Assembly: GCF_000374045.1 (NCBI RefSeq)
Contig: NZ_KB893314.1
Span: 457,372 to 521,371, forward strand
Reading direction: 5' to 3'
Source: Segetibacter koreensis DSM 18137
GTDB lineage: Bacteria; Bacteroidota; Bacteroidia; Chitinophagales; Chitinophagaceae
DNA length: 64,000 nucleotides
This document shows positions 1-64,000 of the stretch, one piece after another (positions within the stretch are counted from its first letter, which is position 1; every line of letters starts with the position of its first letter). The notes under the pieces are model-generated. The model searched no databases and was not told the DNA's origin. It was given only the letters and a program-made list of their open reading frames with translations. A program made the position numbers and the translations under genes.

Positions 1-211
1 TGTTTCTACTGCATGGTACAGCTTTGTCCAAAACTCATTTAGTTTAATTTCTTTAAGAATGCCGGTGGCTCTTTCATTATCATCCCAAAATCCCGGCGAA
101 AGCGAAAGTTGCTTATCATTATCTATTTTAGCCTGACGATTATCGACGTCAAAGAAACCTCCTTAGGACAACTACGCGGTCCCTCATTTCCTTAATTTGT
201 TCCTGTGTCAT
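1..211 (-). CDS. prfB: Peptide chain release factor 2, N-terminal part (programmed +1 frameshift)
   Basis: This is the 5' end of release factor 2, which terminates translation at UGA and UAA; the gene leaves the window at position 1. From the ATG at 209-211 the zero frame gives 20 codons ending in Arg-Arg-Phe-Leu and then an in-frame TGA at 149-151. Shifting +1 at CTT TGA C continues the protein as Asp-Val-Asp-Asn-Arg-Gln, followed by Ser-Pro-Gly-Phe-Trp-Asp-Asp, typical of RF2 N-termini (E. coli has a comparable Pro-Asp-Val-Trp segment). An AGGAGG at 158-163 sits one codon before the CTT, the same arrangement as the E. coli autoregulatory site. No single open frame spans the segment, so ORF callers miss it. 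The identity rests on the frameshift site plus the downstream translation. Confidence 0.88.
149..163 (-). promoter_or_regulatory. prfB programmed frameshift site
   Basis: On the minus strand the order is AGGAGG, TTT, CTT, TGA, C. The internal Shine-Dalgarno-like AGGAGG lies one codon upstream of the slippery CTT, and UGA followed by C is the poorly terminating context known from bacterial prfB. When RF2 is scarce, slow termination favours the +1 slip, so RF2 controls its own synthesis. Both reading frames agree with this. Confidence 0.88.
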
Positions 212-217
212 AGGTTG

Positions 218-225
218 CAAAAGTA
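218..225 (-). promoter_or_regulatory. Putative Bacteroidota -7 box of prfB
   Basis: TACTTTTG on the minus strand matches the TAnnTTTG -7 consensus of the Bacteroidota primary sigma factor. It is only 6 nt from the prfB ATG, so a transcript would have almost no leader. No clear -33 TTTG/TTG is seen, which limits confidence. Confidence 0.4.
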
Positions 226-668
226 AGGGAAAATTATTTGAAGGGCGTTTTGCAGAAAATGGATAAATTTTGTAGTCCCAATCTCAAAAATCAACCTGTT
301 TTTTTCAATTGCAACGGAAATTTTTAGATGAACGATTAAAAAACTTGTTTACGTTTATACATTCTTTAAAAGTTGTAAGGAATAGATAAAGTTTGCAACA
401 AAAAACTGAAATTTGTGGTGCCATTTTCTACAAATTAGGTGACTAATATGCAATTGTTTGCGTCGGTGCCGCCAACCTTGTTATAAAGGTTAAAAGATAT
501 ATGATTGTAGTATCAGATTAATCATAAATTTTATATTGTCGATAGGAAAAACGATTCCGGGTGACTTGAATCCTAAACATTTTCAAAATTATTTACAGTT
601 TTACACCTAGATATTTTTTAAAAGGCTGTAATATTAAAAGAGTGCTTACCGTTTTACATGTAATTTCT

Positions 669-676
669 TAGTTTTG
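669..676 (+). promoter_or_regulatory. Putative -7 box upstream of pfkA
   Basis: TAGTTTTG matches TAnnTTTG and lies about 75 nt before the pfkA ATG in a 540-base gap between divergent prfB and pfkA. No convincing -33 element is visible. Nothing else was recognised in this gap apart from the prfB box. Confidence 0.35.
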
Positions 677-751
677 CGCCTTCATTTAAATTACACTGCA
701 ATAATTATAAATACTGCTTAAAGAAAATTTAAAGAACCTATAGCAATTATC

Positions 752-1735
752 ATGGCGACAAAAGTTACAAAACTGGCTGTTTTAACCTCGGGGGGAGATA
801 GTCCCGGTATGAATGCGGCAATACGAGCAGTAGTGAGAACTGGCATTTATCACGGACTTGAGGTGTACGGCGTAATGAGGGGGTATAACGGAATGATAGA
901 AGATGATATTTTTAAAATGGAAAGTCGTAGTGTTGCAAACATTATTCAACGTGGCGGAACTATTTTAAAATGTGCGAGAAGTAAAGAATTCAGGGAATAT
1001 GCCGGAAGGGAGATCGCTTATCAAAACCTGAAAAAAAGAGGCATAAATGGATTAGTAGTAATTGGTGGAGATGGCAGTTTTAAAGGTGCACAAATATTTA
1101 GCAACGAATTTGACATTCCGTGTATAGGACTGCCTGGCACTATAGATAAAGATATAGCGGGTACAGATTTTACCATTGGTTTTGATACTGCGGTTAACAC
1201 AGCTGTTGAAGCAATAGATAAAATAAGAGATACTGCAGACGCGCACGACCGCCTCTTTGTGGTAGAGGTAATGGGACGTGATGCAGGATATATTGCGCTA
1301 CACAGCGGCATTGCAACAGGTGCAGAAAATATTTTAATTCCTGAAACGAAGACAGATATTGAGGAACTCGTAAACTCTCTTTCTGAAAAAGAAAAAAGAA
1401 GAAAGCTGGTAAACCTGGTAGTAGTGGCCGAGGGCGACGAGTTTGGAGGTGGAAATGAAATAGCACGAATCGTTAAAAGAAGATTGCCAAATATTGATAC
1501 CAGGGTTTGCATACTTGGTCATATACAACGCGGAGGATCACCAAGCTGTCTTGATCGCTTAATCGCAAGCCGTATGGGATATCATGCTGTAGAAAGCTTA
1601 ATACAAGGCAGGTTTAATGTGATGGTAGGAATAGTAAATAACAAAATGTATTATACACCTCTTGATCATGCCATAAAAGCAAAACAAAAGATGAGTAACC
1701 AGTGGCTTAAAATCGTTAAGATTTTAGCCAGCTAA
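752..1735 (+). CDS. pfkA: ATP-dependent 6-phosphofructokinase
   Basis: Phosphorylates fructose-6-phosphate to fructose-1,6-bisphosphate in the cytosol, the committed step of glycolysis. The 327-residue length is normal for the bacterial PfkA family. Visible motifs are the N-terminal SGGDSPGMNAA loop (residues 13-23), the nucleotide loop GGDGS (105-109) and the catalytic TIDKDIAGTD segment (130-139), with Asp132 as the expected general base. The Gly in GGDGS is typical of ATP-using rather than pyrophosphate-using enzymes. Pyruvate kinase follows 72 nt downstream on the same strand, so the two irreversible glycolytic kinases are probably co-transcribed. The start ATG lies in an A-rich context without a Shine-Dalgarno, as is usual in this phylum. 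Confidence 0.96.
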   Translation: MATKVTKLAVLTSGGDSPGMNAAIRAVVRTGIYHGLEVYGVMRGYNGMIEDDIFKMESRSVANIIQRGGTILKCARSKEFREYAGREIAYQNLKKRGINGLVVIGGDGSFKGAQIFSNEFDIPCIGLPGTIDKDIAGTDFTIGFDTAVNTAVEAIDKIRDTADAHDRLFVVEVMGRDAGYIALHSGIATGAENILIPETKTDIEELVNSLSEKEKRRKLVNLVVVAEGDEFGGGNEIARIVKRRLPNIDTRVCILGHIQRGGSPSCLDRLIASRMGYHAVESLIQGRFNVMVGIVNNKMYYTPLDHAIKAKQKMSNQWLKIVKILAS

Positions 1736-1807
1736 ATTAAAAGGAGTATTTTTAAAAATTATTCTAATAAGATTTCAAAGATTAATACAATATTATAATT
1801 ATAACCA

Positions 1808-3295
1808 ATGTCAAAAGAAATTTCGCAATATCTGAACAAGCAAACGGACCGAAAGATCAATTTAGATACTTTAACACACCGCACAAAAATTGTCGCCACT
1901 GTTGGTCCTGCATGTGATACATACGAAAAGTTAGTTGAACTTGTACAGGCAGGTGTAAATGTTTTTCGTCTGAATTTTTCACATGGTTCTCATGAAGATA
2001 AAGCGCAGATCATTCAGCATATTCGTACATTGAATGAACAAGAACACTGCAACATTTCTATTCTTGGAGATTTGCAGGGTCCTAAGCTACGTGTTGGTGA
2101 AATTGAAAACAATGCATTGAAAGTTGAAACGGGAGATATTCTCACATTTACCAACGAAAAATGTGTGGGAACGATGGAGAGAATATACGTGTCATACCCC
2201 AACCTTGCCGGTGATGTGAAATTAGGAAACATTATATTGATAGATGATGGAAAACTGGAAGTAAGGGTTGTTGACATTCTTCGCAACGGAGATGTAAAAG
2301 TAGAAGTGACACTCGGAGGTGTTTTATCATCTAAAAAAGGTATTAATCTTCCTGATACAAAAATTTCTTTACCGGCCTTAACTGATAAAGACCTTGAAGA
2401 TCTTAGTTTTATTATAGATCAGCAGCTCGATTGGGTTGCATTATCATTTGTAAGAAATGTAAAAGATATTGTAATACTTCGCAGCAAGCTGGATGAAAGA
2501 AAAAGCAAGGCAAAGATCATAGCAAAAATTGAAAAGCCAGAAGCTGTTGCAAACATTCGCGATATTATAGTTGAGAGTGACGCTATTATGATCGCACGCG
2601 GAGATTTAGGTGTTGAACTGCCTGTAGAAAAAGTTCCGATGATACAAAAAAATATTATCAGAAAATGTTTACATAGAGCGAAGCCAGTTATTGTAGCTAC
2701 CCAGATGATGGAAAGTATGATAGATCGTGTAAAACCTAACAGAAGCGAAATAACCGACGTGGCTAACGCTGTGCTTGAAGGAACTGATGCAGTAATGCTA
2801 AGTGGTGAAACAGCTACGGGTCAGCACCCTGCACTTGTTGTACAGACAATGGTAAAAATAATAGCGGAAGTTGAAAAAGAATATAGGTATAACCGCGAAG
2901 AAGATTTAAAACCTCAACCACACTCACCGTCGTTTTTAAGTGATGCTGTTTGCTACAATGCATGTAAAATAGCTCGCGATGTGAATGCTGATGCAATAAT
3001 TGGTATGACAAAAAGTGGTTACACTGGTTTTGTTTTAAGCAGCTACCGACCAAAGGCACCTTTGTTTATTTTCTCAAAAGAAAGATCTTTAATTAACCAG
3101 CTAACCCTTAGTTGGGGCGTGAGAGCATTTTTCTATTCAGAAGAAGAAAGTCTTGACTCAATCATTTCTGACCAGATAGAAATTTTAAAACAGAGAGGGT
3201 TTTTAAAACCAGGAGACACCGTAATCAATACAGGAAGTACACCCGTTCAATTGCACTTGCCAACAAACGTTTTAAAGATTTCAAGAGTAGAATAA
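1808..3295 (+). CDS. pyk: Pyruvate kinase
   Basis: Converts phosphoenolpyruvate and ADP to pyruvate and ATP, the last step of glycolysis. The 495-residue protein shows the family landmarks: an N-terminal region with RTKIVATVGPA and FRLNFSHGSHE, the IAKIEKPEAV strand that supplies the catalytic Lys, the MIARGDLGVELP metal and substrate loop, and ATQMMESM. The C-terminal third is the regulatory alpha/beta domain. It lies just behind pfkA, and a strong hairpin terminator follows its stop codon. The 14 nt ending in its ATG (AATTATAACCAATG) are identical to those at yajC. Confidence 0.96.
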   Translation: MSKEISQYLNKQTDRKINLDTLTHRTKIVATVGPACDTYEKLVELVQAGVNVFRLNFSHGSHEDKAQIIQHIRTLNEQEHCNISILGDLQGPKLRVGEIENNALKVETGDILTFTNEKCVGTMERIYVSYPNLAGDVKLGNIILIDDGKLEVRVVDILRNGDVKVEVTLGGVLSSKKGINLPDTKISLPALTDKDLEDLSFIIDQQLDWVALSFVRNVKDIVILRSKLDERKSKAKIIAKIEKPEAVANIRDIIVESDAIMIARGDLGVELPVEKVPMIQKNIIRKCLHRAKPVIVATQMMESMIDRVKPNRSEITDVANAVLEGTDAVMLSGETATGQHPALVVQTMVKIIAEVEKEYRYNREEDLKPQPHSPSFLSDAVCYNACKIARDVNADAIIGMTKSGYTGFVLSSYRPKAPLFIFSKERSLINQLTLSWGVRAFFYSEEESLDSIISDQIEILKQRGFLKPGDTVINTGSTPVQLHLPTNVLKISRVE

Positions 3296-3311
3296 AGTAA
3301 AAAGTTTTAGT

Positions 3312-3346
3312 AAAAAACCCCAATAATAAAAAGATTGGGGTTTTTT
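3312..3346 (+). terminator. Rho-independent terminator of pfkA-pyk
   Basis: A perfect 13-bp stem (AAAAAACCCCAAT / ATTGGGGTTTTTT, arms 3312-3324 and 3334-3346) with a 9-nt loop ends in a T run, 17 nt after the pyk stop codon. Confidence 0.88.
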
Positions 3347-3491
3347 GTTTAAAGAAATGCGTGGCAACACTCTTCGTCCTAGGATTTAGTTTTATTATTT
3401 TAAAGTTCTAAAACATAACGAAGTTTAATAATAATGATAACTAAGAAATAAACCGACAATTAATTTTAAGAATAAAAAGAAAAAAAAAACA

Positions 3492-5786
3492 ATGACAAAA
3501 ATAACAATAGTACTTTTTCTGTTTTTTACTACTTCACTATTTGCACAGGATAGTAATATTAATATCATCCCTGCACCTGTTAGTTACAAAGTAAGTGAAG
3601 GAAAATTTCTTTTTAACAATAAAACAAAAATTGCTTTTAGTGATTCTGCGGAACTAAACTCTGCTAATTTTTTAAACGATTATCTTAAAAGCTATTATGG
3701 TTTTACTTTAGGAATAATTAGAAAAGCTAAGGCACCATCAAATTGTATTTTATTAAGTACTCGAAGAACGGTACAAAAGCCCGAACACGATGGAAGATAT
3801 ACGCTTACCATTAACCCGAGAAACATAAGCATTGTAGGTGATACTTACCAGGGAACTTTTTATGGTATACAAACACTATTGCATATGCTGCCACCCACGT
3901 CACAGAATGAATATGCGCTTCCATGTGCATCTATCGAAGATTACCCGCGTTTCCAATACAGGGGAATGCACCTGGACGTAGGCCGTCATTTTTTTCCTGT
4001 AGACTTCATAAAAAAATATATTGATTACATCGCTCTTTACAAAATGAATACTTTTCACTGGCATTTGACAGAAGACCAGGGCTGGAGAATTGAAATAAAA
4101 AAATATCCAAAACTGACATCTGTTGGAGGCTTTAGAAACGGTACTATTATTGGTCATCATCCTGGCACCGGTAACGACAGCTTAAGATATGGCGGCTTCT
4201 ACACGCAGGATGAAATACGGGATGTTGTGAAGTATGCTGCTGACCGCTTTATAACTGTGATTCCAGAAATAGAATTACCCGGGCATTCATCTGCTGCCAT
4301 TGCTGCATATCCTGAGTTGAGCTGTTTTCCTAACGAGCCTACAAAACCCGCTGCCAATTCTGTCTGGAGTGGAAGCCGCGAGGGAAAACAAGTACAGCAG
4401 GCGTGGGGAGTATATGAAGATGTCTTTTGTCCATCAGAATATACTTTTACTTTCTTAGAAAATGTATTGGATGAAGTAATGCAATTATTTCCATCGCAAT
4501 ACATACACATAGGTGGAGATGAATGTCCTAAAGAATCATGGAAACGCTCTGAATTTTGCCAACAGCTCATAAAAGAAAAAGGATTGAAGGATGAGCATGG
4601 ATTACAAAGCTATTTTATACAAAGAATAGAAAAATATATAAACAGCAAAGGCAAAAAGATAATAGGATGGGATGAAATTCTTGAAGGCGGCCTTGCACCT
4701 AATGCTACTGTAATGAGTTGGCGTGGAGAACAAGGTGGGGTTGATGCAGCTAAACAAAAACATAATGTTGTTATGACTCCCGGTAGCTATGTTTATTTCG
4801 ACCATTCGCAAAGCAAACACGAAGACTCCCTTACTATCGGTGGATATTTGCCGGTTGAGGTAGTATATGGTTATGAGCCTATACCGAAAGAATTAGACTC
4901 AACTGAGGCAAAATATGTATTAGGTGCACAGGCTAATATTTGGACAGAATATATGAAAACCGGCCAAAAAGTTGAATATCAAATATTTCCAAGGATGAGT
5001 GCTTTGAGTGAAGTATTGTGGTCGCTAAAGGAAAAAAGAAACGCTAGTGATTTTGAGAAAAGAATGGTTCAAGAGTTTAAGCGATATGATCTATGGAAGG
5101 CAAATTACAGCACGGCATATTATGATATTAAATCGACTATCACGCCTGCTAAAAGAGATGGAGCTATTCTATGGTCATTGGAAAGCAAAAGCAAAGCGCC
5201 GATTTATATAACAAACAATGTAACTAGTGCAGGACTTAAATATGAACAGCCCCTTTTAATTAGCGGCTCTGGTAACTATACTGTTTCAATAGTGGACCAA
5301 AAAAAATTATTGGATTCGGTTAGCCAGAACTTTTCTTTTAATAAAGCAACAGGTAAAAATATAACCCTTGCAAATCCACCATCTGCTCCTTACTTAGGGA
5401 CTGGCGGAGCTTTTGGACTAGTGAATGGGGTGAAATCTGAAAAAGGATACCCGTCAGACGAATGGCTGGGCTGGAAAAACAGCGATTTAGATGCTGTTAT
5501 TGATTTAGGCAAAACACAGGATGTCTCTAAAGTAAGCTTAGATGTATGGAAACAGGAACGAAGCATGATATTTCTACCTAAATCTGTACAGATATCAACT
5601 TCAACAGATGGAAAAATCTGGAATAACAGTTTAACTCAAACGATGGCGGAAAAACCATTTAATGATAGCAGGAAAATTACACTTGCTTTTAACCAACCAA
5701 CACAGGCACGGTACGTAAAAATAGTAGCCGTAAACAATGGATCTACAGATAGCTGGTTATTTGCAGATGAGATCGAAGTTGAATAA
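3492..5786 (+). CDS. Secreted beta-N-acetylhexosaminidase, GH20
   Basis: Removes terminal beta-linked N-acetylglucosamine or N-acetylgalactosamine from chitin oligomers, glycoproteins or peptidoglycan fragments. The 764-residue protein begins with a cleavable signal peptide (about 18 residues, ending FAQ). A GH20 N-terminal accessory domain follows (about 25-150), then the TIM barrel (about 155-500). The barrel holds the hallmark HIGGDECPKESW, in which Asp343-Glu344 are the substrate-assisted catalytic pair, and HLTEDQGWRIEIKKYPKL. The C-terminal 120 residues look like an F5/8 type C carbohydrate-binding module. It stands alone between two hairpins, with a run of A just before the ATG. Export to the periplasm or cell surface is inferred. 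Confidence 0.94.
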   Translation: MTKITIVLFLFFTTSLFAQDSNINIIPAPVSYKVSEGKFLFNNKTKIAFSDSAELNSANFLNDYLKSYYGFTLGIIRKAKAPSNCILLSTRRTVQKPEHDGRYTLTINPRNISIVGDTYQGTFYGIQTLLHMLPPTSQNEYALPCASIEDYPRFQYRGMHLDVGRHFFPVDFIKKYIDYIALYKMNTFHWHLTEDQGWRIEIKKYPKLTSVGGFRNGTIIGHHPGTGNDSLRYGGFYTQDEIRDVVKYAADRFITVIPEIELPGHSSAAIAAYPELSCFPNEPTKPAANSVWSGSREGKQVQQAWGVYEDVFCPSEYTFTFLENVLDEVMQLFPSQYIHIGGDECPKESWKRSEFCQQLIKEKGLKDEHGLQSYFIQRIEKYINSKGKKIIGWDEILEGGLAPNATVMSWRGEQGGVDAAKQKHNVVMTPGSYVYFDHSQSKHEDSLTIGGYLPVEVVYGYEPIPKELDSTEAKYVLGAQANIWTEYMKTGQKVEYQIFPRMSALSEVLWSLKEKRNASDFEKRMVQEFKRYDLWKANYSTAYYDIKSTITPAKRDGAILWSLESKSKAPIYITNNVTSAGLKYEQPLLISGSGNYTVSIVDQKKLLDSVSQNFSFNKATGKNITLANPPSAPYLGTGGAFGLVNGVKSEKGYPSDEWLGWKNSDLDAVIDLGKTQDVSKVSLDVWKQERSMIFLPKSVQISTSTDGKIWNNSLTQTMAEKPFNDSRKITLAFNQPTQARYVKIVAVNNGSTDSWLFADEIEVE

Positions 5787-5833
5787 ACAAATCGACAGGA
5801 TATTTTTACTAAACCTATTCTCTATGTTTACAA

Positions 5834-5863
5834 GATCGCCACGGCTTGTAAGTCGTGGCGATC
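5834..5863. terminator. Hairpin between the GH20 and FKBP genes
   Basis: GATCGCCACG (5834-5843) and CGTGGCGATC (5854-5863) form a perfect 10-bp stem that extends inward with one wobble pair. It lies in a convergent intergenic region 48 nt after the GH20 stop. No long T run follows, so termination is likely but not certain. Confidence 0.5.
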
Positions 5864-5935
5864 AACATTTATACAAGGTATTTTGTAAAAACCGAGAAGG
5901 ACTTTCAAATAAACCTTAAAAATTGGTTATACAAT

Positions 5936-6397
5936 TTACTGTACATCGGTAAGGGTCACATCAAAAAACAAGACTGAATTAGCAGGAATTGGACCACTAC
6001 CATTACAGCCATAAGCATACGCAGAAGGAATGATCAATTTTATTCGTCCTCCCTTTTTAATTAATGGAATTCCTATTTGCCAGCCTTCTATTACCTCACT
6101 TAAGTAAAAATTAACCGGGCTTGTTGATTCGTCAAATTTTGTTTCATTAAGAAGCTTGCCTGTGTACGTTACAGATACTTTTGAATTCCGTGTCGGAACT
6201 GCCCCGCTCCCCGGATTTATAATTTCGTAATAAATACCACTACTATGTTTTGTAGCATGAATACTATCTTTCGCAGCATATGCTAATATTTGTGGTTCTT
6301 CAGTCTTAGGTTCAACAGGTGTACAGCCGGTCTCTTGTTTAGAACATCCTGCACATGACATAATTAACAAACAGGTAAACAGTAAAAAATGCTTCAT
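5936..6397 (-). CDS. FKBP-type peptidyl-prolyl cis-trans isomerase, lipoprotein
   Basis: Catalyses proline cis-trans isomerisation during folding outside the cytoplasm. The 153-residue protein has a lipoprotein signal with candidate lipidated cysteines at 15 or 18 (LLIMSCAGC). A single FKBP domain spans about 60-152 and shows the typical VSVTYTGKLLNETKFDES, the EGWQIGIPLIKKGGRIKLIIPS core and the VLFFDVTLTDV end. It is a short single-domain form without the dimerisation region of FkpA. It is convergent with the GH20 gene and the next gene on the same strand is a small membrane protein. The substrate is unknown. Confidence 0.9.
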   Translation of the reverse strand: MKHFLLFTCLLIMSCAGCSKQETGCTPVEPKTEEPQILAYAAKDSIHATKHSSGIYYEIINPGSGAVPTRNSKVSVTYTGKLLNETKFDESTSPVNFYLSEVIEGWQIGIPLIKKGGRIKLIIPSAYAYGCNGSGPIPANSVLFFDVTLTDVQ

Positions 6398-6472
6398 TCA
6401 GTTTTTTAAATTAATGGTAAAAAGTTACGTGTTAATGTGACTATCAATTGAAGCTTTTTGCTGCACCTGCTG

Positions 6473-6790
6473 CTAAGAATTTTGTATTTCTTTCTTTATT
6501 TTAAGTTCCTGGTATTTTTGATCATTCATTTCCCAACGGTGGCGGCTATAAAAAATACTACAAAAAAAAACAATAATAATAATCGCAATAATCAAAACAA
6601 GCGGAGTTGACTGACTGTTTGCTACCATAGTAGCCCTGGTATACCACCCTGACATAAAATTTAGAAGTATGCCCAAACCTATAAGTAATCCCAATGGCAA
6701 CCCAAAAGATATTTGCCTAAAAAAGCTTTTTTCTTTTTCTTTATTATTCTCCCAATAAACCAAAAACTTTTCTTCCTGCTCTGTTAACAT
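6473..6790 (-). CDS. Small two-helix membrane protein of unknown function
   Basis: The protein is 105 residues long and not assigned to a family. Residues 1-25 are charged and probably cytoplasmic. Two hydrophobic helices follow, at about 28-48 (rich in Gly and Leu) and 62-82 (very Ile-rich), then a basic, charged C-terminal tail. A TAnnTTTG box lies 4 nt before the ATG on the minus strand, which supports this start and suggests a nearly leaderless mRNA. The FKBP lipoprotein lies 75 nt downstream on the same strand. No functional call is made. Confidence 0.72.
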   Translation of the reverse strand: MLTEQEEKFLVYWENNKEKEKSFFRQISFGLPLGLLIGLGILLNFMSGWYTRATMVANSQSTPLVLIIAIIIIVFFCSIFYSRHRWEMNDQKYQELKIKKEIQNS

Positions 6791-6794
6791 ATAA

Positions 6795-6802
6795 CAAAGG
6801 TA
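6795..6802 (-). promoter_or_regulatory. Putative -7 box of the small membrane protein gene
   Basis: TACCTTTG (minus strand) matches TAnnTTTG and stands 4 nt before the ATG. The -33 element is not obvious. Confidence 0.4.
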
Positions 6803-6903
6803 AATTCAAATACGTTAAATTGCTTATGAATAAAAACTTAAATGTATATTTAAGAGGTAAATATTTTATAAAAAATATGCTTGTGTAACCAAAAAATTTT
6901 CCT

Positions 6904-7833
6904 GTGAAATTTGATGATCAACTTGCTGCATATCTCTACGAATACAAACAACTAACTCTTGAGGGAATAGGATCTTTCACTTTAGACGAAAATGTAAGAG
7001 TGCCAAATGAACAGGAAAAAGAGATCTATTATCCTATTGAAGGTTTATCGTTTCATTATAATCCAAAAGCTATTACTGATGAAAACCTCATATTTTTCTT
7101 AATTAAAAAGTTACATAAAATAGAGCCCTTAATACGATCAGACATTGAATCATACTTGTTTAACATAAAAGTATTCCTCAATATAGGTAATCCTTACACT
7201 ATTGAAGGAATTGGAACATTAAACAAAAGCAACCAGGGCATTTATGAGTTTACACCTGGCCAATTCGAGCCGGCAAAACAAGAGATGAGTCCGAAAAGGG
7301 AAAATCCTTCTCATAATTATACTGTAAGATCAAAATCTTCTGTAGGGCGCGTGCTTGTAATAATCCTTATTGTTATCTCAGCCCTTGCAGGCATTACCGG
7401 TATCGGCTGGGGTATTTATAACCTGGTAGCAAAACAAGCCGAAACAAATGAAGATACGGGTATACTCAAACAAGCAGATACCAGCGAAACTGCGCAGCCT
7501 GCTAAAAAAGATTCTGAAAGATTAACAACAAGTACGGCACCTATTCCTATAGTTTCTAACAAATCAAAAGACAGTGCTAAAACAAGTAGTTTAGTACCAT
7601 ATAAAATGGTGTTCGAAATAACAAAGTCTAAAGAAAGAGCTACCAGCAGAACCGCACAATTAAATAATCTCCATTCGTATACCCAATATGATTCCATTCC
7701 TATAAACGATAGTGTAGCTTATTACAGGCTGTTCCTGCCAATGAAAATAAATCCCGCTGATACAACACATGTTAAAGACTCGCTCAGGATATTTTTTGGG
7801 AAAAAAATTTTTATAGAAAAGCCTAATGAGTAA
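6904..7833 (+). CDS. HU-CCDC81-like domain membrane protein
   Basis: The 309-residue protein starts with GTG. The first 125 residues look like the tandem HU-related module of bacterial CCDC81-like proteins: YKQLTLEGIGSFTL in the first half and NPYTIEGIGTLNKSNQG in the second are the paired wing-like strands. One transmembrane helix follows at about 148-172. The C-terminal 135 residues are predicted to lie outside the cytoplasm and are rich in Ser, Thr, Lys and Glu. Many Bacteroidota relatives carry a C-terminal SPOR domain for cell-wall binding; none is evident here. The family assignment comes from recall of the motif pattern and needs a profile search. It might link the nucleoid or cytoplasm to the envelope, but that is speculative. 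Confidence 0.75.
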   Translation: MKFDDQLAAYLYEYKQLTLEGIGSFTLDENVRVPNEQEKEIYYPIEGLSFHYNPKAITDENLIFFLIKKLHKIEPLIRSDIESYLFNIKVFLNIGNPYTIEGIGTLNKSNQGIYEFTPGQFEPAKQEMSPKRENPSHNYTVRSKSSVGRVLVIILIVISALAGITGIGWGIYNLVAKQAETNEDTGILKQADTSETAQPAKKDSERLTTSTAPIPIVSNKSKDSAKTSSLVPYKMVFEITKSKERATSRTAQLNNLHSYTQYDSIPINDSVAYYRLFLPMKINPADTTHVKDSLRIFFGKKIFIEKPNE

Positions 7834-7887
7834 AACCATCACATCTTTTTATTGAAATACAATCATCTTAGACCCGATAAGTTTATT

Positions 7888-7927
7888 ATAAAAAAAAATC
7901 CCCTGCTGCAACCGCAACAAGGGATTT
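7888..7927 (-). terminator. Terminator of groES-groEL
   Basis: On the minus strand a 14-bp stem with a few G-T wobbles (arms 7896-7909 and 7914-7927, loop of 4) runs directly into eight or more T residues. It lies about 57 nt after the groEL stop. It may also act weakly on the convergent upstream gene. Confidence 0.87.
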
Positions 7928-7983
7928 CTATTTTATTAAATTCACTAAGAGACAAAATTTTTCTTTTCCCGTTAGGGTAAGAA

Positions 7984-9636
<1,653 letters not shown>

Positions 9637-9853
9637 TTAGGTTTTTAATTTTTAAAATTGCTGAACCGGCAGAATCACTTTATTCATCATTCTTGCGACG
9701 CTCCGTTCAACGATAAACTTCCAATTTTTACATCTAAACCGGTAAATTATAATTTTCTGATGCGAAATGTTGTTTTACACTTTTTACAAAAAGATTATAT
9801 TATTTACCGACATCCAAAAAATACAATAATTCCTGATTTTGAAAATAGTGGTT

Positions 9854-10138
9854 CTAAACGATTGCTAAAATGTCACTTTCGCGCATAATAAGATATTCGC
9901 CACCTTCTACTGAAATTTCAGTTCCTGCATACTTGCCATAAAGAACTGTATCACCTACTTTTACCGTTACTGGTTCATCTTTTTTACCAGGACCTGCTGC
10001 CACAACTAAACCTTTCTGAGGTTTTTCTTTTGCAGTATCCGGAATAATAATGCCACCAGCAGTTTTTTCTTCAGCCGCAGCGGGCTTTACTATCACCCTG
10101 TCATGCAATGGGGTAATGTTTAAATTCTTGTCAGCCAT
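9854..10138 (-). CDS. groES: Co-chaperonin GroES (10 kDa)
   Basis: Forms the heptameric lid of the GroEL chamber. The 94-residue protein shows [24 protein letters not shown] with the mobile loop, [14 protein letters not shown] and the ending [13 protein letters not shown]. It is the first gene of groES-groEL. The 262-nt region separating it from divergent nusB contains several GACAGT half-sites. No CIRCE operator (TTAGCACTC with its inverted copy) was seen. Confidence 0.96.
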
Positions 10139-10227
10139 ACTTTTATGTTTTGTTTTTAGTAAAAGAATTGGTTTTGCTCCTACCCCTCTACTATTGTGCC
10201 ACTAGTTATAAAAAAGTCAAATTTGCA

Positions 10228-10283
10228 GACAGTGACATATGTTGACAGTTTTGTTATCATTGATGACAGTTACACTCTGTCAG
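10228..10283. promoter_or_regulatory. GACAGT repeat cluster upstream of groES
   Basis: GACAGT occurs at 10228, 10244 and 10265, and an inverted CTGTCAG at 10277-10283. Two copies are the longer identical TGACAGTT (10243-10250 and 10264-10271), exactly 21 bp apart, or two helical turns. The cluster lies 90-145 bp before the groES start and 120-175 bp before nusB. This looks like a multi-site operator, most plausibly for stress control of groESL; the regulator is unknown. Confidence 0.42.
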
Positions 10284-10400
10284 AAGAAAGCGGATGATTA
10301 AAAGTAACGGCATTAACAACTTAACTACGACGTTGTAGGGCCTACATCTCGCTTCTAATTCCTATCTTCGCAGCCCAATCAAAAAAAGTCCTTTCGGAAA

Positions 10401-11333
10401 ATGATTAGCAGAAGAAATATTAGGGTTAAAGTGATGCAAACGCTTTATACTTTAAATACAGCGGATACCGGACAAAACAATGTAGATCCAGTAAAATTAT
10501 TAAAAAAACAGTTAGACGCCTCCAGGCAACTTTTTATATACCTGTTATATGTACTTACAGAAGCGGCACGATATGCTGAGAAAGATGCAGCAAAACGTGC
10601 TTCTAAAAATTTGCCAAGCCATCAGGATTTAAATGTAAATATCAAGCTTTCGGGAAACGAGTTTTTATGGAAAATCCTGGAGAATGAATCTTACAAAAAG
10701 GCTGTCGAAAATGAGAAGCCATACTCTATAGAAGGTATCTCTGAAGAAATTAAAAGAATTTATAATCAGCTGACAAAAACAGAGGAATACAGTCAATATA
10801 TTTTGGCGCAAAGCAGGGAAAAAAAATCTGAAAAAGACATTATTACCTTTATTTTCACCAACCTGATGCTTCCTTCAGAAAGCTTTATCAGCCACGTGGA
10901 GGAACATTTTAGCAATTGGGATGATGATGCAGAGATGATGAACCAATTGATGCTCAATTACCTTCAAAAGCCAGGCAGTTACAATTTGCAGGAAATGGTT
11001 TCGCAGGAAAAATGGGAATTTGCAAAAAGCCTTTTACTTACAACCAGGGAAAAACATGATGTTGCACTTGACCTAATCAAGCCAAAATTAAAAAACTGGG
11101 ATGCAGAAAGAATTGCTATACTCGACATGTTACTAATGGAAATGGGAGTTTGCGAATTGTTGTTTTTTGAAACTATTCCTACAAAAGTTACTATTAATGA
11201 ATATATAGACCTTGCAAAGGCTTATAGTACGCCACAAAGCGGGCAGTTTGTCAATGGAATATTAGATAGTATTCATAAAGAACTGGCTAGTCAGGATAAA
11301 ATTCATAAAGTCAATTTTAAGTTGAAAGCGTAA
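10401..11333 (+). CDS. nusB: Transcription antitermination protein NusB
   Basis: NusB binds boxA RNA with NusE (S10) to promote antitermination of rRNA operons. At 310 residues it is about twice the E. coli length, because it has the long N-terminal extension seen in Bacteroidota. The N-terminus keeps the NusB-like SRRNIRVKVMQTLYTL. The canonical helical NusB domain fills the C-terminal half, ending with TIPTKVTINEYIDLAKAYST and FVNGILDSI. It heads a nusB-yajC-coaE run on the plus strand, an arrangement known from this phylum. Confidence 0.92.
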   Translation: MISRRNIRVKVMQTLYTLNTADTGQNNVDPVKLLKKQLDASRQLFIYLLYVLTEAARYAEKDAAKRASKNLPSHQDLNVNIKLSGNEFLWKILENESYKKAVENEKPYSIEGISEEIKRIYNQLTKTEEYSQYILAQSREKKSEKDIITFIFTNLMLPSESFISHVEEHFSNWDDDAEMMNQLMLNYLQKPGSYNLQEMVSQEKWEFAKSLLLTTREKHDVALDLIKPKLKNWDAERIAILDMLLMEMGVCELLFFETIPTKVTINEYIDLAKAYSTPQSGQFVNGILDSIHKELASQDKIHKVNFKLKA

Positions 11334-11418
11334 AAGCCCATATGTAAAACCGTGCTTCTTCCTATTAGAAAATTAACGACTAAATAAAACAACTCTAACT
11401 AAATAAAAATTATAACCA

Positions 11419-11763
11419 ATGATTCAAGCCTTTTATTTATTATCTGCCGATCCAAAAAGTGGCGGTACAGTTCAGTTACTAATGATGGGTGCTATCATGC
11501 TTGTTTTTTATATGTTTATGATTCGTCCACAAGCAAAAAAAGCTAAAACCCAAAAGCAATTTATAAACGATATCAAGAAAGGTGACAAAGTGGTAACGAT
11601 TGCCGGCATTCATGGCGTTGTAAACCGCGTAAACGACGATAACGCTACTATACAATTGGAGGTTAACCCCGGAAGTTATATGAAGATTGAAAAGTCAGCA
11701 ATCAGTCTTGAGTGGAGCCAGGCTCTTAACAAACCAGTTGCCACCACTACGGAAACCAAATAA
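11419..11763 (+). CDS. yajC: Preprotein translocase subunit YajC
   Basis: YajC is an inner-membrane partner of SecDF-YidC in the Sec export machinery. The 114-residue protein has one N-terminal transmembrane helix (about 19-38, ending YMFMIRPQAKKAK) followed by the conserved cytoplasmic segment KGDKVVTIAGIHGVVNRV. It lies 85 nt after nusB and is followed by a terminator hairpin. Its ATG context (AATTATAACCAATG) repeats that of pyk. Confidence 0.95.
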   Translation: MIQAFYLLSADPKSGGTVQLLMMGAIMLVFYMFMIRPQAKKAKTQKQFINDIKKGDKVVTIAGIHGVVNRVNDDNATIQLEVNPGSYMKIEKSAISLEWSQALNKPVATTTETK

Positions 11764-11783
11764 AGGTTTTTTTTAGGTACTAT

Positions 11784-11838
11784 AAAAATCCGGAATCTGA
11801 ATGTTGAATACAGCAATTTTCAGAAGTTCGGATTTTTT
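11784..11838 (+). terminator. Terminator after yajC
   Basis: AAAAATCCG (11784-11792) pairs with CGGATTTTT (from 11829). A second paired block, TCTGAA with TTCAGA, lies inside after a small internal loop. The right arm ends in six T residues. It lies 20 nt after the yajC stop and before coaE, so coaE may have its own promoter or be expressed by read-through. Confidence 0.68.
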
Positions 11839-11890
11839 ACTTCTTAGAACTTTTTCATCTAATGTTTAAAAGCCATTTTGGGTTTTGGGT

Positions 11891-12481
11891 ATGCTTAAAA
11901 TAGGACTAACAGGTGGTATTGGCAGCGGGAAAAGTATTGTAGCCGGCATTTTTAAAGTATTCGGCATTCCTGTATTTGACGCCGATACTGAGGCTAAACT
12001 AATTATGGAAAAAGATGAACAACTGGTTTTATCTATCCAAAAATTGTTTGGAAATGATAGTTATACAGGTAAAATATTAAACAGGAAATATCTTGCTAAT
12101 ATTGTTTTTAACGATCCTGGTAAGCTTCAACAATTAAATGCTCTTGTTCACCCTGCCGCTATTCTCGCTGCTAAAAAATGGATGGATACTCAAACTGCTC
12201 CTTATGTAGTTAAAGAAGCTGCACTTCTTTACGAATCTGATTCTGCCCGTCATCTTGATTTTGTTATAGGAGTTCATGCTCCACAAGCTTTACGTATAAA
12301 AAGAGTGATGGAAAGAGATAATGCAAGCGAGGAACAGGTACTTGCAAGAATAGGGCGACAAATGAATGAAGAAGAGAAAATAAAATTATGCGATTTTGTC
12401 GTAATAAACGATGAGGAGCAATTACTCATTCCGCAAGTTTTGCAATTGCATAAAAAATTCTTATCAATGTTGTCTGCTTAA
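11891..12481 (+). CDS. coaE: Dephospho-CoA kinase
   Basis: Phosphorylates dephospho-CoA at the 3' hydroxyl, the last step of coenzyme A synthesis. The 196-residue protein starts MLKIGLTGGIGSGKS, where the P-loop GGIGSGKS lies right at the N-terminus, as is normal in CoaE. The ATG at 11891 was chosen over an in-frame TTG two codons earlier. Further marks are GIPVFDADTEAK (the conserved DAD), LVHPA and RIGRQMNEEEK in the lid region. It is third in the nusB-yajC-coaE run. Confidence 0.95.
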   Translation: MLKIGLTGGIGSGKSIVAGIFKVFGIPVFDADTEAKLIMEKDEQLVLSIQKLFGNDSYTGKILNRKYLANIVFNDPGKLQQLNALVHPAAILAAKKWMDTQTAPYVVKEAALLYESDSARHLDFVIGVHAPQALRIKRVMERDNASEEQVLARIGRQMNEEEKIKLCDFVVINDEEQLLIPQVLQLHKKFLSMLSA

Positions 12482-12565
12482 AATATAGAGTGACACGAGA
12501 AGACAAGAGCGGATGTTTAAAAGCTATTGTCTTCTTCTATGCCTCTGTCTGTTTAAACCCAAACG

Positions 12566-13984
12566 CTAGATCTTTACGTTTTTCCAAAATCCTTTTTTAA
12601 ATATTAAATACGATGCTATCGTCAGAGCTGTTTCTGCAATAACAATAGCAAGAAAAACACCTTTGGGACCAAGATTTAAATAAATAGCGAGTGTATAGGC
12701 AAGCGGAATTTGAAATCCCCAGAAGCCTGCAAGATTGATATATGTAGGAGTTCTGCTATCGCCTGCGCCGTTGAATGCATTCATTAGCACGAGACCTAAA
12801 CCATAAGCAATGTAACCTAGACTAACAATCTGCAAAGCCTGGATTGCAACTACTACTACTTCATTTTGGTTGTTGATAGCAGAAACAATCGGTCTTGCGA
12901 AAAAGAAAAAGATAACGGTAACAATTGCCATAAATATCATATTGTATTTGGCTGTTATCCATACACTTTTTTCAGCTCTGCCAGGTTCTTTTGCTCCCAG
13001 GTTCTGACCTACAAGCGTGGCCGCTGCATTACTTAATCCCCATGCAGGTAACATAAAAAACGAAATGATACGCAGGGCTATAGTGTAACCTGCAATAGCA
13101 TTGCTGCCAAAACCCGCAATAATACGTGCAAGAAACAGCCAACTGGCAGTTGCTATTAAAAACTGAAAAGTAGAGGTAGTTGCTACATTTACCAGTGATT
13201 TTATAATTTTTATTTGTGGTGCGCAATGACTTAATCGTACAGCCAATATTCCCTTTCCTTTTATAAGGTGAAATACCTGGTAGCAAACGCCAATACCGCG
13301 GCCGGTAGTGGTTGCCACAGCGGCGCCGGTTAAGCCTAAAGCAGGAATGGGTCCGAAACCGAAGATTAAAATCGGGCAAAGAATGATGTTGCAAATATTC
13401 GCTATCCAGAGGCTTCTCATTGCTATGCCTGCATCTCCTGCGCCACGAAAAATACCATTAATCAAAAACAACATGATAATAACAACACAACCGCCGAGCA
13501 TGGTGCGCGCATAAGGAACACCAATTGCCAAAACAGTTTGAGGAGCATGCAGTAACTGAAGAATATCTTTGGCAAAAATGCATCCGGCCACAGATATAAT
13601 TATAGTACAGCCCAACGCAAGTATAATTGCCTGCATTGCTGATTTTGATGCTTCTTCTATATTCTTTTCTCCCACACGCCTTGCAACCATGGCCGTTGCA
13701 GCCATACTAAGGCCAATAGCTATCGAATAAATAATCATCAAAAAAGCTTCCGTCAATCCTACTGTTGCGGCGGCATCTTTTCCCAAACGTCCAACGAAGA
13801 AAATATCTACCACAGCAAATACACTTTCCATACACATCTCCAGTATCATAGGTATAGCTAACATAAAAACAGCCCGGCGCATGCTTCCTTTGGTAAAATC
13901 TTCCTGGCCTCCTTTTATTGAATCTTTTATAAACTGAAAAAGAAATAACGCTTCTTTTTTTATAGAGATGACTTGAGCAGACAT
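12566..13984 (-). CDS. MATE family efflux transporter
   Basis: A multidrug and toxin extrusion antiporter of the inner membrane, expected to exchange Na+ or H+ for cationic drugs or metabolites. About 12 transmembrane segments are visible in 472 residues, arranged as two MatE halves. The first half begins AVFMLAIPMILEMCMESVFAVVDIFFVGRLG and the second begins near the middle with LVNVATTSTFQFLIATASWLFL. The ATG at 13984 was chosen; an upstream in-frame TTG would add 30 residues unlike the family. The gene is convergent with coaE. The substrate cannot be read from sequence. Confidence 0.93.
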   Translation of the reverse strand: MSAQVISIKKEALFLFQFIKDSIKGGQEDFTKGSMRRAVFMLAIPMILEMCMESVFAVVDIFFVGRLGKDAAATVGLTEAFLMIIYSIAIGLSMAATAMVARRVGEKNIEEASKSAMQAIILALGCTIIISVAGCIFAKDILQLLHAPQTVLAIGVPYARTMLGGCVVIIMLFLINGIFRGAGDAGIAMRSLWIANICNIILCPILIFGFGPIPALGLTGAAVATTTGRGIGVCYQVFHLIKGKGILAVRLSHCAPQIKIIKSLVNVATTSTFQFLIATASWLFLARIIAGFGSNAIAGYTIALRIISFFMLPAWGLSNAAATLVGQNLGAKEPGRAEKSVWITAKYNMIFMAIVTVIFFFFARPIVSAINNQNEVVVVAIQALQIVSLGYIAYGLGLVLMNAFNGAGDSRTPTYINLAGFWGFQIPLAYTLAIYLNLGPKGVFLAIVIAETALTIASYLIFKKGFWKNVKI

Positions 13985-14271
13985 TGAAGTTCTTTTAAAA
14001 ATTAGAAATGAAATATTGGCGCGATTAGTATCGCTAAAAGTTTCCAGAAAAACAGCGTTTCTTGTTTCGAACAAGAAATAATCAGAACTTCATATGCGTA
14101 GAATTAAACGATTTTGAAATCGTTAGACAAAACTATATTTCTTTATCTACATTTAAAAGATGTATTAGATAAAAGGTTTATTTTTTATTTGAAAGGAAAT
14201 TTTTTCTTTTTAAAATTTTAAAAAAGAAATGTTCGAATCATTGATTCTGCACTTACCGATGCCATTTTTAA

Positions 14272-15726
14272 TCACCATACATAAGTACCTACAGCGCCAG
14301 CAGGCAATATAGCAGTAGCAGATTTGCCTTTGTAAAGTATATTAAATGCCTGCTTAGATGTACCATCATTTTGTACAATAACTACTTTATTGCCTGCCGG
14401 TGTTTTAAAAGCTACATTTGGAAGCAATGTATTTACGTTCGAAAAAATTCTTACGGAACCTGGTCTTACAAACTTTGAAGCATGCGCAATTATATAATAC
14501 GCAGGATTCCTTATTACTTTATTTCCGTCAATAGTGATTGCTCCGAGACAACGGTCGCAGCCTCCGGGAGTATGCGGGTTTTGATTGGGATCTGCAGCTA
14601 AGTTCCACTCAAGTACGGTTCGCGCCCAATTGCGCGTTGCACCGATTACCAATGTTTTTACATGCCATTTTAAATCTTCCGGAAAGTTACCGGGAGCACC
14701 TATCCACTGCTCAGTAAAATAAACGTTTTTATCAGGATGTGCATTGTGAACTTCTGTTAATGCTTCTATGGGACCGGCATACAAATGAAACGCAGAGCCA
14801 TCAATATATTTTTTAGCTTCGGGATCATTTAAAATGCTGATAGGATAATCCGGCCTGTCTGCATTGTGATCATAAATAATTATTTTGGTAGCAATATTTG
14901 CTGCTTTAAATGCAGGCCCCAAATTATTTTTTATAAACTTTTCCTGGTCAGGCGCCAGCATCAACATGCTTGGATTGTTGCCGGGATGCAATGGTTCATT
15001 TTGAATAGTTATCGCACCTATGTTGATACCTTCCGCTTTCATTGCCCGTATGTACTTAACAAAATAGTTCGCATATACATTATAATATTCCGGCTTTAAA
15101 CTTCCGCCTTTTGAACTGTCATTTGTTTTCATCCAGGTGGGAGGAGACCAGGGAGAACCTAATATTTTAATTTTTGGTAAAATCTTTATGATTTCTTTTA
15201 ATACCGGTATGAGGTCTTTCTTTTCATAATCGATAGAGAATTTTTCAAGTCTCTCATCCTTCTCTCCCGGCTTCAAATCATCATATGAAAAAACATGATC
15301 ATCGAGATCAGATGCACCAATGCTGATGCGTAAGTAACTCACTCCTATATTATCTGCATCGGTTGCAAATAGTTCTTTTAATAAAGCCTTCCTGCTTTCA
15401 GCATTCATTTGATGTATCAGCGTGGCGCTTCCTCCGGTCAGGCAATATCCAAAACCATCAATGGGCTGAAAGGACTGCTTATCATTTACCTCAATAGCTT
15501 GATTTTGATTTTTTACACTACTAAAACGTAATTTATCTTTTTGCTGTTGAAACAGGGCAGATTTATCAGCATTGGTAAGCCATACACTTACTCCGTTCGC
15601 TTCCCCGTATTTTGTTTTACTAGCAACCGCTGCCATGCCTGATTTTTTTTTCTGGCAATTGCCTTCATGCATAAATAAAAAAAATGTCAGAGCCGTAGTT
15701 AACAGTGTAAGTAATTTTCGCTTCAT
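14272..15726 (-). CDS. Secreted GH30 glycosidase (glucosylceramidase / beta-1,6-glucanase type)
   Basis: Expected to hydrolyse beta-glucosidic linkages, such as beta-1,6-glucan, outside the cytoplasm. The 484-residue protein has a signal peptide (about 24 residues). The (beta/alpha)8 barrel includes QPIDGFGYCLTGGSA near the start, ILGSPWSPPTWMKTN, TIQNEPLHPGNNPS with acid/base Glu244, and VYFTEQWIGAPG with nucleophile Glu339. The small beta domain closes the protein. This matches the GH30_1/GH30_3 pattern, but the exact substrate is not determined. It is a single transcription unit preceded by a terminator belonging to the cyanophycinase side. Confidence 0.92.
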   Translation of the reverse strand: MKRKLLTLLTTALTFFLFMHEGNCQKKKSGMAAVASKTKYGEANGVSVWLTNADKSALFQQQKDKLRFSSVKNQNQAIEVNDKQSFQPIDGFGYCLTGGSATLIHQMNAESRKALLKELFATDADNIGVSYLRISIGASDLDDHVFSYDDLKPGEKDERLEKFSIDYEKKDLIPVLKEIIKILPKIKILGSPWSPPTWMKTNDSSKGGSLKPEYYNVYANYFVKYIRAMKAEGINIGAITIQNEPLHPGNNPSMLMLAPDQEKFIKNNLGPAFKAANIATKIIIYDHNADRPDYPISILNDPEAKKYIDGSAFHLYAGPIEALTEVHNAHPDKNVYFTEQWIGAPGNFPEDLKWHVKTLVIGATRNWARTVLEWNLAADPNQNPHTPGGCDRCLGAITIDGNKVIRNPAYYIIAHASKFVRPGSVRIFSNVNTLLPNVAFKTPAGNKVVIVQNDGTSKQAFNILYKGKSATAILPAGAVGTYVW

Positions 15727-15778
15727 ACGTCAAAGTACGAAATTTATCAATTTACTTAAAAAACATTCCTTTTAAAAA

Positions 15779-15816
15779 GCAGAGATGCCTCTGCCATTTT
15801 ACATGCACAGGCATCT
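15779..15816 (-). terminator. Terminator downstream of cyanophycinase
   Basis: AGATGCCT (15783-15790) pairs with AGGCATCT (15809-15816), and on the minus strand the left arm runs into CTGCTTTTTAAAA. An alternative local hairpin, GCAGAG/CTCTGC (15779-15794), overlaps it. It lies about 105 nt after the cyanophycinase stop codon. Confidence 0.58.
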
Positions 15817-15921
15817 ATATTAAAACCAATTCACCAAAGTTAAATATTAGAAAGTTTATGTTAGTATGGCCAGGCGGTAAAGCTGATGTTTTAGGTTTAT
15901 TCTTTTAAAATAAAAACGCTT

Positions 15922-16782
15922 TTATTTGTGAGGTGGATTGGTTTGTGGGATATCGTAAAAACTACCCCCGGGTAATAAATGAACTTTTAAATCGCGGATA
16001 CTTAAAGCCTTGTCTTCGGAAAATTCAGTAATATTTGAACTTGTAATAGAAAAGCCTTCTATTATTATAACCACGCTCTTACCTATAACCTCTGCCTTTA
16101 GACCTTCACGAACAATAACCGCTGTATTTTCTTCTATACCTATGCCTATGGATGTAGGATTTGATGCGAGTACTTGCGCCATGCGTACAAACCTGCTTCT
16201 GTCAATAAAATGGGTATCGATACACACATCCTTTAAAAATTCAAGACCTGTTGTTATTTTTATTTCTCCCGCAATCTGCTGTTTGTCTTTATTACCGGCA
16301 TAAATCATAGGCGTTGACATCGCCATAGCGCCCGCACTTGTACCGCCAATCACTATTTTTTCAGATATATACCTTTCCTTTAAATGAGTAAGAAAAGAGG
16401 TACCGCCATATAATGAAGTCAGCAGTAACTGGTTACCACCGGTAAAGAAAAAAGCATCTGCTTTTTGAACACGATCAGCAAGTTCATCTTCAAGCACTTC
16501 CTTACGTACCTGGTGGTGAATTTGTCCTATTTGTGTTACATTGAGTTTTTGAAATGCTTTTTTATAGTCTTCAAACATTTCATCGCCTTCACAGCTTGCA
16601 CTTGTAATCACCTCTACCACCGGATTATCTTTGCCAATGAGTTTTATAAATGTTTCAAGTATTTCCGGTTTTGAATTCTCTTGGTTGTGTTTGAGTTCCT
16701 CGCCTTTATTTTCATGACCACCTATAATCACCAATATGCCTTTAGGCACTGGAGATGGGTTTGAAACATCAGTTTTCCTCAT
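15922..16782 (-). CDS. Cyanophycinase-like serine peptidase (S51)
   Basis: Cleaves cyanophycin (arginyl-poly-aspartate) to beta-Asp-Arg dipeptides. The 286-residue protein has the class I glutamine-amidotransferase-like fold of peptidase family S51: GILVIIGGHENKGEE at the start, VEVITSASCEGDEMFEDY, FFFTGGNQLLLTS and the nucleophile elbow IGGTSAGAMAMS with Ser149. It has no signal peptide, so it is cytosolic. The length is close to bacterial CphB (about 270-290 residues). No cyanophycin synthetase is in the window. A 92-residue unknown gene lies 88 nt upstream on the same strand. Confidence 0.92.
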   Translation of the reverse strand: MRKTDVSNPSPVPKGILVIIGGHENKGEELKHNQENSKPEILETFIKLIGKDNPVVEVITSASCEGDEMFEDYKKAFQKLNVTQIGQIHHQVRKEVLEDELADRVQKADAFFFTGGNQLLLTSLYGGTSFLTHLKERYISEKIVIGGTSAGAMAMSTPMIYAGNKDKQQIAGEIKITTGLEFLKDVCIDTHFIDRSRFVRMAQVLASNPTSIGIGIEENTAVIVREGLKAEVIGKSVVIIIEGFSITSSNITEFSEDKALSIRDLKVHLLPGGSFYDIPQTNPPHK

Positions 16783-16870
16783 ATAGAATTTTAAAGTTTA
16801 TGTATTGTAACTTATGCCTTTAAAACCACCCATTTTTTAATATACATAGGATAACATGTTGTCATACAAA

Positions 16871-17149
16871 TCAACTCCATACATTTCCCACTCCAAGCGG
16901 AGGTTCAGCTTCTTCGTGTTTTTCTACTGCTGCCATTATGCTTTCAACCAGGGCAGGATCTTTCGACATGCCACTTTCAGATTTCCTTGTCTCTAGATTT
17001 ACAACCAGCCTTCCTTCCGGTACAATTTTATGAAGTGATTCGGGTACCTGAATCACAATTGTTTTGTCATTATCAATGCCGCTGATAATTACTTTAGCTT
17101 CGTAAGCTGTTCCTTTATAAATAAAATCTGTTGCGAACATTCTTGCCAT
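16871..17149 (-). CDS. Uncharacterised 92-residue protein
   Basis: No family was recognised. The protein is soluble, without a signal or membrane segment. The first 55 residues alternate like beta strands (FIYKGTAYEAKVIIS and KTIVIQVPESL) and the C-terminal third is acidic and probably helical (PALVESIMAAVEKHEEAE). It lies 88 nt upstream of cyanophycinase on the same strand, so the two could share a transcript. The ATG at 17149 is the only good start. Confidence 0.72.
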   Translation of the reverse strand: MARMFATDFIYKGTAYEAKVIISGIDNDKTIVIQVPESLHKIVPEGRLVVNLETRKSESGMSKDPALVESIMAAVEKHEEAEPPLGVGNVWS

Positions 17150-17540
17150 AATGTAGTTTTTTAGATAAAAAAGTTCTTTCTTTTGTTTCGTTTCGATACG
17201 TAAACCTGGTAATAATATTTTGAAACAGGATACTGAGATTGTTTCGTACTGCTATTATCATAACATATTGTACCACACTTCAAAGTACACCGAGGCTATA
17301 CTTTGAAATGAATCTTATCTTCTTATTGCTAATCATTTACTTAGGAAAAAAATATTGCTATTTTTCTATTCTTCAATTAACAGTCAAAGTCAATTTGATT
17401 ACGGTTGGGTGAGGAAGCTTTTTCTCATTTTGCTTTTTTGATCTTTCAAAATCCAGTCCCTTTAATGAACGCGGAAAAAAGAAAAAACAAGGGTTGGAAC
17501 ATTTTAATTTCTTATAACGTTGAAGCGGGAGACATAAACA

Positions 17541-20500
17541 TCAATTTGTTTGGGTTTGTGCAGGCTGATGCTCAGGTAATATTACATAAAGTACTGTCCC
17601 TTCGTTTTCATGACTTTCAGCATGTATTTCTCCGTGGTGACTTCTTGCAATTTTACGGCATAAAGCAAGCCCTATACCAGTACCTGGATAATTGTCTTTA
17701 CCGTTTAATCGTTGAAAAATTACAAATATCTGGTCTGCAAATTCCTGGGGAAAGCCGATGCCATTGTCTTTTACGGCTATTTCATAGTAATGCAAGGAGG
17801 AGTCTAAAGTCGGAAACTTTTTTACTTCATTTTCTTCTAAACCACGGCAGGTAATTGTAATAACGGGCTTAGTATCCGGAGCTGTAAATTTTAATGCGTT
17901 ACCCAAAAGATTATGAAAAAGCTGGTCCATAAGCAGTGGAACAGCCTGTATGACAGGTAACTTGTCAAATTTTAAGTCAGCGTTTTTTTCCTGTATCAAC
18001 AAATCAAAATCAGATACCACATTTTTAATTACTTCATTAAGGTCAGTACTAACGAAATTTTTTTCGAAGCGGGCAATCCGTGAAAAATTTAGCAGATCAT
18101 TAATAAGATTTCTCATTCTCTCCGATGAGCTATTAATTTTTTCAATAAGCTCTTTTCCGTTGTCGGGCAATAAATTATTGAAATTGTCTTTAAAACGATT
18201 TGAAAAAGTAATTATTTTTCGTAAGGGCTCCTGTAGATCATGGCTGGCAACATAAGCAAACTGCGCAAGTTCATTGTTAGAATTTTCGAGGCCCCTGTTT
18301 GCTTCCTGTAATTCTCGGGTACGCTCCTTTACAAGCTTTTCAAGAGACTCATTTATTCTCTTATCGTGAATTTCCGTACATGATCCTGTATAGCCGGTAA
18401 ATTCTCCATTCGCATCAAAAGTAGGAACGCCGCTGTTAAATATCCAGCGATATTCTCCATCAAACCGCTTCATACGGTATTCTAAGGTAAAAGATTTTTT
18501 CTCCTCAAAAGATTTATTATAAGTGCTCAAAACATCGTCAAGATCGTCCTTATATATGCCTTGAGTCCATCCCATGCCCGTTTCATCTGAAAGTTTTCTG
18601 CCCGTAAAAGCTATCCACGTTTTGTTTAAAAAAGTGAAATTTTTATCAGTATCAGCTACCCATATCATTGCTGGTACATTATCAGCCATTTTTTGCAGCC
18701 ATGCTTCACGCTCTTCCAGCAGCCGTTCGGCATGACGGTGCTCCGTTATGTCTTCTATAGCCAGAAGAATAAACTTTTGTTGAGTTATCTTTTGTATTAC
18801 CTGCCTTCCGTTTAACAAAAGCACCTTCTCTCCTATTCCTTCAAAATTATGTATTACTTCAAAACCGCTGAATTGGCTGTTGCGTGGAATAATGTCTTCC
18901 AGAAAATCTTTTAATTCCGGAATGTCCCACTGCCTGTTGTTAAACTCATAAATGTACTTACCTTCTGTTTCTTCTTCTTTTGCCAGGTAAGTTTTGTAAA
19001 AAGCCTTATTAGCAGACTTTACGCGTAGGCTTGCGTCTAAAACTATAGCAGCTTCCCTTATAGTTTCTATTACCGCCTGTGTATAATCATTCGCCTCAGC
19101 CAGCTGTTCATTCCTCATCTGCAACTCCTGGTTAATTGTCATTAACTCTTCGTTGCTTGACTCCAGTTCTTCCTTCGACGTTTCGAGTTCTTCGTTTATG
19201 CTTTGCAGTTCTTCATTACTCGATACAATTTCTTCGTTAGCTGATTGCAATTCTTCATTAGCCGCTTCCTGCTCTTCTACCAAAGAGCGCATATCTTCAC
19301 GAAGGGTTACCAATTCTGTTTCAAGTTGCTTTACACGCCTGTCTTTTGAAAAACTAACTTTAAGCTCTGCAGATGACGCGGCTTTCTCTTCTTCAAATAC
19401 TATTAATAAGAGCTTTTCGGTTGTTTGCGCATCAAGCGGTGTCACTTCAAAGCCGATCTGATACAGCTTATCGTTAATGTTGATTGAAATATCCGTTGTT
19501 TTAACCGGTTCATCTGTTTTAATCGCTTTATGCAGTGCATTTCTTAATTCGAGTTCTAACCCGGGCCGGGCCATTTTAAGCAGGTTAAGGCTTGCCCTGC
19601 CGGGAGATGCTTCTAAAAATAAACCGGTAGAACCACGAAACTGAATAATATCGAGGTGATGATTGACGACTACAGCCGGAGGAGTATATTTTGACAAAAG
19701 AGTATTATCAATTATCTTTTCCAGGCTCACTTCTGGGGTTGTTTCTTTTGGAACAATATATTTCCGAACAGGTTTGGGTTCAGGCTTTTCTACTTCAGTT
19801 ACCGGGGAGCTGAAATCAAAAATTGCTTTAGGCGGCACTTCGTTTTTCTTTGCAAATATTTTTACTTTTTTATCTAACTGCGTAAAAAGATTCGTTGAGG
19901 CACCAACAGTCTCAGACTTACCCAAAACCAGGTAACCGGTTTTATTTAAAGCATAATGAAAATTTGCAAGAGCTTTTTTTTGCAGGTTGACATCGAGATA
20001 AATAAGGAGGTTACAACAACTGACTATATCAATCCTGGAGAAAGGAGGGTCTTTAAAAATATTATGGGGCGAAAATACACAAATATCTCTTATACGTTTT
20101 ATAATGCGGTAGTGCCCATCAGTTTTTACAAAGTATTTCTCAAGATATTGTGGTGAAAGTGTACTAACGTCTCCCGATGTATATATACCTACCCTTGCTT
20201 TTGCAATGGCTGTTTCACTCAGATCTGTTGCAAATATCTGTATACTTGGAATTATTGAATCTTTTTCGACAACATCAAGTATTATCATTGCCAGAGAGTA
20301 CGCTTCCTCACCCGTAGAGCATGCAGGTACCCAAATACGTAAAGGATTTTGTATTGATTTGCTTTTAAGTAGCTCAGGCAATATCACATTCTTCAAATAC
20401 TCGGTTGCTTCGGCATCTCTGAAAAAGTGTGTAACATTTATAAGAATATCCTGGTAAAGAAGGTCTGTTTCCGCAGGTTTTTTTTTCAGCAATTCTATAT

Positions 20501-21368
20501 ATTCATTAAGACCATCCAACTTATGTAAAAGCATCCTGCGGATGATCCGCCGCCTGATGGTAGTTTTTTTATATTGAGTAAAGTCCACCCCCGTCCGGTT
20601 TCTAAGCAACTTTAAAATGGTAGCCAGGTCCTCATCCTTTAAATTTTCTACTTCCGTTGCGAAATCTTTATCATTTACACTTTCTCCTTTTTCATCTGCT
20701 GGATCTTCGTTTATATCGGGTATATGTACAGATTGAAGCAGATCTTTTTGACGGCTGAGCCTTGCCAGCTCCAACGCCATTTCTTTTGGAGACAATACCG
20801 CATCTACAGCACTTTCTGCAACAGCAGCCATGGGCATACTTCGAAATTGGGCAGATTCATCTTGCGCAAAAGTTAATCCTCCGGCCATTTTTATTGCTTT
20901 CAGGCCCAGTGCCCCATCTGAGGCAGTTCCGGAAAGAATAATTCCTATTGACCCTCCTTTTTGTTTTTCTGCCAATGATAAAAAGAACAAATCGATGGGA
21001 GAATGCTTAAACGGCCTTGCAGCCCTTTCTGAAAGTTCAAAGACACTGTCAGTAATACTAACATCAGCATTGGGCGGAATAATATAAAAATGATCAGTCT
21101 CTATAGGCATCAGATTTTCTATCTGCCGGACATCCATTTTTGTTACCCGCTGCAGTATTTCTGATAGAGCACTCTTATAAGTAGGATCGAGGTGCTGTAT
21201 ATACACATAGGCCATTCCCGTATCAGCAGGAAGGTTCTCTAATAATTCTGTAATAGCGGCAAGCCCACCTGCAGAAGCTCCAATAGCTACAATAGGAAAC
21301 GACTTCGCATTGCTTTTAAGTTTTTTGTTTTCTTCAGGCCTCTTGTCATCCATATTATTAAAAAACAT
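17541..21368 (-). CDS. CheB-CheR-PAS-histidine kinase fusion protein
   Basis: A 1275-residue cytosolic signalling protein joining methylesterase, methyltransferase and kinase modules. The CheB domain (about 25-210) holds GASAGG with Ser32, His59 in QHLDP and Asp151 in GTASDGALG, so its catalytic triad looks intact. A CheR methyltransferase domain (about 230-500) shows RRRIIRRML and the SAM-binding VPACSTGEEAYS. A long coiled coil of NEELQS/NEELES-type repeats (about 690-755) follows a central PAS-like region, then two PAS domains. The HisKA domain has the phospho-acceptor His1043 in VASHDLQEPLRK. The HATPase has DNGIGFP and GTGIGLALCRK. No receiver domain is fused, and three stand-alone receivers lie beside it. 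The start may be Met1 or Met6. Confidence 0.94.
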   Translation of the reverse strand: MFFNNMDDKRPEENKKLKSNAKSFPIVAIGASAGGLAAITELLENLPADTGMAYVYIQHLDPTYKSALSEILQRVTKMDVRQIENLMPIETDHFYIIPPNADVSITDSVFELSERAARPFKHSPIDLFFLSLAEKQKGGSIGIILSGTASDGALGLKAIKMAGGLTFAQDESAQFRSMPMAAVAESAVDAVLSPKEMALELARLSRQKDLLQSVHIPDINEDPADEKGESVNDKDFATEVENLKDEDLATILKLLRNRTGVDFTQYKKTTIRRRIIRRMLLHKLDGLNEYIELLKKKPAETDLLYQDILINVTHFFRDAEATEYLKNVILPELLKSKSIQNPLRIWVPACSTGEEAYSLAMIILDVVEKDSIIPSIQIFATDLSETAIAKARVGIYTSGDVSTLSPQYLEKYFVKTDGHYRIIKRIRDICVFSPHNIFKDPPFSRIDIVSCCNLLIYLDVNLQKKALANFHYALNKTGYLVLGKSETVGASTNLFTQLDKKVKIFAKKNEVPPKAIFDFSSPVTEVEKPEPKPVRKYIVPKETTPEVSLEKIIDNTLLSKYTPPAVVVNHHLDIIQFRGSTGLFLEASPGRASLNLLKMARPGLELELRNALHKAIKTDEPVKTTDISININDKLYQIGFEVTPLDAQTTEKLLLIVFEEEKAASSAELKVSFSKDRRVKQLETELVTLREDMRSLVEEQEAANEELQSANEEIVSSNEELQSINEELETSKEELESSNEELMTINQELQMRNEQLAEANDYTQAVIETIREAAIVLDASLRVKSANKAFYKTYLAKEEETEGKYIYEFNNRQWDIPELKDFLEDIIPRNSQFSGFEVIHNFEGIGEKVLLLNGRQVIQKITQQKFILLAIEDITEHRHAERLLEEREAWLQKMADNVPAMIWVADTDKNFTFLNKTWIAFTGRKLSDETGMGWTQGIYKDDLDDVLSTYNKSFEEKKSFTLEYRMKRFDGEYRWIFNSGVPTFDANGEFTGYTGSCTEIHDKRINESLEKLVKERTRELQEANRGLENSNNELAQFAYVASHDLQEPLRKIITFSNRFKDNFNNLLPDNGKELIEKINSSSERMRNLINDLLNFSRIARFEKNFVSTDLNEVIKNVVSDFDLLIQEKNADLKFDKLPVIQAVPLLMDQLFHNLLGNALKFTAPDTKPVITITCRGLEENEVKKFPTLDSSLHYYEIAVKDNGIGFPQEFADQIFVIFQRLNGKDNYPGTGIGLALCRKIARSHHGEIHAESHENEGTVLYVILPEHQPAQTQTN

Positions 21369-21734
21369 ATACTACCTTACAAGAAGTAAAATAGTAATAA
21401 GTAATAAAGTAAAATTTCTTATTTCTTTAAAGGTATATAACGCAATAACCTTGTATGTATTCAAGTACCTGATAAGAGGTAACAAAGCAAAGTTTTTTAT
21501 GTGTTAATACCTTTTAAAACTGCCTTACTGCAAGATATTAATATTAATAAAAAAATCCTTGGTTACCATTTATATTTTATAAAATCTACGAATAATTACT
21601 GCTTTTTATAATTGCTTAAACATTGCTTATTAAAGATTGGCATCTTCAACTTTTTAAATAAAAAAACCGCAAGACATCTATAGATATTAACGATTTTTTT
21701 GTTATATTTCCGTTTCTACAAATATCCTGCTTAT

Positions 21735-22151
21735 ATGTTGATCCCTTTAGCTGTTTTTATTGTTGACGATGACAAGGATGACACTGATATGTTTTGTGAA
21801 GTTATTTCTGAAATAAATAACTCTGTAAAATGTACTGCAGCTTCTAATGGCAAGGAAGCTTTGCAATTGTTAGAGAACGAACGTGTCCTTCCAGACTTTT
21901 TATTTTTGGACCTCAATATGCCGGGCATGAATGGCAAGCAGCTTTTAAAACAATTAAAACAAAATCAAAAGCTTACATCAATACCTGTAATTATTTATTC
22001 CACTTCAAATCTAGAAGCAGACAAAGAGATAACCAGGCAATTAGGAGCTTCTTATTTTCTTACAAAACCAGATTCTATGAAGCAACTTAAAAAAGACCTC
22101 GAGTTCGTTTTTGATAAAAAGTATGAACACAATCAAGTCGTAACAACCTAA
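21735..22151 (+). CDS. Stand-alone response regulator (REC only)
   Basis: A 138-residue receiver domain with no output domain, divergent from the large hybrid kinase. It shows the acidic pocket DDDKDD (Asp11-16), the phospho-acceptor Asp59 in FLFLDLNMPGMNG, the switch residues in IYSTS and the Lys of LTKPDS. The ATG at 21735 was chosen over an in-frame TTG 36 nt earlier because it starts directly at the first beta strand. It is a likely phosphorelay partner of the adjacent CheB-CheR-kinase. Its last 4 nt overlap the convergent unknown gene. Confidence 0.9.
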   Translation: MLIPLAVFIVDDDKDDTDMFCEVISEINNSVKCTAASNGKEALQLLENERVLPDFLFLDLNMPGMNGKQLLKQLKQNQKLTSIPVIIYSTSNLEADKEITRQLGASYFLTKPDSMKQLKKDLEFVFDKKYEHNQVVTT

Positions 22152-22465
22152 ATGCCTTCAAGATTTTCTTCTTCCAAATCTACAAAACCTTTCTTTGCTC
22201 TTTTTTCAACTACCCTATTTGTAAAATCAAGAGTTGTAATAGCCAATTGCCGAGTCAGGGATGCCTGTTGCGTACATTTAATTAATAACGATTCCATTTC
22301 CTGCCGAATCTTCTGCGATTTTTTTTCAAGCTTCTGCATTTTTATAAACCAACTCTTATTTCTTTTTCTCTCAAAATGATCTGCATAATCAACCGGATAA
22401 AACAACTTAAAAAGGGTTTTACAATGAACATCCGTAGATAAACACTGTACAATTTCTTCTTTCAT
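22148..22465 (-). CDS. Uncharacterised 105-residue helical protein
   Basis: No family was recognised. The protein looks almost entirely alpha-helical, with a basic central segment (about 30-60, HFERKRNKSWFIKMQKLEKKSQKIRQEM) and an acidic end (DLEEENLEGI). The shape would fit a small four-helix or Hpt-like partner, but no clear phospho-accepting His motif can be defended. It overlaps the end of a response regulator gene by 4 bp on the opposite strand and stands inside a two-component island, which hints at a signalling role. A clean ATG and the lack of any alternative gene support it. Confidence 0.62.
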   Translation of the reverse strand: MKEEIVQCLSTDVHCKTLFKLFYPVDYADHFERKRNKSWFIKMQKLEKKSQKIRQEMESLLIKCTQQASLTRQLAITTLDFTNRVVEKRAKKGFVDLEEENLEGI

Positions 22466-22606
22466 AAAATATTAGTTTGTTTTCATTTGCTACCATTCGT
22501 TGTACTTTTCACTGAATTTGGGTTCGGAATTAGTCGTAATTTTTTCTAAAAAACCTTCGAATAATTACAACGGCTTCTTTTTATGAAAGTAAACATATAA
22601 CTATTC

Positions 22607-23071
22607 CTAAAAATAATGTAAACTTTTTACATTTGACGAGACTCTTGCAACAAATTTTTCTTTACCCGGTCGTTGCATATTTTCATTTAAATTATTCATA
22701 ACCTGTTTAAGTATGTGAAGAAGATCATCGCCGGAAGCAGGCTTAACAATGTAGTAATGAGCCTCGTTTTTAAAACAGGCATCAATGTCTTTAATATAGT
22801 GAGAAGTTGAATAAATGATAACCGGAATATTTGCAAGATGTGGCTTAGACTTTATATATTTAAGACAATACAAACCATTATAACCCGGCATATTCAGATC
22901 AAGAAAAATAATATCGGGCTTAGTGCCATCTTTTAAAAAACTCATACATTCTAAACCACTTTTTGCCTGCGTAACTCTACCCTCATCTGAAATTTTTGCG
23001 AGAGATTCTGTAAAAAAGAGTAAATCAGCAGAATGATCTCCTGCGATTAAAACATTCGAAAGTCTTTTCAT
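22607..23071 (-). CDS. Stand-alone response regulator with altered acidic pocket
   Basis: A 154-residue receiver-only protein. The phospho-acceptor Asp58 (IIFLDLNMPGYNG), the IYSTS switch and the Lys of IVKPAS are all present. The N-terminal pocket reads IAGDHSAD, so the first of the two metal-binding acidic residues is Gly11 and only Asp12 remains. Mg2+ binding and phosphorylation may be weakened. A basic tail of about 25 residues follows the domain. It lies in the same island as the large hybrid kinase. Confidence 0.88.
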   Translation of the reverse strand: MKRLSNVLIAGDHSADLLFFTESLAKISDEGRVTQAKSGLECMSFLKDGTKPDIIFLDLNMPGYNGLYCLKYIKSKPHLANIPVIIYSTSHYIKDIDACFKNEAHYYIVKPASGDDLLHILKQVMNNLNENMQRPGKEKFVARVSSNVKSLHYF

Positions 23072-23402
23072 TAATTTAAAATCTGCAAATTATTTGCCTC
23101 AGATGAATTAGTTAGAATGGAACGTTTGATAACAAAAGATTTAAGAAATGGGTATTTAATTCTATAGCAATTCTACATAATACCAAGCTAGCGAATCAAA
23201 TATATAAATACATAGTTATTTACTTTTTTCTGACGATATGACTTCTTAAAAAAGACGAGATATAAATGAAGAACAGGCTCTATTTAACAACATAAAAAAG
23301 AACTAAGGTTGTTTTGCTAAAAAATATAAAGATTCTCTTTGTAAGATTTATAAAGGTACACAACAGCCTGGGGCAAAAAAGACTTGCAACTGCACACAAT
23401 TT

Positions 23403-23837
23403 TTAATTATTTCTCAATTCTTTACTATTAGGATGCTGGCAATAATCCCAATATTGGATAATGCTCCTGAGCATATTTACAATACCAATATAAGAATCTG
23501 GTTTTTTGAAATAACCCTGAACGGAGAGATTGTAAGCTTTAGTAATGTCATGGCGATTTCCGGCAGTTGATAAAAATAAAAAAGGGATACATTTTAATCT
23601 AAGTTTTACATCATCATATATTTCTTGTCGAAATTCAAATCCGTTTATAGAATTCATATTAACATCACAAAGAATAAATAAAGGTTGCCGATCAGAGTTC
23701 CTCAAAAAGTCTAAAGCTCTCTTTGCTTCATCAAAACATACTAATTCATTTTCTATCTTCAACTCTTTAAATGCTTCAGAAATTAACTCCAAATCTTCTA
23801 AATCGTCATCGATGATTAATATTGGATTTTTTTCCAT
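23403..23837 (-). CDS. Stand-alone response regulator (REC only)
   Basis: A 144-residue receiver domain with DDDLED (from Asp10), phospho-acceptor Asp58 in FILCDVNMNSINGFE, a LSTAG switch segment and the Lys of FKKPDS. The ATG at 23837 was preferred to an in-frame TTG seven codons upstream because the first beta strand starts straight after it. No output domain is present. It is the third receiver protein within 6 kb and probably serves the CheB-CheR-kinase fusion or another kinase outside the window. Confidence 0.88.
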   Translation of the reverse strand: MEKNPILIIDDDLEDLELISEAFKELKIENELVCFDEAKRALDFLRNSDRQPLFILCDVNMNSINGFEFRQEIYDDVKLRLKCIPFLFLSTAGNRHDITKAYNLSVQGYFKKPDSYIGIVNMLRSIIQYWDYCQHPNSKELRNN

Positions 23838-23938
23838 TATAGGTTTGTAGGTATTCAATTTAAATATATTGAAATAAATATAGCAAAATATTTATATTTC
23901 TCCAAGACATACGTTATTTCTCTATAACAATCATCAAT

Positions 23939-23967
23939 AAAAAAGTGGGCATAATACCCACTTTTTT
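23939..23967 (-). terminator. Terminator of the GloVer-repeat gene
   Basis: An AGTGGG/CCCACT stem (944-949 and 957-962 within 23.9 kb) is extended by six A-T pairs and flanked by A and T runs on both sides. It lies about 30 nt after the stop of the 1027-residue protein gene and could work in both directions. Confidence 0.8.
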
Positions 23968-23998
23968 AAGAAACTTATTCTTAACACCTTATTATTTT

Positions 23999-26900
23999 TT
24001 ACATTTTTATAAATTGCAAGGTTTGCCTTCCAACCTCAGTTTGTACCTGTATAAAATATGTTCCCGCTTTTAAATTAGCAGCGTTCATTTCCAATTTATT
24101 GTTTTTGTTTAGCTGTTGGCTTGTAGTATTTATTACTGAGCCGCGTACATCTGTTATTATAGCCGTTATCCGTGTAACAGGTATATTAAATGTTATAGTA
24201 AATCTATCTGTAACCGGGTTAGGATATATTTTTGTTTCAAGAGATACCGTTGTTTTTGTTTCTACAGACATCGCCTCTGAGGAAGGTCTTGCAGCAGCAA
24301 TACCGGCAGTAAGTGTAGCGGTAACGGTAACTGTTAGCTGCTCTTCATCGTACAGCGCCGGAGAGCCATTATCTGCAACTCTAACTTTGAAAGTATAAGA
24401 GCCGGTTGCTGTGGGCGTCCATGAGAATGCTCCGGTTGTTGCACTTATTGAAGCTCCTGCCGGCGCATTTAGAAGCGAGAAAGTTTTAGTTTGACCTGCA
24501 TCGTCATCTGTTGCTGTTGCTGTAAACTTCAACGTTGCACCTTTTGCAATGGTTTTGTTTCCAATCGGCGCCAAAACCGGTGCATCATTTACCGCTGTTA
24601 CGTTTATTTTAATCCATTGAGGAGCAGATGCCATACAGCCAACATTGGCAGTAAAGGCAAACGAATCTTTACCTGCATAATTTCCGTTTGGCGTATAAGT
24701 TCGATTAGCAGATGTACCAGAAGTTACTGAACCATTTTTGGGTTGCCTGACAATAGTAAAGGTAAGCGGTGAGCCACCAGAGCCAGACAAAACAATTGCT
24801 TTAGATGCATCTTCTGAAATGGTAAGGCTTTGGGCGTTGGCAACAAGGGTATTTTTAGGCGCGATTATCAAGCCGCTTAAAGGAGTGCCACCATCTTTTG
24901 CTATATCTAAATGACGAAGTACCGAAAAAGAACCACCTGAAGATATTTTGAAAATAGTACCGGTTTTGTAGGTTCCTCCAGCGCTTGTGGTTCCATAAAA
25001 GTAGCCGTCCGCAGCTTGCACTAAGCCACCTTTGGGGTAACTGCCATCAGTAGAAGGATTAAGTTGCCGCAGTTTGGTAAGTACACCGCCAGTTGTGATT
25101 TTGAAAATAACACCACCACTATAAGTACCTCCTCCACTCATTGTTCCATAAAACGCACCGTCAGTCCCCTGCACTAAATTGCCTGAAGGATTATTACCAT
25201 CAGTGCTATAAGCCAAAGTGCGTAAGATTGAAAAGGCACCGCCGGATGTTATTTTAAAGAAGCGGGTATTATAACCGGTCATGCCGTAAAATGCACCATC
25301 TTTACCCTGCACCAGGCCTGCTTCTGAAGCATTACCATCGGTTGAGTAAACCAGGTTGCGCAAAACAGTAAACGTACCAGTAGTTGATATTTTAAAAATA
25401 GTACCGCTGGCGCCAGTTCCACCGGAATATGTCATTCCATATAAAAGTCCATCTTTGCCCTGCACCAAAGTTCCTCTCGGACTTTCGCCATCTGTTGTTC
25501 CTTTTAAATGACGTAGTACAGTAAACTGTCCAGAGGGTGTAATTTTATAAATTGTCCCACTGCTATAGCTTCCCCCGCTTTCTGTCATACCATAAAAATT
25601 GCCATCAGTGCCTTTTAGGAGTCCCCCTTGAGGATTGCCTCCATCAACATTGCGATTAAATGAGCGGAGAACGGTAGTAACGCCACCACAAATTTTGAAA
25701 ATTGTACCGAAGTCGTATGTACCCCCGTTTTTTGTAACACCATAATAAGCGCCATCATTTCCTACAGCCAGGTTGTCCTGCGGTAGATTGCCTTGTGTGG
25801 CACCATTAAGATGATTAAGCACAGTAAGTGAACCGGAAGAGGTGATTTTAAAAATTGTACCGTGTGTATTTTTACCGCCTGCGTTTGTCATTCCATACAA
25901 CAAACCGTCAGGAGTTTGTACAAGGCTACCCATAGGATAACCGCCATCCGTTGCATTTGTCAACTTTTTAATAACTGTCACCGCACCTGATAAGGTCATT
26001 TTAAAAACAGATCCGCTATAGCCGCCACTCATGCTGTATGTCATACCATACAATAAGCCATCTGATGCCTGTAATAAACTGCCTTTAGGGTTTCCCCCTT
26101 CCACAGAAGGAGACAAAGCACGTAATACTTTAAAAGATGTTCCTGTAGTATTGATTTTAAAAATAGTTCCGTTATAATTGCCACCGGAAGGAGCCATACC
26201 ATACAGGTAACCATCTTTTGCCTGGATTAGATCACCTGAAGGATAGACACCGTCTGTAGCGTTCAAATGCCTTATCACTGTATAACTTCCCGATGACGTA
26301 ATGCGAAAAATAACACCATAACTATATTTTCCACCAAGGTAGGTCATACCATAAAATGCCCCATCATCTGCCTGTACGAGGCTGCCATATGACTGGCCAC
26401 CGTCGGTTTTATTAAATGATTTTAATACAGTATACTGCCCGGAAGGTGTCATTTTGAAAATATTTCCGTAGCCATAAACACCACCGGCATAATTGATACC
26501 GTAAAAGTTGCCATCTGCGGTTTGTATTAAATGCCCCTGTGGACGGCCCCCATCAGTATTTACACTAAGGCTACGTATGATGGTATAAGTACCCGAAGAA
26601 GTGATCTTAAAAATGCAACCACCATTATTAATGCTTCCGCTGCTGGTCATTCCATAAAAGTTACCGTCTTTAGCTTGTATTAAACTGCCTTTGGGATATC
26701 CTCCATCAACATATAAATTTAGATTTTTTAAAATGGTAATTGTTCCGCCGGGCGTCATTTTAAAAATAGTACCATGACCATAACTTCCACCTTCGGAAGC
26801 CATGCCATAAAGATTGCCGTCAGTACCCCTTACAAGGCTGCTGACTGGCGATGAACCCCAGTCAACGAAAGCCTTCAAAATGGAAAAACCGGTAGCATTT

Positions 26901-27046
26901 GTTTTAATAGAATAAGCGGTGCCTTTCCCTTCCGGCCCACCGTTGGAGGTTAAACCGACTAAAACATCCTGCGCTTGTAAGCCGAAAACAGCAGATAAAA
27001 TAAAAGCCGTTAATACTGGCTTTATAAAAAAGCGTTTTAAGTGCAT
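23999..27046 (-). CDS. GloVer-repeat, Ig-like, T9SS-sorted surface protein
   Basis: A secreted protein of about 1015 residues. After a signal peptide (MHLKRFFIKPV...LQA) come at least 13 repeats of roughly 50 residues, each with a LYGM/FYGM turn, GG, GTIFKIT and a V-L strand. They match the choice-of-anchor GloVer repeat and should fold as a beta-propeller-like array. Two Ig/cadherin-like modules follow, the second with APIGNKTIAKGATLKF and GSYTFKVRVADNGSPA. The last 75 residues are a type A T9SS sorting domain (IYPNPVTDRFTI ... LKAGTYFIQVQT), so it should be sent to the cell surface. An ATG 12 codons upstream (27082) is also possible. The binding target is unknown. Confidence 0.9.
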   Translation of the reverse strand: MHLKRFFIKPVLTAFILSAVFGLQAQDVLVGLTSNGGPEGKGTAYSIKTNATGFSILKAFVDWGSSPVSSLVRGTDGNLYGMASEGGSYGHGTIFKMTPGGTITILKNLNLYVDGGYPKGSLIQAKDGNFYGMTSSGSINNGGCIFKITSSGTYTIIRSLSVNTDGGRPQGHLIQTADGNFYGINYAGGVYGYGNIFKMTPSGQYTVLKSFNKTDGGQSYGSLVQADDGAFYGMTYLGGKYSYGVIFRITSSGSYTVIRHLNATDGVYPSGDLIQAKDGYLYGMAPSGGNYNGTIFKINTTGTSFKVLRALSPSVEGGNPKGSLLQASDGLLYGMTYSMSGGYSGSVFKMTLSGAVTVIKKLTNATDGGYPMGSLVQTPDGLLYGMTNAGGKNTHGTIFKITSSGSLTVLNHLNGATQGNLPQDNLAVGNDGAYYGVTKNGGTYDFGTIFKICGGVTTVLRSFNRNVDGGNPQGGLLKGTDGNFYGMTESGGSYSSGTIYKITPSGQFTVLRHLKGTTDGESPRGTLVQGKDGLLYGMTYSGGTGASGTIFKISTTGTFTVLRNLVYSTDGNASEAGLVQGKDGAFYGMTGYNTRFFKITSGGAFSILRTLAYSTDGNNPSGNLVQGTDGAFYGTMSGGGTYSGGVIFKITTGGVLTKLRQLNPSTDGSYPKGGLVQAADGYFYGTTSAGGTYKTGTIFKISSGGSFSVLRHLDIAKDGGTPLSGLIIAPKNTLVANAQSLTISEDASKAIVLSGSGGSPLTFTIVRQPKNGSVTSGTSANRTYTPNGNYAGKDSFAFTANVGCMASAPQWIKINVTAVNDAPVLAPIGNKTIAKGATLKFTATATDDDAGQTKTFSLLNAPAGASISATTGAFSWTPTATGSYTFKVRVADNGSPALYDEEQLTVTVTATLTAGIAAARPSSEAMSVETKTTVSLETKIYPNPVTDRFTITFNIPVTRITAIITDVRGSVINTTSQQLNKNNKLEMNAANLKAGTYFIQVQTEVGRQTLQFIKM

Positions 27047-27417
27047 CAACGTAAGCAGATAAGTAAAAAATTTTGGTGTCATACAATAGATTTGTAAATG
27101 GAGTTTTTAAATTTTATATCTCAAATATGACAGAAGAAAGAGTATTGTAAAAGAGCGGTATGTATGAAATGAGAGAAATTATGGATGAATGGTAAAAAGA
27201 AATTAAAATTACCGGAAGAGGTTTAATGTTTACTTACGGGCTACGCGTATTTACGGTAAAGCATGATTGGGTGAAATCCAAATTTTTCACATCATTCTGT
27301 TTTCCCTATCTAAAGAATCAAGACAAAAGAAAATGCATTCTTTTTACTGAATTAGTCTTTTTCTTTTTTTATTGTGAGAACAGAAAAGGTGGCAAAAAAA
27401 CAGGGTAAAAAAAGATA

Positions 27418-28044
27418 TTATATTTTATTCATTAACTCCTGGAATAAATCTACGTATTCGCCCACGTGGTAGCCATCCATAAGTCCGTGGTGAACATGAA
27501 TAGATACAGGCATTTTTCTAACACCGTTTTCAATGGTCATTTTGCCAAATGAAATTTTTGGAATACTGTCTTTAAAGGCAAAAGCACGGGCATGTGATAA
27601 AGATGTAAAATTGAGCCAGGGAATGGAAGAGTAATGAATAACATTTTCACCAGAAACTGCAGGAATTAGTCCTGAAGTACTTTGAACTTTATCTATTTCC
27701 TTTTGTGCTTCTTTATAAAACGTTTGGTAATCTTCATAATAATCTATATAAGCAAATCCAAAAGTTCCATCATTTCTGTTAATTGTGGGCGAAGCATTTA
27801 CCTGATCATAAACAATTACATCGGTGCCTTCTATGCGATACAAAAAAGGTCTGGTCTTATTCGCAGCCTCAAGGGATTTATATAAATAGAATAAAAAGAA
27901 AGATGAGCGCGTATCTTTTGCCATTGTATAGGCAGTTGTGCAATCAATAGTTACAGTCACCCCAAAAAAAGGCTCTTCAAACTGGTTGAAGAATTTAAAA
28001 TGGTCTTTCCTGTTCCAGTCGTCGAGATTCAACTTCTGTTTCAT
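27418..28044 (-). CDS. CatA-like acetyltransferase
   Basis: A 208-residue member of the type A chloramphenicol acetyltransferase family, which transfers acetyl from acetyl-CoA to a small hydroxylated substrate. The C-terminal active-site motif HVHHGLMDGYHVGEY contains the catalytic His (about residue 186) and the structural Asp of HHxxxDG. RSSFFLFYLYKSLEAAN and FRYRI-like segments match the N-terminal half, and length fits the family (about 210-220). Its ATG overlaps the TGA of the upstream HAD gene (ATGA), which indicates translational coupling. A true resistance role is uncertain, since environmental CatA-like proteins may act on other substrates. Confidence 0.88.
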   Translation of the reverse strand: MKQKLNLDDWNRKDHFKFFNQFEEPFFGVTVTIDCTTAYTMAKDTRSSFFLFYLYKSLEAANKTRPFLYRIEGTDVIVYDQVNASPTINRNDGTFGFAYIDYYEDYQTFYKEAQKEIDKVQSTSGLIPAVSGENVIHYSSIPWLNFTSLSHARAFAFKDSIPKISFGKMTIENGVRKMPVSIHVHHGLMDGYHVGEYVDLFQELMNKI

Positions 28045-28730
28045 AACTGCAAATGGTTAAATAATTCATTAATATCATTGAGCTGCCTAAAGTTCTGGTG
28101 TTCTATTGTATGTTCAACCAACTCATGTGACCAGGTAGTATGATAAGGTATATGATAACCGTGACCACCAATGCTAAGTACAGGTAAAACATCAGATTTA
28201 ATCGAGTTTCCTATCATCAAAAACTCTTCAGGTTTTACATCTAAATGTTTAATCAGTTTAAGGTAGTCTGATTCACCCTTATCAGACATAATTTCAATAT
28301 GATGAAAATAATGTTCGATACCCGACTTTTTCAATTTGCGCTCCTGGTCCAGTAGGTCACCTTTTGTCGCTACGACCAGACGATAACTGTCTTTTAATTT
28401 TTTCAGAACTTCTTCAATGCCTTCAAAAAGTTCTATAGGCCGGGCCAATAATTCTTTGCCATACTCAATTATTTTTTCTACTACGCCAATTTCAATCGTT
28501 TTATCTGAAACTTTTAAGGCGGTTTCAATCATAGATAGCATAAAACCTTTTATACCATAACCGTAAAGAGACAAGTTTTGTATTTCCACCTGCAGGAGTT
28601 CGCGCGATGTGGTATGTTGGGGAAGATAATCTTCTAAAAGCTGGCAAAACTTATGTTCGGTTTCCTGGAAGTATGGTTCATTGACCCAAAGGGTATCATC
28701 GGCGTCAAAAGCAATTACTTTTATACTCAT
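28041..28730 (-). CDS. HAD superfamily hydrolase
   Basis: A 229-residue cytosolic phosphatase of the haloacid dehalogenase superfamily. Motif I is FDADDTLW with Asp9 as nucleophile and Asp11 as acid/base. Motif II is VVATKGD, motif III lies around KKSGIEHYFHH, and motif IV is FLMIGNSIKSDVLP, with a helical cap between motifs I and II. Its stop overlaps the start of the acetyltransferase gene by 4 bp, so both are made from one mRNA. The substrate is unknown. Confidence 0.9.
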   Translation of the reverse strand: MSIKVIAFDADDTLWVNEPYFQETEHKFCQLLEDYLPQHTTSRELLQVEIQNLSLYGYGIKGFMLSMIETALKVSDKTIEIGVVEKIIEYGKELLARPIELFEGIEEVLKKLKDSYRLVVATKGDLLDQERKLKKSGIEHYFHHIEIMSDKGESDYLKLIKHLDVKPEEFLMIGNSIKSDVLPVLSIGGHGYHIPYHTTWSHELVEHTIEHQNFRQLNDINELFNHLQL

Positions 28731-29134
28731 TGTAATGGTGTTAGCTTGCGCAAAAATGCAAATTTTAAAAGACTATTCTAGAAGATAATTATTGGTTCAG
28801 ACAAACTACAGTCTTGTCAATTATTAGTAATAGGTAAAATCACTCCCATTTCATTGCTTAATAAACCTATTAGATAGTCAGTGAAATGTTTTTTCGTCAT
28901 TAGCGTGATAAGGTTCAATACTTACGGAATGAATGTAACTATACATTTCGATAACAACATTTAATTTACTAATCATATCAAAAATGTGAGATTTTGAAAT
29001 GAGATATAAAAAAAACCCTTGATAATTTTTCCAACTGAGAAGGTTGTTTATTGAAAAAAGCGGTGGCAGGATAATTGAGAATAATACTAACTGGAGCACG
29101 TAGACAACAAAAAATCTTAATTAAAAAAATAATT

Positions 29135-29584
29135 ATGAAAAAAGTTCTTTTTGGAAGCGCATTGTTATTTGTGTTAGGCGCCTGCAACTCTGGTAGCACC
29201 GCTACAAGTACGACAGACAGTCCCGCCACCAGTTCAGAAAGTGCAGGTAGTAGCACAGGCAGTAGCACAGGTAGTGGAACGGGGTCTACCATGCCTGATA
29301 CTACCCACATGGAAAATCAATCAGGGGCAACAGGAAATGGCGGAGTAGGAACCGGCGCAAATAATCAAACTGGTGAAGCCAGTTCAGGAACCGGTGCAGC
29401 AAGCAGCGGAACAAGCGGAAGCTCAACCGGCACAACCGGTTCAGGCAGCACAGGCTCAGGAAGCAGCAACACAGGTAATGGAAGCGGAACAGGCGGCACA
29501 GGTACCGGGGGAAGTAATACAGGCAGTGGCACAGGTAGTGGCAGCGGAAGCAATTCTTCAGCGCATCCGGCTGGTGGACACTAA
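29135..29584 (+). CDS. Gly/Ser/Thr-rich lipoprotein
   Basis: A 149-residue lipoprotein starting at the ATG at 29135, with a lipobox LGAC (Cys17). The mature part is almost wholly low complexity, built of GSGTGS, GSSTGTTGS and similar blocks, and ends with a short HPAGGH. No folded domain is visible. The skewed codons produce long spurious open frames on the other frames and strand, which were not kept. A strong terminator follows. It may be a flexible surface linker or a heavily O-glycosylated surface protein; both ideas are inference. Confidence 0.8.
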   Translation: MKKVLFGSALLFVLGACNSGSTATSTTDSPATSSESAGSSTGSSTGSGTGSTMPDTTHMENQSGATGNGGVGTGANNQTGEASSGTGAASSGTSGSSTGTTGSGSTGSGSSNTGNGSGTGGTGTGGSNTGSGTGSGSGSNSSAHPAGGH

Positions 29585-29642
29585 AAAATTCAATAGCAAT
29601 TTTATTTTTTCAGCTTTTAAAATAATCAAGCTCAAGTCTATT

Positions 29643-29694
29643 AGTTCTCTTTGTTGCCAGAAATCATATATGGCAATAAAGGGAACTTTTTTTT
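29643..29694 (+). terminator. Terminator after the Gly/Ser/Thr-rich lipoprotein
   Basis: A 17-bp stem with two G-T wobbles (arms 29643-29659 and 29671-29687, loop of 11) ends in eight T residues. It is one of the strongest intrinsic terminators in the window. Confidence 0.88.
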
Positions 29695-29974
29695 AATAAC
29701 TTTCTCATTACCTGGTTTTATCGAGGATGTTATTCAGTCACCAAAAACTACCAAAGTCGAAATTCAACAGTAGGCATTCTGTGAATTCCCCTCCAACTTT
29801 TGTTCGCCTACAAGACTTCATAGAAAAAAACCGTTTTTCTGCTAACATAGCATCGAAACCTTTTAATGAAAAAAACGAACTTTGAGAAACTTCTATCTTC
29901 CTGATAAGCGGGGTACTATGTGAAAAAATAGTAGTTTTATAAAAATTATTATTTCTAATCTTTTAAATGTACAC

Positions 29975-30613
29975 ATGAAAAAACTTATTAGCTTTTGTTC
30001 TATTGCTTTGTTTCTCATTTCTTCTTCAGCTTTTGCACAACAACCTGGTGGATGGATTTCTTTATTTGATGGCAAATCGCTCGACAACTGGAAAGTAGGT
30101 CAAAATGCAGCAACTTTTACAGTTGAAAACGGATCAATTGTCGCCCATGGTGAAACAGCTCACCTTTTTTACATGGGAGATGTAAAAAACCACGACTTTA
30201 AAAATTTTGAGTTCAAAGCTGATGTTATGACAACCCCCGGCTCTAACTCAGGCATATACTTTCATACACAATACCAGGAAAGCGGCTGGCCATCTAAAGG
30301 TTATGAAGTGCAGGTAAATAATTCACATACAGATTGGCGCAGAACCGGCAGCTTATATTCAGTTCAGGATGTAAAAGAAGTATACGTTAAGGATAACGTA
30401 TGGTTTACAGAATACATTAAGGTTGAGGGAAAAAGAGTGATCATTAAAATAAACGACAAAACTGTTGTTGACTATACAGAGCCAGAAAATGTACAACGGC
30501 CGGCGGATATGGCTGGAAGAGTTATCTCAGACGGCACTTTCGCATTACAAGGTCATGATCCTAAAAGTAAAGTGTACTTTAAAAATATAATGGTTAAACC
30601 ACTAAACGATTAA
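29975..30613 (+). CDS. Secreted DUF1080 (3-keto-disaccharide hydrolase-like) protein
   Basis: A 212-residue exported protein with a signal peptide of about 22 residues ending FAQ. The rest is one DUF1080 domain with a concanavalin-like jelly-roll fold: WISLFDGKSLDNWK at the start, TPGSNSGIYFHTQYQESGWPSKGYEVQVNN in the middle and a VYFKNIMVKPL end. The family is known to include 3-keto-glucoside hydrolases and sugar-binding proteins; which applies here is not clear. The seven-heme cytochrome gene follows about 130 nt later on the same strand. Confidence 0.9.
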   Translation: MKKLISFCSIALFLISSSAFAQQPGGWISLFDGKSLDNWKVGQNAATFTVENGSIVAHGETAHLFYMGDVKNHDFKNFEFKADVMTTPGSNSGIYFHTQYQESGWPSKGYEVQVNNSHTDWRRTGSLYSVQDVKEVYVKDNVWFTEYIKVEGKRVIIKINDKTVVDYTEPENVQRPADMAGRVISDGTFALQGHDPKSKVYFKNIMVKPLND

Positions 30614-30741
30614 CTTTAAAAAGATCTTCATAAAACGCTTTCACATACTTTGATCGACTGTAAGTTTCAGAGTCTTTATGTATGGAATACAGTATTCCAA
30701 TCCGCAATTAATTTTTATGGATTTTATTGAAAAAGCTTTTT

Positions 30742-31974
30742 ATGAAAATAATTTTGACGTCTAAAAAGCTGAGATTAATTGCTGTTATCATTGTATCTAT
30801 TGCTTTTTTTACAAAATGCATTAACAATAATAAAAAGGATGTTGTTATCACAAATAATTCAGGCGAGCAATTTGCCGGCTCTTCTGCATGCAAAAATTGC
30901 CACAGTGAATTGTATAAAAGCTTTATAAATACTGCGCATTTTCATACATCACAGGCAGCTACCAAAGAAACAATTCTTGGAAGTTTTAACAGAGGTGAAA
31001 ACGTTTTTTCATATTCGTACTACTCAAAAGTTGCAATGGAAGAGAGGGATAGCGGTTTATACCAGGTCGGGTATGATAAAAATTTTCACCAACAGCAGGC
31101 TTACAAATTTGACATAATTATTGGTTCGGGCACAAGAGGGCAATCTTATTTATCGTGGGTAAAGAACCGTCTCATTCAGTTGCCCATTTCGTTTTTTACA
31201 TCAGCTAAAGCCTGGGCTAATAGCCCAGGCTTTCCTTACTATCAGCCTCAATACACAAGAGCTATTTCTGCTCGATGCCTTGAGTGTCACAGCACATACT
31301 TCAAAACCTTACCAGGTGAAAATATTACATCTCCGGAATATGATCGCAATCAAATATTGTACGGTGTGCAGTGCGAAAGCTGCCATGGACCGGCCAATAA
31401 ACATGTTGTATATCATCAGCAACACCAGGGTGAGACCAAAGGAAAATTTATAGACAATCTGTCTTCATTTACCCGGCAACAAAAACTTGATCTGTGCGGT
31501 TTTTGCCATGGTGGTATAAGGCAAAGTGAAAAGCCCGCATTCAGCTTTTCTCCGGGCGACACTCTTTCAGGCTCTAAACGACAAACAGCAGCAGTACAAA
31601 TGCACGATGTGGAGGTGCATGATAATCAATACGCACTCCTTTCAGCAAGCAAGTGTTTTCGAATGAGCAATACTATGACTTGTAATACATGTCATAACAC
31701 TCACCAACAGGAAAGAGGGAACGTGGCCTTATTTTCGAAAAAATGTATGAATTGCCATAATTATGACAAAGGAAGTTTTTGTAAAATGGCGCCGACACTG
31801 GGAAATCAGATAACAAAAAATTGTATTGATTGTCACATGCCACAAAAAGAATCTAAAATGCTAACACTACAGTTGGAAGGTAAAGCGAACAATTCTCCTT
31901 CAACTTTACGGTCTCATGTTATTGCTATTTACCCTGGGGAGACCAGTAAGTATTTATCTGTTATGAAGCAATAA
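30742..31974 (+). CDS. Seven-heme c-type cytochrome lipoprotein
   Basis: A 410-residue exported electron-transfer protein. The ATG at 30742 gives a basic, hydrophobic signal ending FFTKC, compatible with a lipoprotein; an in-frame TTG lies five codons upstream. Seven CxxCH heme-binding motifs are present: CKNCH, CLECH, CESCH, CGFCH, CNTCH, CMNCH and CIDCH. The spacing resembles the cytochrome c554/NrfA-like multiheme group (SACKNCHSELYKSF at the start, QCESCHGPANKH in the middle). No catalytic-site variant motif such as CxxCK is seen, so electron transfer rather than nitrite reduction is likely. A perfect 12-bp hairpin lies within the coding sequence (31207-31233). Confidence 0.92.
   Translation: MKIILTSKKLRLIAVIIVSIAFFTKCINNNKKDVVITNNSGEQFAGSSACKNCHSELYKSFINTAHFHTSQAATKETILGSFNRGENVFSYSYYSKVAMEERDSGLYQVGYDKNFHQQQAYKFDIIIGSGTRGQSYLSWVKNRLIQLPISFFTSAKAWANSPGFPYYQPQYTRAISARCLECHSTYFKTLPGENITSPEYDRNQILYGVQCESCHGPANKHVVYHQQHQGETKGKFIDNLSSFTRQQKLDLCGFCHGGIRQSEKPAFSFSPGDTLSGSKRQTAAVQMHDVEVHDNQYALLSASKCFRMSNTMTCNTCHNTHQQERGNVALFSKKCMNCHNYDKGSFCKMAPTLGNQITKNCIDCHMPQKESKMLTLQLEGKANNSPSTLRSHVIAIYPGETSKYLSVMKQ
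31207..31233 (+). repeat. Perfect 12-bp hairpin inside the cytochrome gene
   Basis: AAAGCCTGGGCT and AGCCCAGGCTTT are exact inverted copies separated by AAT. The stem is unusually GC-rich for this region and lies in coding DNA for an Ala-Trp-Ala-Asn-Ser segment. Confidence 0.7.
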
Positions 31975-32107
31975 ATGGCAGATGTCCCCTATTGATCAAT
32001 AGAAAATACCTGTAGATATTTGATAAAAAATTATCTTCATACATACAACTATGGGAGCTGTATAAGAGTTTGTGTTAAAAAGCAGATAAGGAGGTACAGA
32101 AGCATCT

Positions 32108-32428
32108 TTATTCTGAAACTGCTGCCATAACAACTTGAGGTTTTGGTTTCTTAAGTAAGAATAAACTTTCTTCAAAAAAGGAAACAATAGCTGCTGATAA
32201 TGAAAAGGCTGGTTTAGATGTAGTGCTGGCTGACCTGCGTTCATGTAGCCTTTGATACTTTAACTGCCTTCTTGCCAAAACTTCTTTTTTGTTAATGCAA
32301 TACAATTCCAACATCATTTTGTAATTGGTTGAAATGTTTGATGAAGACCTTTTGCGAACCGTATTAAATCCACCGCTTTTTGGTGTGCCTGCATTAAATC
32401 TTCTTACATATGTAGTATTATTTCTCAT
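32108..32428 (-). CDS. Possible small basic protein
   Basis: An ATG-started frame of 106 codons in an otherwise gene-free 950-base region. The product is rich in Arg, Lys, Ser and Asn and no family is recognised. A helical stretch KEVLARRQLKYQRLHERRS lies in the middle. There is no clear ribosome site, promoter box or neighbour linkage, so it could be a chance frame. Confidence 0.4.
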   Translation of the reverse strand: MRNNTTYVRRFNAGTPKSGGFNTVRKRSSSNISTNYKMMLELYCINKKEVLARRQLKYQRLHERRSASTTSKPAFSLSAAIVSFFEESLFLLKKPKPQVVMAAVSE

Positions 32429-32931
32429 AAATTAAATTTTTAATAACTGATAAGACTCAAGACATATTCATTCGATTGTTAAAAGTTATTGAAATCATTG
32501 CAGCAATCTTTGGTCATGTTGTAACTTCAATCTTCAGTCAGGCGTATGTCTTTGACACTACAAAAATGCCCTAATAAAAAAGAGGATACAATCGCATATT
32601 GGTGTGAAAAATTGTTGATAGAAATAATGTACTAACTGTACTTTTCAACCTTTTAAACTTTATCCTGTTTTTTTACCGCCTGTCTGACATTATCTTAATT
32701 CGTTTTAAAAAAAATATCACATAAATATGTTACTATTATAATAGACGAATTTTTAGGCTATAAAGCTGCTGTTCGTGTAACTTTTTTCTTCGGTATTTTT
32801 ACTCTATACACTTCACAAGCAGTTGTAGCTTCTAAAAATTGTAATCAAAATCAACCCTTTGCATAAGTAACCATCGCGCATTCTCTATTATTGTTTAATA
32901 TTGCAACCTATATAAATATCATATCCTATAC

Positions 32932-34239
32932 ATGAAAAAATTATGGATTAGCTTTTTATTTTGCGCGATGTATTTGTTAAGTTTTGCTCAAACCGATACT
33001 TTGCAAAATGTACGTACCGATTCTGCAAAGTTTACAGCAACAGACACAAGCACAAGGGCAAATGTTGATTCTTCACTAACTACCGATACAACTCTACGTA
33101 TCATAAATGTCAATCCTTTTTTTTCAGTTCATGTTGACTCAACCCTTAGTTACCAGTTCCAGATCAATAAAGATTTACCTAATTCTTTCTGGTTTTTAAA
33201 AAATGCGCCGGTAGGCCTACGGCTGAATAAGGATAATGGATTACTAAGTTTTAAAGCTGATAAATCTTACTTTCTTTCGGGCAGGCTTAAATATGACTAT
33301 AATTATACGGTAACTATCGGCATACAAAACCTTGCAAACCCAAAGGAAAGAGTAGACACAACTTTTTCTATTGTTTTTTTTAATACAGAAATCATTCCTT
33401 CTGATTTAAAGCCACAAGTAAGCGGAACTGTGTATATTGAGGAAGGAGATACACTAAGATTTAAAGTTTTGTGTGAAGCGGGAAGTTTTCCTTTCGAAAA
33501 TATAATGACTCTTACCAGTATTCCAATCGGCCAGTTTTCGCCTGTTCAAAAATGTGACGACGAATTTAAATGGACGCCTTCATATGATTTTGTAAAAGAA
33601 ACAGATACGGGAAAAGGAAAACAAGTAGTTGTAAGTTTTATAGGCTCTACCAAATTTAAAATGCAGGATACAGCCGTACTAAAAATTATCGTAAGAAATG
33701 GTTTGAATTACCCGCTTGCAGTAGAACAGTATAACCAGCTGGTACACGATATGAACTCTTATATCATCAAGCTGAAGTATACCTTTTTACAGCTAGACAG
33801 AACAATTAAAAAAACAAAGAGGACACGAACCGGATTTGATCTTACTGCGGCATCAGCAGCGCTGAGCGGAACAGTTCTATCGACCTCTGATAACGACCAG
33901 ACAAAGCGTACGGGCCTTATATTGCCAAGTGTCGGTTTGGTTTTAACTCCTTTAAAAGAAGCATCGGCACCACCTAAAAACGCCGAACAAAACCAAGCTA
34001 CCTTAGTTCGTTCTTCAATTAAGCGTCTTGAATACATTGTACAGGATAATAAACTCGTAGGCGAGAAAGACCCTAATTTACTTGATAAGATGACGAAGAT
34101 CAGAGAGGAACTGAAACAAAGCCAACTTCAGTTAATTGACGTACCCATTGAGATCACAAACGATATGACAGAAGAAGAACTTAACAGGTACTTCAACAGC
34201 AGAAAGGTGAATAAAAAATATACCCTGAAAAAGGGTTAA
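32932..34239 (+). CDS. Uncharacterised exported 435-residue protein
   Basis: A signal peptide of about 20 residues ends SFAQ. A Thr/Asp-rich linker (about 22-50) follows, then a beta-rich region (55-250) with two Ig/cadherin-like segments: SYQFQINKDLPNSFWFLKNAPVGLRL with KDNGLLSFKAD, and GTVYIEEGDTLRFKV. The last third is helical and charged (SQLQLIDVPIEI, EEELNRYF). The cadherin-like putative-Ig motif (ApxGLxL...GxLsF) suggests protein or glycan contact at the cell envelope. No family name can be given. It converges on a methyltransferase gene 35 nt away. Confidence 0.8.
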   Translation: MKKLWISFLFCAMYLLSFAQTDTLQNVRTDSAKFTATDTSTRANVDSSLTTDTTLRIINVNPFFSVHVDSTLSYQFQINKDLPNSFWFLKNAPVGLRLNKDNGLLSFKADKSYFLSGRLKYDYNYTVTIGIQNLANPKERVDTTFSIVFFNTEIIPSDLKPQVSGTVYIEEGDTLRFKVLCEAGSFPFENIMTLTSIPIGQFSPVQKCDDEFKWTPSYDFVKETDTGKGKQVVVSFIGSTKFKMQDTAVLKIIVRNGLNYPLAVEQYNQLVHDMNSYIIKLKYTFLQLDRTIKKTKRTRTGFDLTAASAALSGTVLSTSDNDQTKRTGLILPSVGLVLTPLKEASAPPKNAEQNQATLVRSSIKRLEYIVQDNKLVGEKDPNLLDKMTKIREELKQSQLQLIDVPIEITNDMTEEELNRYFNSRKVNKKYTLKKG

Positions 34240-34274
34240 TATGTTTAAAATTATAAAACTAAACCTCCATTAAC

Positions 34275-35015
34275 TTATCGACGCTTCTTATCTACCTGGT
34301 ATATAAGAAAATGCTGTATAGGTAAAAATTCTCCGCGATAAGTTAATGTAAATCCGTTAGCTGCTAACTCTTTATTTAATTGTTTTACTGTTGTTTTATG
34401 TAACAGGCTTCTTTGCACATTCGGATCTTCACCTCTATATTCAATCAATAGAATTTTACCATTCTTTTTTAATGCATTTTTTATCGATTGTAAAGTTTCG
34501 TGGGGATACTCCAACTCATGATATACATCTACCATTATTACCAGATCAACAGACCCTGTTGGAAGATTTACTGCCGTGTCTGTTCCTTTGATGACCTCAA
34601 CATTTTTAATATTAAGTTCCTGTTTTTTTTCATTTAGTCGTTTTATCATCGCATCCTGTACATCTTCGGCATATACTTTACCTTGTGGTACCCGGGGAGC
34701 AATTTTAAAAGTATAGTATCCTGTGCCAGCACCGATATCTGCCACAACATCATCTTTTTTTAGTGGCATTTTTTGCACTGCCAAGTTTGCGTTTTCTTCC
34801 TGTTCCCTGTCGGGCCTGTCAAGCCATGTAGTTGCTGATGAACTAACGATGTGCGCTATTTCTCTGCCTAAATAAAATTTACCTATGCCTCCGGAAGAAG
34901 CGTCTGCATAAGTGTAAATACTATCAGCAGGTCTAGTGATACTTTGCCCCGCTGAAACAAATGTGCTAAAAGAAAATATTACACTAAAAAATACAAAAGG
35001 TATAAAGATTTTCAT
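34275..35015 (-). CDS. Class I SAM-dependent methyltransferase with signal peptide
   Basis: A 246-residue methyltransferase-fold protein. Motif I is VVADIGAGTGYYTF (Asp93-Gly99), followed by KVYAEDVQ, the NLPTGSVDLVIMVDVYHEL motif and KILLIEYRGED. Unusually, it begins with a clear signal peptide (about 22 residues, MKIFIPFVFFSVIFSF...VSAG), which would place it in the periplasm, where SAM is not known to be available. Similar exported methyltransferase-like proteins are known in this phylum. The substrate is unknown. Confidence 0.9.
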   Translation of the reverse strand: MKIFIPFVFFSVIFSFSTFVSAGQSITRPADSIYTYADASSGGIGKFYLGREIAHIVSSSATTWLDRPDREQEENANLAVQKMPLKKDDVVADIGAGTGYYTFKIAPRVPQGKVYAEDVQDAMIKRLNEKKQELNIKNVEVIKGTDTAVNLPTGSVDLVIMVDVYHELEYPHETLQSIKNALKKNGKILLIEYRGEDPNVQRSLLHKTTVKQLNKELAANGFTLTYRGEFLPIQHFLIYQVDKKRR

Positions 35016-35152
35016 AAAGAGAGCTTAAGAGAAAACGCTTAAAGATTACTGTTTTTCAAATACTAATGTACTAAACATAAAATAACTTACTAAAGTTGTT
35101 ATTCCAATTACTTAAATTATCTTTTCAGGCAATTACCGAATTGTTCATCATT

Positions 35153-37252
35153 ATGTTTAGCCTTCACTTTCCGATAAAGAAAATCTTTTCTCTTTTATCC
35201 TTTTTCTTACTGGCTCAGTTTGTATCTGCCCAAAAGTTTACAATGGAAACACTTCTATACGGAGTCGCGTACTATGATGAGTACATGCCTTATGAAAGGT
35301 TAGACAAGGATATACAAATGATGAAAGAAGCAGGAATAAATGTAGTACGGATTGCCGAGTCAACGTGGAGCACAGTAGAGCCACAGGATGGGGTGTTTGA
35401 TTTTTCGCATATTGACCGGGTCTTAAATGCTATGCACAAAGCAGGAATAAAGGTTATTGTTGGCACGCCTACGTACGCAGTACCAACGTGGTTGGTTAGA
35501 GAACATCGTGATGTATTGGCTACCACGCTGGAAGGCCGCAATAAGTATGGCGCGAGGCAAAATATGGATATTACCAATACCGATTTTCGGGTCTACGCTG
35601 AAAGGATTATCAGGAAAATAATGGAACACGTAAAAGATAACCCGGCTATTATCGGCTACCAGGTAGACAATGAAACAAAACACTATAATACAAGCGGGCC
35701 AAACGTGCAGAAACTGTTTGTACAATACATGAAGGACAAGTACAACTCGCTTGATACAATCAACAAAACATTCGGACTCGATTACTGGAGCAACAGGATA
35801 AATAGCTGGGAAGATTTTCCATCTATGGAAGGAACGATCAATGCGAGTCTTGCTGCAGAATTTTCAAAATTTCAAAGAAAGCTTGTTACTGATTACCTTG
35901 CCTGGCAAGCTTCTATTGTAAATGAGTATAAACATCCAAACCAATTTGTAACCCAAAATTTTGACTTTGAGTGGAGGGGGTATTCTTTTGGCATTCAGCC
36001 TGACGTTGACCATTTTGCAGCCGCCAAAGCATTAGATGTAGCTGGTGTCGATATTTATCACCCTTCACAAGACCAGCTAACCGGAACAGAGATTTCTTTT
36101 GGTGGCGATGTTGCCCGCTCAATGAAAGGAGGTGAAAATTATTTGGTAATAGAAACCGAAGCACAGGGTTTCCCTCAATGGACTCCCTACCCTGGCCAGT
36201 TACGGCTGCAGGCTTTCAGCCATCTGGCTTCAGGTGCCAATATGGTTGAGTACTGGCACTGGCACTCGATTCATAATTCTGCAGAAACCTATTGGAAAGG
36301 TGTATTGAGTCATGACTTTGAACCCAACCTTGTTTACAATGAGGCAAAAACAATTGGAAAAGATTTTGAGAGACTTAGCTCTCATTTAGTTAATTTAAAA
36401 AAGACAAATAATGTGGCAATTCTCTTTAGCAACGAAGCACTTACCGCCTTTAAGGCGTATGGATTTGGCTATGGAGCTAAGGAAGGTTATAATGATGTCT
36501 TGAGGCAGATGTACGATGGATTATATAAGATGAATGTCGGGGTTGATTTTGTTGATCCTTCAAGCACCAATCTCGAAAATTACAAACTTCTCATTGTCCC
36601 TCTTTTATATGCAGCACCCGACTCTTTATTACAACGTTTAAACATGTTTGTAAAGAATGGCGGTCATATTGTTTATACTTATAAAAGCGGTTTTTCAGAC
36701 GAAAATGTAAAAGTAAGAACAACAAAACAACCCGGTATTATTAATGAAGCATGTGGCATTTATTACAATCAATTTACTATTCCGGAAAATGTGTTTTTAA
36801 AAAATGACCCATATAAAGTTGGAAAAGAAAATAACGCTGTAAAAACATGGATGGAGTTAATCACTCCGACAACAGCTAAGGTACTAGCATATTATGATCA
36901 CCCGGTATGGGGGAAATATGCAGCTATAACAGAAAATAAATATGGCAAAGGACTGGCGACATATATAGGTTGCATGACAGGAAATGTTGTAATGGAAAAA
37001 TTATTGCACGATGTAATAAACAAAGCAGGATTGGAGGGATTGGATCAGCAAATTCATTTTCCGCTTGTAACAAAAACAGGAGTAAACCAAAATGGAAAAA
37101 CAGTTCATTATTATTTCAACTATTCAGCAAATTCCAAACTCTTCACATATCCATATCGGGATGGAAAAGAATTGCTTTCAGGTAAAAATATAACAAAAGC
37201 CAGTCAGCAAAAACTGGAACCATGGGGTGTAATTATAATAGAAGAAAAATGA
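35153..37252 (+). CDS. Secreted beta-galactosidase, GH42
   Basis: Hydrolyses beta-galactosides or plant galactan fragments. The 699-residue protein starts at the ATG at 35153, with a signal peptide (FPIKKIFSLLSFFLLAQFVSAQ); an upstream TTG frame extends it by 19 unlikely residues. The GH42 barrel starts LYGVAYYDEYMPYERL. Acid/base Glu174 lies in GYQVDNETKHYN and the nucleophile is Glu334 (or Glu336) in VIETEAQGFPQW. The trimerisation domain (about 405-600) and a C-terminal beta domain follow. A second exported glycosidase follows 128 nt later on the same strand, so the two may be co-expressed. Confidence 0.94.
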   Translation: MFSLHFPIKKIFSLLSFFLLAQFVSAQKFTMETLLYGVAYYDEYMPYERLDKDIQMMKEAGINVVRIAESTWSTVEPQDGVFDFSHIDRVLNAMHKAGIKVIVGTPTYAVPTWLVREHRDVLATTLEGRNKYGARQNMDITNTDFRVYAERIIRKIMEHVKDNPAIIGYQVDNETKHYNTSGPNVQKLFVQYMKDKYNSLDTINKTFGLDYWSNRINSWEDFPSMEGTINASLAAEFSKFQRKLVTDYLAWQASIVNEYKHPNQFVTQNFDFEWRGYSFGIQPDVDHFAAAKALDVAGVDIYHPSQDQLTGTEISFGGDVARSMKGGENYLVIETEAQGFPQWTPYPGQLRLQAFSHLASGANMVEYWHWHSIHNSAETYWKGVLSHDFEPNLVYNEAKTIGKDFERLSSHLVNLKKTNNVAILFSNEALTAFKAYGFGYGAKEGYNDVLRQMYDGLYKMNVGVDFVDPSSTNLENYKLLIVPLLYAAPDSLLQRLNMFVKNGGHIVYTYKSGFSDENVKVRTTKQPGIINEACGIYYNQFTIPENVFLKNDPYKVGKENNAVKTWMELITPTTAKVLAYYDHPVWGKYAAITENKYGKGLATYIGCMTGNVVMEKLLHDVINKAGLEGLDQQIHFPLVTKTGVNQNGKTVHYYFNYSANSKLFTYPYRDGKELLSGKNITKASQQKLEPWGVIIIEEK

Positions 37253-37379
37253 TTCTTACCAAAAATTTGTTCATAATAAAAAAAATCACGACAACTATTA
37301 TTGACTTCTTTTAGTGTGAAAGATTAATTTTAAACTGTTATAAAAACTGAAGGCAAAATCACTATTAAACCATGCTGTT

Positions 37380-38843
37380 TTGAAAATATTTACTGTATCA
37401 ATTACTTTACTGCTAGTTATAGGAAACGTACTTTTTGCACAAAAAAAAGATGTGTTACAATTACATCCTCAAAATCCTCATTATTTTCTTTATAAGAATA
37501 AACCTACCGTTCTCATCGGTTCTGGCGAGCATTATGGTTCCGTAATTAATCTTGACTTTAATTATACAAAATACCTCGAAACGCTGAGCCAGGAAGAGCT
37601 TAATCTAACCCGTCTTTTTACGGGTGCTTATATTGAAAAACAAGGGGACTTTGGCATTCAAAAAAATACGCTCGCCCCGGCAGAAGGCCGATTAGTCTTG
37701 CCATGGCAAAGAAGTGAAAGTGCAGGTTTTGTATTAGGCGGAAATAAGTTTGACCTCACCAAATGGGATGACTCGTATTTTCAAAGGTTAAAGGATTTTA
37801 TGAGCTTAGCAGATCGAAACGGGGTAATTGTAGAAGTCAACCTTTTTTCGTCTTACTACCAAAACGGCTGGAATTACAGTGTCTTCAATACAAAAAACAA
37901 TATTAACCAAACAGACAGTATTGCTCCTGCTTTAGCAAACACTTTAAACAATGGCAACATATTGAATTACCAGCAACGGTATGTAAGAAAAATTGTCAAA
38001 GAATTGAATCGCTTCAATAATTTTTATTTTGAAATACAAAACGAGCCATGGGCATCACAAACAGATACCGTTCTTGTGCGCGATGAATATGCCGATACCG
38101 CAGACTGGCGGTCGACTATACAAGTGGTTTCAAAAAAATCGAATGATTGGCAGCGGCAGGTTGCACAGTGGATAAAAGAGGAAGAAAATCAGTTGCCAAA
38201 TAAACATCTTATCTCTCAAAATATCAGCAATTTCCACTACCCGATCACCAATCCCGATCCTAACATTTCTATTTTTAACTTTCACTATACCGTTCCGCAA
38301 GCTGTTGCAGAAAACTTTTACGTGAATAAAGTAATTGGTTTTAATGAAACTGGTTTTGCTGGCAGGGAAAACAAAACATATCGGCGCCAGGCATGGCGAT
38401 TTATAATGGCAGGCGGTGGACTATTTAACCAGCTTGATTATTCCTTTTCTGTAGGTTTTGAAAACGGGCAAGACGCAACCTATACCGCACCGGGAGGAGG
38501 CAACCAAGCCTTTCGCAAACAACTCAGCAACCTGAAACAATTTTTTGAGAGGCTGAACTATATTCAATTGAAACCTGACAATTCCTTTATAACAGCTGCG
38601 TCAGGAGCTATGACAGAGACACTAAGTAACGGGCACTCGCTATGGATTGTGTATTACGAACCAATGGCTACAACTCCCGGTAAACTAATTGTAAACCTGC
38701 CAAAAGGATTATATCAGGCAATATGGACAGATGTAGTAACAGGACAATTGTTGCAAACAACCACAGTAAAAGATGGACAGGTTGATGTTTCAAACGGCGG
38801 TAATGATAAAGTCTTAACAATACAAACCTCGGCAACAAAATAG
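37380..38843 (+). CDS. Secreted clan GH-A glycoside hydrolase (GH5-like)
   Basis: A 487-residue exported hydrolase with a TIM-barrel like GH5/cellulase-family proteins. The signal peptide MKIFTVSITLLLVIGNVLFAQ starts exactly at a TTG codon; no upstream in-frame ATG exists before a stop, so TTG initiation is likely. The acid/base Glu222 lies in FEIQNEPWAS and the nucleophile Glu323 in GFNETGFAG. A small C-terminal beta domain (about 400-487) follows, typical of this family. The specific GH family and substrate are uncertain. It lies downstream of the GH42 gene, suggesting action on the same beta-linked plant glycan. Confidence 0.85.
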   Translation: MKIFTVSITLLLVIGNVLFAQKKDVLQLHPQNPHYFLYKNKPTVLIGSGEHYGSVINLDFNYTKYLETLSQEELNLTRLFTGAYIEKQGDFGIQKNTLAPAEGRLVLPWQRSESAGFVLGGNKFDLTKWDDSYFQRLKDFMSLADRNGVIVEVNLFSSYYQNGWNYSVFNTKNNINQTDSIAPALANTLNNGNILNYQQRYVRKIVKELNRFNNFYFEIQNEPWASQTDTVLVRDEYADTADWRSTIQVVSKKSNDWQRQVAQWIKEEENQLPNKHLISQNISNFHYPITNPDPNISIFNFHYTVPQAVAENFYVNKVIGFNETGFAGRENKTYRRQAWRFIMAGGGLFNQLDYSFSVGFENGQDATYTAPGGGNQAFRKQLSNLKQFFERLNYIQLKPDNSFITAASGAMTETLSNGHSLWIVYYEPMATTPGKLIVNLPKGLYQAIWTDVVTGQLLQTTTVKDGQVDVSNGGNDKVLTIQTSATK

Positions 38844-39031
38844 ATGCAAAATTTTTGTTCTGGTATTTTTGTTTTAGTAGAAATTGTATAAGGGCAGAAA
38901 AATTAATGAAAAACAAATTGCTTCTGTTTCAATTCATACCTTCTGCAATCCAGATTGTATTTTTTATTTCAGAATCTTTGCCTCTGTTCAGTTATTAGAC
39001 AAATGGCTCTTTCTGATTATTTTTTCAATTA

Positions 39032-40918
39032 CTATTGAACTATTAATTTTATCTCCTCGCTTTTCGTAGCTGAATTTATTTTCAATACATAAATTCCGGA
39101 GCGCAATGAAAATTTTGAGATATCAATAGTAACTGTTGATCCTCCCAATGGTATTGCATAGCTACCAATATTAAGAATTCTACCAGAAAGATCTACAATT
39201 GCCAGGGAGCAATTACCTGCATAGTCAGCAGGGAATTTAATATTAAATCTTTTATCTGAAGGATTTGGATAAACAATTGGCTTTATAAAATTTTTATTAA
39301 TTTGATGAATATCTTCAGTTGATGTTATTATCTCTGCACCATTATTAAAATTATCAATTGAACGATTTGCAGTTGATACAATAATTAATTGAGGCTTATT
39401 CTTTGCTCTCTCTCTACTGTTAAATACAAGATTACTATTTTGGTTTGCCGCGTCTTTCAATAAAAAGCTTACAACTTTATCACCGGTAAATTGCGTTTTT
39501 ACAAAATCGGTTACGTCTATTTCATAATATTTTGCCACGTTGTTAATACCTACAGACCTTAGAGGCGCGGTAGATGCAGCCGGAGCGTTGTTATAAGTAA
39601 TTCCGCTTTCTGTCCATGCATCGTTACCAACACCGAATAAAGAAACATTAATACTTTTTGTATTCTCAACATTATAGCCATAAATACGCAATTTTGCAGA
39701 AGATACATTGCTGATATTGCTTAAGGAGAATTTAAGGTAAGAGGACCTTGTATAACCACTAGCCGTTGCACCTTTTACAATTAAAGAAGTATCTTTTCCA
39801 TAATTTGTTGACGCAAAGCTTCCATTACGAACGAACGCGTCAGCCTGGGGAGACAGTGTAATATTCTGACTTCCGGGAATTCCTTTGTAATTGGTTTTAG
39901 AAAAATTACCACAGGTATAAAATACATTGCCTTTTAAAAAAACAGCAACGCCGGCAGATTTGGATGTAGGTAACGGAGTAAGCTCTGCCCATGTGTTAGT
40001 TGCCGGTGAAAACGCGGAAACGAGGCTACTCTTTACATTATGAGAAGTTTCACCTCCCAAAACAAGAATGCGGTCTCCTGCCACTATAACCGATGAGGAG
40101 ATGTGGTCACGTGCAGTGGGCATATCTGCTAATTTGGTCCAAGTGTTCGTTGTTTCGTCGTAGGCCTCAATAGTTTTCTGGGTGACCGCATTATCATCCT
40201 GGTGATGAGCTCCACCGACGAAGTATATTTTACCTCCGTACACTGCTGAGCCCCCATGATTACTAGGATTAAGAAGGGGAGCTAAGGACTTCCAGCCGGC
40301 GGCAAGATTATTTAGATCTAATGCATAATGTACGCCCACATCTGCCCGCGATAAATTTGCACCTCCCATATAATGAATTTTACCGTTCAGATATCGCAAT
40401 TGGCCTGCCGCCAGAGCCTGTGGTAAATCAGGAAGCTTAGTATAAGTATTGGTGGCAACATTATATCTCCAAACCTGTTTGGTCCCGAAAAGTTGTCCCG
40501 TACCATCGGTATTGGAAGTATAACCACCTGCAAAGTAAATGTTGGTACCATCGTTGGTAAGACCAACGTGAGTAATGCCGCCAAAACCTTGTCCGTTAGG
40601 AGTATGAGGCAAATCTGCGAGGGCAGTCCAGGTATTTGCTATGGGATCGTATACAAATGCTTTTTTAGTTGGTGTCCACTTAGGTTGTTTTGCAACATCG
40701 TAGCCTCCGAAAATATACAGTTTACCGTTAACAACTTCCCCATGGACTTCATGCGTGGCAATCGGCTGCCCCGCGGCCGTGCCCCATGCGATAGTTTTAA
40801 AATCCTGCGCTGAGAGTGGCAGGTAAGTGAGCAGAGTGGCAATTAATATACATATAGAAAAACGCGCGGTAGATCTTAAAGCCAAATTCTTTTTACTAAA
40901 AAAATAAAATTTTTTCAC
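39032..40918 (-). CDS. Kelch-repeat, DNRLRE and T9SS-sorted protein
   Basis: A secreted protein of 628 residues. The signal peptide is followed by kelch repeats (about 30-335; YIFGGYD, IYFAGGY, IHYMGGAN, IYFVGGAHHQ, ILVLGGE), which should form a beta propeller. A DNRLRE/CBM96-like beta sandwich follows (about 350-505: ITLSPQADAFVRNGSFASTNYG, then ELINV-type strands and SRERAKNKPQLII). The last 80 residues are a type A T9SS sorting domain (VYPNPSDKRFNIKFP ... LRSGIYVLKI). The start is GTG at 40918; a TTG four codons upstream is possible. A 12-bp hairpin lies just upstream in the leader. Confidence 0.9.
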   Translation of the reverse strand: MKKFYFFSKKNLALRSTARFSICILIATLLTYLPLSAQDFKTIAWGTAAGQPIATHEVHGEVVNGKLYIFGGYDVAKQPKWTPTKKAFVYDPIANTWTALADLPHTPNGQGFGGITHVGLTNDGTNIYFAGGYTSNTDGTGQLFGTKQVWRYNVATNTYTKLPDLPQALAAGQLRYLNGKIHYMGGANLSRADVGVHYALDLNNLAAGWKSLAPLLNPSNHGGSAVYGGKIYFVGGAHHQDDNAVTQKTIEAYDETTNTWTKLADMPTARDHISSSVIVAGDRILVLGGETSHNVKSSLVSAFSPATNTWAELTPLPTSKSAGVAVFLKGNVFYTCGNFSKTNYKGIPGSQNITLSPQADAFVRNGSFASTNYGKDTSLIVKGATASGYTRSSYLKFSLSNISNVSSAKLRIYGYNVENTKSINVSLFGVGNDAWTESGITYNNAPAASTAPLRSVGINNVAKYYEIDVTDFVKTQFTGDKVVSFLLKDAANQNSNLVFNSRERAKNKPQLIIVSTANRSIDNFNNGAEIITSTEDIHQINKNFIKPIVYPNPSDKRFNIKFPADYAGNCSLAIVDLSGRILNIGSYAIPLGGSTVTIDISKFSLRSGIYVLKINSATKSEEIKLIVQ

Positions 40919-40950
40919 GCTACTTATCAATTTAATATTTTAAATATGGA

Positions 40951-40984
40951 AAGTATGCTTTTAAGAAAACAAAAAAGCATACTT
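40951..40984 (-). repeat. Inverted repeat in the kelch gene leader
   Basis: AAGTATGCTTTT (40951-40962) and AAAAGCATACTT (40973-40984) form a perfect 12-bp stem with a 10-nt loop, about 30 nt before the start of the kelch gene. No T run follows on the minus strand. It may be an attenuator, a stability element, an operator, or the end of the HAD gene transcript. Confidence 0.55.
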
Positions 40985-41132
40985 ATAAAAAATTTTAATA
41001 CGAACAAATAGTGGTTATGAATACATACACAAAAGTTGTTAAATGTAAAGACAACGTTTATGAAATTGAAGCTGCACTGCAATTCAGTTTGTATACCTTA
41101 AACAATTTTTATATTTTTTCTTATAAAATTAT

Positions 41133-41756
41133 TTAAACTATTTTATCAATCCTTATCCATTTCATTCCTGCTGCTTTGGCGGCTTTTACTCCAGCATCCC
41201 CATCTTCAAAAACCAGGCAGTCACTTGGTTCAACACCAAGTTTTTCTGCAGCTAATAAAAAAGGATCAGGATACGGTTTACCGTGAGGGGTTTCACCCGC
41301 GCAGACCATCACATCCACTAAACCATCAATTCTTAATACCTCCAAAGTCTTTTGAATCATTTTTCTTGATCCTCCCGATACGACACCGATCATATATTTT
41401 ACCGCGTTTGCCTTTAAATGATCTACCACGAAATGTATTGGTTCCGTTTTCTCAATAAACTCGTTATAAAATAAGTTGGATTTTAGAGATTCAAACTCAG
41501 TTGGATTAAAACTACTGTTATACCTTTTATTGATTTCCTCCACTACTGCCGGTATAGGCAGGCCCGCAAATTCATCTATTATTTCAGGCAAAATTGTTAC
41601 ACCTGCATTTGCCGCAACTTTTACATAAGTTTCTTTATGTGCCAGCATATTATCTGCAAGCGTTCCATCACAGTCGTACAAAAACGCTTTATAATCACCT
41701 TTGGCTAATTCACATAAAGCTTCATACCTTAATTTATCAAAATTACCTGTATTCAT
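41133..41756 (-). CDS. HAD-family phosphatase (beta-phosphoglucomutase-like)
   Basis: A 207-residue cytosolic HAD hydrolase of subfamily IA with a helical cap. Motif I is FLYDCDGTLADN with the nucleophile and acid/base Asp, motif II is GVVSGGSRK, and motif IV is CLVFEDGDAGVKAAKAAGMKWI, typical of beta-phosphoglucomutase and 2-deoxyglucose-6-phosphatase relatives. The substrate is probably a sugar phosphate. It is upstream of the kelch gene on the same strand with a 200-nt gap. Confidence 0.9.
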   Translation of the reverse strand: MNTGNFDKLRYEALCELAKGDYKAFLYDCDGTLADNMLAHKETYVKVAANAGVTILPEIIDEFAGLPIPAVVEEINKRYNSSFNPTEFESLKSNLFYNEFIEKTEPIHFVVDHLKANAVKYMIGVVSGGSRKMIQKTLEVLRIDGLVDVMVCAGETPHGKPYPDPFLLAAEKLGVEPSDCLVFEDGDAGVKAAKAAGMKWIRIDKIV

Positions 41757-41922
41757 TAATCATTGTACTATGTTGTCAACGATATAAATCGTGAAGCCGC
41801 ATAGTGCGGTTTTAAGCTGTTTAAAGCGAAAGTAACCCGTAGCAAAATACAGCCGGTTCAGGCTAGTACGTTAAACAATTTCAGCGACCACCGTTTTCAA
41901 AATCAGGCCAAAAAGTCTCAAA

Positions 41923-42969
41923 CTATTCTTTTGCAAACTCCTTTGCCTGTTTATTCAGCTGCTCAGAGGAAATTGTTGTAGCTCCATTTTCTATTAATAT
42001 GCGGAAACGAAAACTTACAGATTCTCCTTTTTTAAGTGTTAGATTTTTTTCACTTTTTCCATTTGTGAAGATTTTTTCTCCTAAGGGATTCGCAGCAAAC
42101 AAACCATAACCGCGCGCATGCCAGAAAGTTGGATAATTAGGATTTTTGGGATGATCGATGATAGCAATGCTTACGGAGTCATTTCCCATTTTGCCATAGA
42201 CTTTGCACCATACTGCCCTTGTGCTCCAGGCATCATTACCTTGTTTGCCCTCACTGGTAATATAATTTCCGTTGGGTATTTTATCTGTTCCGCCTTTTAC
42301 TACTGTAACATTGCCTTTGTCATCGGTGAATTTTTGATCTTCATTTGTCGGTATTTCAAGAGCATGAGCTAATCTCAACCCAAGCAAACCGTCTTTGGCA
42401 TCAGTAAAAGTAACAAGAGTATCTGCTTTTAATACAGTTATCCTGTCTATAATTCGCTGATGTTCGTTCCCACTAAATTCAAAACGTGTATTTTCTTGTA
42501 AAAGAATATCATTTTTTTGATTTGTCCAGTTGGCGTGATACGATAAAATTCCTTTTGCGCCATTTTTCGTTTCAATAATGCGATCTGTTTTTATCCATCC
42601 ATACCCGCTTTTTTTCTCTGTGGGAATAGCATAAGAGTTATTCCAGAAATCAAGTCCGTTTACATTTTCAAAATTGAGCCATAAACCAACATGATGTGGA
42701 TGATCTGTCGGGTCTCCCGGTTGCGGATTAACAGGAAATCCGCGTGTAACAGTAGTGCCGTTAGCTGCATGAATAGGATATAAAACCGGCTTCTCGAGGC
42801 TGTCAGGATATAAAAAACTTGTAAAAGGCTTTTGACCAATAAAAATATCTATCTTCTTTTCTTTTTCATTTTTTACCATTTTCACCATTTCATTTTTTTG
42901 AGAAAATGATGCAGAAATAGATAAAACAGCAAATAATGCTATAAACAGGCGTTTATAATTTTGACGCAT
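41923..42969 (-). CDS. Secreted PmoA-like (DUF6807) protein
   Basis: A 348-residue exported protein with a signal peptide (about 22 residues). It matches the family called methane oxygenase PmoA/DUF6807, seen by PVLYPIHAANGTTVTRGFP, DPTDHPHHVGLWLNFENVNGLDFWNNS and RIIDRITVLKADTLVTF. The family name is misleading, because these Bacteroidota and Planctomycetota proteins are not membrane methane monooxygenases. A role in sugar or dehydrogenase-linked catabolism is suspected from frequent pairing with Gfo/Idh/MocA enzymes. That pairing also occurs here, with the oxidoreductase 177 nt upstream on the same strand. Confidence 0.87.
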   Translation of the reverse strand: MRQNYKRLFIALFAVLSISASFSQKNEMVKMVKNEKEKKIDIFIGQKPFTSFLYPDSLEKPVLYPIHAANGTTVTRGFPVNPQPGDPTDHPHHVGLWLNFENVNGLDFWNNSYAIPTEKKSGYGWIKTDRIIETKNGAKGILSYHANWTNQKNDILLQENTRFEFSGNEHQRIIDRITVLKADTLVTFTDAKDGLLGLRLAHALEIPTNEDQKFTDDKGNVTVVKGGTDKIPNGNYITSEGKQGNDAWSTRAVWCKVYGKMGNDSVSIAIIDHPKNPNYPTFWHARGYGLFAANPLGEKIFTNGKSEKNLTLKKGESVSFRFRILIENGATTISSEQLNKQAKEFAKE

Positions 42970-43066
42970 ATGGCTTTTAGTTATTTATCCTTAAATAAAA
43001 AAATAATTCGCTTTTCTGGACTCTGCTTTCTATTTGTTGAGAAAAGCAGCGTAAAGATGTGAAAGC

Positions 43067-43088
43067 ACAAGTGAGTGACACAACGATG
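43067..43088 (+). repeat. 22-bp dispersed intergenic repeat, copy 1
   Basis: ACAAGTGAGTGACACAACGATG occupies the gap between the PmoA-like gene and the oxidoreductase gene. It matches the reverse complement of 50324-50345 at 19 of 22 positions. Both copies are intergenic. Confidence 0.55.
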
Positions 43089-43146
43089 TTGAAAAAAGAT
43101 TTTAGCTACCTGCTAAATCCTTCTTTTATTAATGTTCTTGCATCAA

Positions 43147-44502
43147 TCAATATTTGAAGGCTTTGCCTCCAACCATAACTTCTTGTGTGTTTTCGTCAAA
43201 CGAAGATTTTAAACCAGTATGAGCCGCGGCAGTAGTCATTATGTTTGCAATTGAGTGGCTATATCCTGCCTCTACCGGAGCATTAGGTTGTTTTCGGCTG
43301 CGAACACACTCCATCCAATTACGAACATGATTTGAGGTTAGGGAATCTCCGCCAGTGTTTGCGGAAGCTACGACCTTTTCAGTGTTGGCTAAACTCATTT
43401 CCGGTAAAAGGAAAGGTTGCATATTCATCTCATCGGCAAACTTTTTTGTTAAGCCACCTTTCGGAGAAACCTTATTTGTGTTTAAATTTAATTCTCCTCC
43501 TTTAGAGTAATATATCTCCGCAGGATTTTCGTCTCCATTATCCTGCCGGGAGGCAAAAGTCACCTGGAAACCAGTGGAAGGATCGTCCTGGGGACCATAG
43601 TCAAACACGGCAGTGATCGTATCCCAGTTACGGCGCCCGTCTTTCCATGCATAAATTCCTCCGTTGGCAACCACACTTCGTGGATGTTTTAAACCGCTAA
43701 ACCAATGCACCGTATCGATCTGGTGACTCATCCATTGGCCCACAAGGCCTGAAGAATAGGGCCAGAACAAACGATATTCTAAATATTTTCTTGGGTCCCA
43801 ATCTTCTTTAGGCCTGTTTATCAAAAATCTGTCCCAATCGGTATCTTCCTGCTTTAGCTGCGCAACCAGAGCGGGCCTCCGCCAACGACCGGGTTGATTT
43901 ACGTTCCATGTTAACTCGACCATTACTATTGGTCCAAACTTGCCTGATTTTATAAACTCGTCTGCTGCGTGATAGTTGGCGCCACTTCTTCTTTGTGAAC
44001 CAATTTGCACAATTTTGCCTGTTTCCTTAACTGCTTTTAAAGCAGCACGATTATCTTCCATTGTTTCTGCAAATGGCTTTTCTACATATGCGTCGCAACC
44101 AGCTTTCACTGCTTGAATGGCATGGGTGGCATGTTGAAAATCGGCTGTACTAATAAAAACTGCATCCGCCAGTTTTTTGTCGTATAGCTCTTCATTGTTA
44201 CGACAACCGGTAACATCGTGACCCATTTTTTCTTTCCATATAGCAACCCCTTCTTCCCTTCTTTTTTTCCAAATGTCAGATACAGCAACCACATCAAAAT
44301 TTAGTTCCTTGTAATGATTCATAAAACTAGGAATATGCGAACTGCGGTGCCTGTCAGAAAAACCAATCACTCCTACTCTTACCCTGTCATTTGCACCAAT
44401 GATTCTATTATAACTTTTGGCGGTCCATCCTGTTTTGGCCACAATAGCTCCGGCTCCTGCCAGAGCCGTTTGCTTAATAAAAAGGCGACGTGTATTTTTC
44501 AT
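43147..44502 (-). CDS. Gfo/Idh/MocA family oxidoreductase with Tat signal
   Basis: A 451-residue NAD(P)-dependent sugar dehydrogenase-family protein. The twin-arginine signal NTRRLFIKQTALAGAGA at residues 3-19 indicates export in folded form. The Rossmann segment is RVRVGVIGFSDR; the conserved EKPFA lies in CDAYVEKPFAET, and the C-terminal alpha/beta domain follows. Exported members of this family in this phylum act on sugars and often occur with PmoA-like or DUF1080 proteins. Here the PmoA-like gene lies immediately downstream on the same strand. Confidence 0.92.
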   Translation of the reverse strand: MKNTRRLFIKQTALAGAGAIVAKTGWTAKSYNRIIGANDRVRVGVIGFSDRHRSSHIPSFMNHYKELNFDVVAVSDIWKKRREEGVAIWKEKMGHDVTGCRNNEELYDKKLADAVFISTADFQHATHAIQAVKAGCDAYVEKPFAETMEDNRAALKAVKETGKIVQIGSQRRSGANYHAADEFIKSGKFGPIVMVELTWNVNQPGRWRRPALVAQLKQEDTDWDRFLINRPKEDWDPRKYLEYRLFWPYSSGLVGQWMSHQIDTVHWFSGLKHPRSVVANGGIYAWKDGRRNWDTITAVFDYGPQDDPSTGFQVTFASRQDNGDENPAEIYYSKGGELNLNTNKVSPKGGLTKKFADEMNMQPFLLPEMSLANTEKVVASANTGGDSLTSNHVRNWMECVRSRKQPNAPVEAGYSHSIANIMTTAAAHTGLKSSFDENTQEVMVGGKAFKY

Positions 44503-44938
44503 ATTGCAATATTTATTATTATTTATTGTAATTCTTTTATTTCAATACTTAGGAAAGAAAGCCTGCAAGTCTTTGCCACTAGATAGGTTGTACCAACATT
44601 GCGTTGTTTGTGCAGATAAAGAAAAGAAAATAAAATAAAAAACCAGCAGACTTTTTAATTTCATGGTACTTGCAATGACAATCATCAGAATAATCCGATA
44701 AATCTAAAATAATTTATTGAGCGAAAAAATTATTCTCACTATTACTGATAATCCATTAGATCTAAATAATTGAATAGTACCTCGTTGATAAGTTAAATGA
44801 AGCCTTCAAATAGGTAGTAATAAAGAGAACAAAATGGGGGACTAAGATAATTGCAGCAGTTAGGGGCGATAACAACTTTATTAGAACAGCGGAGTAAAAA
44901 AGATAAATTGATGGCTTGAGAAATGGTAGACTTTATAA

Positions 44939-44977
44939 TTGTTCCCGCTGAGTGTCAAAGAAATACAGCGGGAACAA
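44939..44977 (-). terminator. Hairpin after the 51-residue gene
   Basis: TTGTTCCCGCTG (44939-44950) and CAGCGGGAACAA (44966-44977) form a perfect 12-bp stem, 8 nt past the stop of the small minus-strand gene. The T tract on that strand is interrupted, so termination is likely but not certain. Confidence 0.5.
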
Positions 44978-44985
44978 AAAGTTTA

Positions 44986-45141
44986 TTAGCTATTGATAGC
45001 GTGTTGTTTTGCTTTAGAAAAAGCCTGTGTAAGATGATGCGTATGCAACTCTGGTTCTGTTTTAACTGCTGTTTTTTTTCTATTTAATAAATACGACACG
45101 ATTCCTGCTGCGGCTAAGGAGAAAAGAATTATTTTTTTCAT
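44986..45141 (-). CDS. Small 51-residue membrane protein, His-rich tail
   Basis: A short reading frame from the ATG at 45141 to the TAA at 44986. It encodes an N-terminal hydrophobic helix (MKKIILFSLAAAGIVSYLL), a basic turn (NRKKT) and a tail with LHTHHLTQAFSKAKQHA. The pattern fits a real single-helix membrane protein rather than chance: positive residues at both helix ends, a clear stop and a hairpin directly after it. No family was recognised. Confidence 0.6.
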   Translation of the reverse strand: MKKIILFSLAAAGIVSYLLNRKKTAVKTEPELHTHHLTQAFSKAKQHAINS

Positions 45142-45192
45142 TTGATATTTTTTCAGTTACTGTAAAAATATTGTGCCGCATTTTGAACCTGC

Positions 45193-45909
45193 TTAAAGTT
45201 TTTTTATTTTATGGTAGGCTTTCAACTTATCATTAATGTAAAACAGCACATCTTCGTTAGAAGGGTGCTGCCTTAACCAGTTGTAATCAGGCGTGTATTT
45301 ATTCAAAAAGTTTTTTAAGGTGTCTCCTTTCAAACCTGTGTAATATGCAACAATATGCGGAGAAAACCTGGAATCAACATATGCCATTCTTTCTCTTACC
45401 TCAAACATCTGCTCATCTCTTTTTCTATACCTGTCTTTCTTGTCAAGAAGTTTATCAAGATTAAAAGTGAGGCCAAAACCTGAGGGGTGATCTGTAGAAA
45501 GTGTTTTAACAGGTTTTCCCATGCTTTGTTGAAATGAAGTTCTTCGTTCTATGCTGTCTAACTGGTATTTCGTGTACTTTGTAGTTACTGTTACAGTTGG
45601 CAAAACATTTCCTAATGGTGATAAGTAAATGGTAATGGTATCAGTAAAAATATTTGAATAGACGAGTGTGTCGTAATGATAAGATCTTGCAACTGCGTAA
45701 ATAAAATCATTGGGAGAGGCCTGCAGGCGAAAAAATCCCTTCTCAGTAGTCTGAGCGCTCTTCTTAGCGGTAGCATTTGTAATAGTTCCGTTGGGGATCG
45801 CAAAATGAGTAAGACTATCTAAAAGGTAGCCGCTTAATACCCGCGGTTGAGCTTGTATTTTAAAAGATATAAGAGTCACAAAAAGCAATAAAAAAGAGGA
45901 TTTAAACAT
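45193..45909 (-). CDS. Carboxypeptidase-regulatory-like domain protein
   Basis: A 238-residue exported protein with a signal peptide (about 20 residues ending IQAQ). It contains one carboxypeptidase-D-regulatory-like beta-sandwich (about 22-95: RVLSGYLLDSLTHFAIPNGTITNAT, TTEKGFFRLQA, YHYDTLVYSN), which resembles the N-terminal extension of TonB-dependent transporters. No plug or barrel follows. The second half is charged and helical, with RYRKRDEQMFEVRERMAYVDSRFSP. It may bind an outer-membrane partner. The 51-residue gene follows 51 nt downstream on the same strand. Confidence 0.85.
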   Translation of the reverse strand: MFKSSFLLLFVTLISFKIQAQPRVLSGYLLDSLTHFAIPNGTITNATAKKSAQTTEKGFFRLQASPNDFIYAVARSYHYDTLVYSNIFTDTITIYLSPLGNVLPTVTVTTKYTKYQLDSIERRTSFQQSMGKPVKTLSTDHPSGFGLTFNLDKLLDKKDRYRKRDEQMFEVRERMAYVDSRFSPHIVAYYTGLKGDTLKNFLNKYTPDYNWLRQHPSNEDVLFYINDKLKAYHKIKKL

Positions 45910-46196
45910 AGCTTCCTTTTGTACTTACATCTAAGTTAAGCGTTTAAAATGAATGACTATTTATAATATTAACCATTAAAGCTTTTTAAAATATATTTAT
46001 AATTTTCTGATCACATTTATTTGTTCCAATTTTTTTGTCACCGGTTAGGTAAGGGACATTAAAAAATAGAGTTTGAAATAGGGGAGCCGGAAGAATCGTG
46101 GGAATACAGCTATTAATGCAGGAATCAAAAATTTAAAACAGCTTCTTATTTCCTTACCTAAATTGCATATCTTAAATTACAACAACAGTAACTATA

Positions 46197-47366
46197 GTGG
46201 ACGAATTGAATATAACAGAAGTAAAAAAATTGCGGAAAAAAGTAAGACCAGTTATTAAATGGACGGGGGGCAAGTACGACGAGTATTCAATGTTTTCTGA
46301 ATTTATTCCTGATTTTGAAAGATATTTTGAACCTTTTTTTGGCGGTGGAGGAGTTTTCTTTGCATTGCAACCTTCGACACCGGCGTTTTTAAATGATAAA
46401 AGCAAAGACCTCATAAAATTTTATTCGCTTATTCATTCGACATCTTTGCAAAAAGAATTAAATACCTATTCAGATGCATGGGACGAAGCAGGAAAACTGT
46501 CAGGCGAATTAAAGCCACTTTTGTTACCAATATTTAAAAAATTTATAAGCGACAAAATTGACGTCAATACTTTAAAAGAAAGCATTAAAAAAATACTGGT
46601 CGAAATATGCTTACATGAAAATTACCAGTTATTTAAAAAGTCCTTTATTATCTATCCTGACAAGTTTATAAAGAAGCTGGATGCATCAATTGTCGATAAA
46701 TTTAAGAGGATTAAAGCAATTTGCGTCAAAGAAAACAGGAGCTTTAATGACAACGAACTAGATGACCATATTGAAACCGGAATAAAAAGCGGTCTTTATT
46801 TATTTCTGCGTGAACTTATGAATTTGCAATACGCAGGCAAGCTTAATTTAAATGATGCGAAAACGGCAGCCAATTGGTATTTTATAAGAGAATTCTGTTA
46901 TGCATCTATGTTTCGTTACAACAGGCAGGGCGGATTTAATATTCCCTACGGGGGTATTGCTTATAACAAAAAGAATTTCCGTTTAAAAGTGGAAAATATT
47001 TTTGTAAAAGATATTGTGCAATTATTTGAAAAGGCTAAATTTTATAATCATGATTTTTCTGAATTTCTTTTTAAAACAAAACCCAAAAAAAACGATTTTA
47101 TTTTTTTAGATCCGCCGTATGACAGCGAGTTCTCTGAATATGATCAGAATTCTTTTACGAAAGATGACCAGGTAAGGCTTAGAGATGTATTGCTGCAAAC
47201 AGAAGCTAAATGGATGCTGGTTATTAAAGAAACTGATTTTATAAGATCGTTGTACGCTGTACCCCAATGCAGGTTTATTGAATTTGACAAAACATATACT
47301 TACAATGTCAGGGGAAGAAATAATCGTGACACAAAACATCTGATCATTGTAAACTACACCATCTAA
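46197..47366 (+). CDS. D12-class DNA adenine methyltransferase
   Basis: Transfers methyl from SAM to adenine N6 in a specific DNA sequence. The 389-residue protein starts at GTG 46197. Motif X is IKWTGGKYDEYS (20-31), motif I is RYFEPFFGGGGVFF (42-55), and the catalytic motif IV is DPPY at 305-308 (FLDPPYDSEF). The order X, I, target-recognition region, IV is the Dam/D12 (alpha) arrangement. The large central region (about 60-290) is the target-recognition area and is longer than in Dam. The stop is 3 nt from the start of a PD-(D/E)XK protein gene, so this is the modification half of a type II restriction-modification pair. The specificity is unknown. Confidence 0.94.
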   Translation: MDELNITEVKKLRKKVRPVIKWTGGKYDEYSMFSEFIPDFERYFEPFFGGGGVFFALQPSTPAFLNDKSKDLIKFYSLIHSTSLQKELNTYSDAWDEAGKLSGELKPLLLPIFKKFISDKIDVNTLKESIKKILVEICLHENYQLFKKSFIIYPDKFIKKLDASIVDKFKRIKAICVKENRSFNDNELDDHIETGIKSGLYLFLRELMNLQYAGKLNLNDAKTAANWYFIREFCYASMFRYNRQGGFNIPYGGIAYNKKNFRLKVENIFVKDIVQLFEKAKFYNHDFSEFLFKTKPKKNDFIFLDPPYDSEFSEYDQNSFTKDDQVRLRDVLLQTEAKWMLVIKETDFIRSLYAVPQCRFIEFDKTYTYNVRGRNNRDTKHLIIVNYTI

Positions 47367-47369
47367 AGC

Positions 47370-47978
47370 ATGGCTTACATCAAGCTGAGTGATTTTATAT
47401 TTGACTGCGACAGGTGTCACACACCTTGTGATGGTGTAAGTAAGGGAACTTATATTTTTAAGAATGATGTTTCGCTTTCTGAAAGCTTCGAAGAAATGCT
47501 TATTAAGCGAATAAATACAGCAGGAAAATACTCAGCAGCAAAAACTCAGAAAGAAGGTTATCCTGATATTGAAATACAAAACCCTGATCGCAGCATTTAT
47601 TCTTATTTAGAAGTGAAAGTGCAACAACGAACGTTTATGCAGGTTAAAAAATATCTTCCCCACAGTAATTTAGAACCTTCTGAAACAATTGCACTCAATC
47701 TCAGCGACCTGCTCAGATATTTTACAATTCAACAAACCACCGGAACATCTACTGTTATTGTTTGGTTTTTACTAAACCGTTTATGTATTGTTGATAAAGC
47801 CTCGTTCAAAGTTTATTTTCAATCTTGTGAAGAGCTGGAACGCATTTATCATTTAGAAAAACAAAAGAGAACTTTTAAGAGAAAATCAGGAGAGGGTGAT
47901 GTTGTGGATGGAGTACATAAAGGTGTAACTGTCAATTTTCATTTTAGTCTTACAGAACTAAAAGAATGGAAATGGTAA
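47370..47978 (+). CDS. Probable type II restriction endonuclease (PD-(D/E)XK)
   Basis: A 202-residue protein translated 3 nt after the adenine methylase. It carries GYPDIEIQN followed by YLEVKVQ: Asp66, Glu81 and Lys83 fit the PD-x(n)-ExK catalytic core of restriction nucleases. An N-terminal DCDRCHTPC cluster with Cys13, Cys16 and Cys20 could bind zinc. The middle part is beta-rich and the C-terminus is basic (KQKRTFKRKSG) then ends in beta strands. No named family was recognised, so the assignment rests on the core motif and tight pairing with the methylase. Confidence 0.78.
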   Translation: MAYIKLSDFIFDCDRCHTPCDGVSKGTYIFKNDVSLSESFEEMLIKRINTAGKYSAAKTQKEGYPDIEIQNPDRSIYSYLEVKVQQRTFMQVKKYLPHSNLEPSETIALNLSDLLRYFTIQQTTGTSTVIVWFLLNRLCIVDKASFKVYFQSCEELERIYHLEKQKRTFKRKSGEGDVVDGVHKGVTVNFHFSLTELKEWKW

Positions 47979-48030
47979 GTTTTTTCCTAGATCCGTTGCG
48001 ATTCTTTTACCTTCATTAAAATTACAAGAA

Positions 48031-50259
48031 CTAGTAAAGGTTAAATTTTTCTATAATTCCTGTTATTTTCTTTTGATATCTCGCCAATTCTTCATTCTGC
48101 TGTTTTATAAAAGAATTGTCTTCAAGCTTGCCGACCACTTCGTCCATTTCTTTTTGATTGTCGTAAGGAATTTTCCTGAAGGGATTCGTATAGTCTTTTG
48201 CTCTTGATTGGTAAATGCCTTGTGTCATCCATTCTCTTGTTGCAAGAGCCGCCCGGAGCAGATCTCTAAATGCTACTTTTCCCAATTTCTTAAGGTGTAC
48301 GCCTGAAACCAATTGAAAGGCTGCCAGTGAATGCGCAAGTTTTTGAGTAGGATACAATTTGGTTTGTTGCGAGTAAAAAGAATGCAACGACTCCCAGGAT
48401 TTTATTTTGCCTTCCCGAATTCTTTTATTTACCAAGCTGATTTCCGTTAGTGGTATCAGCTGTCCGCCAACATTCAACCATTCGTTTAAAACATGTTTAG
48501 TGGAAAGTACATCAAGTAAATTTTCATAGCTCGTAATTCCTTTATTATCTATTAATTGTAGTAATTGGTTTACACCATAAAATGTAATAAGGTCTTTAAA
48601 AATATGATAGCTCTTTATTATTTTAATGATCACAACTTTCCGCCTGGTATTTTCAAAACCTTCGGCTAAAATTTCCAAATCATCTATACCGGGGTCTTTT
48701 TCTTCAAGCAATTTTTTTCCTTTTGCAATAACTTCATCATCTGTACATTCTCTTGCAGGTTCATTTTTTCTAAAATAAGCTTTTCCTGTACATTTTTGAA
48801 ATAACTGTATTGACGTTATTATTTCGTTTATACTATCTGGGGCCAGGTAGTCATACTCAAGATTCTGGATCTTTTCTTGCCGCTTGTCGCGGTCTTTGTA
48901 TTTCCAGCCATTTCTTTCGAGAGCATACATATTGTACATAAACCAATAAGCAGGCATTACAACAAGCCGGTCTCGTGTAACATCATTACTAATTAATGAA
49001 AAAGGTATGGGAATATTTAATTCTGCGGGGTAATCACCTTTTGCAATCATAGTGAAGGTTGCAAACTTTGAATTGTGTTTAAGGCTAACGCATAAGCCGG
49101 GCCAAAAGCCTCTTCCGGCTATTATCTCTCCATCTGCACCCCGGCTGTTGTGATTAGAACCAATGGTTGCACCTGCAGGAATATTGCTTTGTCCCATTAC
49201 TGTGGCTGCACATAAAAACGAGTTATTATGATGCTGCTCGTGGGCCGGAAAAATAAGCGTGTTTAAAACTTCGCAGCAAGAAATAGTTGAATTGTTGCCA
49301 AGATAAGAGTTGATAAGGCGTGCGCCATATTTTAACTGTGAATGATTTGCCATTACAAAACGAACAGCCTTTACACCATAAAACGCACGGCAGCCAAAAC
49401 CCATAATTCCATTTACAATTTCGCACCCTTCACCTATCTGAGATGTACCTTCAGGCCCCGAATGTATTGTTAGATTTTTTAGTTTATTAGCTCCTTTCAA
49501 GTATGCGTCAGCTCCTATCCAAACGTCTTTTATAATTTTACAATTCTTAATAACGGTTCGATCTCCCACCTTCCCGTAATAGCCTCTTTTCTTATCAAAC
49601 TTTGATTCAGTAAATTCTTTAAACTTTTGCAAGAGGACTTCATCATCACGAAACTTTGTCCATAAATAAGCGTCTCCTGCCTCCATTCCGTTAAAAGGAA
49701 TAATCTTTCGCCCACCATTTTCATTGCATACTTCAAGCCATATTCTTACCTCTTCTTCCTCGCCTTCTTTTACAATTCCGTTTCCAAACTTAGCATGATT
49801 AGTAGTTACGAGTTCATTTACATTAACGATAATTACTTCGTTACCAATGATATAATGAGACAGGTAAGTTACATTATCAATCACAACATTGTCACCAAAA
49901 TCGCAGCTTATAATTGTAGAGTTATATAACCCGACAGGAACTTTCAAATCGCTAAATTCCAGGCAAAAAGGTTCCAACTTCCCTATTCTTACAAGTCCAA
50001 AAAACTTGCAGTTTTTTACAAGTTCAGGGTTAAAGGCATCAGATACTAAAATCTTATTCCAGTCGTCTGATGTGTTTCTGTTTCTTACCAGCACTTCAAT
50101 TTCATAAGCAGAAAGCTGGCGGTAATTTATCCCGTTTTTATTCTGCATTTCCCGCAGGTAATATTCATCTTTTCCCTGGGGTAAATAATCAGAGGTAATA
50201 AAGCCGTAACCAAGAGAGGAGATACTTCGCTTTCGAATATCATTTATAGCTGTAGGCAT
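48031..50259 (-). CDS. DUF4954 family protein (left-handed beta-helix)
   Basis: A 742-residue protein of a family found in Bacteroidota and spirochaetes with no assigned reaction. Repeated hexapeptide-like turns (VKNCKIIKDVWIGADAYLKGANKLKNLTI, GEGCEIVNGIMGFGC, ANHSQLKYGARLIN) point to a left-handed parallel beta helix at about 120-390, like sugar-nucleotide acyl- or uridylyltransferases. GSNHNSRGADGEIIAGRGFWPG is a highly conserved segment. The C-terminal 300 residues are helical. It has no signal peptide, so it is cytosolic. Its 3' end faces the restriction gene. A sugar-nucleotide role near glmS is possible but inferred. Confidence 0.9.
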   Translation of the reverse strand: MPTAINDIRKRSISSLGYGFITSDYLPQGKDEYYLREMQNKNGINYRQLSAYEIEVLVRNRNTSDDWNKILVSDAFNPELVKNCKFFGLVRIGKLEPFCLEFSDLKVPVGLYNSTIISCDFGDNVVIDNVTYLSHYIIGNEVIIVNVNELVTTNHAKFGNGIVKEGEEEEVRIWLEVCNENGGRKIIPFNGMEAGDAYLWTKFRDDEVLLQKFKEFTESKFDKKRGYYGKVGDRTVIKNCKIIKDVWIGADAYLKGANKLKNLTIHSGPEGTSQIGEGCEIVNGIMGFGCRAFYGVKAVRFVMANHSQLKYGARLINSYLGNNSTISCCEVLNTLIFPAHEQHHNNSFLCAATVMGQSNIPAGATIGSNHNSRGADGEIIAGRGFWPGLCVSLKHNSKFATFTMIAKGDYPAELNIPIPFSLISNDVTRDRLVVMPAYWFMYNMYALERNGWKYKDRDKRQEKIQNLEYDYLAPDSINEIITSIQLFQKCTGKAYFRKNEPARECTDDEVIAKGKKLLEEKDPGIDDLEILAEGFENTRRKVVIIKIIKSYHIFKDLITFYGVNQLLQLIDNKGITSYENLLDVLSTKHVLNEWLNVGGQLIPLTEISLVNKRIREGKIKSWESLHSFYSQQTKLYPTQKLAHSLAAFQLVSGVHLKKLGKVAFRDLLRAALATREWMTQGIYQSRAKDYTNPFRKIPYDNQKEMDEVVGKLEDNSFIKQQNEELARYQKKITGIIEKFNLY

Positions 50260-50323
50260 AGAATTGATAAGAATTTTTAAAAGGAATTCGATTTATGTTA
50301 CCAACACCGGTCTCACGAGCGGC

Positions 50324-50345
50324 CATCGTTGCGTCGCACACTTGT
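50324..50345 (-). repeat. 22-bp dispersed intergenic repeat, copy 2
   Basis: On the minus strand the sequence is ACAAGTGTGCGACGCAACGATG, differing from copy 1 at three positions. It lies between glmS and the DUF4954 gene in a locally GC-rich patch of an otherwise AT-rich intergenic stretch. Confidence 0.55.
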
Positions 50346-50388
50346 ACCGCACAACAAACATTTCAGCAATTTTTTCCAGGTTTTGTAA

Positions 50389-52227
50389 TTATTCTACCGT
50401 AACTGACTTTGCAAGATTTCTTGGTTTATCTACATCTAAATCTTTTGCAATGCCAATGTAATAACTTAATAATTGTAATGGAATAACACTTAACAGTGGA
50501 GCTAATGCCTCATCTGCATCGGGAACATAAATGACATCATCGGCCATTTCTGAAATTATAGTGTCGCCTTCTGTAACAACAGCAATTACTTTTCCTTTCC
50601 TGGCCTTTATTTCCTGTATGTTTGATACAATTTTTTCGTAGTATTTGTCTTTTGTTGCTACAAACACCACGGGCAGATTTTCATCTACCAGGGCTATCGG
50701 TCCGTGCTTCATTTCCGCTGCAGGGTAACCTTCTGCATGTATATAAGATATTTCTTTAAGCTTCAGGGCACCCTCTAACGCAACCGGAAAATTGTATCCG
50801 CGGCCCAGGTACAAGAAGTCTCTTGCGTCTTTATATTTATTTGCAACAGACTGTACAGCAGCTGCACTTTCCTTTAATATTTGCGCTACTTTATCCGGAA
50901 TGCTATTTAATTCCGTTAATAAATGCATATACCTTTTGTTATCAATCGAACCTTTTGCATAGCCTATTTTAAAAGCCATCATTGCGAGCACGACCAATTG
51001 TCCTGTAAATGCTTTGGTACTGGCCACACCGATTTCAGGTCCTGAGTGTGTATAAGCACCCGCGTCACTCAGTCGGGCTATGCTGCTTCCAACCGCATTT
51101 ACAACACCAAATATAAAAGCGCCTTTTTCTTTTGCATTTTCGAGCGCTACCAGGGTATCAGCCGTTTCACCGCTCTGAGAAATAGCAATAATTACATCAC
51201 CTTTATTTATAACAGGATTGCGATACCTAAATTCACTGGCATACTCTACTTCAACGGGAATTCTACACAAGTCTTCAAACAAATATTCTGCAATAAGTCC
51301 TGCGTGCCAGCTTGTGCCGCAAGCGACCATTACCATCCGGTGGGCGTTAATAAGTGCAGGCAAATGATTTTCAACACCGCTCATAGTAATCGTACCTGCA
51401 TTGGCATGTAGCCTGCCTCTTAGACAATCAAAAATAGAGTCTGGCTGGTCATAAATTTCTTTAAGCATGAAATGCTCGTAGCCTCCTTTTTCTATTGCCG
51501 CCAACTCCATATCAAGCTTTTGAATAAAAGGAGTCTGCTTTTCATTTCCCAGATTTTTCAGTACCAGCTCATCTGGTTTTACGATGGCAATTTCGTAATC
51601 ATTTACATATACGACCTCCTTTGTATATTCAATAATCGGGGAGGCATCTGAAGCAAGAAAATGTTCACCCTTACCTATTCCTATTACCAGGGGACTACCT
51701 TTTCTTGCAGCGATAATTGTTTCAGGGTCATCCTCATCAACCAGCAAAATACAATACGCTCCTACCACTCTTTTCAACGCTATTCTTAATGCCTGCTCAG
51801 TACTACAGTGGTCGTGCAGCTTTATATCTTCTATAAAATTCAGCAGCACCTCTGTATCGGTATCACTCTTAAATTCGTAATCTTTTTTCAGGAGTTCCTG
51901 CTTTATCGATGCATAATTTTCTATAATGCCGTTATGTATCATTGCCAGCTTACCACCAGAGCTTCTGTGGGGGTGTGCGTTACGGTCACTGGGCTCACCA
52001 TGGGTCGCCCACCTGGTATGACCAATAGCTGTATGTGCATGAGTGTCTTTTCCGATAACGGATTCTTCCAGTTCACTTACCTTTCCTTTTTTCTTGTACA
52101 CTTTTAAAGATGCATTTACCAAGGCAATACCAGAACTATCATAACCGCGGTATTCAAGTCTTTTTAATCCTTTCAATACCACCGGGTAAGCCTCCCGCTT
52201 GCCGGTATAACCAACAATTCCACACAT
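50389..52227 (-). CDS. glmS: Glutamine-fructose-6-phosphate aminotransferase (isomerising)
   Basis: Makes glucosamine-6-phosphate from fructose-6-phosphate and glutamine, the entry to peptidoglycan and lipopolysaccharide amino sugars. The 612-residue length is standard. Cys2 in MCGIVGYTG is the glutaminase nucleophile. HTRWATHGEPSDRNAHPH and NGIIENY are glutaminase-domain marks; the two SIS domains carry GTSWHAG, SQSGETADTL and GPEIGVASTKAFTGQ, and the protein ends KPRNLAKSVTVE. No glmS ribozyme is visible upstream, which is expected outside Firmicutes. It is divergent from a GNAT gene. Confidence 0.97.
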   Translation of the reverse strand: MCGIVGYTGKREAYPVVLKGLKRLEYRGYDSSGIALVNASLKVYKKKGKVSELEESVIGKDTHAHTAIGHTRWATHGEPSDRNAHPHRSSGGKLAMIHNGIIENYASIKQELLKKDYEFKSDTDTEVLLNFIEDIKLHDHCSTEQALRIALKRVVGAYCILLVDEDDPETIIAARKGSPLVIGIGKGEHFLASDASPIIEYTKEVVYVNDYEIAIVKPDELVLKNLGNEKQTPFIQKLDMELAAIEKGGYEHFMLKEIYDQPDSIFDCLRGRLHANAGTITMSGVENHLPALINAHRMVMVACGTSWHAGLIAEYLFEDLCRIPVEVEYASEFRYRNPVINKGDVIIAISQSGETADTLVALENAKEKGAFIFGVVNAVGSSIARLSDAGAYTHSGPEIGVASTKAFTGQLVVLAMMAFKIGYAKGSIDNKRYMHLLTELNSIPDKVAQILKESAAAVQSVANKYKDARDFLYLGRGYNFPVALEGALKLKEISYIHAEGYPAAEMKHGPIALVDENLPVVFVATKDKYYEKIVSNIQEIKARKGKVIAVVTEGDTIISEMADDVIYVPDADEALAPLLSVIPLQLLSYYIGIAKDLDVDKPRNLAKSVTVE

Positions 52228-52309
52228 AATTATTGATATTTAATACTGCAATATCCTTATTTTTAAGCGATTAATACAAACTGAAAAAGCTAAAAGAGTT
52301 TATAGAAAA

Positions 52310-52918
52310 ATGAAGGAAGTTATAGATTTTAATGCTGAATACATACTGGAGAACCAACTTGTTTTGCTTCGTCCGTTGCTACAAAGTGATTTTGAAAATT
52401 TGTTGAGATTTAGTGCCAGGGAACCTGAATTATGGAAATACTCATTAGTAACAGCAGCAGGCCACGATAATCTTCGTAATTATTTAGCGATAGCACAAAA
52501 GGGAAGAAACGAACAAAAAGAATATCCTTTTATTGTTTTCGATAAAAGGACCAAACAATATGCAGGAAGTACAAGATTTTACGATATTCAGCAAGATTAC
52601 CAAACGTTGCAACTTGGCTACACATGGTATGGAAAGGAGTTTCATGGTACGGGGCTGAATAAAAATTGCAAGTATTTATTACTGGAATTTGCTTTTGAAA
52701 AATTACATATGGAAAGGGTAGAATTCAGGGCAGACAATGAAAATGCCAGAAGCATAGCTGCAATGAAAAGCATTGGCTGTAAAGTAGATGGCATACTAAG
52801 AAGTAATATGCCAAAGAGAGAAGGAGGAAGAAGAGATTCGATAGTATTATCAATCTTAAAGGACGAATGGGAAAACGATGTAAAAGAAATGCTAAGAAGG
52901 AAAATTGAAGCATTTTAA
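52310..52918 (+). CDS. GNAT family N-acetyltransferase (RimJ/RimL-like)
   Basis: A 202-residue acetyltransferase that uses acetyl-CoA. It has the Acetyltransf_3 pattern: LENQLVLLRPLLQSDFENLLRF at the start, QLGYTWYGKEFHGTGLNKNCKYLLL around the acetyl-CoA loop (a divergent QxxGxG/A) and the RVEFRADNENARSIAAMKSIGCKVDG motif near the end. The substrate may be a protein N-terminus or a small amine. It is divergent from glmS and convergent with glpK, with a 9-bp hairpin between. Confidence 0.9.
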   Translation: MKEVIDFNAEYILENQLVLLRPLLQSDFENLLRFSAREPELWKYSLVTAAGHDNLRNYLAIAQKGRNEQKEYPFIVFDKRTKQYAGSTRFYDIQQDYQTLQLGYTWYGKEFHGTGLNKNCKYLLLEFAFEKLHMERVEFRADNENARSIAAMKSIGCKVDGILRSNMPKREGGRRDSIVLSILKDEWENDVKEMLRRKIEAF

Positions 52919-52919
52919 G

Positions 52920-52948
52920 CTTTTTCGTCACACCCCATCACGAAAAAG
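52920..52948. terminator. Hairpin between the GNAT gene and glpK
   Basis: CTTTTTCGT (52920-52928) pairs with ACGAAAAAG (52940-52948) in a convergent gap. A perfect 9-bp AT-rich stem lies immediately after both stop codons. No T run outside the stem is seen, so it is a weak bidirectional terminator at best. Confidence 0.42.
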
Positions 52949-52952
52949 TACC

Positions 52953-54440
52953 TCACCCTTCTGCCCATGCTTTAGCAGCTTTTACTGCCCTGTGCCATCC
53001 TTGAATAAGCAATTCATTGTTAATATTTTCTGCATCAAACTGCCTGTTTAGTTTCCACTGGGTTTCAAGTTCTTCCCTGCTGCTCCAGAATCCGGTCGCC
53101 AGTCCGGCAAGGTAGGCAGCTCCCAGGGCAGTAACTTCAGTTATTTCTGGCCTTACAACTGCAGTATTCAATACGTTCGCCTGTATCTGCATCAACAGAT
53201 CATTTGAGACTGCTCCGCCATCAACTCTCAATTCAAGAATCGTTTCTCCCGAATCTGCCTGCATTGCATTGAGTACATCCATTGTTTGAAAGGCGATGCT
53301 TTCCAGCGCAGCATGAGCTATGTGAGCCGCTTTGGTTCCTCTTGTTATTCCAACCATTGTACCACGTGCATGTTGGTCCCAATGGGGTGCGCCCAGACCT
53401 GCAAAGGCAGGCACAAGATAAACGCCTCCATTATCACTAACCTCTTTAGCCAGATCTTCTACTGCCGGAGCTGAAGATATAATACCCAGCTCATCTCTTA
53501 GCCACTGAACAACCGCTCCGCCGATGAAAATACTTCCCTCAAGAGCGTACATGACTTCATCATTTATCTTCCATGCAACTGTGGTTATTAAATTATTTTT
53601 TGAAATTACCGGCTTGTTTCCTGTGTTCATCAGCATAAAACATCCTGTACCGTAAGTATTTTTTACCATTCCTGGCCTGGTGCACATTTGTCCAAATAGA
53701 GCTGCCTGCTGGTCTCCGGCTATTCCGGCAATTGGAATTTTATGGGCAAGAATATTACCCGCGGTTTCACCAAAAACCTCACTGGAGGAACGAACCTCTG
53801 GCAGCATACTTTCAGGAATATCAAAAAGATCAAGGAGGTCTTTATCCCAAGTGAGCGTATGAATATTAAAAAGCATGGTTCTGGAAGCATTTGTAACATC
53901 TGTTATATGCACTGCACCTCCCGTTAAATTCCATACTAGCCAACTATCTACAGTACCAAAAGCCAATGCTCCTTTTTCCGCACTTTCCCGCGCACCTTCT
54001 ACATTCTTCAGTAACCATTTTATTTTGGTAGCAGAAAAATAAGCATCGATAATTAACCCTGTTTTTTCCTGTATCATTTTGCTGTGGCCAGATTCTTTCA
54101 GCTCATCACAATAACCAGCGGTGCGCCGGTCTTGCCAGACAATAGCATTATGAATAGGTTTGCCGGTTCGCCTGTCCCAGACTATAGTAGTTTCTCTCTG
54201 GTTGGTAATACCAATGGCAGCCACATCTTTTGGAGTAAGTCCCGCTTTTATCATAGCTTCCGTGGCTACACCTACCTGTGATGACCATATTTCAGTGGGG
54301 TCATGCTCTACATGGCCCGGAGAAGGATAATATTGGGTAAACTCCCGTTGGGCAAGAGAAACAATATTGCCGGCCCGATTGAAAAGAATTGCGCGTGAAC
54401 TTGTAGTTCCCTGGTCTAGCGAAAGGATATAGTTTCCCAT
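52953..54440 (-). CDS. glpK: Glycerol kinase
   Basis: Phosphorylates glycerol to sn-glycerol-3-phosphate in the cytosol. The 495-residue protein belongs to the FGGY kinases: [13 protein letters not shown] at residues 6-18, [36 protein letters not shown] and [13 protein letters not shown], and the FGGY signature region with [13 protein letters not shown]. It lies 11 nt downstream of glpD on the same strand, so both are one operon for glycerol use. No glpF facilitator is in the window. Confidence 0.97.
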
Positions 54441-54451
54441 TGACGTTTCAA

Positions 54452-56047
54452 TTAATTTTGGTGTAAAATGTAATTTTCTGTTTGCCTGAGGTAATTAGCA
54501 GCAACTTTATTAAATTGTATTATTTGGTTGCTTTTCCAATTTTCATCATAATTCAATTCCATTTGCAAAAGTTCTGCTACCCGTGGTGCCGCTTCTATTG
54601 CAGCTTTTGCATCAAGAAACAAAATGCGAAGCCTTCTTGCCAAAACATCTTCTACTGTTCTTGCCATTTCAAATCTAACTGCCCATACAACTTCGGCTTC
54701 CATATAAGGAAGTGTAGTTATCAATTTTTTCTCGAGAAAAGGCAGCTCCTTTACCAATTCTAATATATTCTTCTCCTTATCGCCATACACATTTAAATGG
54801 CTATTTGTATAAATTTCTGTGCTTCCGCATATTTTCAGATTCTTCGTATTGCACTCTACTTTGGGTAATTTACCTACTTCTATAATTTTTTTAACCGTGT
54901 CTTCTGCCATTTTTCTATAGGTTGTCCATTTGCCACCTGTGATGGTTACAAGGCCAGAATCACTGACAAAAAGTTTATGACTTCTTGAAATCTCTTTTGT
55001 TTTAACTAAATTATCAGCAGGAGCAGCCAAGGGCCGCAACCCTGCAAAAACACTTAAAATATCTTCTTCACCAGGAGGGTGTTTTAAATATTGTTTAATG
55101 GTATCCAGAATAAATTTAACCTCCTTATCAAGAGCCTGAGGTTCCATAGAATACTCGTCGATCGGTGTATCAGTTGTTCCAACCAGTATATGTTCCTGCC
55201 ATGGTATTGCAAATAACACCCTTCCATCTGCTGTTTCCGGAATCATAAGGGCACACTCCCCATTTAAAAATGACCTTTTTATAACAATGTGTATTCCCTG
55301 GCTTGGCTTTACCATCGGCTTCTTCTCTGGTACGTCCATCCTGAGAATATTATCTACAAATACTCCGGTAGCGTTAACAACCACTTTCGACAAAAAAGTA
55401 TATTCTTTTCCTGTTTCTATATCTTTTGCCGTTACTCCTTGTATTCTTCTATCTTTTTTAACTAAGCCCGTTACTTCAAAGTAATTTAAAACAACACCGC
55501 CTTGCTCAACACAAGTCTGGGCTAAATTAACAGCAAGCCGCGCATCATCAAACTGGGCATCATAATATTTAACTCCGCCCACAAGTCCTTCAGCCTTGAG
55601 TCCTGGAAAAAGTCTGGTAACCTCATCATGGCTAAGAGCTTCTGATTTTCCAAGACTGTAACTGCCTGAAAGCAAATCATACAATTTTAAACCAAAATAA
55701 TATTTGATTTTGGACAGCAGGGTGTAACAGGGAATGACAAAAGATTGCTTCTTCACAAGATGGGCTGCATTGTGTTGCAAAATTCCTCTCTCGTGTAATG
55801 CATCATACACTAACCTTAAATCTCCGTTTGCAAGATACCTTACCCCTCCATGTATCAGCTTTGTACTTCTGCTTGATGTTCCTTTGGCAATATCTGATTG
55901 CTCTAATAACAAAGTGGAATAGCCCCTGTTTGCAGCATCCAAAGCAATTCCCAAACCTGATGCACCGCCCCCAATAACAATAACATCCCAGCTTGTTTTG
56001 CTTTTAACTTTGTTCAATAAAAAGTCTCTTTGAAATACAGAAGTCAT
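54452..56047 (-). CDS. glpD: Glycerol-3-phosphate dehydrogenase/oxidase
   Basis: Oxidises glycerol-3-phosphate to dihydroxyacetone phosphate with FAD, passing electrons to the respiratory chain at the inner membrane. The 531-residue protein starts with the FAD-binding [20 protein letters not shown] (about 25-44), followed by [18 protein letters not shown], a family hallmark. [32 protein letters not shown] and the [13 protein letters not shown] motif follow, then the C-terminal DAO_C helical domain. It is the first gene of glpD-glpK. Confidence 0.96.
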
Positions 56048-56210
56048 TTTTTGTGTTTTAGCAGTATTTCATGTTATTTATGCAGTACAACTTAGTATAA
56101 CTTTTGAGATAAAAAAAGGTTTTATCTTTTTTCTTTAAAAAAACAACAAAACGAAAAGTGAAAGCTCCTTTAATATCAATTGAGAACTTAAAAATAGCTC
56201 AAAAAGAAAT

Positions 56211-58268
56211 TTAAAGGCTTTTCTTAAATCTAAATTTTCTTTTTACTTCATCGATCTCTCGCGGGTATTTAGGTGGAAAAAAGAAATCTAAAGGAAACTT
56301 TATAAAAAACTTTGTAACTACCGTTGCCATTTCCGGGTAATCCCTCAATCGTATATCGCGGCTTTTTACTGCCAAAAGAAAAGCAAGGGCAAAGCTTACA
56401 AGAAAATTAAATAATCCTATCAGCAATACACCGGCTAAAACGGTAAGCAGAAAGGTTTTTCCGGGAGCATTTCCTGTGGTATAATAAGCAATAGCTGAGT
56501 TACCGGAGGCAATAGTAATGTGCCGTATATCGAAAGGAAAACCAAAAATATGTCCGAAAAAACCTGCCATTCCAAGAAAAAACCCCAGGGCCACATTACC
56601 AACTAATGCACCCATGTTGTTTTCAACATACCTTGTTACTTTCTCCAGCTTTTTCGGCCGAAGTGTATTTTTAAATACTGGGTGATTTTTTAAACGCTCT
56701 CCTACCCTTCCGTAATTGATCCCGTTCTCTACATAGCCTGCTATTAGTCCACTTAAAAATAAAAAAAAGCCGGTAAAACAGGCATATAAAATCGAAAGGC
56801 TTAAGAAAGGATGCTGCTCTTCGAGCATATGAATCGCGGCTTTATTATCAAGCAAATACTGCCCGGTTACATAATGATACAAGGCCGCCAATCCGTAAGC
56901 TAATGGAAAAACAATAATGAGATTTCCAAAAAAAGAGGCAAGCTGGCTTCGTGAAGTGCGCGCTATAGTGATGGCGAGTGCGTACATATCCGGCTTTCTG
57001 TATTCTTTAAAATAATCGAGATTACTCGCCAGTGCCGAAGCTGTAAAAGCTGGCTGTTTTGTTGCAAGGGTCGTATGCGTCTCGTGCATTACCTGGAAAC
57101 CGACAGCATAATTTGCACTATATGCGAAACCCAGCCAAAATGGAGGCAAAGGAACCTTTGTTATAAGATTTTTTATTAACGCAGTAAAAGAAACAAAAAA
57201 ACCACCTCCCATAGCTGATTTCAGCATTGACCAATATTCCTTGCGAGTGGCAGTAATATATTTTTCTCCCCGCGTTCCCCCATGCTCGGTTATCTTAAAA
57301 GCAAGAAAAGAGAAGTTTGCACTTAAAAATTCACGAATGCTGTTTTTCTTCTTTTCATAGGTAATCACTCTTATAAAATAGTCGAGAAATCTGTCGGTAT
57401 TGAAATTATAATCACTATCAAGTACGTCAGTTATTACCATTATCCGCTCCAGGTGCTGCTCAATTCTGATAAGTATATAAGTCTGTGAAAGACTGGTACC
57501 ATTCTTTCTTCTCAACTCGCTAATGCTATCTATTATTTCTTTGCAATTTTTTATTACATCAACTATTTGTCTTACAGCATTTGAAATATCTTCCCTTGGT
57601 GCGTTGCTTTGATACAAAAGAAAATATTTCTGTACCGCCTGATCCAGCAAAAAAAACGGGTACTCCTGGTAGTTAAGGTTTGGGTAATTCCTCATTATTT
57701 CCCTTTCCAAACCCAGAGTAACTGTTCTTTGCGCTAAAATATGCAAGGACTCATTTAGCTGCTGCAGTATGCTTTTATTTGTGACACTTACCTGGATGCC
57801 TAATACTTCAAAAAAGTTGATCCATAATTTCCGATCAATTTTTTCAACCCATACGTTATCATTTTTCTTATAAAAAACATGGTTAATAACGTACAGGAAA
57901 TTATTTGGCTCTAAAAGCGGGGGTAATATCCGGTGCTTCACTTTGGTAACCAACTCCTGTAAAACACCCCGCGAACCCAGCATCCCGCTTTGAGTGAGAG
58001 CAGGTACAAAATCGCTGTTTAAAAATTGGGACAGCAATGCTTTTCGTAATGAAAACAACGCTTTTTTATCGTTTTGTAACTGGTAAAAGAGCGCTTTGAA
58101 TTTAAGCTCTGCTTCTTTATAATTTTTTTGACGGACCGGCCGTATTTCCTTTACCAGTTGAACCAGGTACTCTAGTCCGTGATAAATACTGTCGATCTTT
58201 ATGACAGGGACCTCAGCCTCCGGCTTTTCAATCTCTTCATGTTTTTCAGCCCTGTTAAATAATCCCAT
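56211..58268 (-). CDS. Gcr-type multi-pass membrane protein (site-specific recombinase family name)
   Basis: A 685-residue protein of the family that databases call site-specific recombinase (SpecificRecomb/Gcr). The N-terminal 330 residues are helical and soluble. The C-terminal half holds about six transmembrane segments, with the conserved PPFWLGFAYSANYAVGFQVMHETHTTLATKQPAF, IAGYVENGINYGRVGERLKNHP, and GNVALGFFLGMAGFFGHIFGFPFDIRHITIASGN. No tyrosine or serine recombinase catalytic motif is visible, so the family name is doubtful and a membrane function is more likely. It stands alone between glpD and clpS. Confidence 0.86.
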   Translation of the reverse strand: MGLFNRAEKHEEIEKPEAEVPVIKIDSIYHGLEYLVQLVKEIRPVRQKNYKEAELKFKALFYQLQNDKKALFSLRKALLSQFLNSDFVPALTQSGMLGSRGVLQELVTKVKHRILPPLLEPNNFLYVINHVFYKKNDNVWVEKIDRKLWINFFEVLGIQVSVTNKSILQQLNESLHILAQRTVTLGLEREIMRNYPNLNYQEYPFFLLDQAVQKYFLLYQSNAPREDISNAVRQIVDVIKNCKEIIDSISELRRKNGTSLSQTYILIRIEQHLERIMVITDVLDSDYNFNTDRFLDYFIRVITYEKKKNSIREFLSANFSFLAFKITEHGGTRGEKYITATRKEYWSMLKSAMGGGFFVSFTALIKNLITKVPLPPFWLGFAYSANYAVGFQVMHETHTTLATKQPAFTASALASNLDYFKEYRKPDMYALAITIARTSRSQLASFFGNLIIVFPLAYGLAALYHYVTGQYLLDNKAAIHMLEEQHPFLSLSILYACFTGFFLFLSGLIAGYVENGINYGRVGERLKNHPVFKNTLRPKKLEKVTRYVENNMGALVGNVALGFFLGMAGFFGHIFGFPFDIRHITIASGNSAIAYYTTGNAPGKTFLLTVLAGVLLIGLFNFLVSFALAFLLAVKSRDIRLRDYPEMATVVTKFFIKFPLDFFFPPKYPREIDEVKRKFRFKKSL

Positions 58269-58528
58269 AGAATAGAGGTTTAAGCTTTCTAAACGGTTCA
58301 GGAAGCCGGATAAAACCTGTTATTTATAATACTAAAATTTGTTTTTGGATAAATGATGGAAGCTGTTGAACTGATTTTAGTATAGCCTTTCCAATAGCTA
58401 CTGCAACTTCTTCCATTCACATATCCTTCTATCTTCCGGCTTTATGGCAAAACTATAATTAAAAAATTTAAACGCTCTATACAAAAAATTTTATAAAAGC
58501 CCGCCCGATTTCCTAAATGTATTAGGAA

Positions 58529-58536
58529 TAACTTTG
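58529..58536 (+). promoter_or_regulatory. Putative -7 box of clpS
   Basis: TAACTTTG matches TAnnTTTG and lies 15 nt before the chosen clpS ATG. It contains the alternative in-frame TTG start, so it argues for the downstream ATG. No good -33 element is seen. Confidence 0.4.
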
Positions 58537-58551
58537 CAAAAAAGTGATGAT

Positions 58552-58842
58552 ATGATTCCAGGAAGAGAAACATTGGAGGAAACAGTTACAGACGTACTTA
58601 CAAGCTTTGAAAAAACATATCATATAATTGTGTGGAATGATGAGGTAAATACGTTTGAATGGGTGATAGAAACACTTATTGAAGTTTGTGGACATACGGA
58701 GGAGCAAGCCGAACAATGTGCTATGTTAATTCATACACGAGGAAAATATGCCGTAAAAAATGGCAGTTATGAGGACTTGAAACCTCAATGCGATGCCATT
58801 ACAGATCGGGGTATTGGTGCTACTATAGAAGAAATGGCATGA
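58552..58842 (+). CDS. clpS: ATP-dependent Clp protease adaptor ClpS
   Basis: Delivers N-degron proteins to ClpAP for degradation. The 96-residue protein starts at the ATG at 58552; the upstream in-frame TTG lies inside a promoter-like box. The core has YHIIVWNDEVNTFEWVIETL, with the conserved acidic N-degron pocket, and TEEQAEQCAMLIHTRGKYAVKNGSYED. ClpA is not in the window. Confidence 0.94.
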   Translation: MIPGRETLEETVTDVLTSFEKTYHIIVWNDEVNTFEWVIETLIEVCGHTEEQAEQCAMLIHTRGKYAVKNGSYEDLKPQCDAITDRGIGATIEEMA

Positions 58843-58921
58843 TAACAAACTGCGTAATTTGTTAAATTAATACAGTGGTCATCAATACAGAAAATGTCAA
58901 TAATGGAAAATTAGAATTGAA

Positions 58922-59227
58922 TCAATTCATCTGTAAAGAAGGCAAGCGATAGGTTTGTCCGTTATATACAAACAGTTCATCAATTTCAATAGTCCAATAC
59001 TTATATAAGGGAGCCTTTTCAAGGTATTTTTGCACTTCAGCTTTTGTTTCACAAATCATTATTATCCATGTTCGGTAACTTTCCATACTAACCGCATAGG
59101 AATCAATAGTACTTTTATTAATAAGATAGCTTATATAGGTTCGGTGAGCAGGAACCAAAGCCATAAATTCCTCATCCATAAAAAAATTTATGGTGACAAT
59201 AAATCTTTTAAGGCCAGATTTCTCCAT
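58922..59227 (-). CDS. Small muconolactone-isomerase/YciI-like dimeric barrel protein
   Basis: A 101-residue soluble protein of the ferredoxin-like dimeric alpha/beta-barrel type. It begins with a strand KRFIVTINFFMDEEFMALVPAHRTYISYLINK, in which AHR-x(n)-YLI resembles the YciI HxxYL motif. YRTWIIMICETKAEVQKYLEKAPLYKYWTIEIDELF follows in the pattern of such barrels. No enzymatic role is known for this subgroup. It lies 9 nt after mtaB on the same strand and is likely co-transcribed with it. Confidence 0.8.
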   Translation of the reverse strand: MEKSGLKRFIVTINFFMDEEFMALVPAHRTYISYLINKSTIDSYAVSMESYRTWIIMICETKAEVQKYLEKAPLYKYWTIEIDELFVYNGQTYRLPSLQMN

Positions 59228-59236
59228 TTAGTATTT

Positions 59237-60511
59237 TTATATTGTCCAGTCCACAATTTTGTTCACCCATTCATTTTTTAAAGGAGCATTAATTCTTATA
59301 TAGTTATCTGTATACCCTTCTATCATGCCATTCTTACTATTTCCTTCAAAAAGCACTTTCCTTGTTTGCCCTATATGCCTTCTCGTGTGTTCGCTCATCT
59401 TCATATAACTAAGGTTGCGCAACTTTTTATTTCTTTCGTGACGAACATTTACAGGTACAACCTCTTTCATTTCTGTTGCTAATGTATTTGCTCGTTCGCT
59501 GTAGGTAAATACATGCAGGTAAGAGATATCGAGGTTGTGCAGAAAATCAAATGTTTCCATAAAATGCTCATCTGTTTCTCCTGGAAATCCCACAATTACG
59601 TCAACCCCAATAGCACAGTGCGGCATTAATGTTTTTATTAGTTTCACCCTTTCTGTATAGAGTTCTCTTTTATACCTTCTTCTCATTAACGCAAGTATTG
59701 CATTGCTGCCGCTTTGCAACGGTATGTGAAAGTGCGGCATAAATTTATCACTGTTTGCCACAGACGCTATAATCTCGTTCGTCAACAGATTGGGCTCGAT
59801 GGATGAAATGCGATAACGTTCTACCTTATCAACTTTTTCCAGCGCCTTTACCAGTTCAAAAAAATTCTCTTCATGCTTTTTACTACCGAAAGGTCCTTTA
59901 CCGAAATCTCCGAGATTAACGCCTGTTAATACAATTTCCTTAACACCTGTCTTCGCCAATTGTTCCGCATTTCTCACAACATTTTCTATACTATCGCTAC
60001 GGCTTTTGCCTCTTGCCATTGGGATGGTACAAAATGAACAGTTATAATCACAGCCATCCTGTACTTTTAAAAAAGTGCGTGTACGGTCGTTTACAGAAAA
60101 AGAGGCATTGAAACCAGTAACTTCCGAAATATCACAACTACAGATTTTAGCGCTGTCGTTTTTTGTAAGGTCCTTAAGGTGATGAACAATATTAAATTTT
60201 TCAGCCGCTCCTAACACAAGATCAACGCCATCGATTGCCGCTATTTCTTTTGGTTTTAGCTGGGCATAACACCCGGTTATAACTACCAGGCTTTCCGGAG
60301 CTTTTCTTTGAATTCGCCGCACAAGCTGTCTGCATTCTTTGTCTGCATTGTCAGTAACAGAGCACGTATTGATAACGTACACATCTGCCTTGCTGTCAAA
60401 ATCTTTTTTTTCAAATCCTTCATTCTCTAAAAGCCTTGAAAGAGCAGAGGTTTCTGAATAGTTAAGTTTGCAACCTAATGTGTGAAATGCTACTGATCTT
60501 TTTTCATCCAT
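59237..60511 (-). CDS. mtaB: tRNA t6A37 methylthiotransferase MtaB
   Basis: Adds methylthio to N6-threonylcarbamoyl-adenosine at position 37 of ANN-decoding tRNAs. The 424-residue protein has the UPF0004 N-terminal domain with its auxiliary [4Fe-4S] cysteines (Cys14, Cys50, Cys81) and a radical SAM domain with CDYNCSFC (Cys154, Cys158, Cys161). LTGVNLGDFG and IDVIVGFPGETDEHF are further MtaB/MiaB marks; the ending acts as a short TRAM-like region. A TAnnTTTG box lies 4 nt before the ATG. The YciI-like gene follows 9 nt downstream. Confidence 0.95.
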   Translation of the reverse strand: MDEKRSVAFHTLGCKLNYSETSALSRLLENEGFEKKDFDSKADVYVINTCSVTDNADKECRQLVRRIQRKAPESLVVITGCYAQLKPKEIAAIDGVDLVLGAAEKFNIVHHLKDLTKNDSAKICSCDISEVTGFNASFSVNDRTRTFLKVQDGCDYNCSFCTIPMARGKSRSDSIENVVRNAEQLAKTGVKEIVLTGVNLGDFGKGPFGSKKHEENFFELVKALEKVDKVERYRISSIEPNLLTNEIIASVANSDKFMPHFHIPLQSGSNAILALMRRRYKRELYTERVKLIKTLMPHCAIGVDVIVGFPGETDEHFMETFDFLHNLDISYLHVFTYSERANTLATEMKEVVPVNVRHERNKKLRNLSYMKMSEHTRRHIGQTRKVLFEGNSKNGMIEGYTDNYIRINAPLKNEWVNKIVDWTI

Positions 60512-60515
60512 AAGG

Positions 60516-60523
60516 CAAAGATA
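60516..60523 (-). promoter_or_regulatory. Putative -7 box of mtaB
   Basis: TATCTTTG (minus strand) matches TAnnTTTG and ends 4 nt before the mtaB ATG, implying a nearly leaderless mRNA. A clear -33 element is not seen. Confidence 0.42.
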
Positions 60524-60616
60524 GTACAGGGATAATTGTGTCAGGAATTGAGTTACGATGCAAATAAAATAATTACTACATTTTCTAATCCCATTTGGGT
60601 TATTTAACTTTCGGTT

Positions 60617-61051
60617 ATGAATATGAAGAAGATACTGCCGATATTACTGTTGATAGTAATGGCGGTTATTGCAGTTTCAATCAGAAGATGTAACAATACT
60701 TCTCAGCCTCCTGTTGTAACTGAAAAAAAGGGACAGCCGGCAAATACAACAGCAAATGCTCAAGAGCAGGTAAAATTTGACCGCTCTACAACCAATTTAT
60801 TTTTTACAAAACATGCAAAGTGCAGAATGAAGTGCAGGCATATTTCACAGCAGGAAGTAAAAGATATTTTAGTTAATGGAACCATTAATTACAATAAAAG
60901 TGACCTTAGCGACCCCCGCGGACCTTCTTATGCACTCGAGGGAAGAACCAAAGACGGGCAGAAGGTGCGAATAATATTTGCCCCAAGAAAACGGCACTTG
61001 ACAGTAGTAACAGTAATGGACCTGGAGCGTGAATATGTTTGTAATTGCTAA
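60617..61051 (+). CDS. DUF4258 domain protein with N-terminal membrane anchor
   Basis: A 144-residue protein. An N-terminal helix (about 4-20, ILPILLLIVMAVIAV) anchors or exports it. A Thr/Ala/Gln-rich linker follows, and a DUF4258 domain spans about 60-144: FTKHAKCRMKCRHISQQEVKDIL, LEGRTKDGQKVRIIFAP and RHLTVVTVMDLEREYVCNC. DUF4258 relates to toxin-like RNase folds, but membrane-linked single copies such as this are common and uncharacterised. Its end overlaps rpe by 4 bp on the opposite strand. The TTAACTTTC just before its ATG is a near match to a -7 box. Confidence 0.88.
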   Translation: MNMKKILPILLLIVMAVIAVSIRRCNNTSQPPVVTEKKGQPANTTANAQEQVKFDRSTTNLFFTKHAKCRMKCRHISQQEVKDILVNGTINYNKSDLSDPRGPSYALEGRTKDGQKVRIIFAPRKRHLTVVTVMDLEREYVCNC

Positions 61052-61701
61052 CCGCCAATCGCCTTTAGCCGGGCTATAGCCGCTATAGGATCGGGCGCTT
61101 TAAAAACAGTACTTCCTGCTATTAATACATCGGCACCCGCACCTATTATTGACGGAGCGTTTTCAAGCGTTACACCTCCATCAATCGCAATATGAACATG
61201 CAATCCTTTTTCATCAATCATTTTTTTAACCTGCCTGATTTTTTCGAAAGAATGAGGAATAAATTCCTGCCCTCCAAAGCCCGGATCAACAGTCATCATG
61301 AGAACAGTATCGATATCGTGAATAATGTCTGCCAGTAAACTAACTGAAGTGTGAGGATTAATAGCAACCCCCGCCTTCATACCAAGGCTTTTTATTTGCT
61401 CTATATTTCTGTGCAAATGATTACATATTTCTATATGAACAGATAAGCGATCAGCACCAGCATTTTTAAAGGCCTCGGTATATTTTTCCGGCTCTACGAT
61501 CATCAGGTGTACATCACAAACCTTTGTTGTTGCTTTTCTTATTTGCTGTATTACCGGCAATCCAAAGCTTATGTTAGGAACAAACCTTCCATCCATTACA
61601 TCGAGGTGATACCAATCGGCCTCACTTTTATTCAGCATATCGCATTCGTCCTGCAAGTGTAAAAAATCAGCTGCTAATAAAGAAGGCGCTATAATGGGCA
61701 T
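61048..61701 (-). CDS. rpe: Ribulose-phosphate 3-epimerase
   Basis: Interconverts ribulose-5-phosphate and xylulose-5-phosphate in the pentose phosphate pathway. The 217-residue TIM barrel shows IAPSLLAADFLHL at the start, WYHLDVMDGRFVPN and DVHLMIVEPEKY, plus the phosphate-binding MTVDPGFGGQEFI and IAIDGGVTLENA. The metal-binding His and Asp pairs are present. It overlaps the convergent DUF4258 gene by 4 bp. A TPR lipoprotein lies upstream on the same strand. Confidence 0.96.
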   Translation of the reverse strand: MPIIAPSLLAADFLHLQDECDMLNKSEADWYHLDVMDGRFVPNISFGLPVIQQIRKATTKVCDVHLMIVEPEKYTEAFKNAGADRLSVHIEICNHLHRNIEQIKSLGMKAGVAINPHTSVSLLADIIHDIDTVLMMTVDPGFGGQEFIPHSFEKIRQVKKMIDEKGLHVHIAIDGGVTLENAPSIIGAGADVLIAGSTVFKAPDPIAAIARLKAIGG

Positions 61702-61778
61702 AGTGTATGGTTAAATGGTTTAGTAGGTGACTTTATTAATTGTTTATTGTTTATTGTTCACTGTTCGTTATAGATTTT

Positions 61779-62573
61779 TTACTCCAACCTCTTCACCGCT
61801 TCCGCTGCTTCCTTCAACTGGTTATCGAGCCCTAAAGATCGTTTATAATCAAGAATAGCTTCAGCTTTATTGCCTAACGCTTCGCGACATTTTGCTCTCC
61901 AATAATAAGCATCAGCATACGTGTTATTTACAGTTGTAGCCGTTTCAAAAACTTTTAAAGCTTCAGGATAATTTTTATTGTCATAATAAATAAAACCTTT
62001 TTCCATATAAGCTTCCATTAATGTATAATTATCATTTATTGCCTTGTCAAATAGCTGCAATGCCTGTTTATCTGCTCCTGTTCTTGCATAATAAATGCCG
62101 GCAATAAAATTGCAATCCGCATCTGTTTCTCGGCCCATACCTAATTTACGTACGTTTTCACAGACAATAAGGGCTTTAGGGTTTTTAGTTTCAGCAAACA
62201 GGTTAGCAAGGTGTAATTGCGCCTCTGTCGATGGATAAATATTGATTGCTTTTGTATAACTATCTATAGCAGAAGCTGTATCCTTATTATCTTCCTGCAA
62301 TTGGGCTTTTGTAAACCACAACCCATTATTCAGGCTGTCTCTTTTTATCAGGCTGTCAGTCTGTGAAATAGCATCCTTATACATTTTTAGGCTATCATAG
62401 GTATTTATCAATCGCATTCTCGCCCCTGCACTATCCGGGTATTGTTTTACTCCTGCTTTTAGTTGATCTAACAACTGCAGATGATCCGCATCTTTTACAG
62501 TTTCATTTTTATCGTTTTGCCCACATGAAAAAATAACCAATGAAATAATTATAAAAACAACGCACCTTTTCAT
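61779..62573 (-). CDS. TPR-repeat lipoprotein
   Basis: A 264-residue lipoprotein with a lipobox IFSC (Cys17). At least five tetratricopeptide repeats follow from about residue 30, with recurring patterns such as AISQTDSLIKRD, AIDSYTKAINIYPS, ALQLFDKAINDNY, ALKVFETATTVNNTYADAYYWRAKC and AILDYKRSLGLD. These form a superhelical protein-binding surface in the periplasm or on the outer membrane. The partner is unknown. The ATG is preceded by a TAnnTTTG box 4 nt away. Confidence 0.9.
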   Translation of the reverse strand: MKRCVVFIIISLVIFSCGQNDKNETVKDADHLQLLDQLKAGVKQYPDSAGARMRLINTYDSLKMYKDAISQTDSLIKRDSLNNGLWFTKAQLQEDNKDTASAIDSYTKAINIYPSTEAQLHLANLFAETKNPKALIVCENVRKLGMGRETDADCNFIAGIYYARTGADKQALQLFDKAINDNYTLMEAYMEKGFIYYDNKNYPEALKVFETATTVNNTYADAYYWRAKCREALGNKAEAILDYKRSLGLDNQLKEAAEAVKRLE

Positions 62574-62577
62574 CCGG

Positions 62578-62585
62578 CAAAAATA
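62578..62585 (-). promoter_or_regulatory. Putative -7 box of the TPR lipoprotein gene
   Basis: TATTTTTG (minus strand) matches TAnnTTTG and lies 4 nt before the ATG. No clear -33 element is seen. Confidence 0.4.
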
Positions 62586-62756
62586 AACGGGTAAATGTTT
62601 GTTTCCTCTTTTTTCTTAACTGCCCCCTATATTCCAACAATTCTTTTGCAAAGCAAAATTCTCGTTTTCAATTTAATATTGATTGTTACAATGATTTAAT
62701 TACCTATGTTGAATAATGATTTAGCCTTACTTTTGGCGAAAATCAAACTAGATTGT

Positions 62757-63227
62757 ATGTACCAGGGATTATTGCACTTACACAACTTCGGACGTTGGGT
62801 AGTTATTATACTGTTGTTGGTTGCTATTTTTAAGGCAGCAAGCGGACTTGCCGGCAATAAACCTTTTACAAACGGAGATAAAAAAATCGGATTGTTTTTA
62901 ATGATATCAGCCCATATCATGCTATTGGTAGGTTTGTACCAGTGGTTTGTGGGCCCATGGGGGTTTCAAAACATTCAAAACCTTGGCATGAAAGCGGTGA
63001 TGCAAAACAATGCTTATCGTTTCTGGGCTGTTGAGCATATTACAGGTATGCTTATAGGTATTATTCTTATTACAATAGGCAGAGGCTCCGCTAAGAAAGA
63101 TATAAGTGACATAGCTAAACACAGACGTTCGTTCTGGTTTTATTTTATTGCTTTTATTGTAATTGTCGCATCCGTCCCATGGCCATTCAGAGAAGTAGCA
63201 AGACCGCTTTTTCCAGGGATGCACTAA
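62757..63227 (+). CDS. Four-helix membrane protein, uncharacterised
   Basis: A 156-residue integral membrane protein. About four transmembrane helices are visible, beginning MYQGLLHLHNFGRWVVIILLLVA, then IGLFLMISAHIMLLVGLYQWF, a segment with FWAVEHITGMLIGIILITIG, and FWFYFIAFIVIVASVPWPF. Two His residues lie within or near helices (HLHN, EHITG), a cytochrome-b-like feature, but no heme binding is proven. The ATG at 62757 is preferred to one 51 nt upstream because the helix starts there. Confidence 0.83.
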   Translation: MYQGLLHLHNFGRWVVIILLLVAIFKAASGLAGNKPFTNGDKKIGLFLMISAHIMLLVGLYQWFVGPWGFQNIQNLGMKAVMQNNAYRFWAVEHITGMLIGIILITIGRGSAKKDISDIAKHRRSFWFYFIAFIVIVASVPWPFREVARPLFPGMH

Positions 63228-63328
63228 TAAAGATATATGCATCTTATTTTGAAAAAGCCTTTGATAAATGTCTTACATATTAGCACGCGATTGCACTCTT
63301 GTAAAACGTGTTTTAGCCATTACCGAGA

Positions 63329-64000
63329 TTAATCAGGGAATAAAGTCTTATCAATATTAGGAACTATTCTCAAAGCATTTTTATAGTACACTTTTTTCAA
63401 AATTTCGTCTGGCAAGCCCATACCGTACATTCTCCAAAAGGCATGGTACTTTTTGTGGTAAGGAAAATATTCATCCTGGGTTTCTAAAACCCTGAAGTAG
63501 GTTGTATATTCTTCAGGAACCCAACTGTCTTTTCCAAATAAGATTCTGTTTTGGTATTTTGTAAAAAATGCTTTAGCCGCTTTGGGTTGCCTGCCAAGTT
63601 CTGCTATCACAGCGCCAAACTCAACTACAACATTATTCATGTCATCCAGTAACAATGAAAGCTTTGCAAGATCATTAGCGTACCAACCAAAATGGGCGGC
63701 AATAAAAGTGGTTTTAGAATGCTTTTTAAACATGCGATGCTGCTCATTGAGCAACTCTTCAAAAGGTGCCGGATTGGTATTACCCCTTTTCCTTTCGGGG
63801 TGTGTTACCAGCTCCAACCATCTTTCATTATTTTCATCTAATGAGTCCCAAAAAGGCTTTGGATCAGCCGTATGAATAAGAACAGGAATTTTTAATTCAC
63901 CACATTTTTCCCAAATCGCATCAAGTCTTTGATCATCAACCGCAACTCTTTTTCCCAAATTATCTTTTACAGACAACCCTAGACTCTTGTAGATCTTTAA
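63329..64000 (-). CDS. Amidohydrolase family protein, C-terminal part (cut by window end)
   Basis: The C-terminal part of a metal-dependent amidohydrolase of the Amidohydro_2 type; the frame stays open to base 64000, so the start lies outside the window. It shows the barrel segment IPVLIHTADPKPFW with the metal-binding His, TTFIAAHFGWYANDL, and LGRQPKAAKAFFTKYQNRILFGKDSW with the conserved Asp. The end holds a YHAFWRMYGMGLPDEILKKVYYKNALRI segment. The substrate is unknown; relatives are often lactone hydrolases or decarboxylases. Confidence 0.88.
   Translation of the reverse strand, partial: LKIYKSLGLSVKDNLGKRVAVDDQRLDAIWEKCGELKIPVLIHTADPKPFWDSLDENNERWLELVTHPERKRGNTNPAPFEELLNEQHRMFKKHSKTTFIAAHFGWYANDLAKLSLLLDDMNNVVVEFGAVIAELGRQPKAAKAFFTKYQNRILFGKDSWVPEEYTTYFRVLETQDEYFPYHKKYHAFWRMYGMGLPDEILKKVYYKNALRIVPNIDKTLFPD

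Follow-up and report, generated by a model that had tools for sequence, protein, structure and literature searches.

Gene pair in the window

The window, by which we mean the whole stretch of 64,000 nucleotides that was analysed, carries a methylase gene and a nuclease gene that lie head to tail on the plus strand. The ORF listing and the sequence place both genes where the first-pass annotation had put them, with the nuclease gene 3 nt downstream: the last base of the methylase stop codon is 47366, and the nuclease ATG is at 47370. The features discussed below are as follows.

46197..47366, plus strand: D12 methylase gene, 389 aa, GTG start, confirmed as an ORF
46440..46832, plus strand: enlarged, mainly helical methylase region, approximately residues 82-212 (AlphaFold secondary structure and alignment A4)
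47109..47120, plus strand: catalytic DPPY motif of the methylase, D305-Y308 (from sequence; invariant in the 16 rows of alignment A4)
47370..47978, plus strand: nuclease gene, 202 aa, ATG start, confirmed as an ORF
47406..47429, plus strand: Cys13, Cys16 and Cys20 cluster (CxxCxxxC) of the nuclease, invariant in 33/33 rows
47562..47567, plus strand: Pro65-Asp66 of the nuclease core, invariant in 33/33 rows
47610..47618, plus strand: Glu81-Val82-Lys83 of the nuclease core, E81 and K83 invariant in 33/33 rows
47784..47786, plus strand: Cys139, fourth conserved cysteine of the nuclease, invariant in 33/33 rows and new to this analysis

The genes on either side, 45193-45909 and 48031-50259, lie on the strand opposite to the pair. 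The GC contents of the methylase and nuclease genes were 0.33 and 0.35, respectively, compared with 0.37 for the window.

Structure and class of the D12 methylase

The methylase matched Pfam MethyltransfD12 at 1e-30 and NCBIfam Dam at 1.9e-44, above the family cut-off, and its AlphaFold model (pLDDT 84.4, pTM 0.83) matched E. coli Dam in Foldseek at 1.3e-11 with a TM of 0.79 on the Dam length. The curated family score, the DPPY motif and the Dam fold all place it in the Dam/D12 class, as had been read from the sequence alone. The enlarged region proposed at the same time is real, since the model builds long helices at approximately residues 82-212 (82-117, 123-140, 154-179 and 185-212). The enzyme is an N6-adenine DNA methyltransferase of this class, and it is predicted to methylate GAWTC by analogy with a relative encoded on plasmid pA3H9.

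The family assignment also fits a different site, in that the methylase could be a GATC enzyme of the Dam/DpnM type and the nuclease of the D12 loci would then cut GATC. The methylase scores as Dam family and, in alignment A4, keeps the Dam-like stretch MFRYN...FNIPYG, which we take to be an element with a role in Dam. The partners of the nuclease and the motif counts described below bear on this reading.

A D12 methylase 40.9% identical to that of the window was observed in Monoglobales phage CHVD 5762 (L194:2507-3625), where it perhaps serves in self-protection; no nuclease relative was found in the phage collection.

Conserved residues and family status of the nuclease

The nuclease alignment comprises the window and 32 relatives, the 70-aa fragment L042 having been dropped from the alignment and the trees, and contains 24 invariant columns, including C13, C16, C20, P65, D66, E81, K83 and C139. 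Asp66 and Glu81-x-Lys83 of the PD-(D/E)XK core, which had been recognised in the first-pass annotation, are present and invariant together with P65; because the motif residues are invariant across 33 aligned rows, they are not a product of chance. The N-terminal three-cysteine cluster described there also stands, with Cys13, Cys16 and Cys20 invariant in the 33 rows, but the fourth invariant cysteine, Cys139, had been overlooked.

The window nuclease gave no Pfam, NCBIfam or PADLOC match at E <= 1 and no PDB sequence match. When the 33 members were searched, nothing convincing was found in Pfam (best 0.012, TetR_C_42, one member; further weak scores were NOV_C at 0.036 in three members, VRR_NUC at 0.023 and PDDEXK_9 at 0.059) or in NCBIfam (strongest PRK10345.1, one member, 0.0028), and none matched PADLOC at 0.01. 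A profile search of solved structures with the nuclease returned two ribosomal-protein matches only, at E 0.13 and 0.79, PHROGs gave chance-level matches only, and nuclease relatives were absent from the viral-contig, plasmid and phage searches. Among the open-licence papers listed, no title describes the nuclease. The nuclease had been said to resemble no named restriction family, and the searches with the 33 members agree; the suggested new endonuclease subtype is accordingly supported as a sequence family, as measured against Pfam, NCBIfam and PADLOC. Separately, membership of the TdeIII family of restriction endonucleases was considered and rejected, as there was no PF09520 match at E <= 1 and BLASTP against the pA3H9 endonuclease gave E = 88.

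Predicted fold of the nuclease

The AlphaFold model of the nuclease has a mean pLDDT of 86.1 and a pTM of 0.83, with residues 24-29 below 50. Its top Foldseek match was Hjc resolvase (E 2e-5), and VIA aligned it with Hjc 1gef at Z 9.8 over 111 residues at 3.0 Å, with lower scores for RecU, NhoI (Z 7.4), HinP1I, EcoRV, PvuII and DpnI (Z 6.1). AlphaFold, Foldseek and VIA thus agree with the nuclease core that had been suspected, and the assignment to the PD-(D/E)XK superfamily, with the fold by prediction and the PD...ExK residues in place, is well supported. Despite the likeness in fold at Z 9.8, neither phmmer nor the profile search with the nuclease found Hjc sequences. Of the VIA rows, fewer than one in five extend over residues 1-25. 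If, as we infer, Cys13, Cys16, Cys20 and Cys139 lie close together, they probably form the binding site of a single zinc ion or iron-sulphur cluster.

Distribution of the nuclease

The nuclease was found in 5 of 294 genomes of the host family, own genome included, and in the own genome only among the 395 genomes of the phylum sample. A GTDB contig scan yielded 33 nuclease loci from Bacteroidota, Ignavibacteriota, Chloroflexota and one unassigned bacterium (the fragment L042); L006, L008 and L009 were dropped as the same loci as L011, L014 and L041. The window's phylum is taken to be Bacteroidota, since G043, a genome of its family, and the Parafilimonas record L011 share one contig. L039 was trimmed to a downstream start, by coordinates for the alignment and by 55 residues for the two trees, the contig-end rows L017, L018, L019, L022 and L033 were used as is where entered, and L041 was omitted from the second tree and the one-clade test for its long branch.

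Several loci differ from the window in layout. In L041 (5968-6633), a distant relative, 27% identical, lies divergent from a beta-class methylase and an AlwI-family endonuclease. In two Sphingobacteriales loci, L031 (5989-6630) and L032 (5992-6630), the nuclease starts within approximately 20 nt after a PolX-like gene, whose domains were checked in L031 only; no D12- or CcrM-type methylase was found in these two loci in approximately 6 kb on either side of the nuclease, and each genome has a CcrM homologue elsewhere. In G223 (L003:324-2109 / L007:5614-7399), the listed D12 and nuclease ORFs share 29 nt, compared with a separation of 3 nt in the window. Two genomes of the window's genus, G098 and G267 (L057 and L056), keep a 64% identical D12 gene, and the nuclease is absent. 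Because the same gene follows D12 in these two and the nuclease in G223, the presence of the nuclease varies at this place. When nuclease remnants were sought in four D12 loci without the nuclease, two gave short matches (E 0.029 to 0.044) and two gave none.

Methylase partners of the nuclease

Of the 33 related loci, 27 have an adenine methylase gene no more than 1 kb from the nuclease; it is of the D12 type in 19 and CcrM-like in 8 (L010, L014, L033-L038). The window-type D12 adjoins the nuclease in 18 loci, and the nineteenth is L012, where a 63-aa D12 end is found just upstream of the nuclease at the contig edge. Neither type was found within 1 kb in L031, L032, L039, L040, L041 and L042. 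With this linkage and a nuclease fold predicted with good confidence, the compact type II pair proposed from the sequence is supported, and the adjacency of the two genes and their conservation as a pair are well supported.

At the level of whole genomes, among 34 nuclease-bearing genomes (that of L042 with a fragment only), 20 carried the window-type D12, 13 a full-length CcrM homologue, none both and one, that of L041, neither; G223, which has D12 and the nuclease, stands outside this tally. The full-length CcrM homologue (E at most 1.1e-118) was present in all 13 non-D12 genomes, that of L041 excepted, and in 0/20 D12 genomes, and the window genome has no CcrM homologue at E <= 1e-20. Weaker HinfI-class matches occurred in two D12 genomes (G688, 5.8e-59 over residues 11-260; G692, 2.6e-23), and weak matches to other D12 proteins, at 1.7e-13 to 2.6e-11, in the CcrM genomes G697, G698, G702, G703 and G706. 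For L031, L032, L039, L040 and L042, the CcrM homologue is in the genome and none was found in the DNA around the nuclease; the nuclease stands apart from its CcrM in four genomes. As background, none of the 247 genomes examined from the window's phylum, counting its own, had a full-length CcrM-like gene, and the same query matched 6 nuclease-bearing Bacteroidota. In Chloroflexota, 28 of 151 genomes had one, query genome included, and because CcrM is not rare there, the link in that phylum is weaker evidence.

These counts weigh on two other views of the nuclease. It could be a repair or Holliday-junction enzyme of the Hjc kind that lies beside methylases by happenstance, as its closest folds, Hjc and RecU, and its position after a PolX-like gene in L031 and L032 would allow; given its patchy occurrence in the host family and the phylum sample and the presence of one or the other methylase partner, never both, in 33 of 34 genomes, we consider this very unlikely. 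It could also be a type IV-like enzyme that depends on methylation and cuts modified DNA, and DpnI and NhoI are indeed among the VIA rows. A matching methylase is present in the same 33 genomes, however, so that methyl-dependent cutting would be self-destructive, and we hold this view to be extremely improbable.

Exchange of the methylase partner

The nuclease closest to that of the window, at 66% identity, is that of L010, whose partner, a CcrM-like gene, flanks the nuclease gene on the opposite side. The first nuclease tree made the two sisters with support of 95/80. In the second tree, calculated without L041, the window nuclease belongs to a five-row clade with four D12 partners and one CcrM partner (support 100/98). 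Over the 33 nucleases of this tree, in which L031, L032, L039 and L040 were labelled with their unlinked CcrM, the partner label needs three changes, at least two of them forced by well-supported branches, and a single clade of the 21 D12-partnered rows was rejected (p-AU 0.0054), in a test run when the first tree, similarly labelled, was already known. As the D12-partnered nucleases are not one clade, the partners have been exchanged and should protect a shared site, and the nuclease should cut only what both methylases protect.

Prediction of the recognition site

Identity to CcrM is 49-61% among the linked CcrM-like partners, all eight of which keep the CcrM residues R44, P123, R129, K118 and R179, where R44 contacts G and R129 contacts T (PMC6787082). 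GANTC is therefore predicted for them; in the most diverged partner, that of L014, other contact positions differ. For the D12 type, the guide is the pA3H9 methylase, which is 36.1% identical to that of the window over 95% and is reported to have recognised 5'-GAWTC-3' in a digestion-protection assay (PMC10457243). It is the only relative of the window D12 for which we found a published site, none having been found for the 40.9% identical phage methylase, and 36% identity does not fix specificity. Since GAWTC lies within GANTC, both partner types would protect GAWTC. A new specificity had also been suggested for the nuclease, and this is not supported: GAWTC is the likelier target, already given as the site of TfiI and PfeI (PMC3459991 and PMC7556043). 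GANTC methylation has been reported from Chloroflexi genomes in a study of Lake Biwa, which gives no RM partner for a methylase of BS3 most similar to the GANTC enzyme M.SstE37II (58.9%) (PMC6329791).

Motif counts were compared in two sets. The first ranked 256 abNcd words by observed/expected (O/E) ratio in seven nuclease-bearing genomes, G172 and eight controls. GANTC ranked 1, 1, 2, 1, 3, 1 and 1 in the nuclease-bearing genomes, where 1 is the lowest O/E, and 2, 178, 28, 11, 127, 40, 10 and 2 in the controls; it was second in the controls G004 and G295, both without the nuclease. G172 has a 37% identical D12 relative (L059:3628-4809), and no nuclease was found in its genome. Its GANTC rank was 1, with an O/E of 0.45 for GAATC/GATTC and 0.98 for GACTC/GAGTC in the sample, which amounts to strong GAWTC depletion.

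The second set compared 12 system genomes (10 D12 and 2 CcrM, 80-400 kb each) with 13 controls (80 kb each). The nuclease was absent from 13/13 controls, D12 was searched in 9/13, and G004, G354, G444, G464 and G295 were without CcrM among the matches listed; some controls may carry unrelated GANTC systems. The mean O/E of GAWTC was 0.61 in the system genomes and 0.89 in the controls (one-sided p 2.8e-4), and because the two groups differ in taxonomy, the depletion p values are not clean. GAWTC was third of 115 motifs in this contrast, behind GGCGCC and CANTG, and GANTC was eighth, with means of 0.66 and 0.88. Without correction for taxonomy, the O/E of GAWTC was below 0.75 in 10/12 system genomes and in 1/13 controls (G004, 0.74). 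The depletion supports GAWTC or GANTC and proves neither.

Between these two sites, the genomes divide. The nuclease and the D12 methylase may both recognise the full GANTC, which would make the nuclease an HinfI isoschizomer within the same kind of system; the CcrM-type partners are GANTC enzymes by homology, and both the W and S forms were low in G677, G678, G680, G681, G683 and G685. GASTC was depleted about as much as GAWTC in G677, G683, G681 and G685 and less so in G680 and G678, and G689 avoided only GASTC (0.56; GAWTC 0.98), the GASTC counts being small, 10 to 34. In contrast, only the W form was low in G000, G223, G679 and G675 (GAWTC 0.71, 0.48, 0.31 and 0.64; GASTC 0.92-1.08), and the D12 relative with a published site has GAWTC (PMC10457243). 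We consider full GANTC recognition unlikely. G695 showed scant avoidance of either form (GAWTC 0.82, GASTC 1.06).

GATC was also low in several system genomes, with a mean O/E of 0.66 compared with 0.96 in the controls, which favours the GATC reading. Nevertheless, it was not depleted in G223 (1.05), G677 (0.93), G683 (1.00) and G681 (1.04), and the 66% identical nuclease has a CcrM-type partner, whose methylation would leave GATC unprotected. We consider a GATC system quite unlikely.

Proposed restriction-modification system

Taken together, we favour, as a reasonably probable reading, a type II restriction-modification system in which the D12 methylase is paired with a nuclease that cuts unmethylated GAWTC. 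The methylase would methylate the adenine of GAWTC in the host, and the nuclease would cut GAWTC where it is unmethylated, e.g., on entering phage or plasmid DNA, and so would act in defence. Asp66, Glu81 and Lys83 would form a metal-dependent active site, and the four cysteines (13, 16, 20 and 139) with their metal probably hold the N-terminal part to the nuclease core. The genes, the conserved residues, the predicted fold, the pairing and the exchange of partners come from the computations, whereas the site, the metal, the cleavage and the part in defence are inferred. The 27% identical relative in L041, which stands beside an AlwI-type system and has neither partner type, weighs against this reading.

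More tentatively, and less likely than not, the nuclease family may be a movable enforcer of GANTC/GAWTC methylation. Methylases of two unrelated classes could each serve it, and in some Bacteroidota and Chloroflexota it would stand by itself and depend on an unlinked methylase of the CcrM-like kind. If this is true, the cell can no longer do without a regulatory-type methylase wherever a lone nuclease relies on it, and the four-Cys metal or Fe-S site, with three N-terminal cysteines and one C-terminal, would mark a new structural class of restriction enzyme. The findings also suggest that some orphan-looking CcrM-like methylases outside Alphaproteobacteria may have an unlinked, unrecognised nuclease. 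The exchange of D12 and CcrM-type partners around one nuclease means that specificity is constrained by logic rather than assay, and it provides a predicted site, checkable with ordinary enzymes, for a restriction nuclease family absent from the libraries searched.

Comparison with known systems

The archaeal Hjc resolvases are the closest solved fold to the nuclease and have the PD-(D/E)XK core in common with it; the nuclease differs from them in the lack of a sequence match, in its methylase linkage and in an N-terminal Cys segment that lies outside most structural matches. GANTC methylases of the CcrM / M.HinfI type serve this nuclease family as its other kind of partner, as in L010, whose partner matches CcrM 6PBD at 4.8e-131, whereas the window's own methylase is of the D12 class and not a CcrM homologue. 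HinfI, TfiI and PfeI, which cut GANTC or GAWTC, are comparable to the window nuclease through the predicted same or overlapping site. Also among the closest known systems is that of the Psychrobacter plasmid pA3H9 (NZ_MN657089), which combines a TdeIII-family endonuclease with a D12 methylase at GAWTC (PMC10457243). Its endonuclease, a 284-aa TdeIII-family protein (PF09520), showed no similarity to that of the window that could be detected, and the gene order is reversed, but the two systems agree in having two adjacent genes, and their D12 methylases fall in one enlarged length class.
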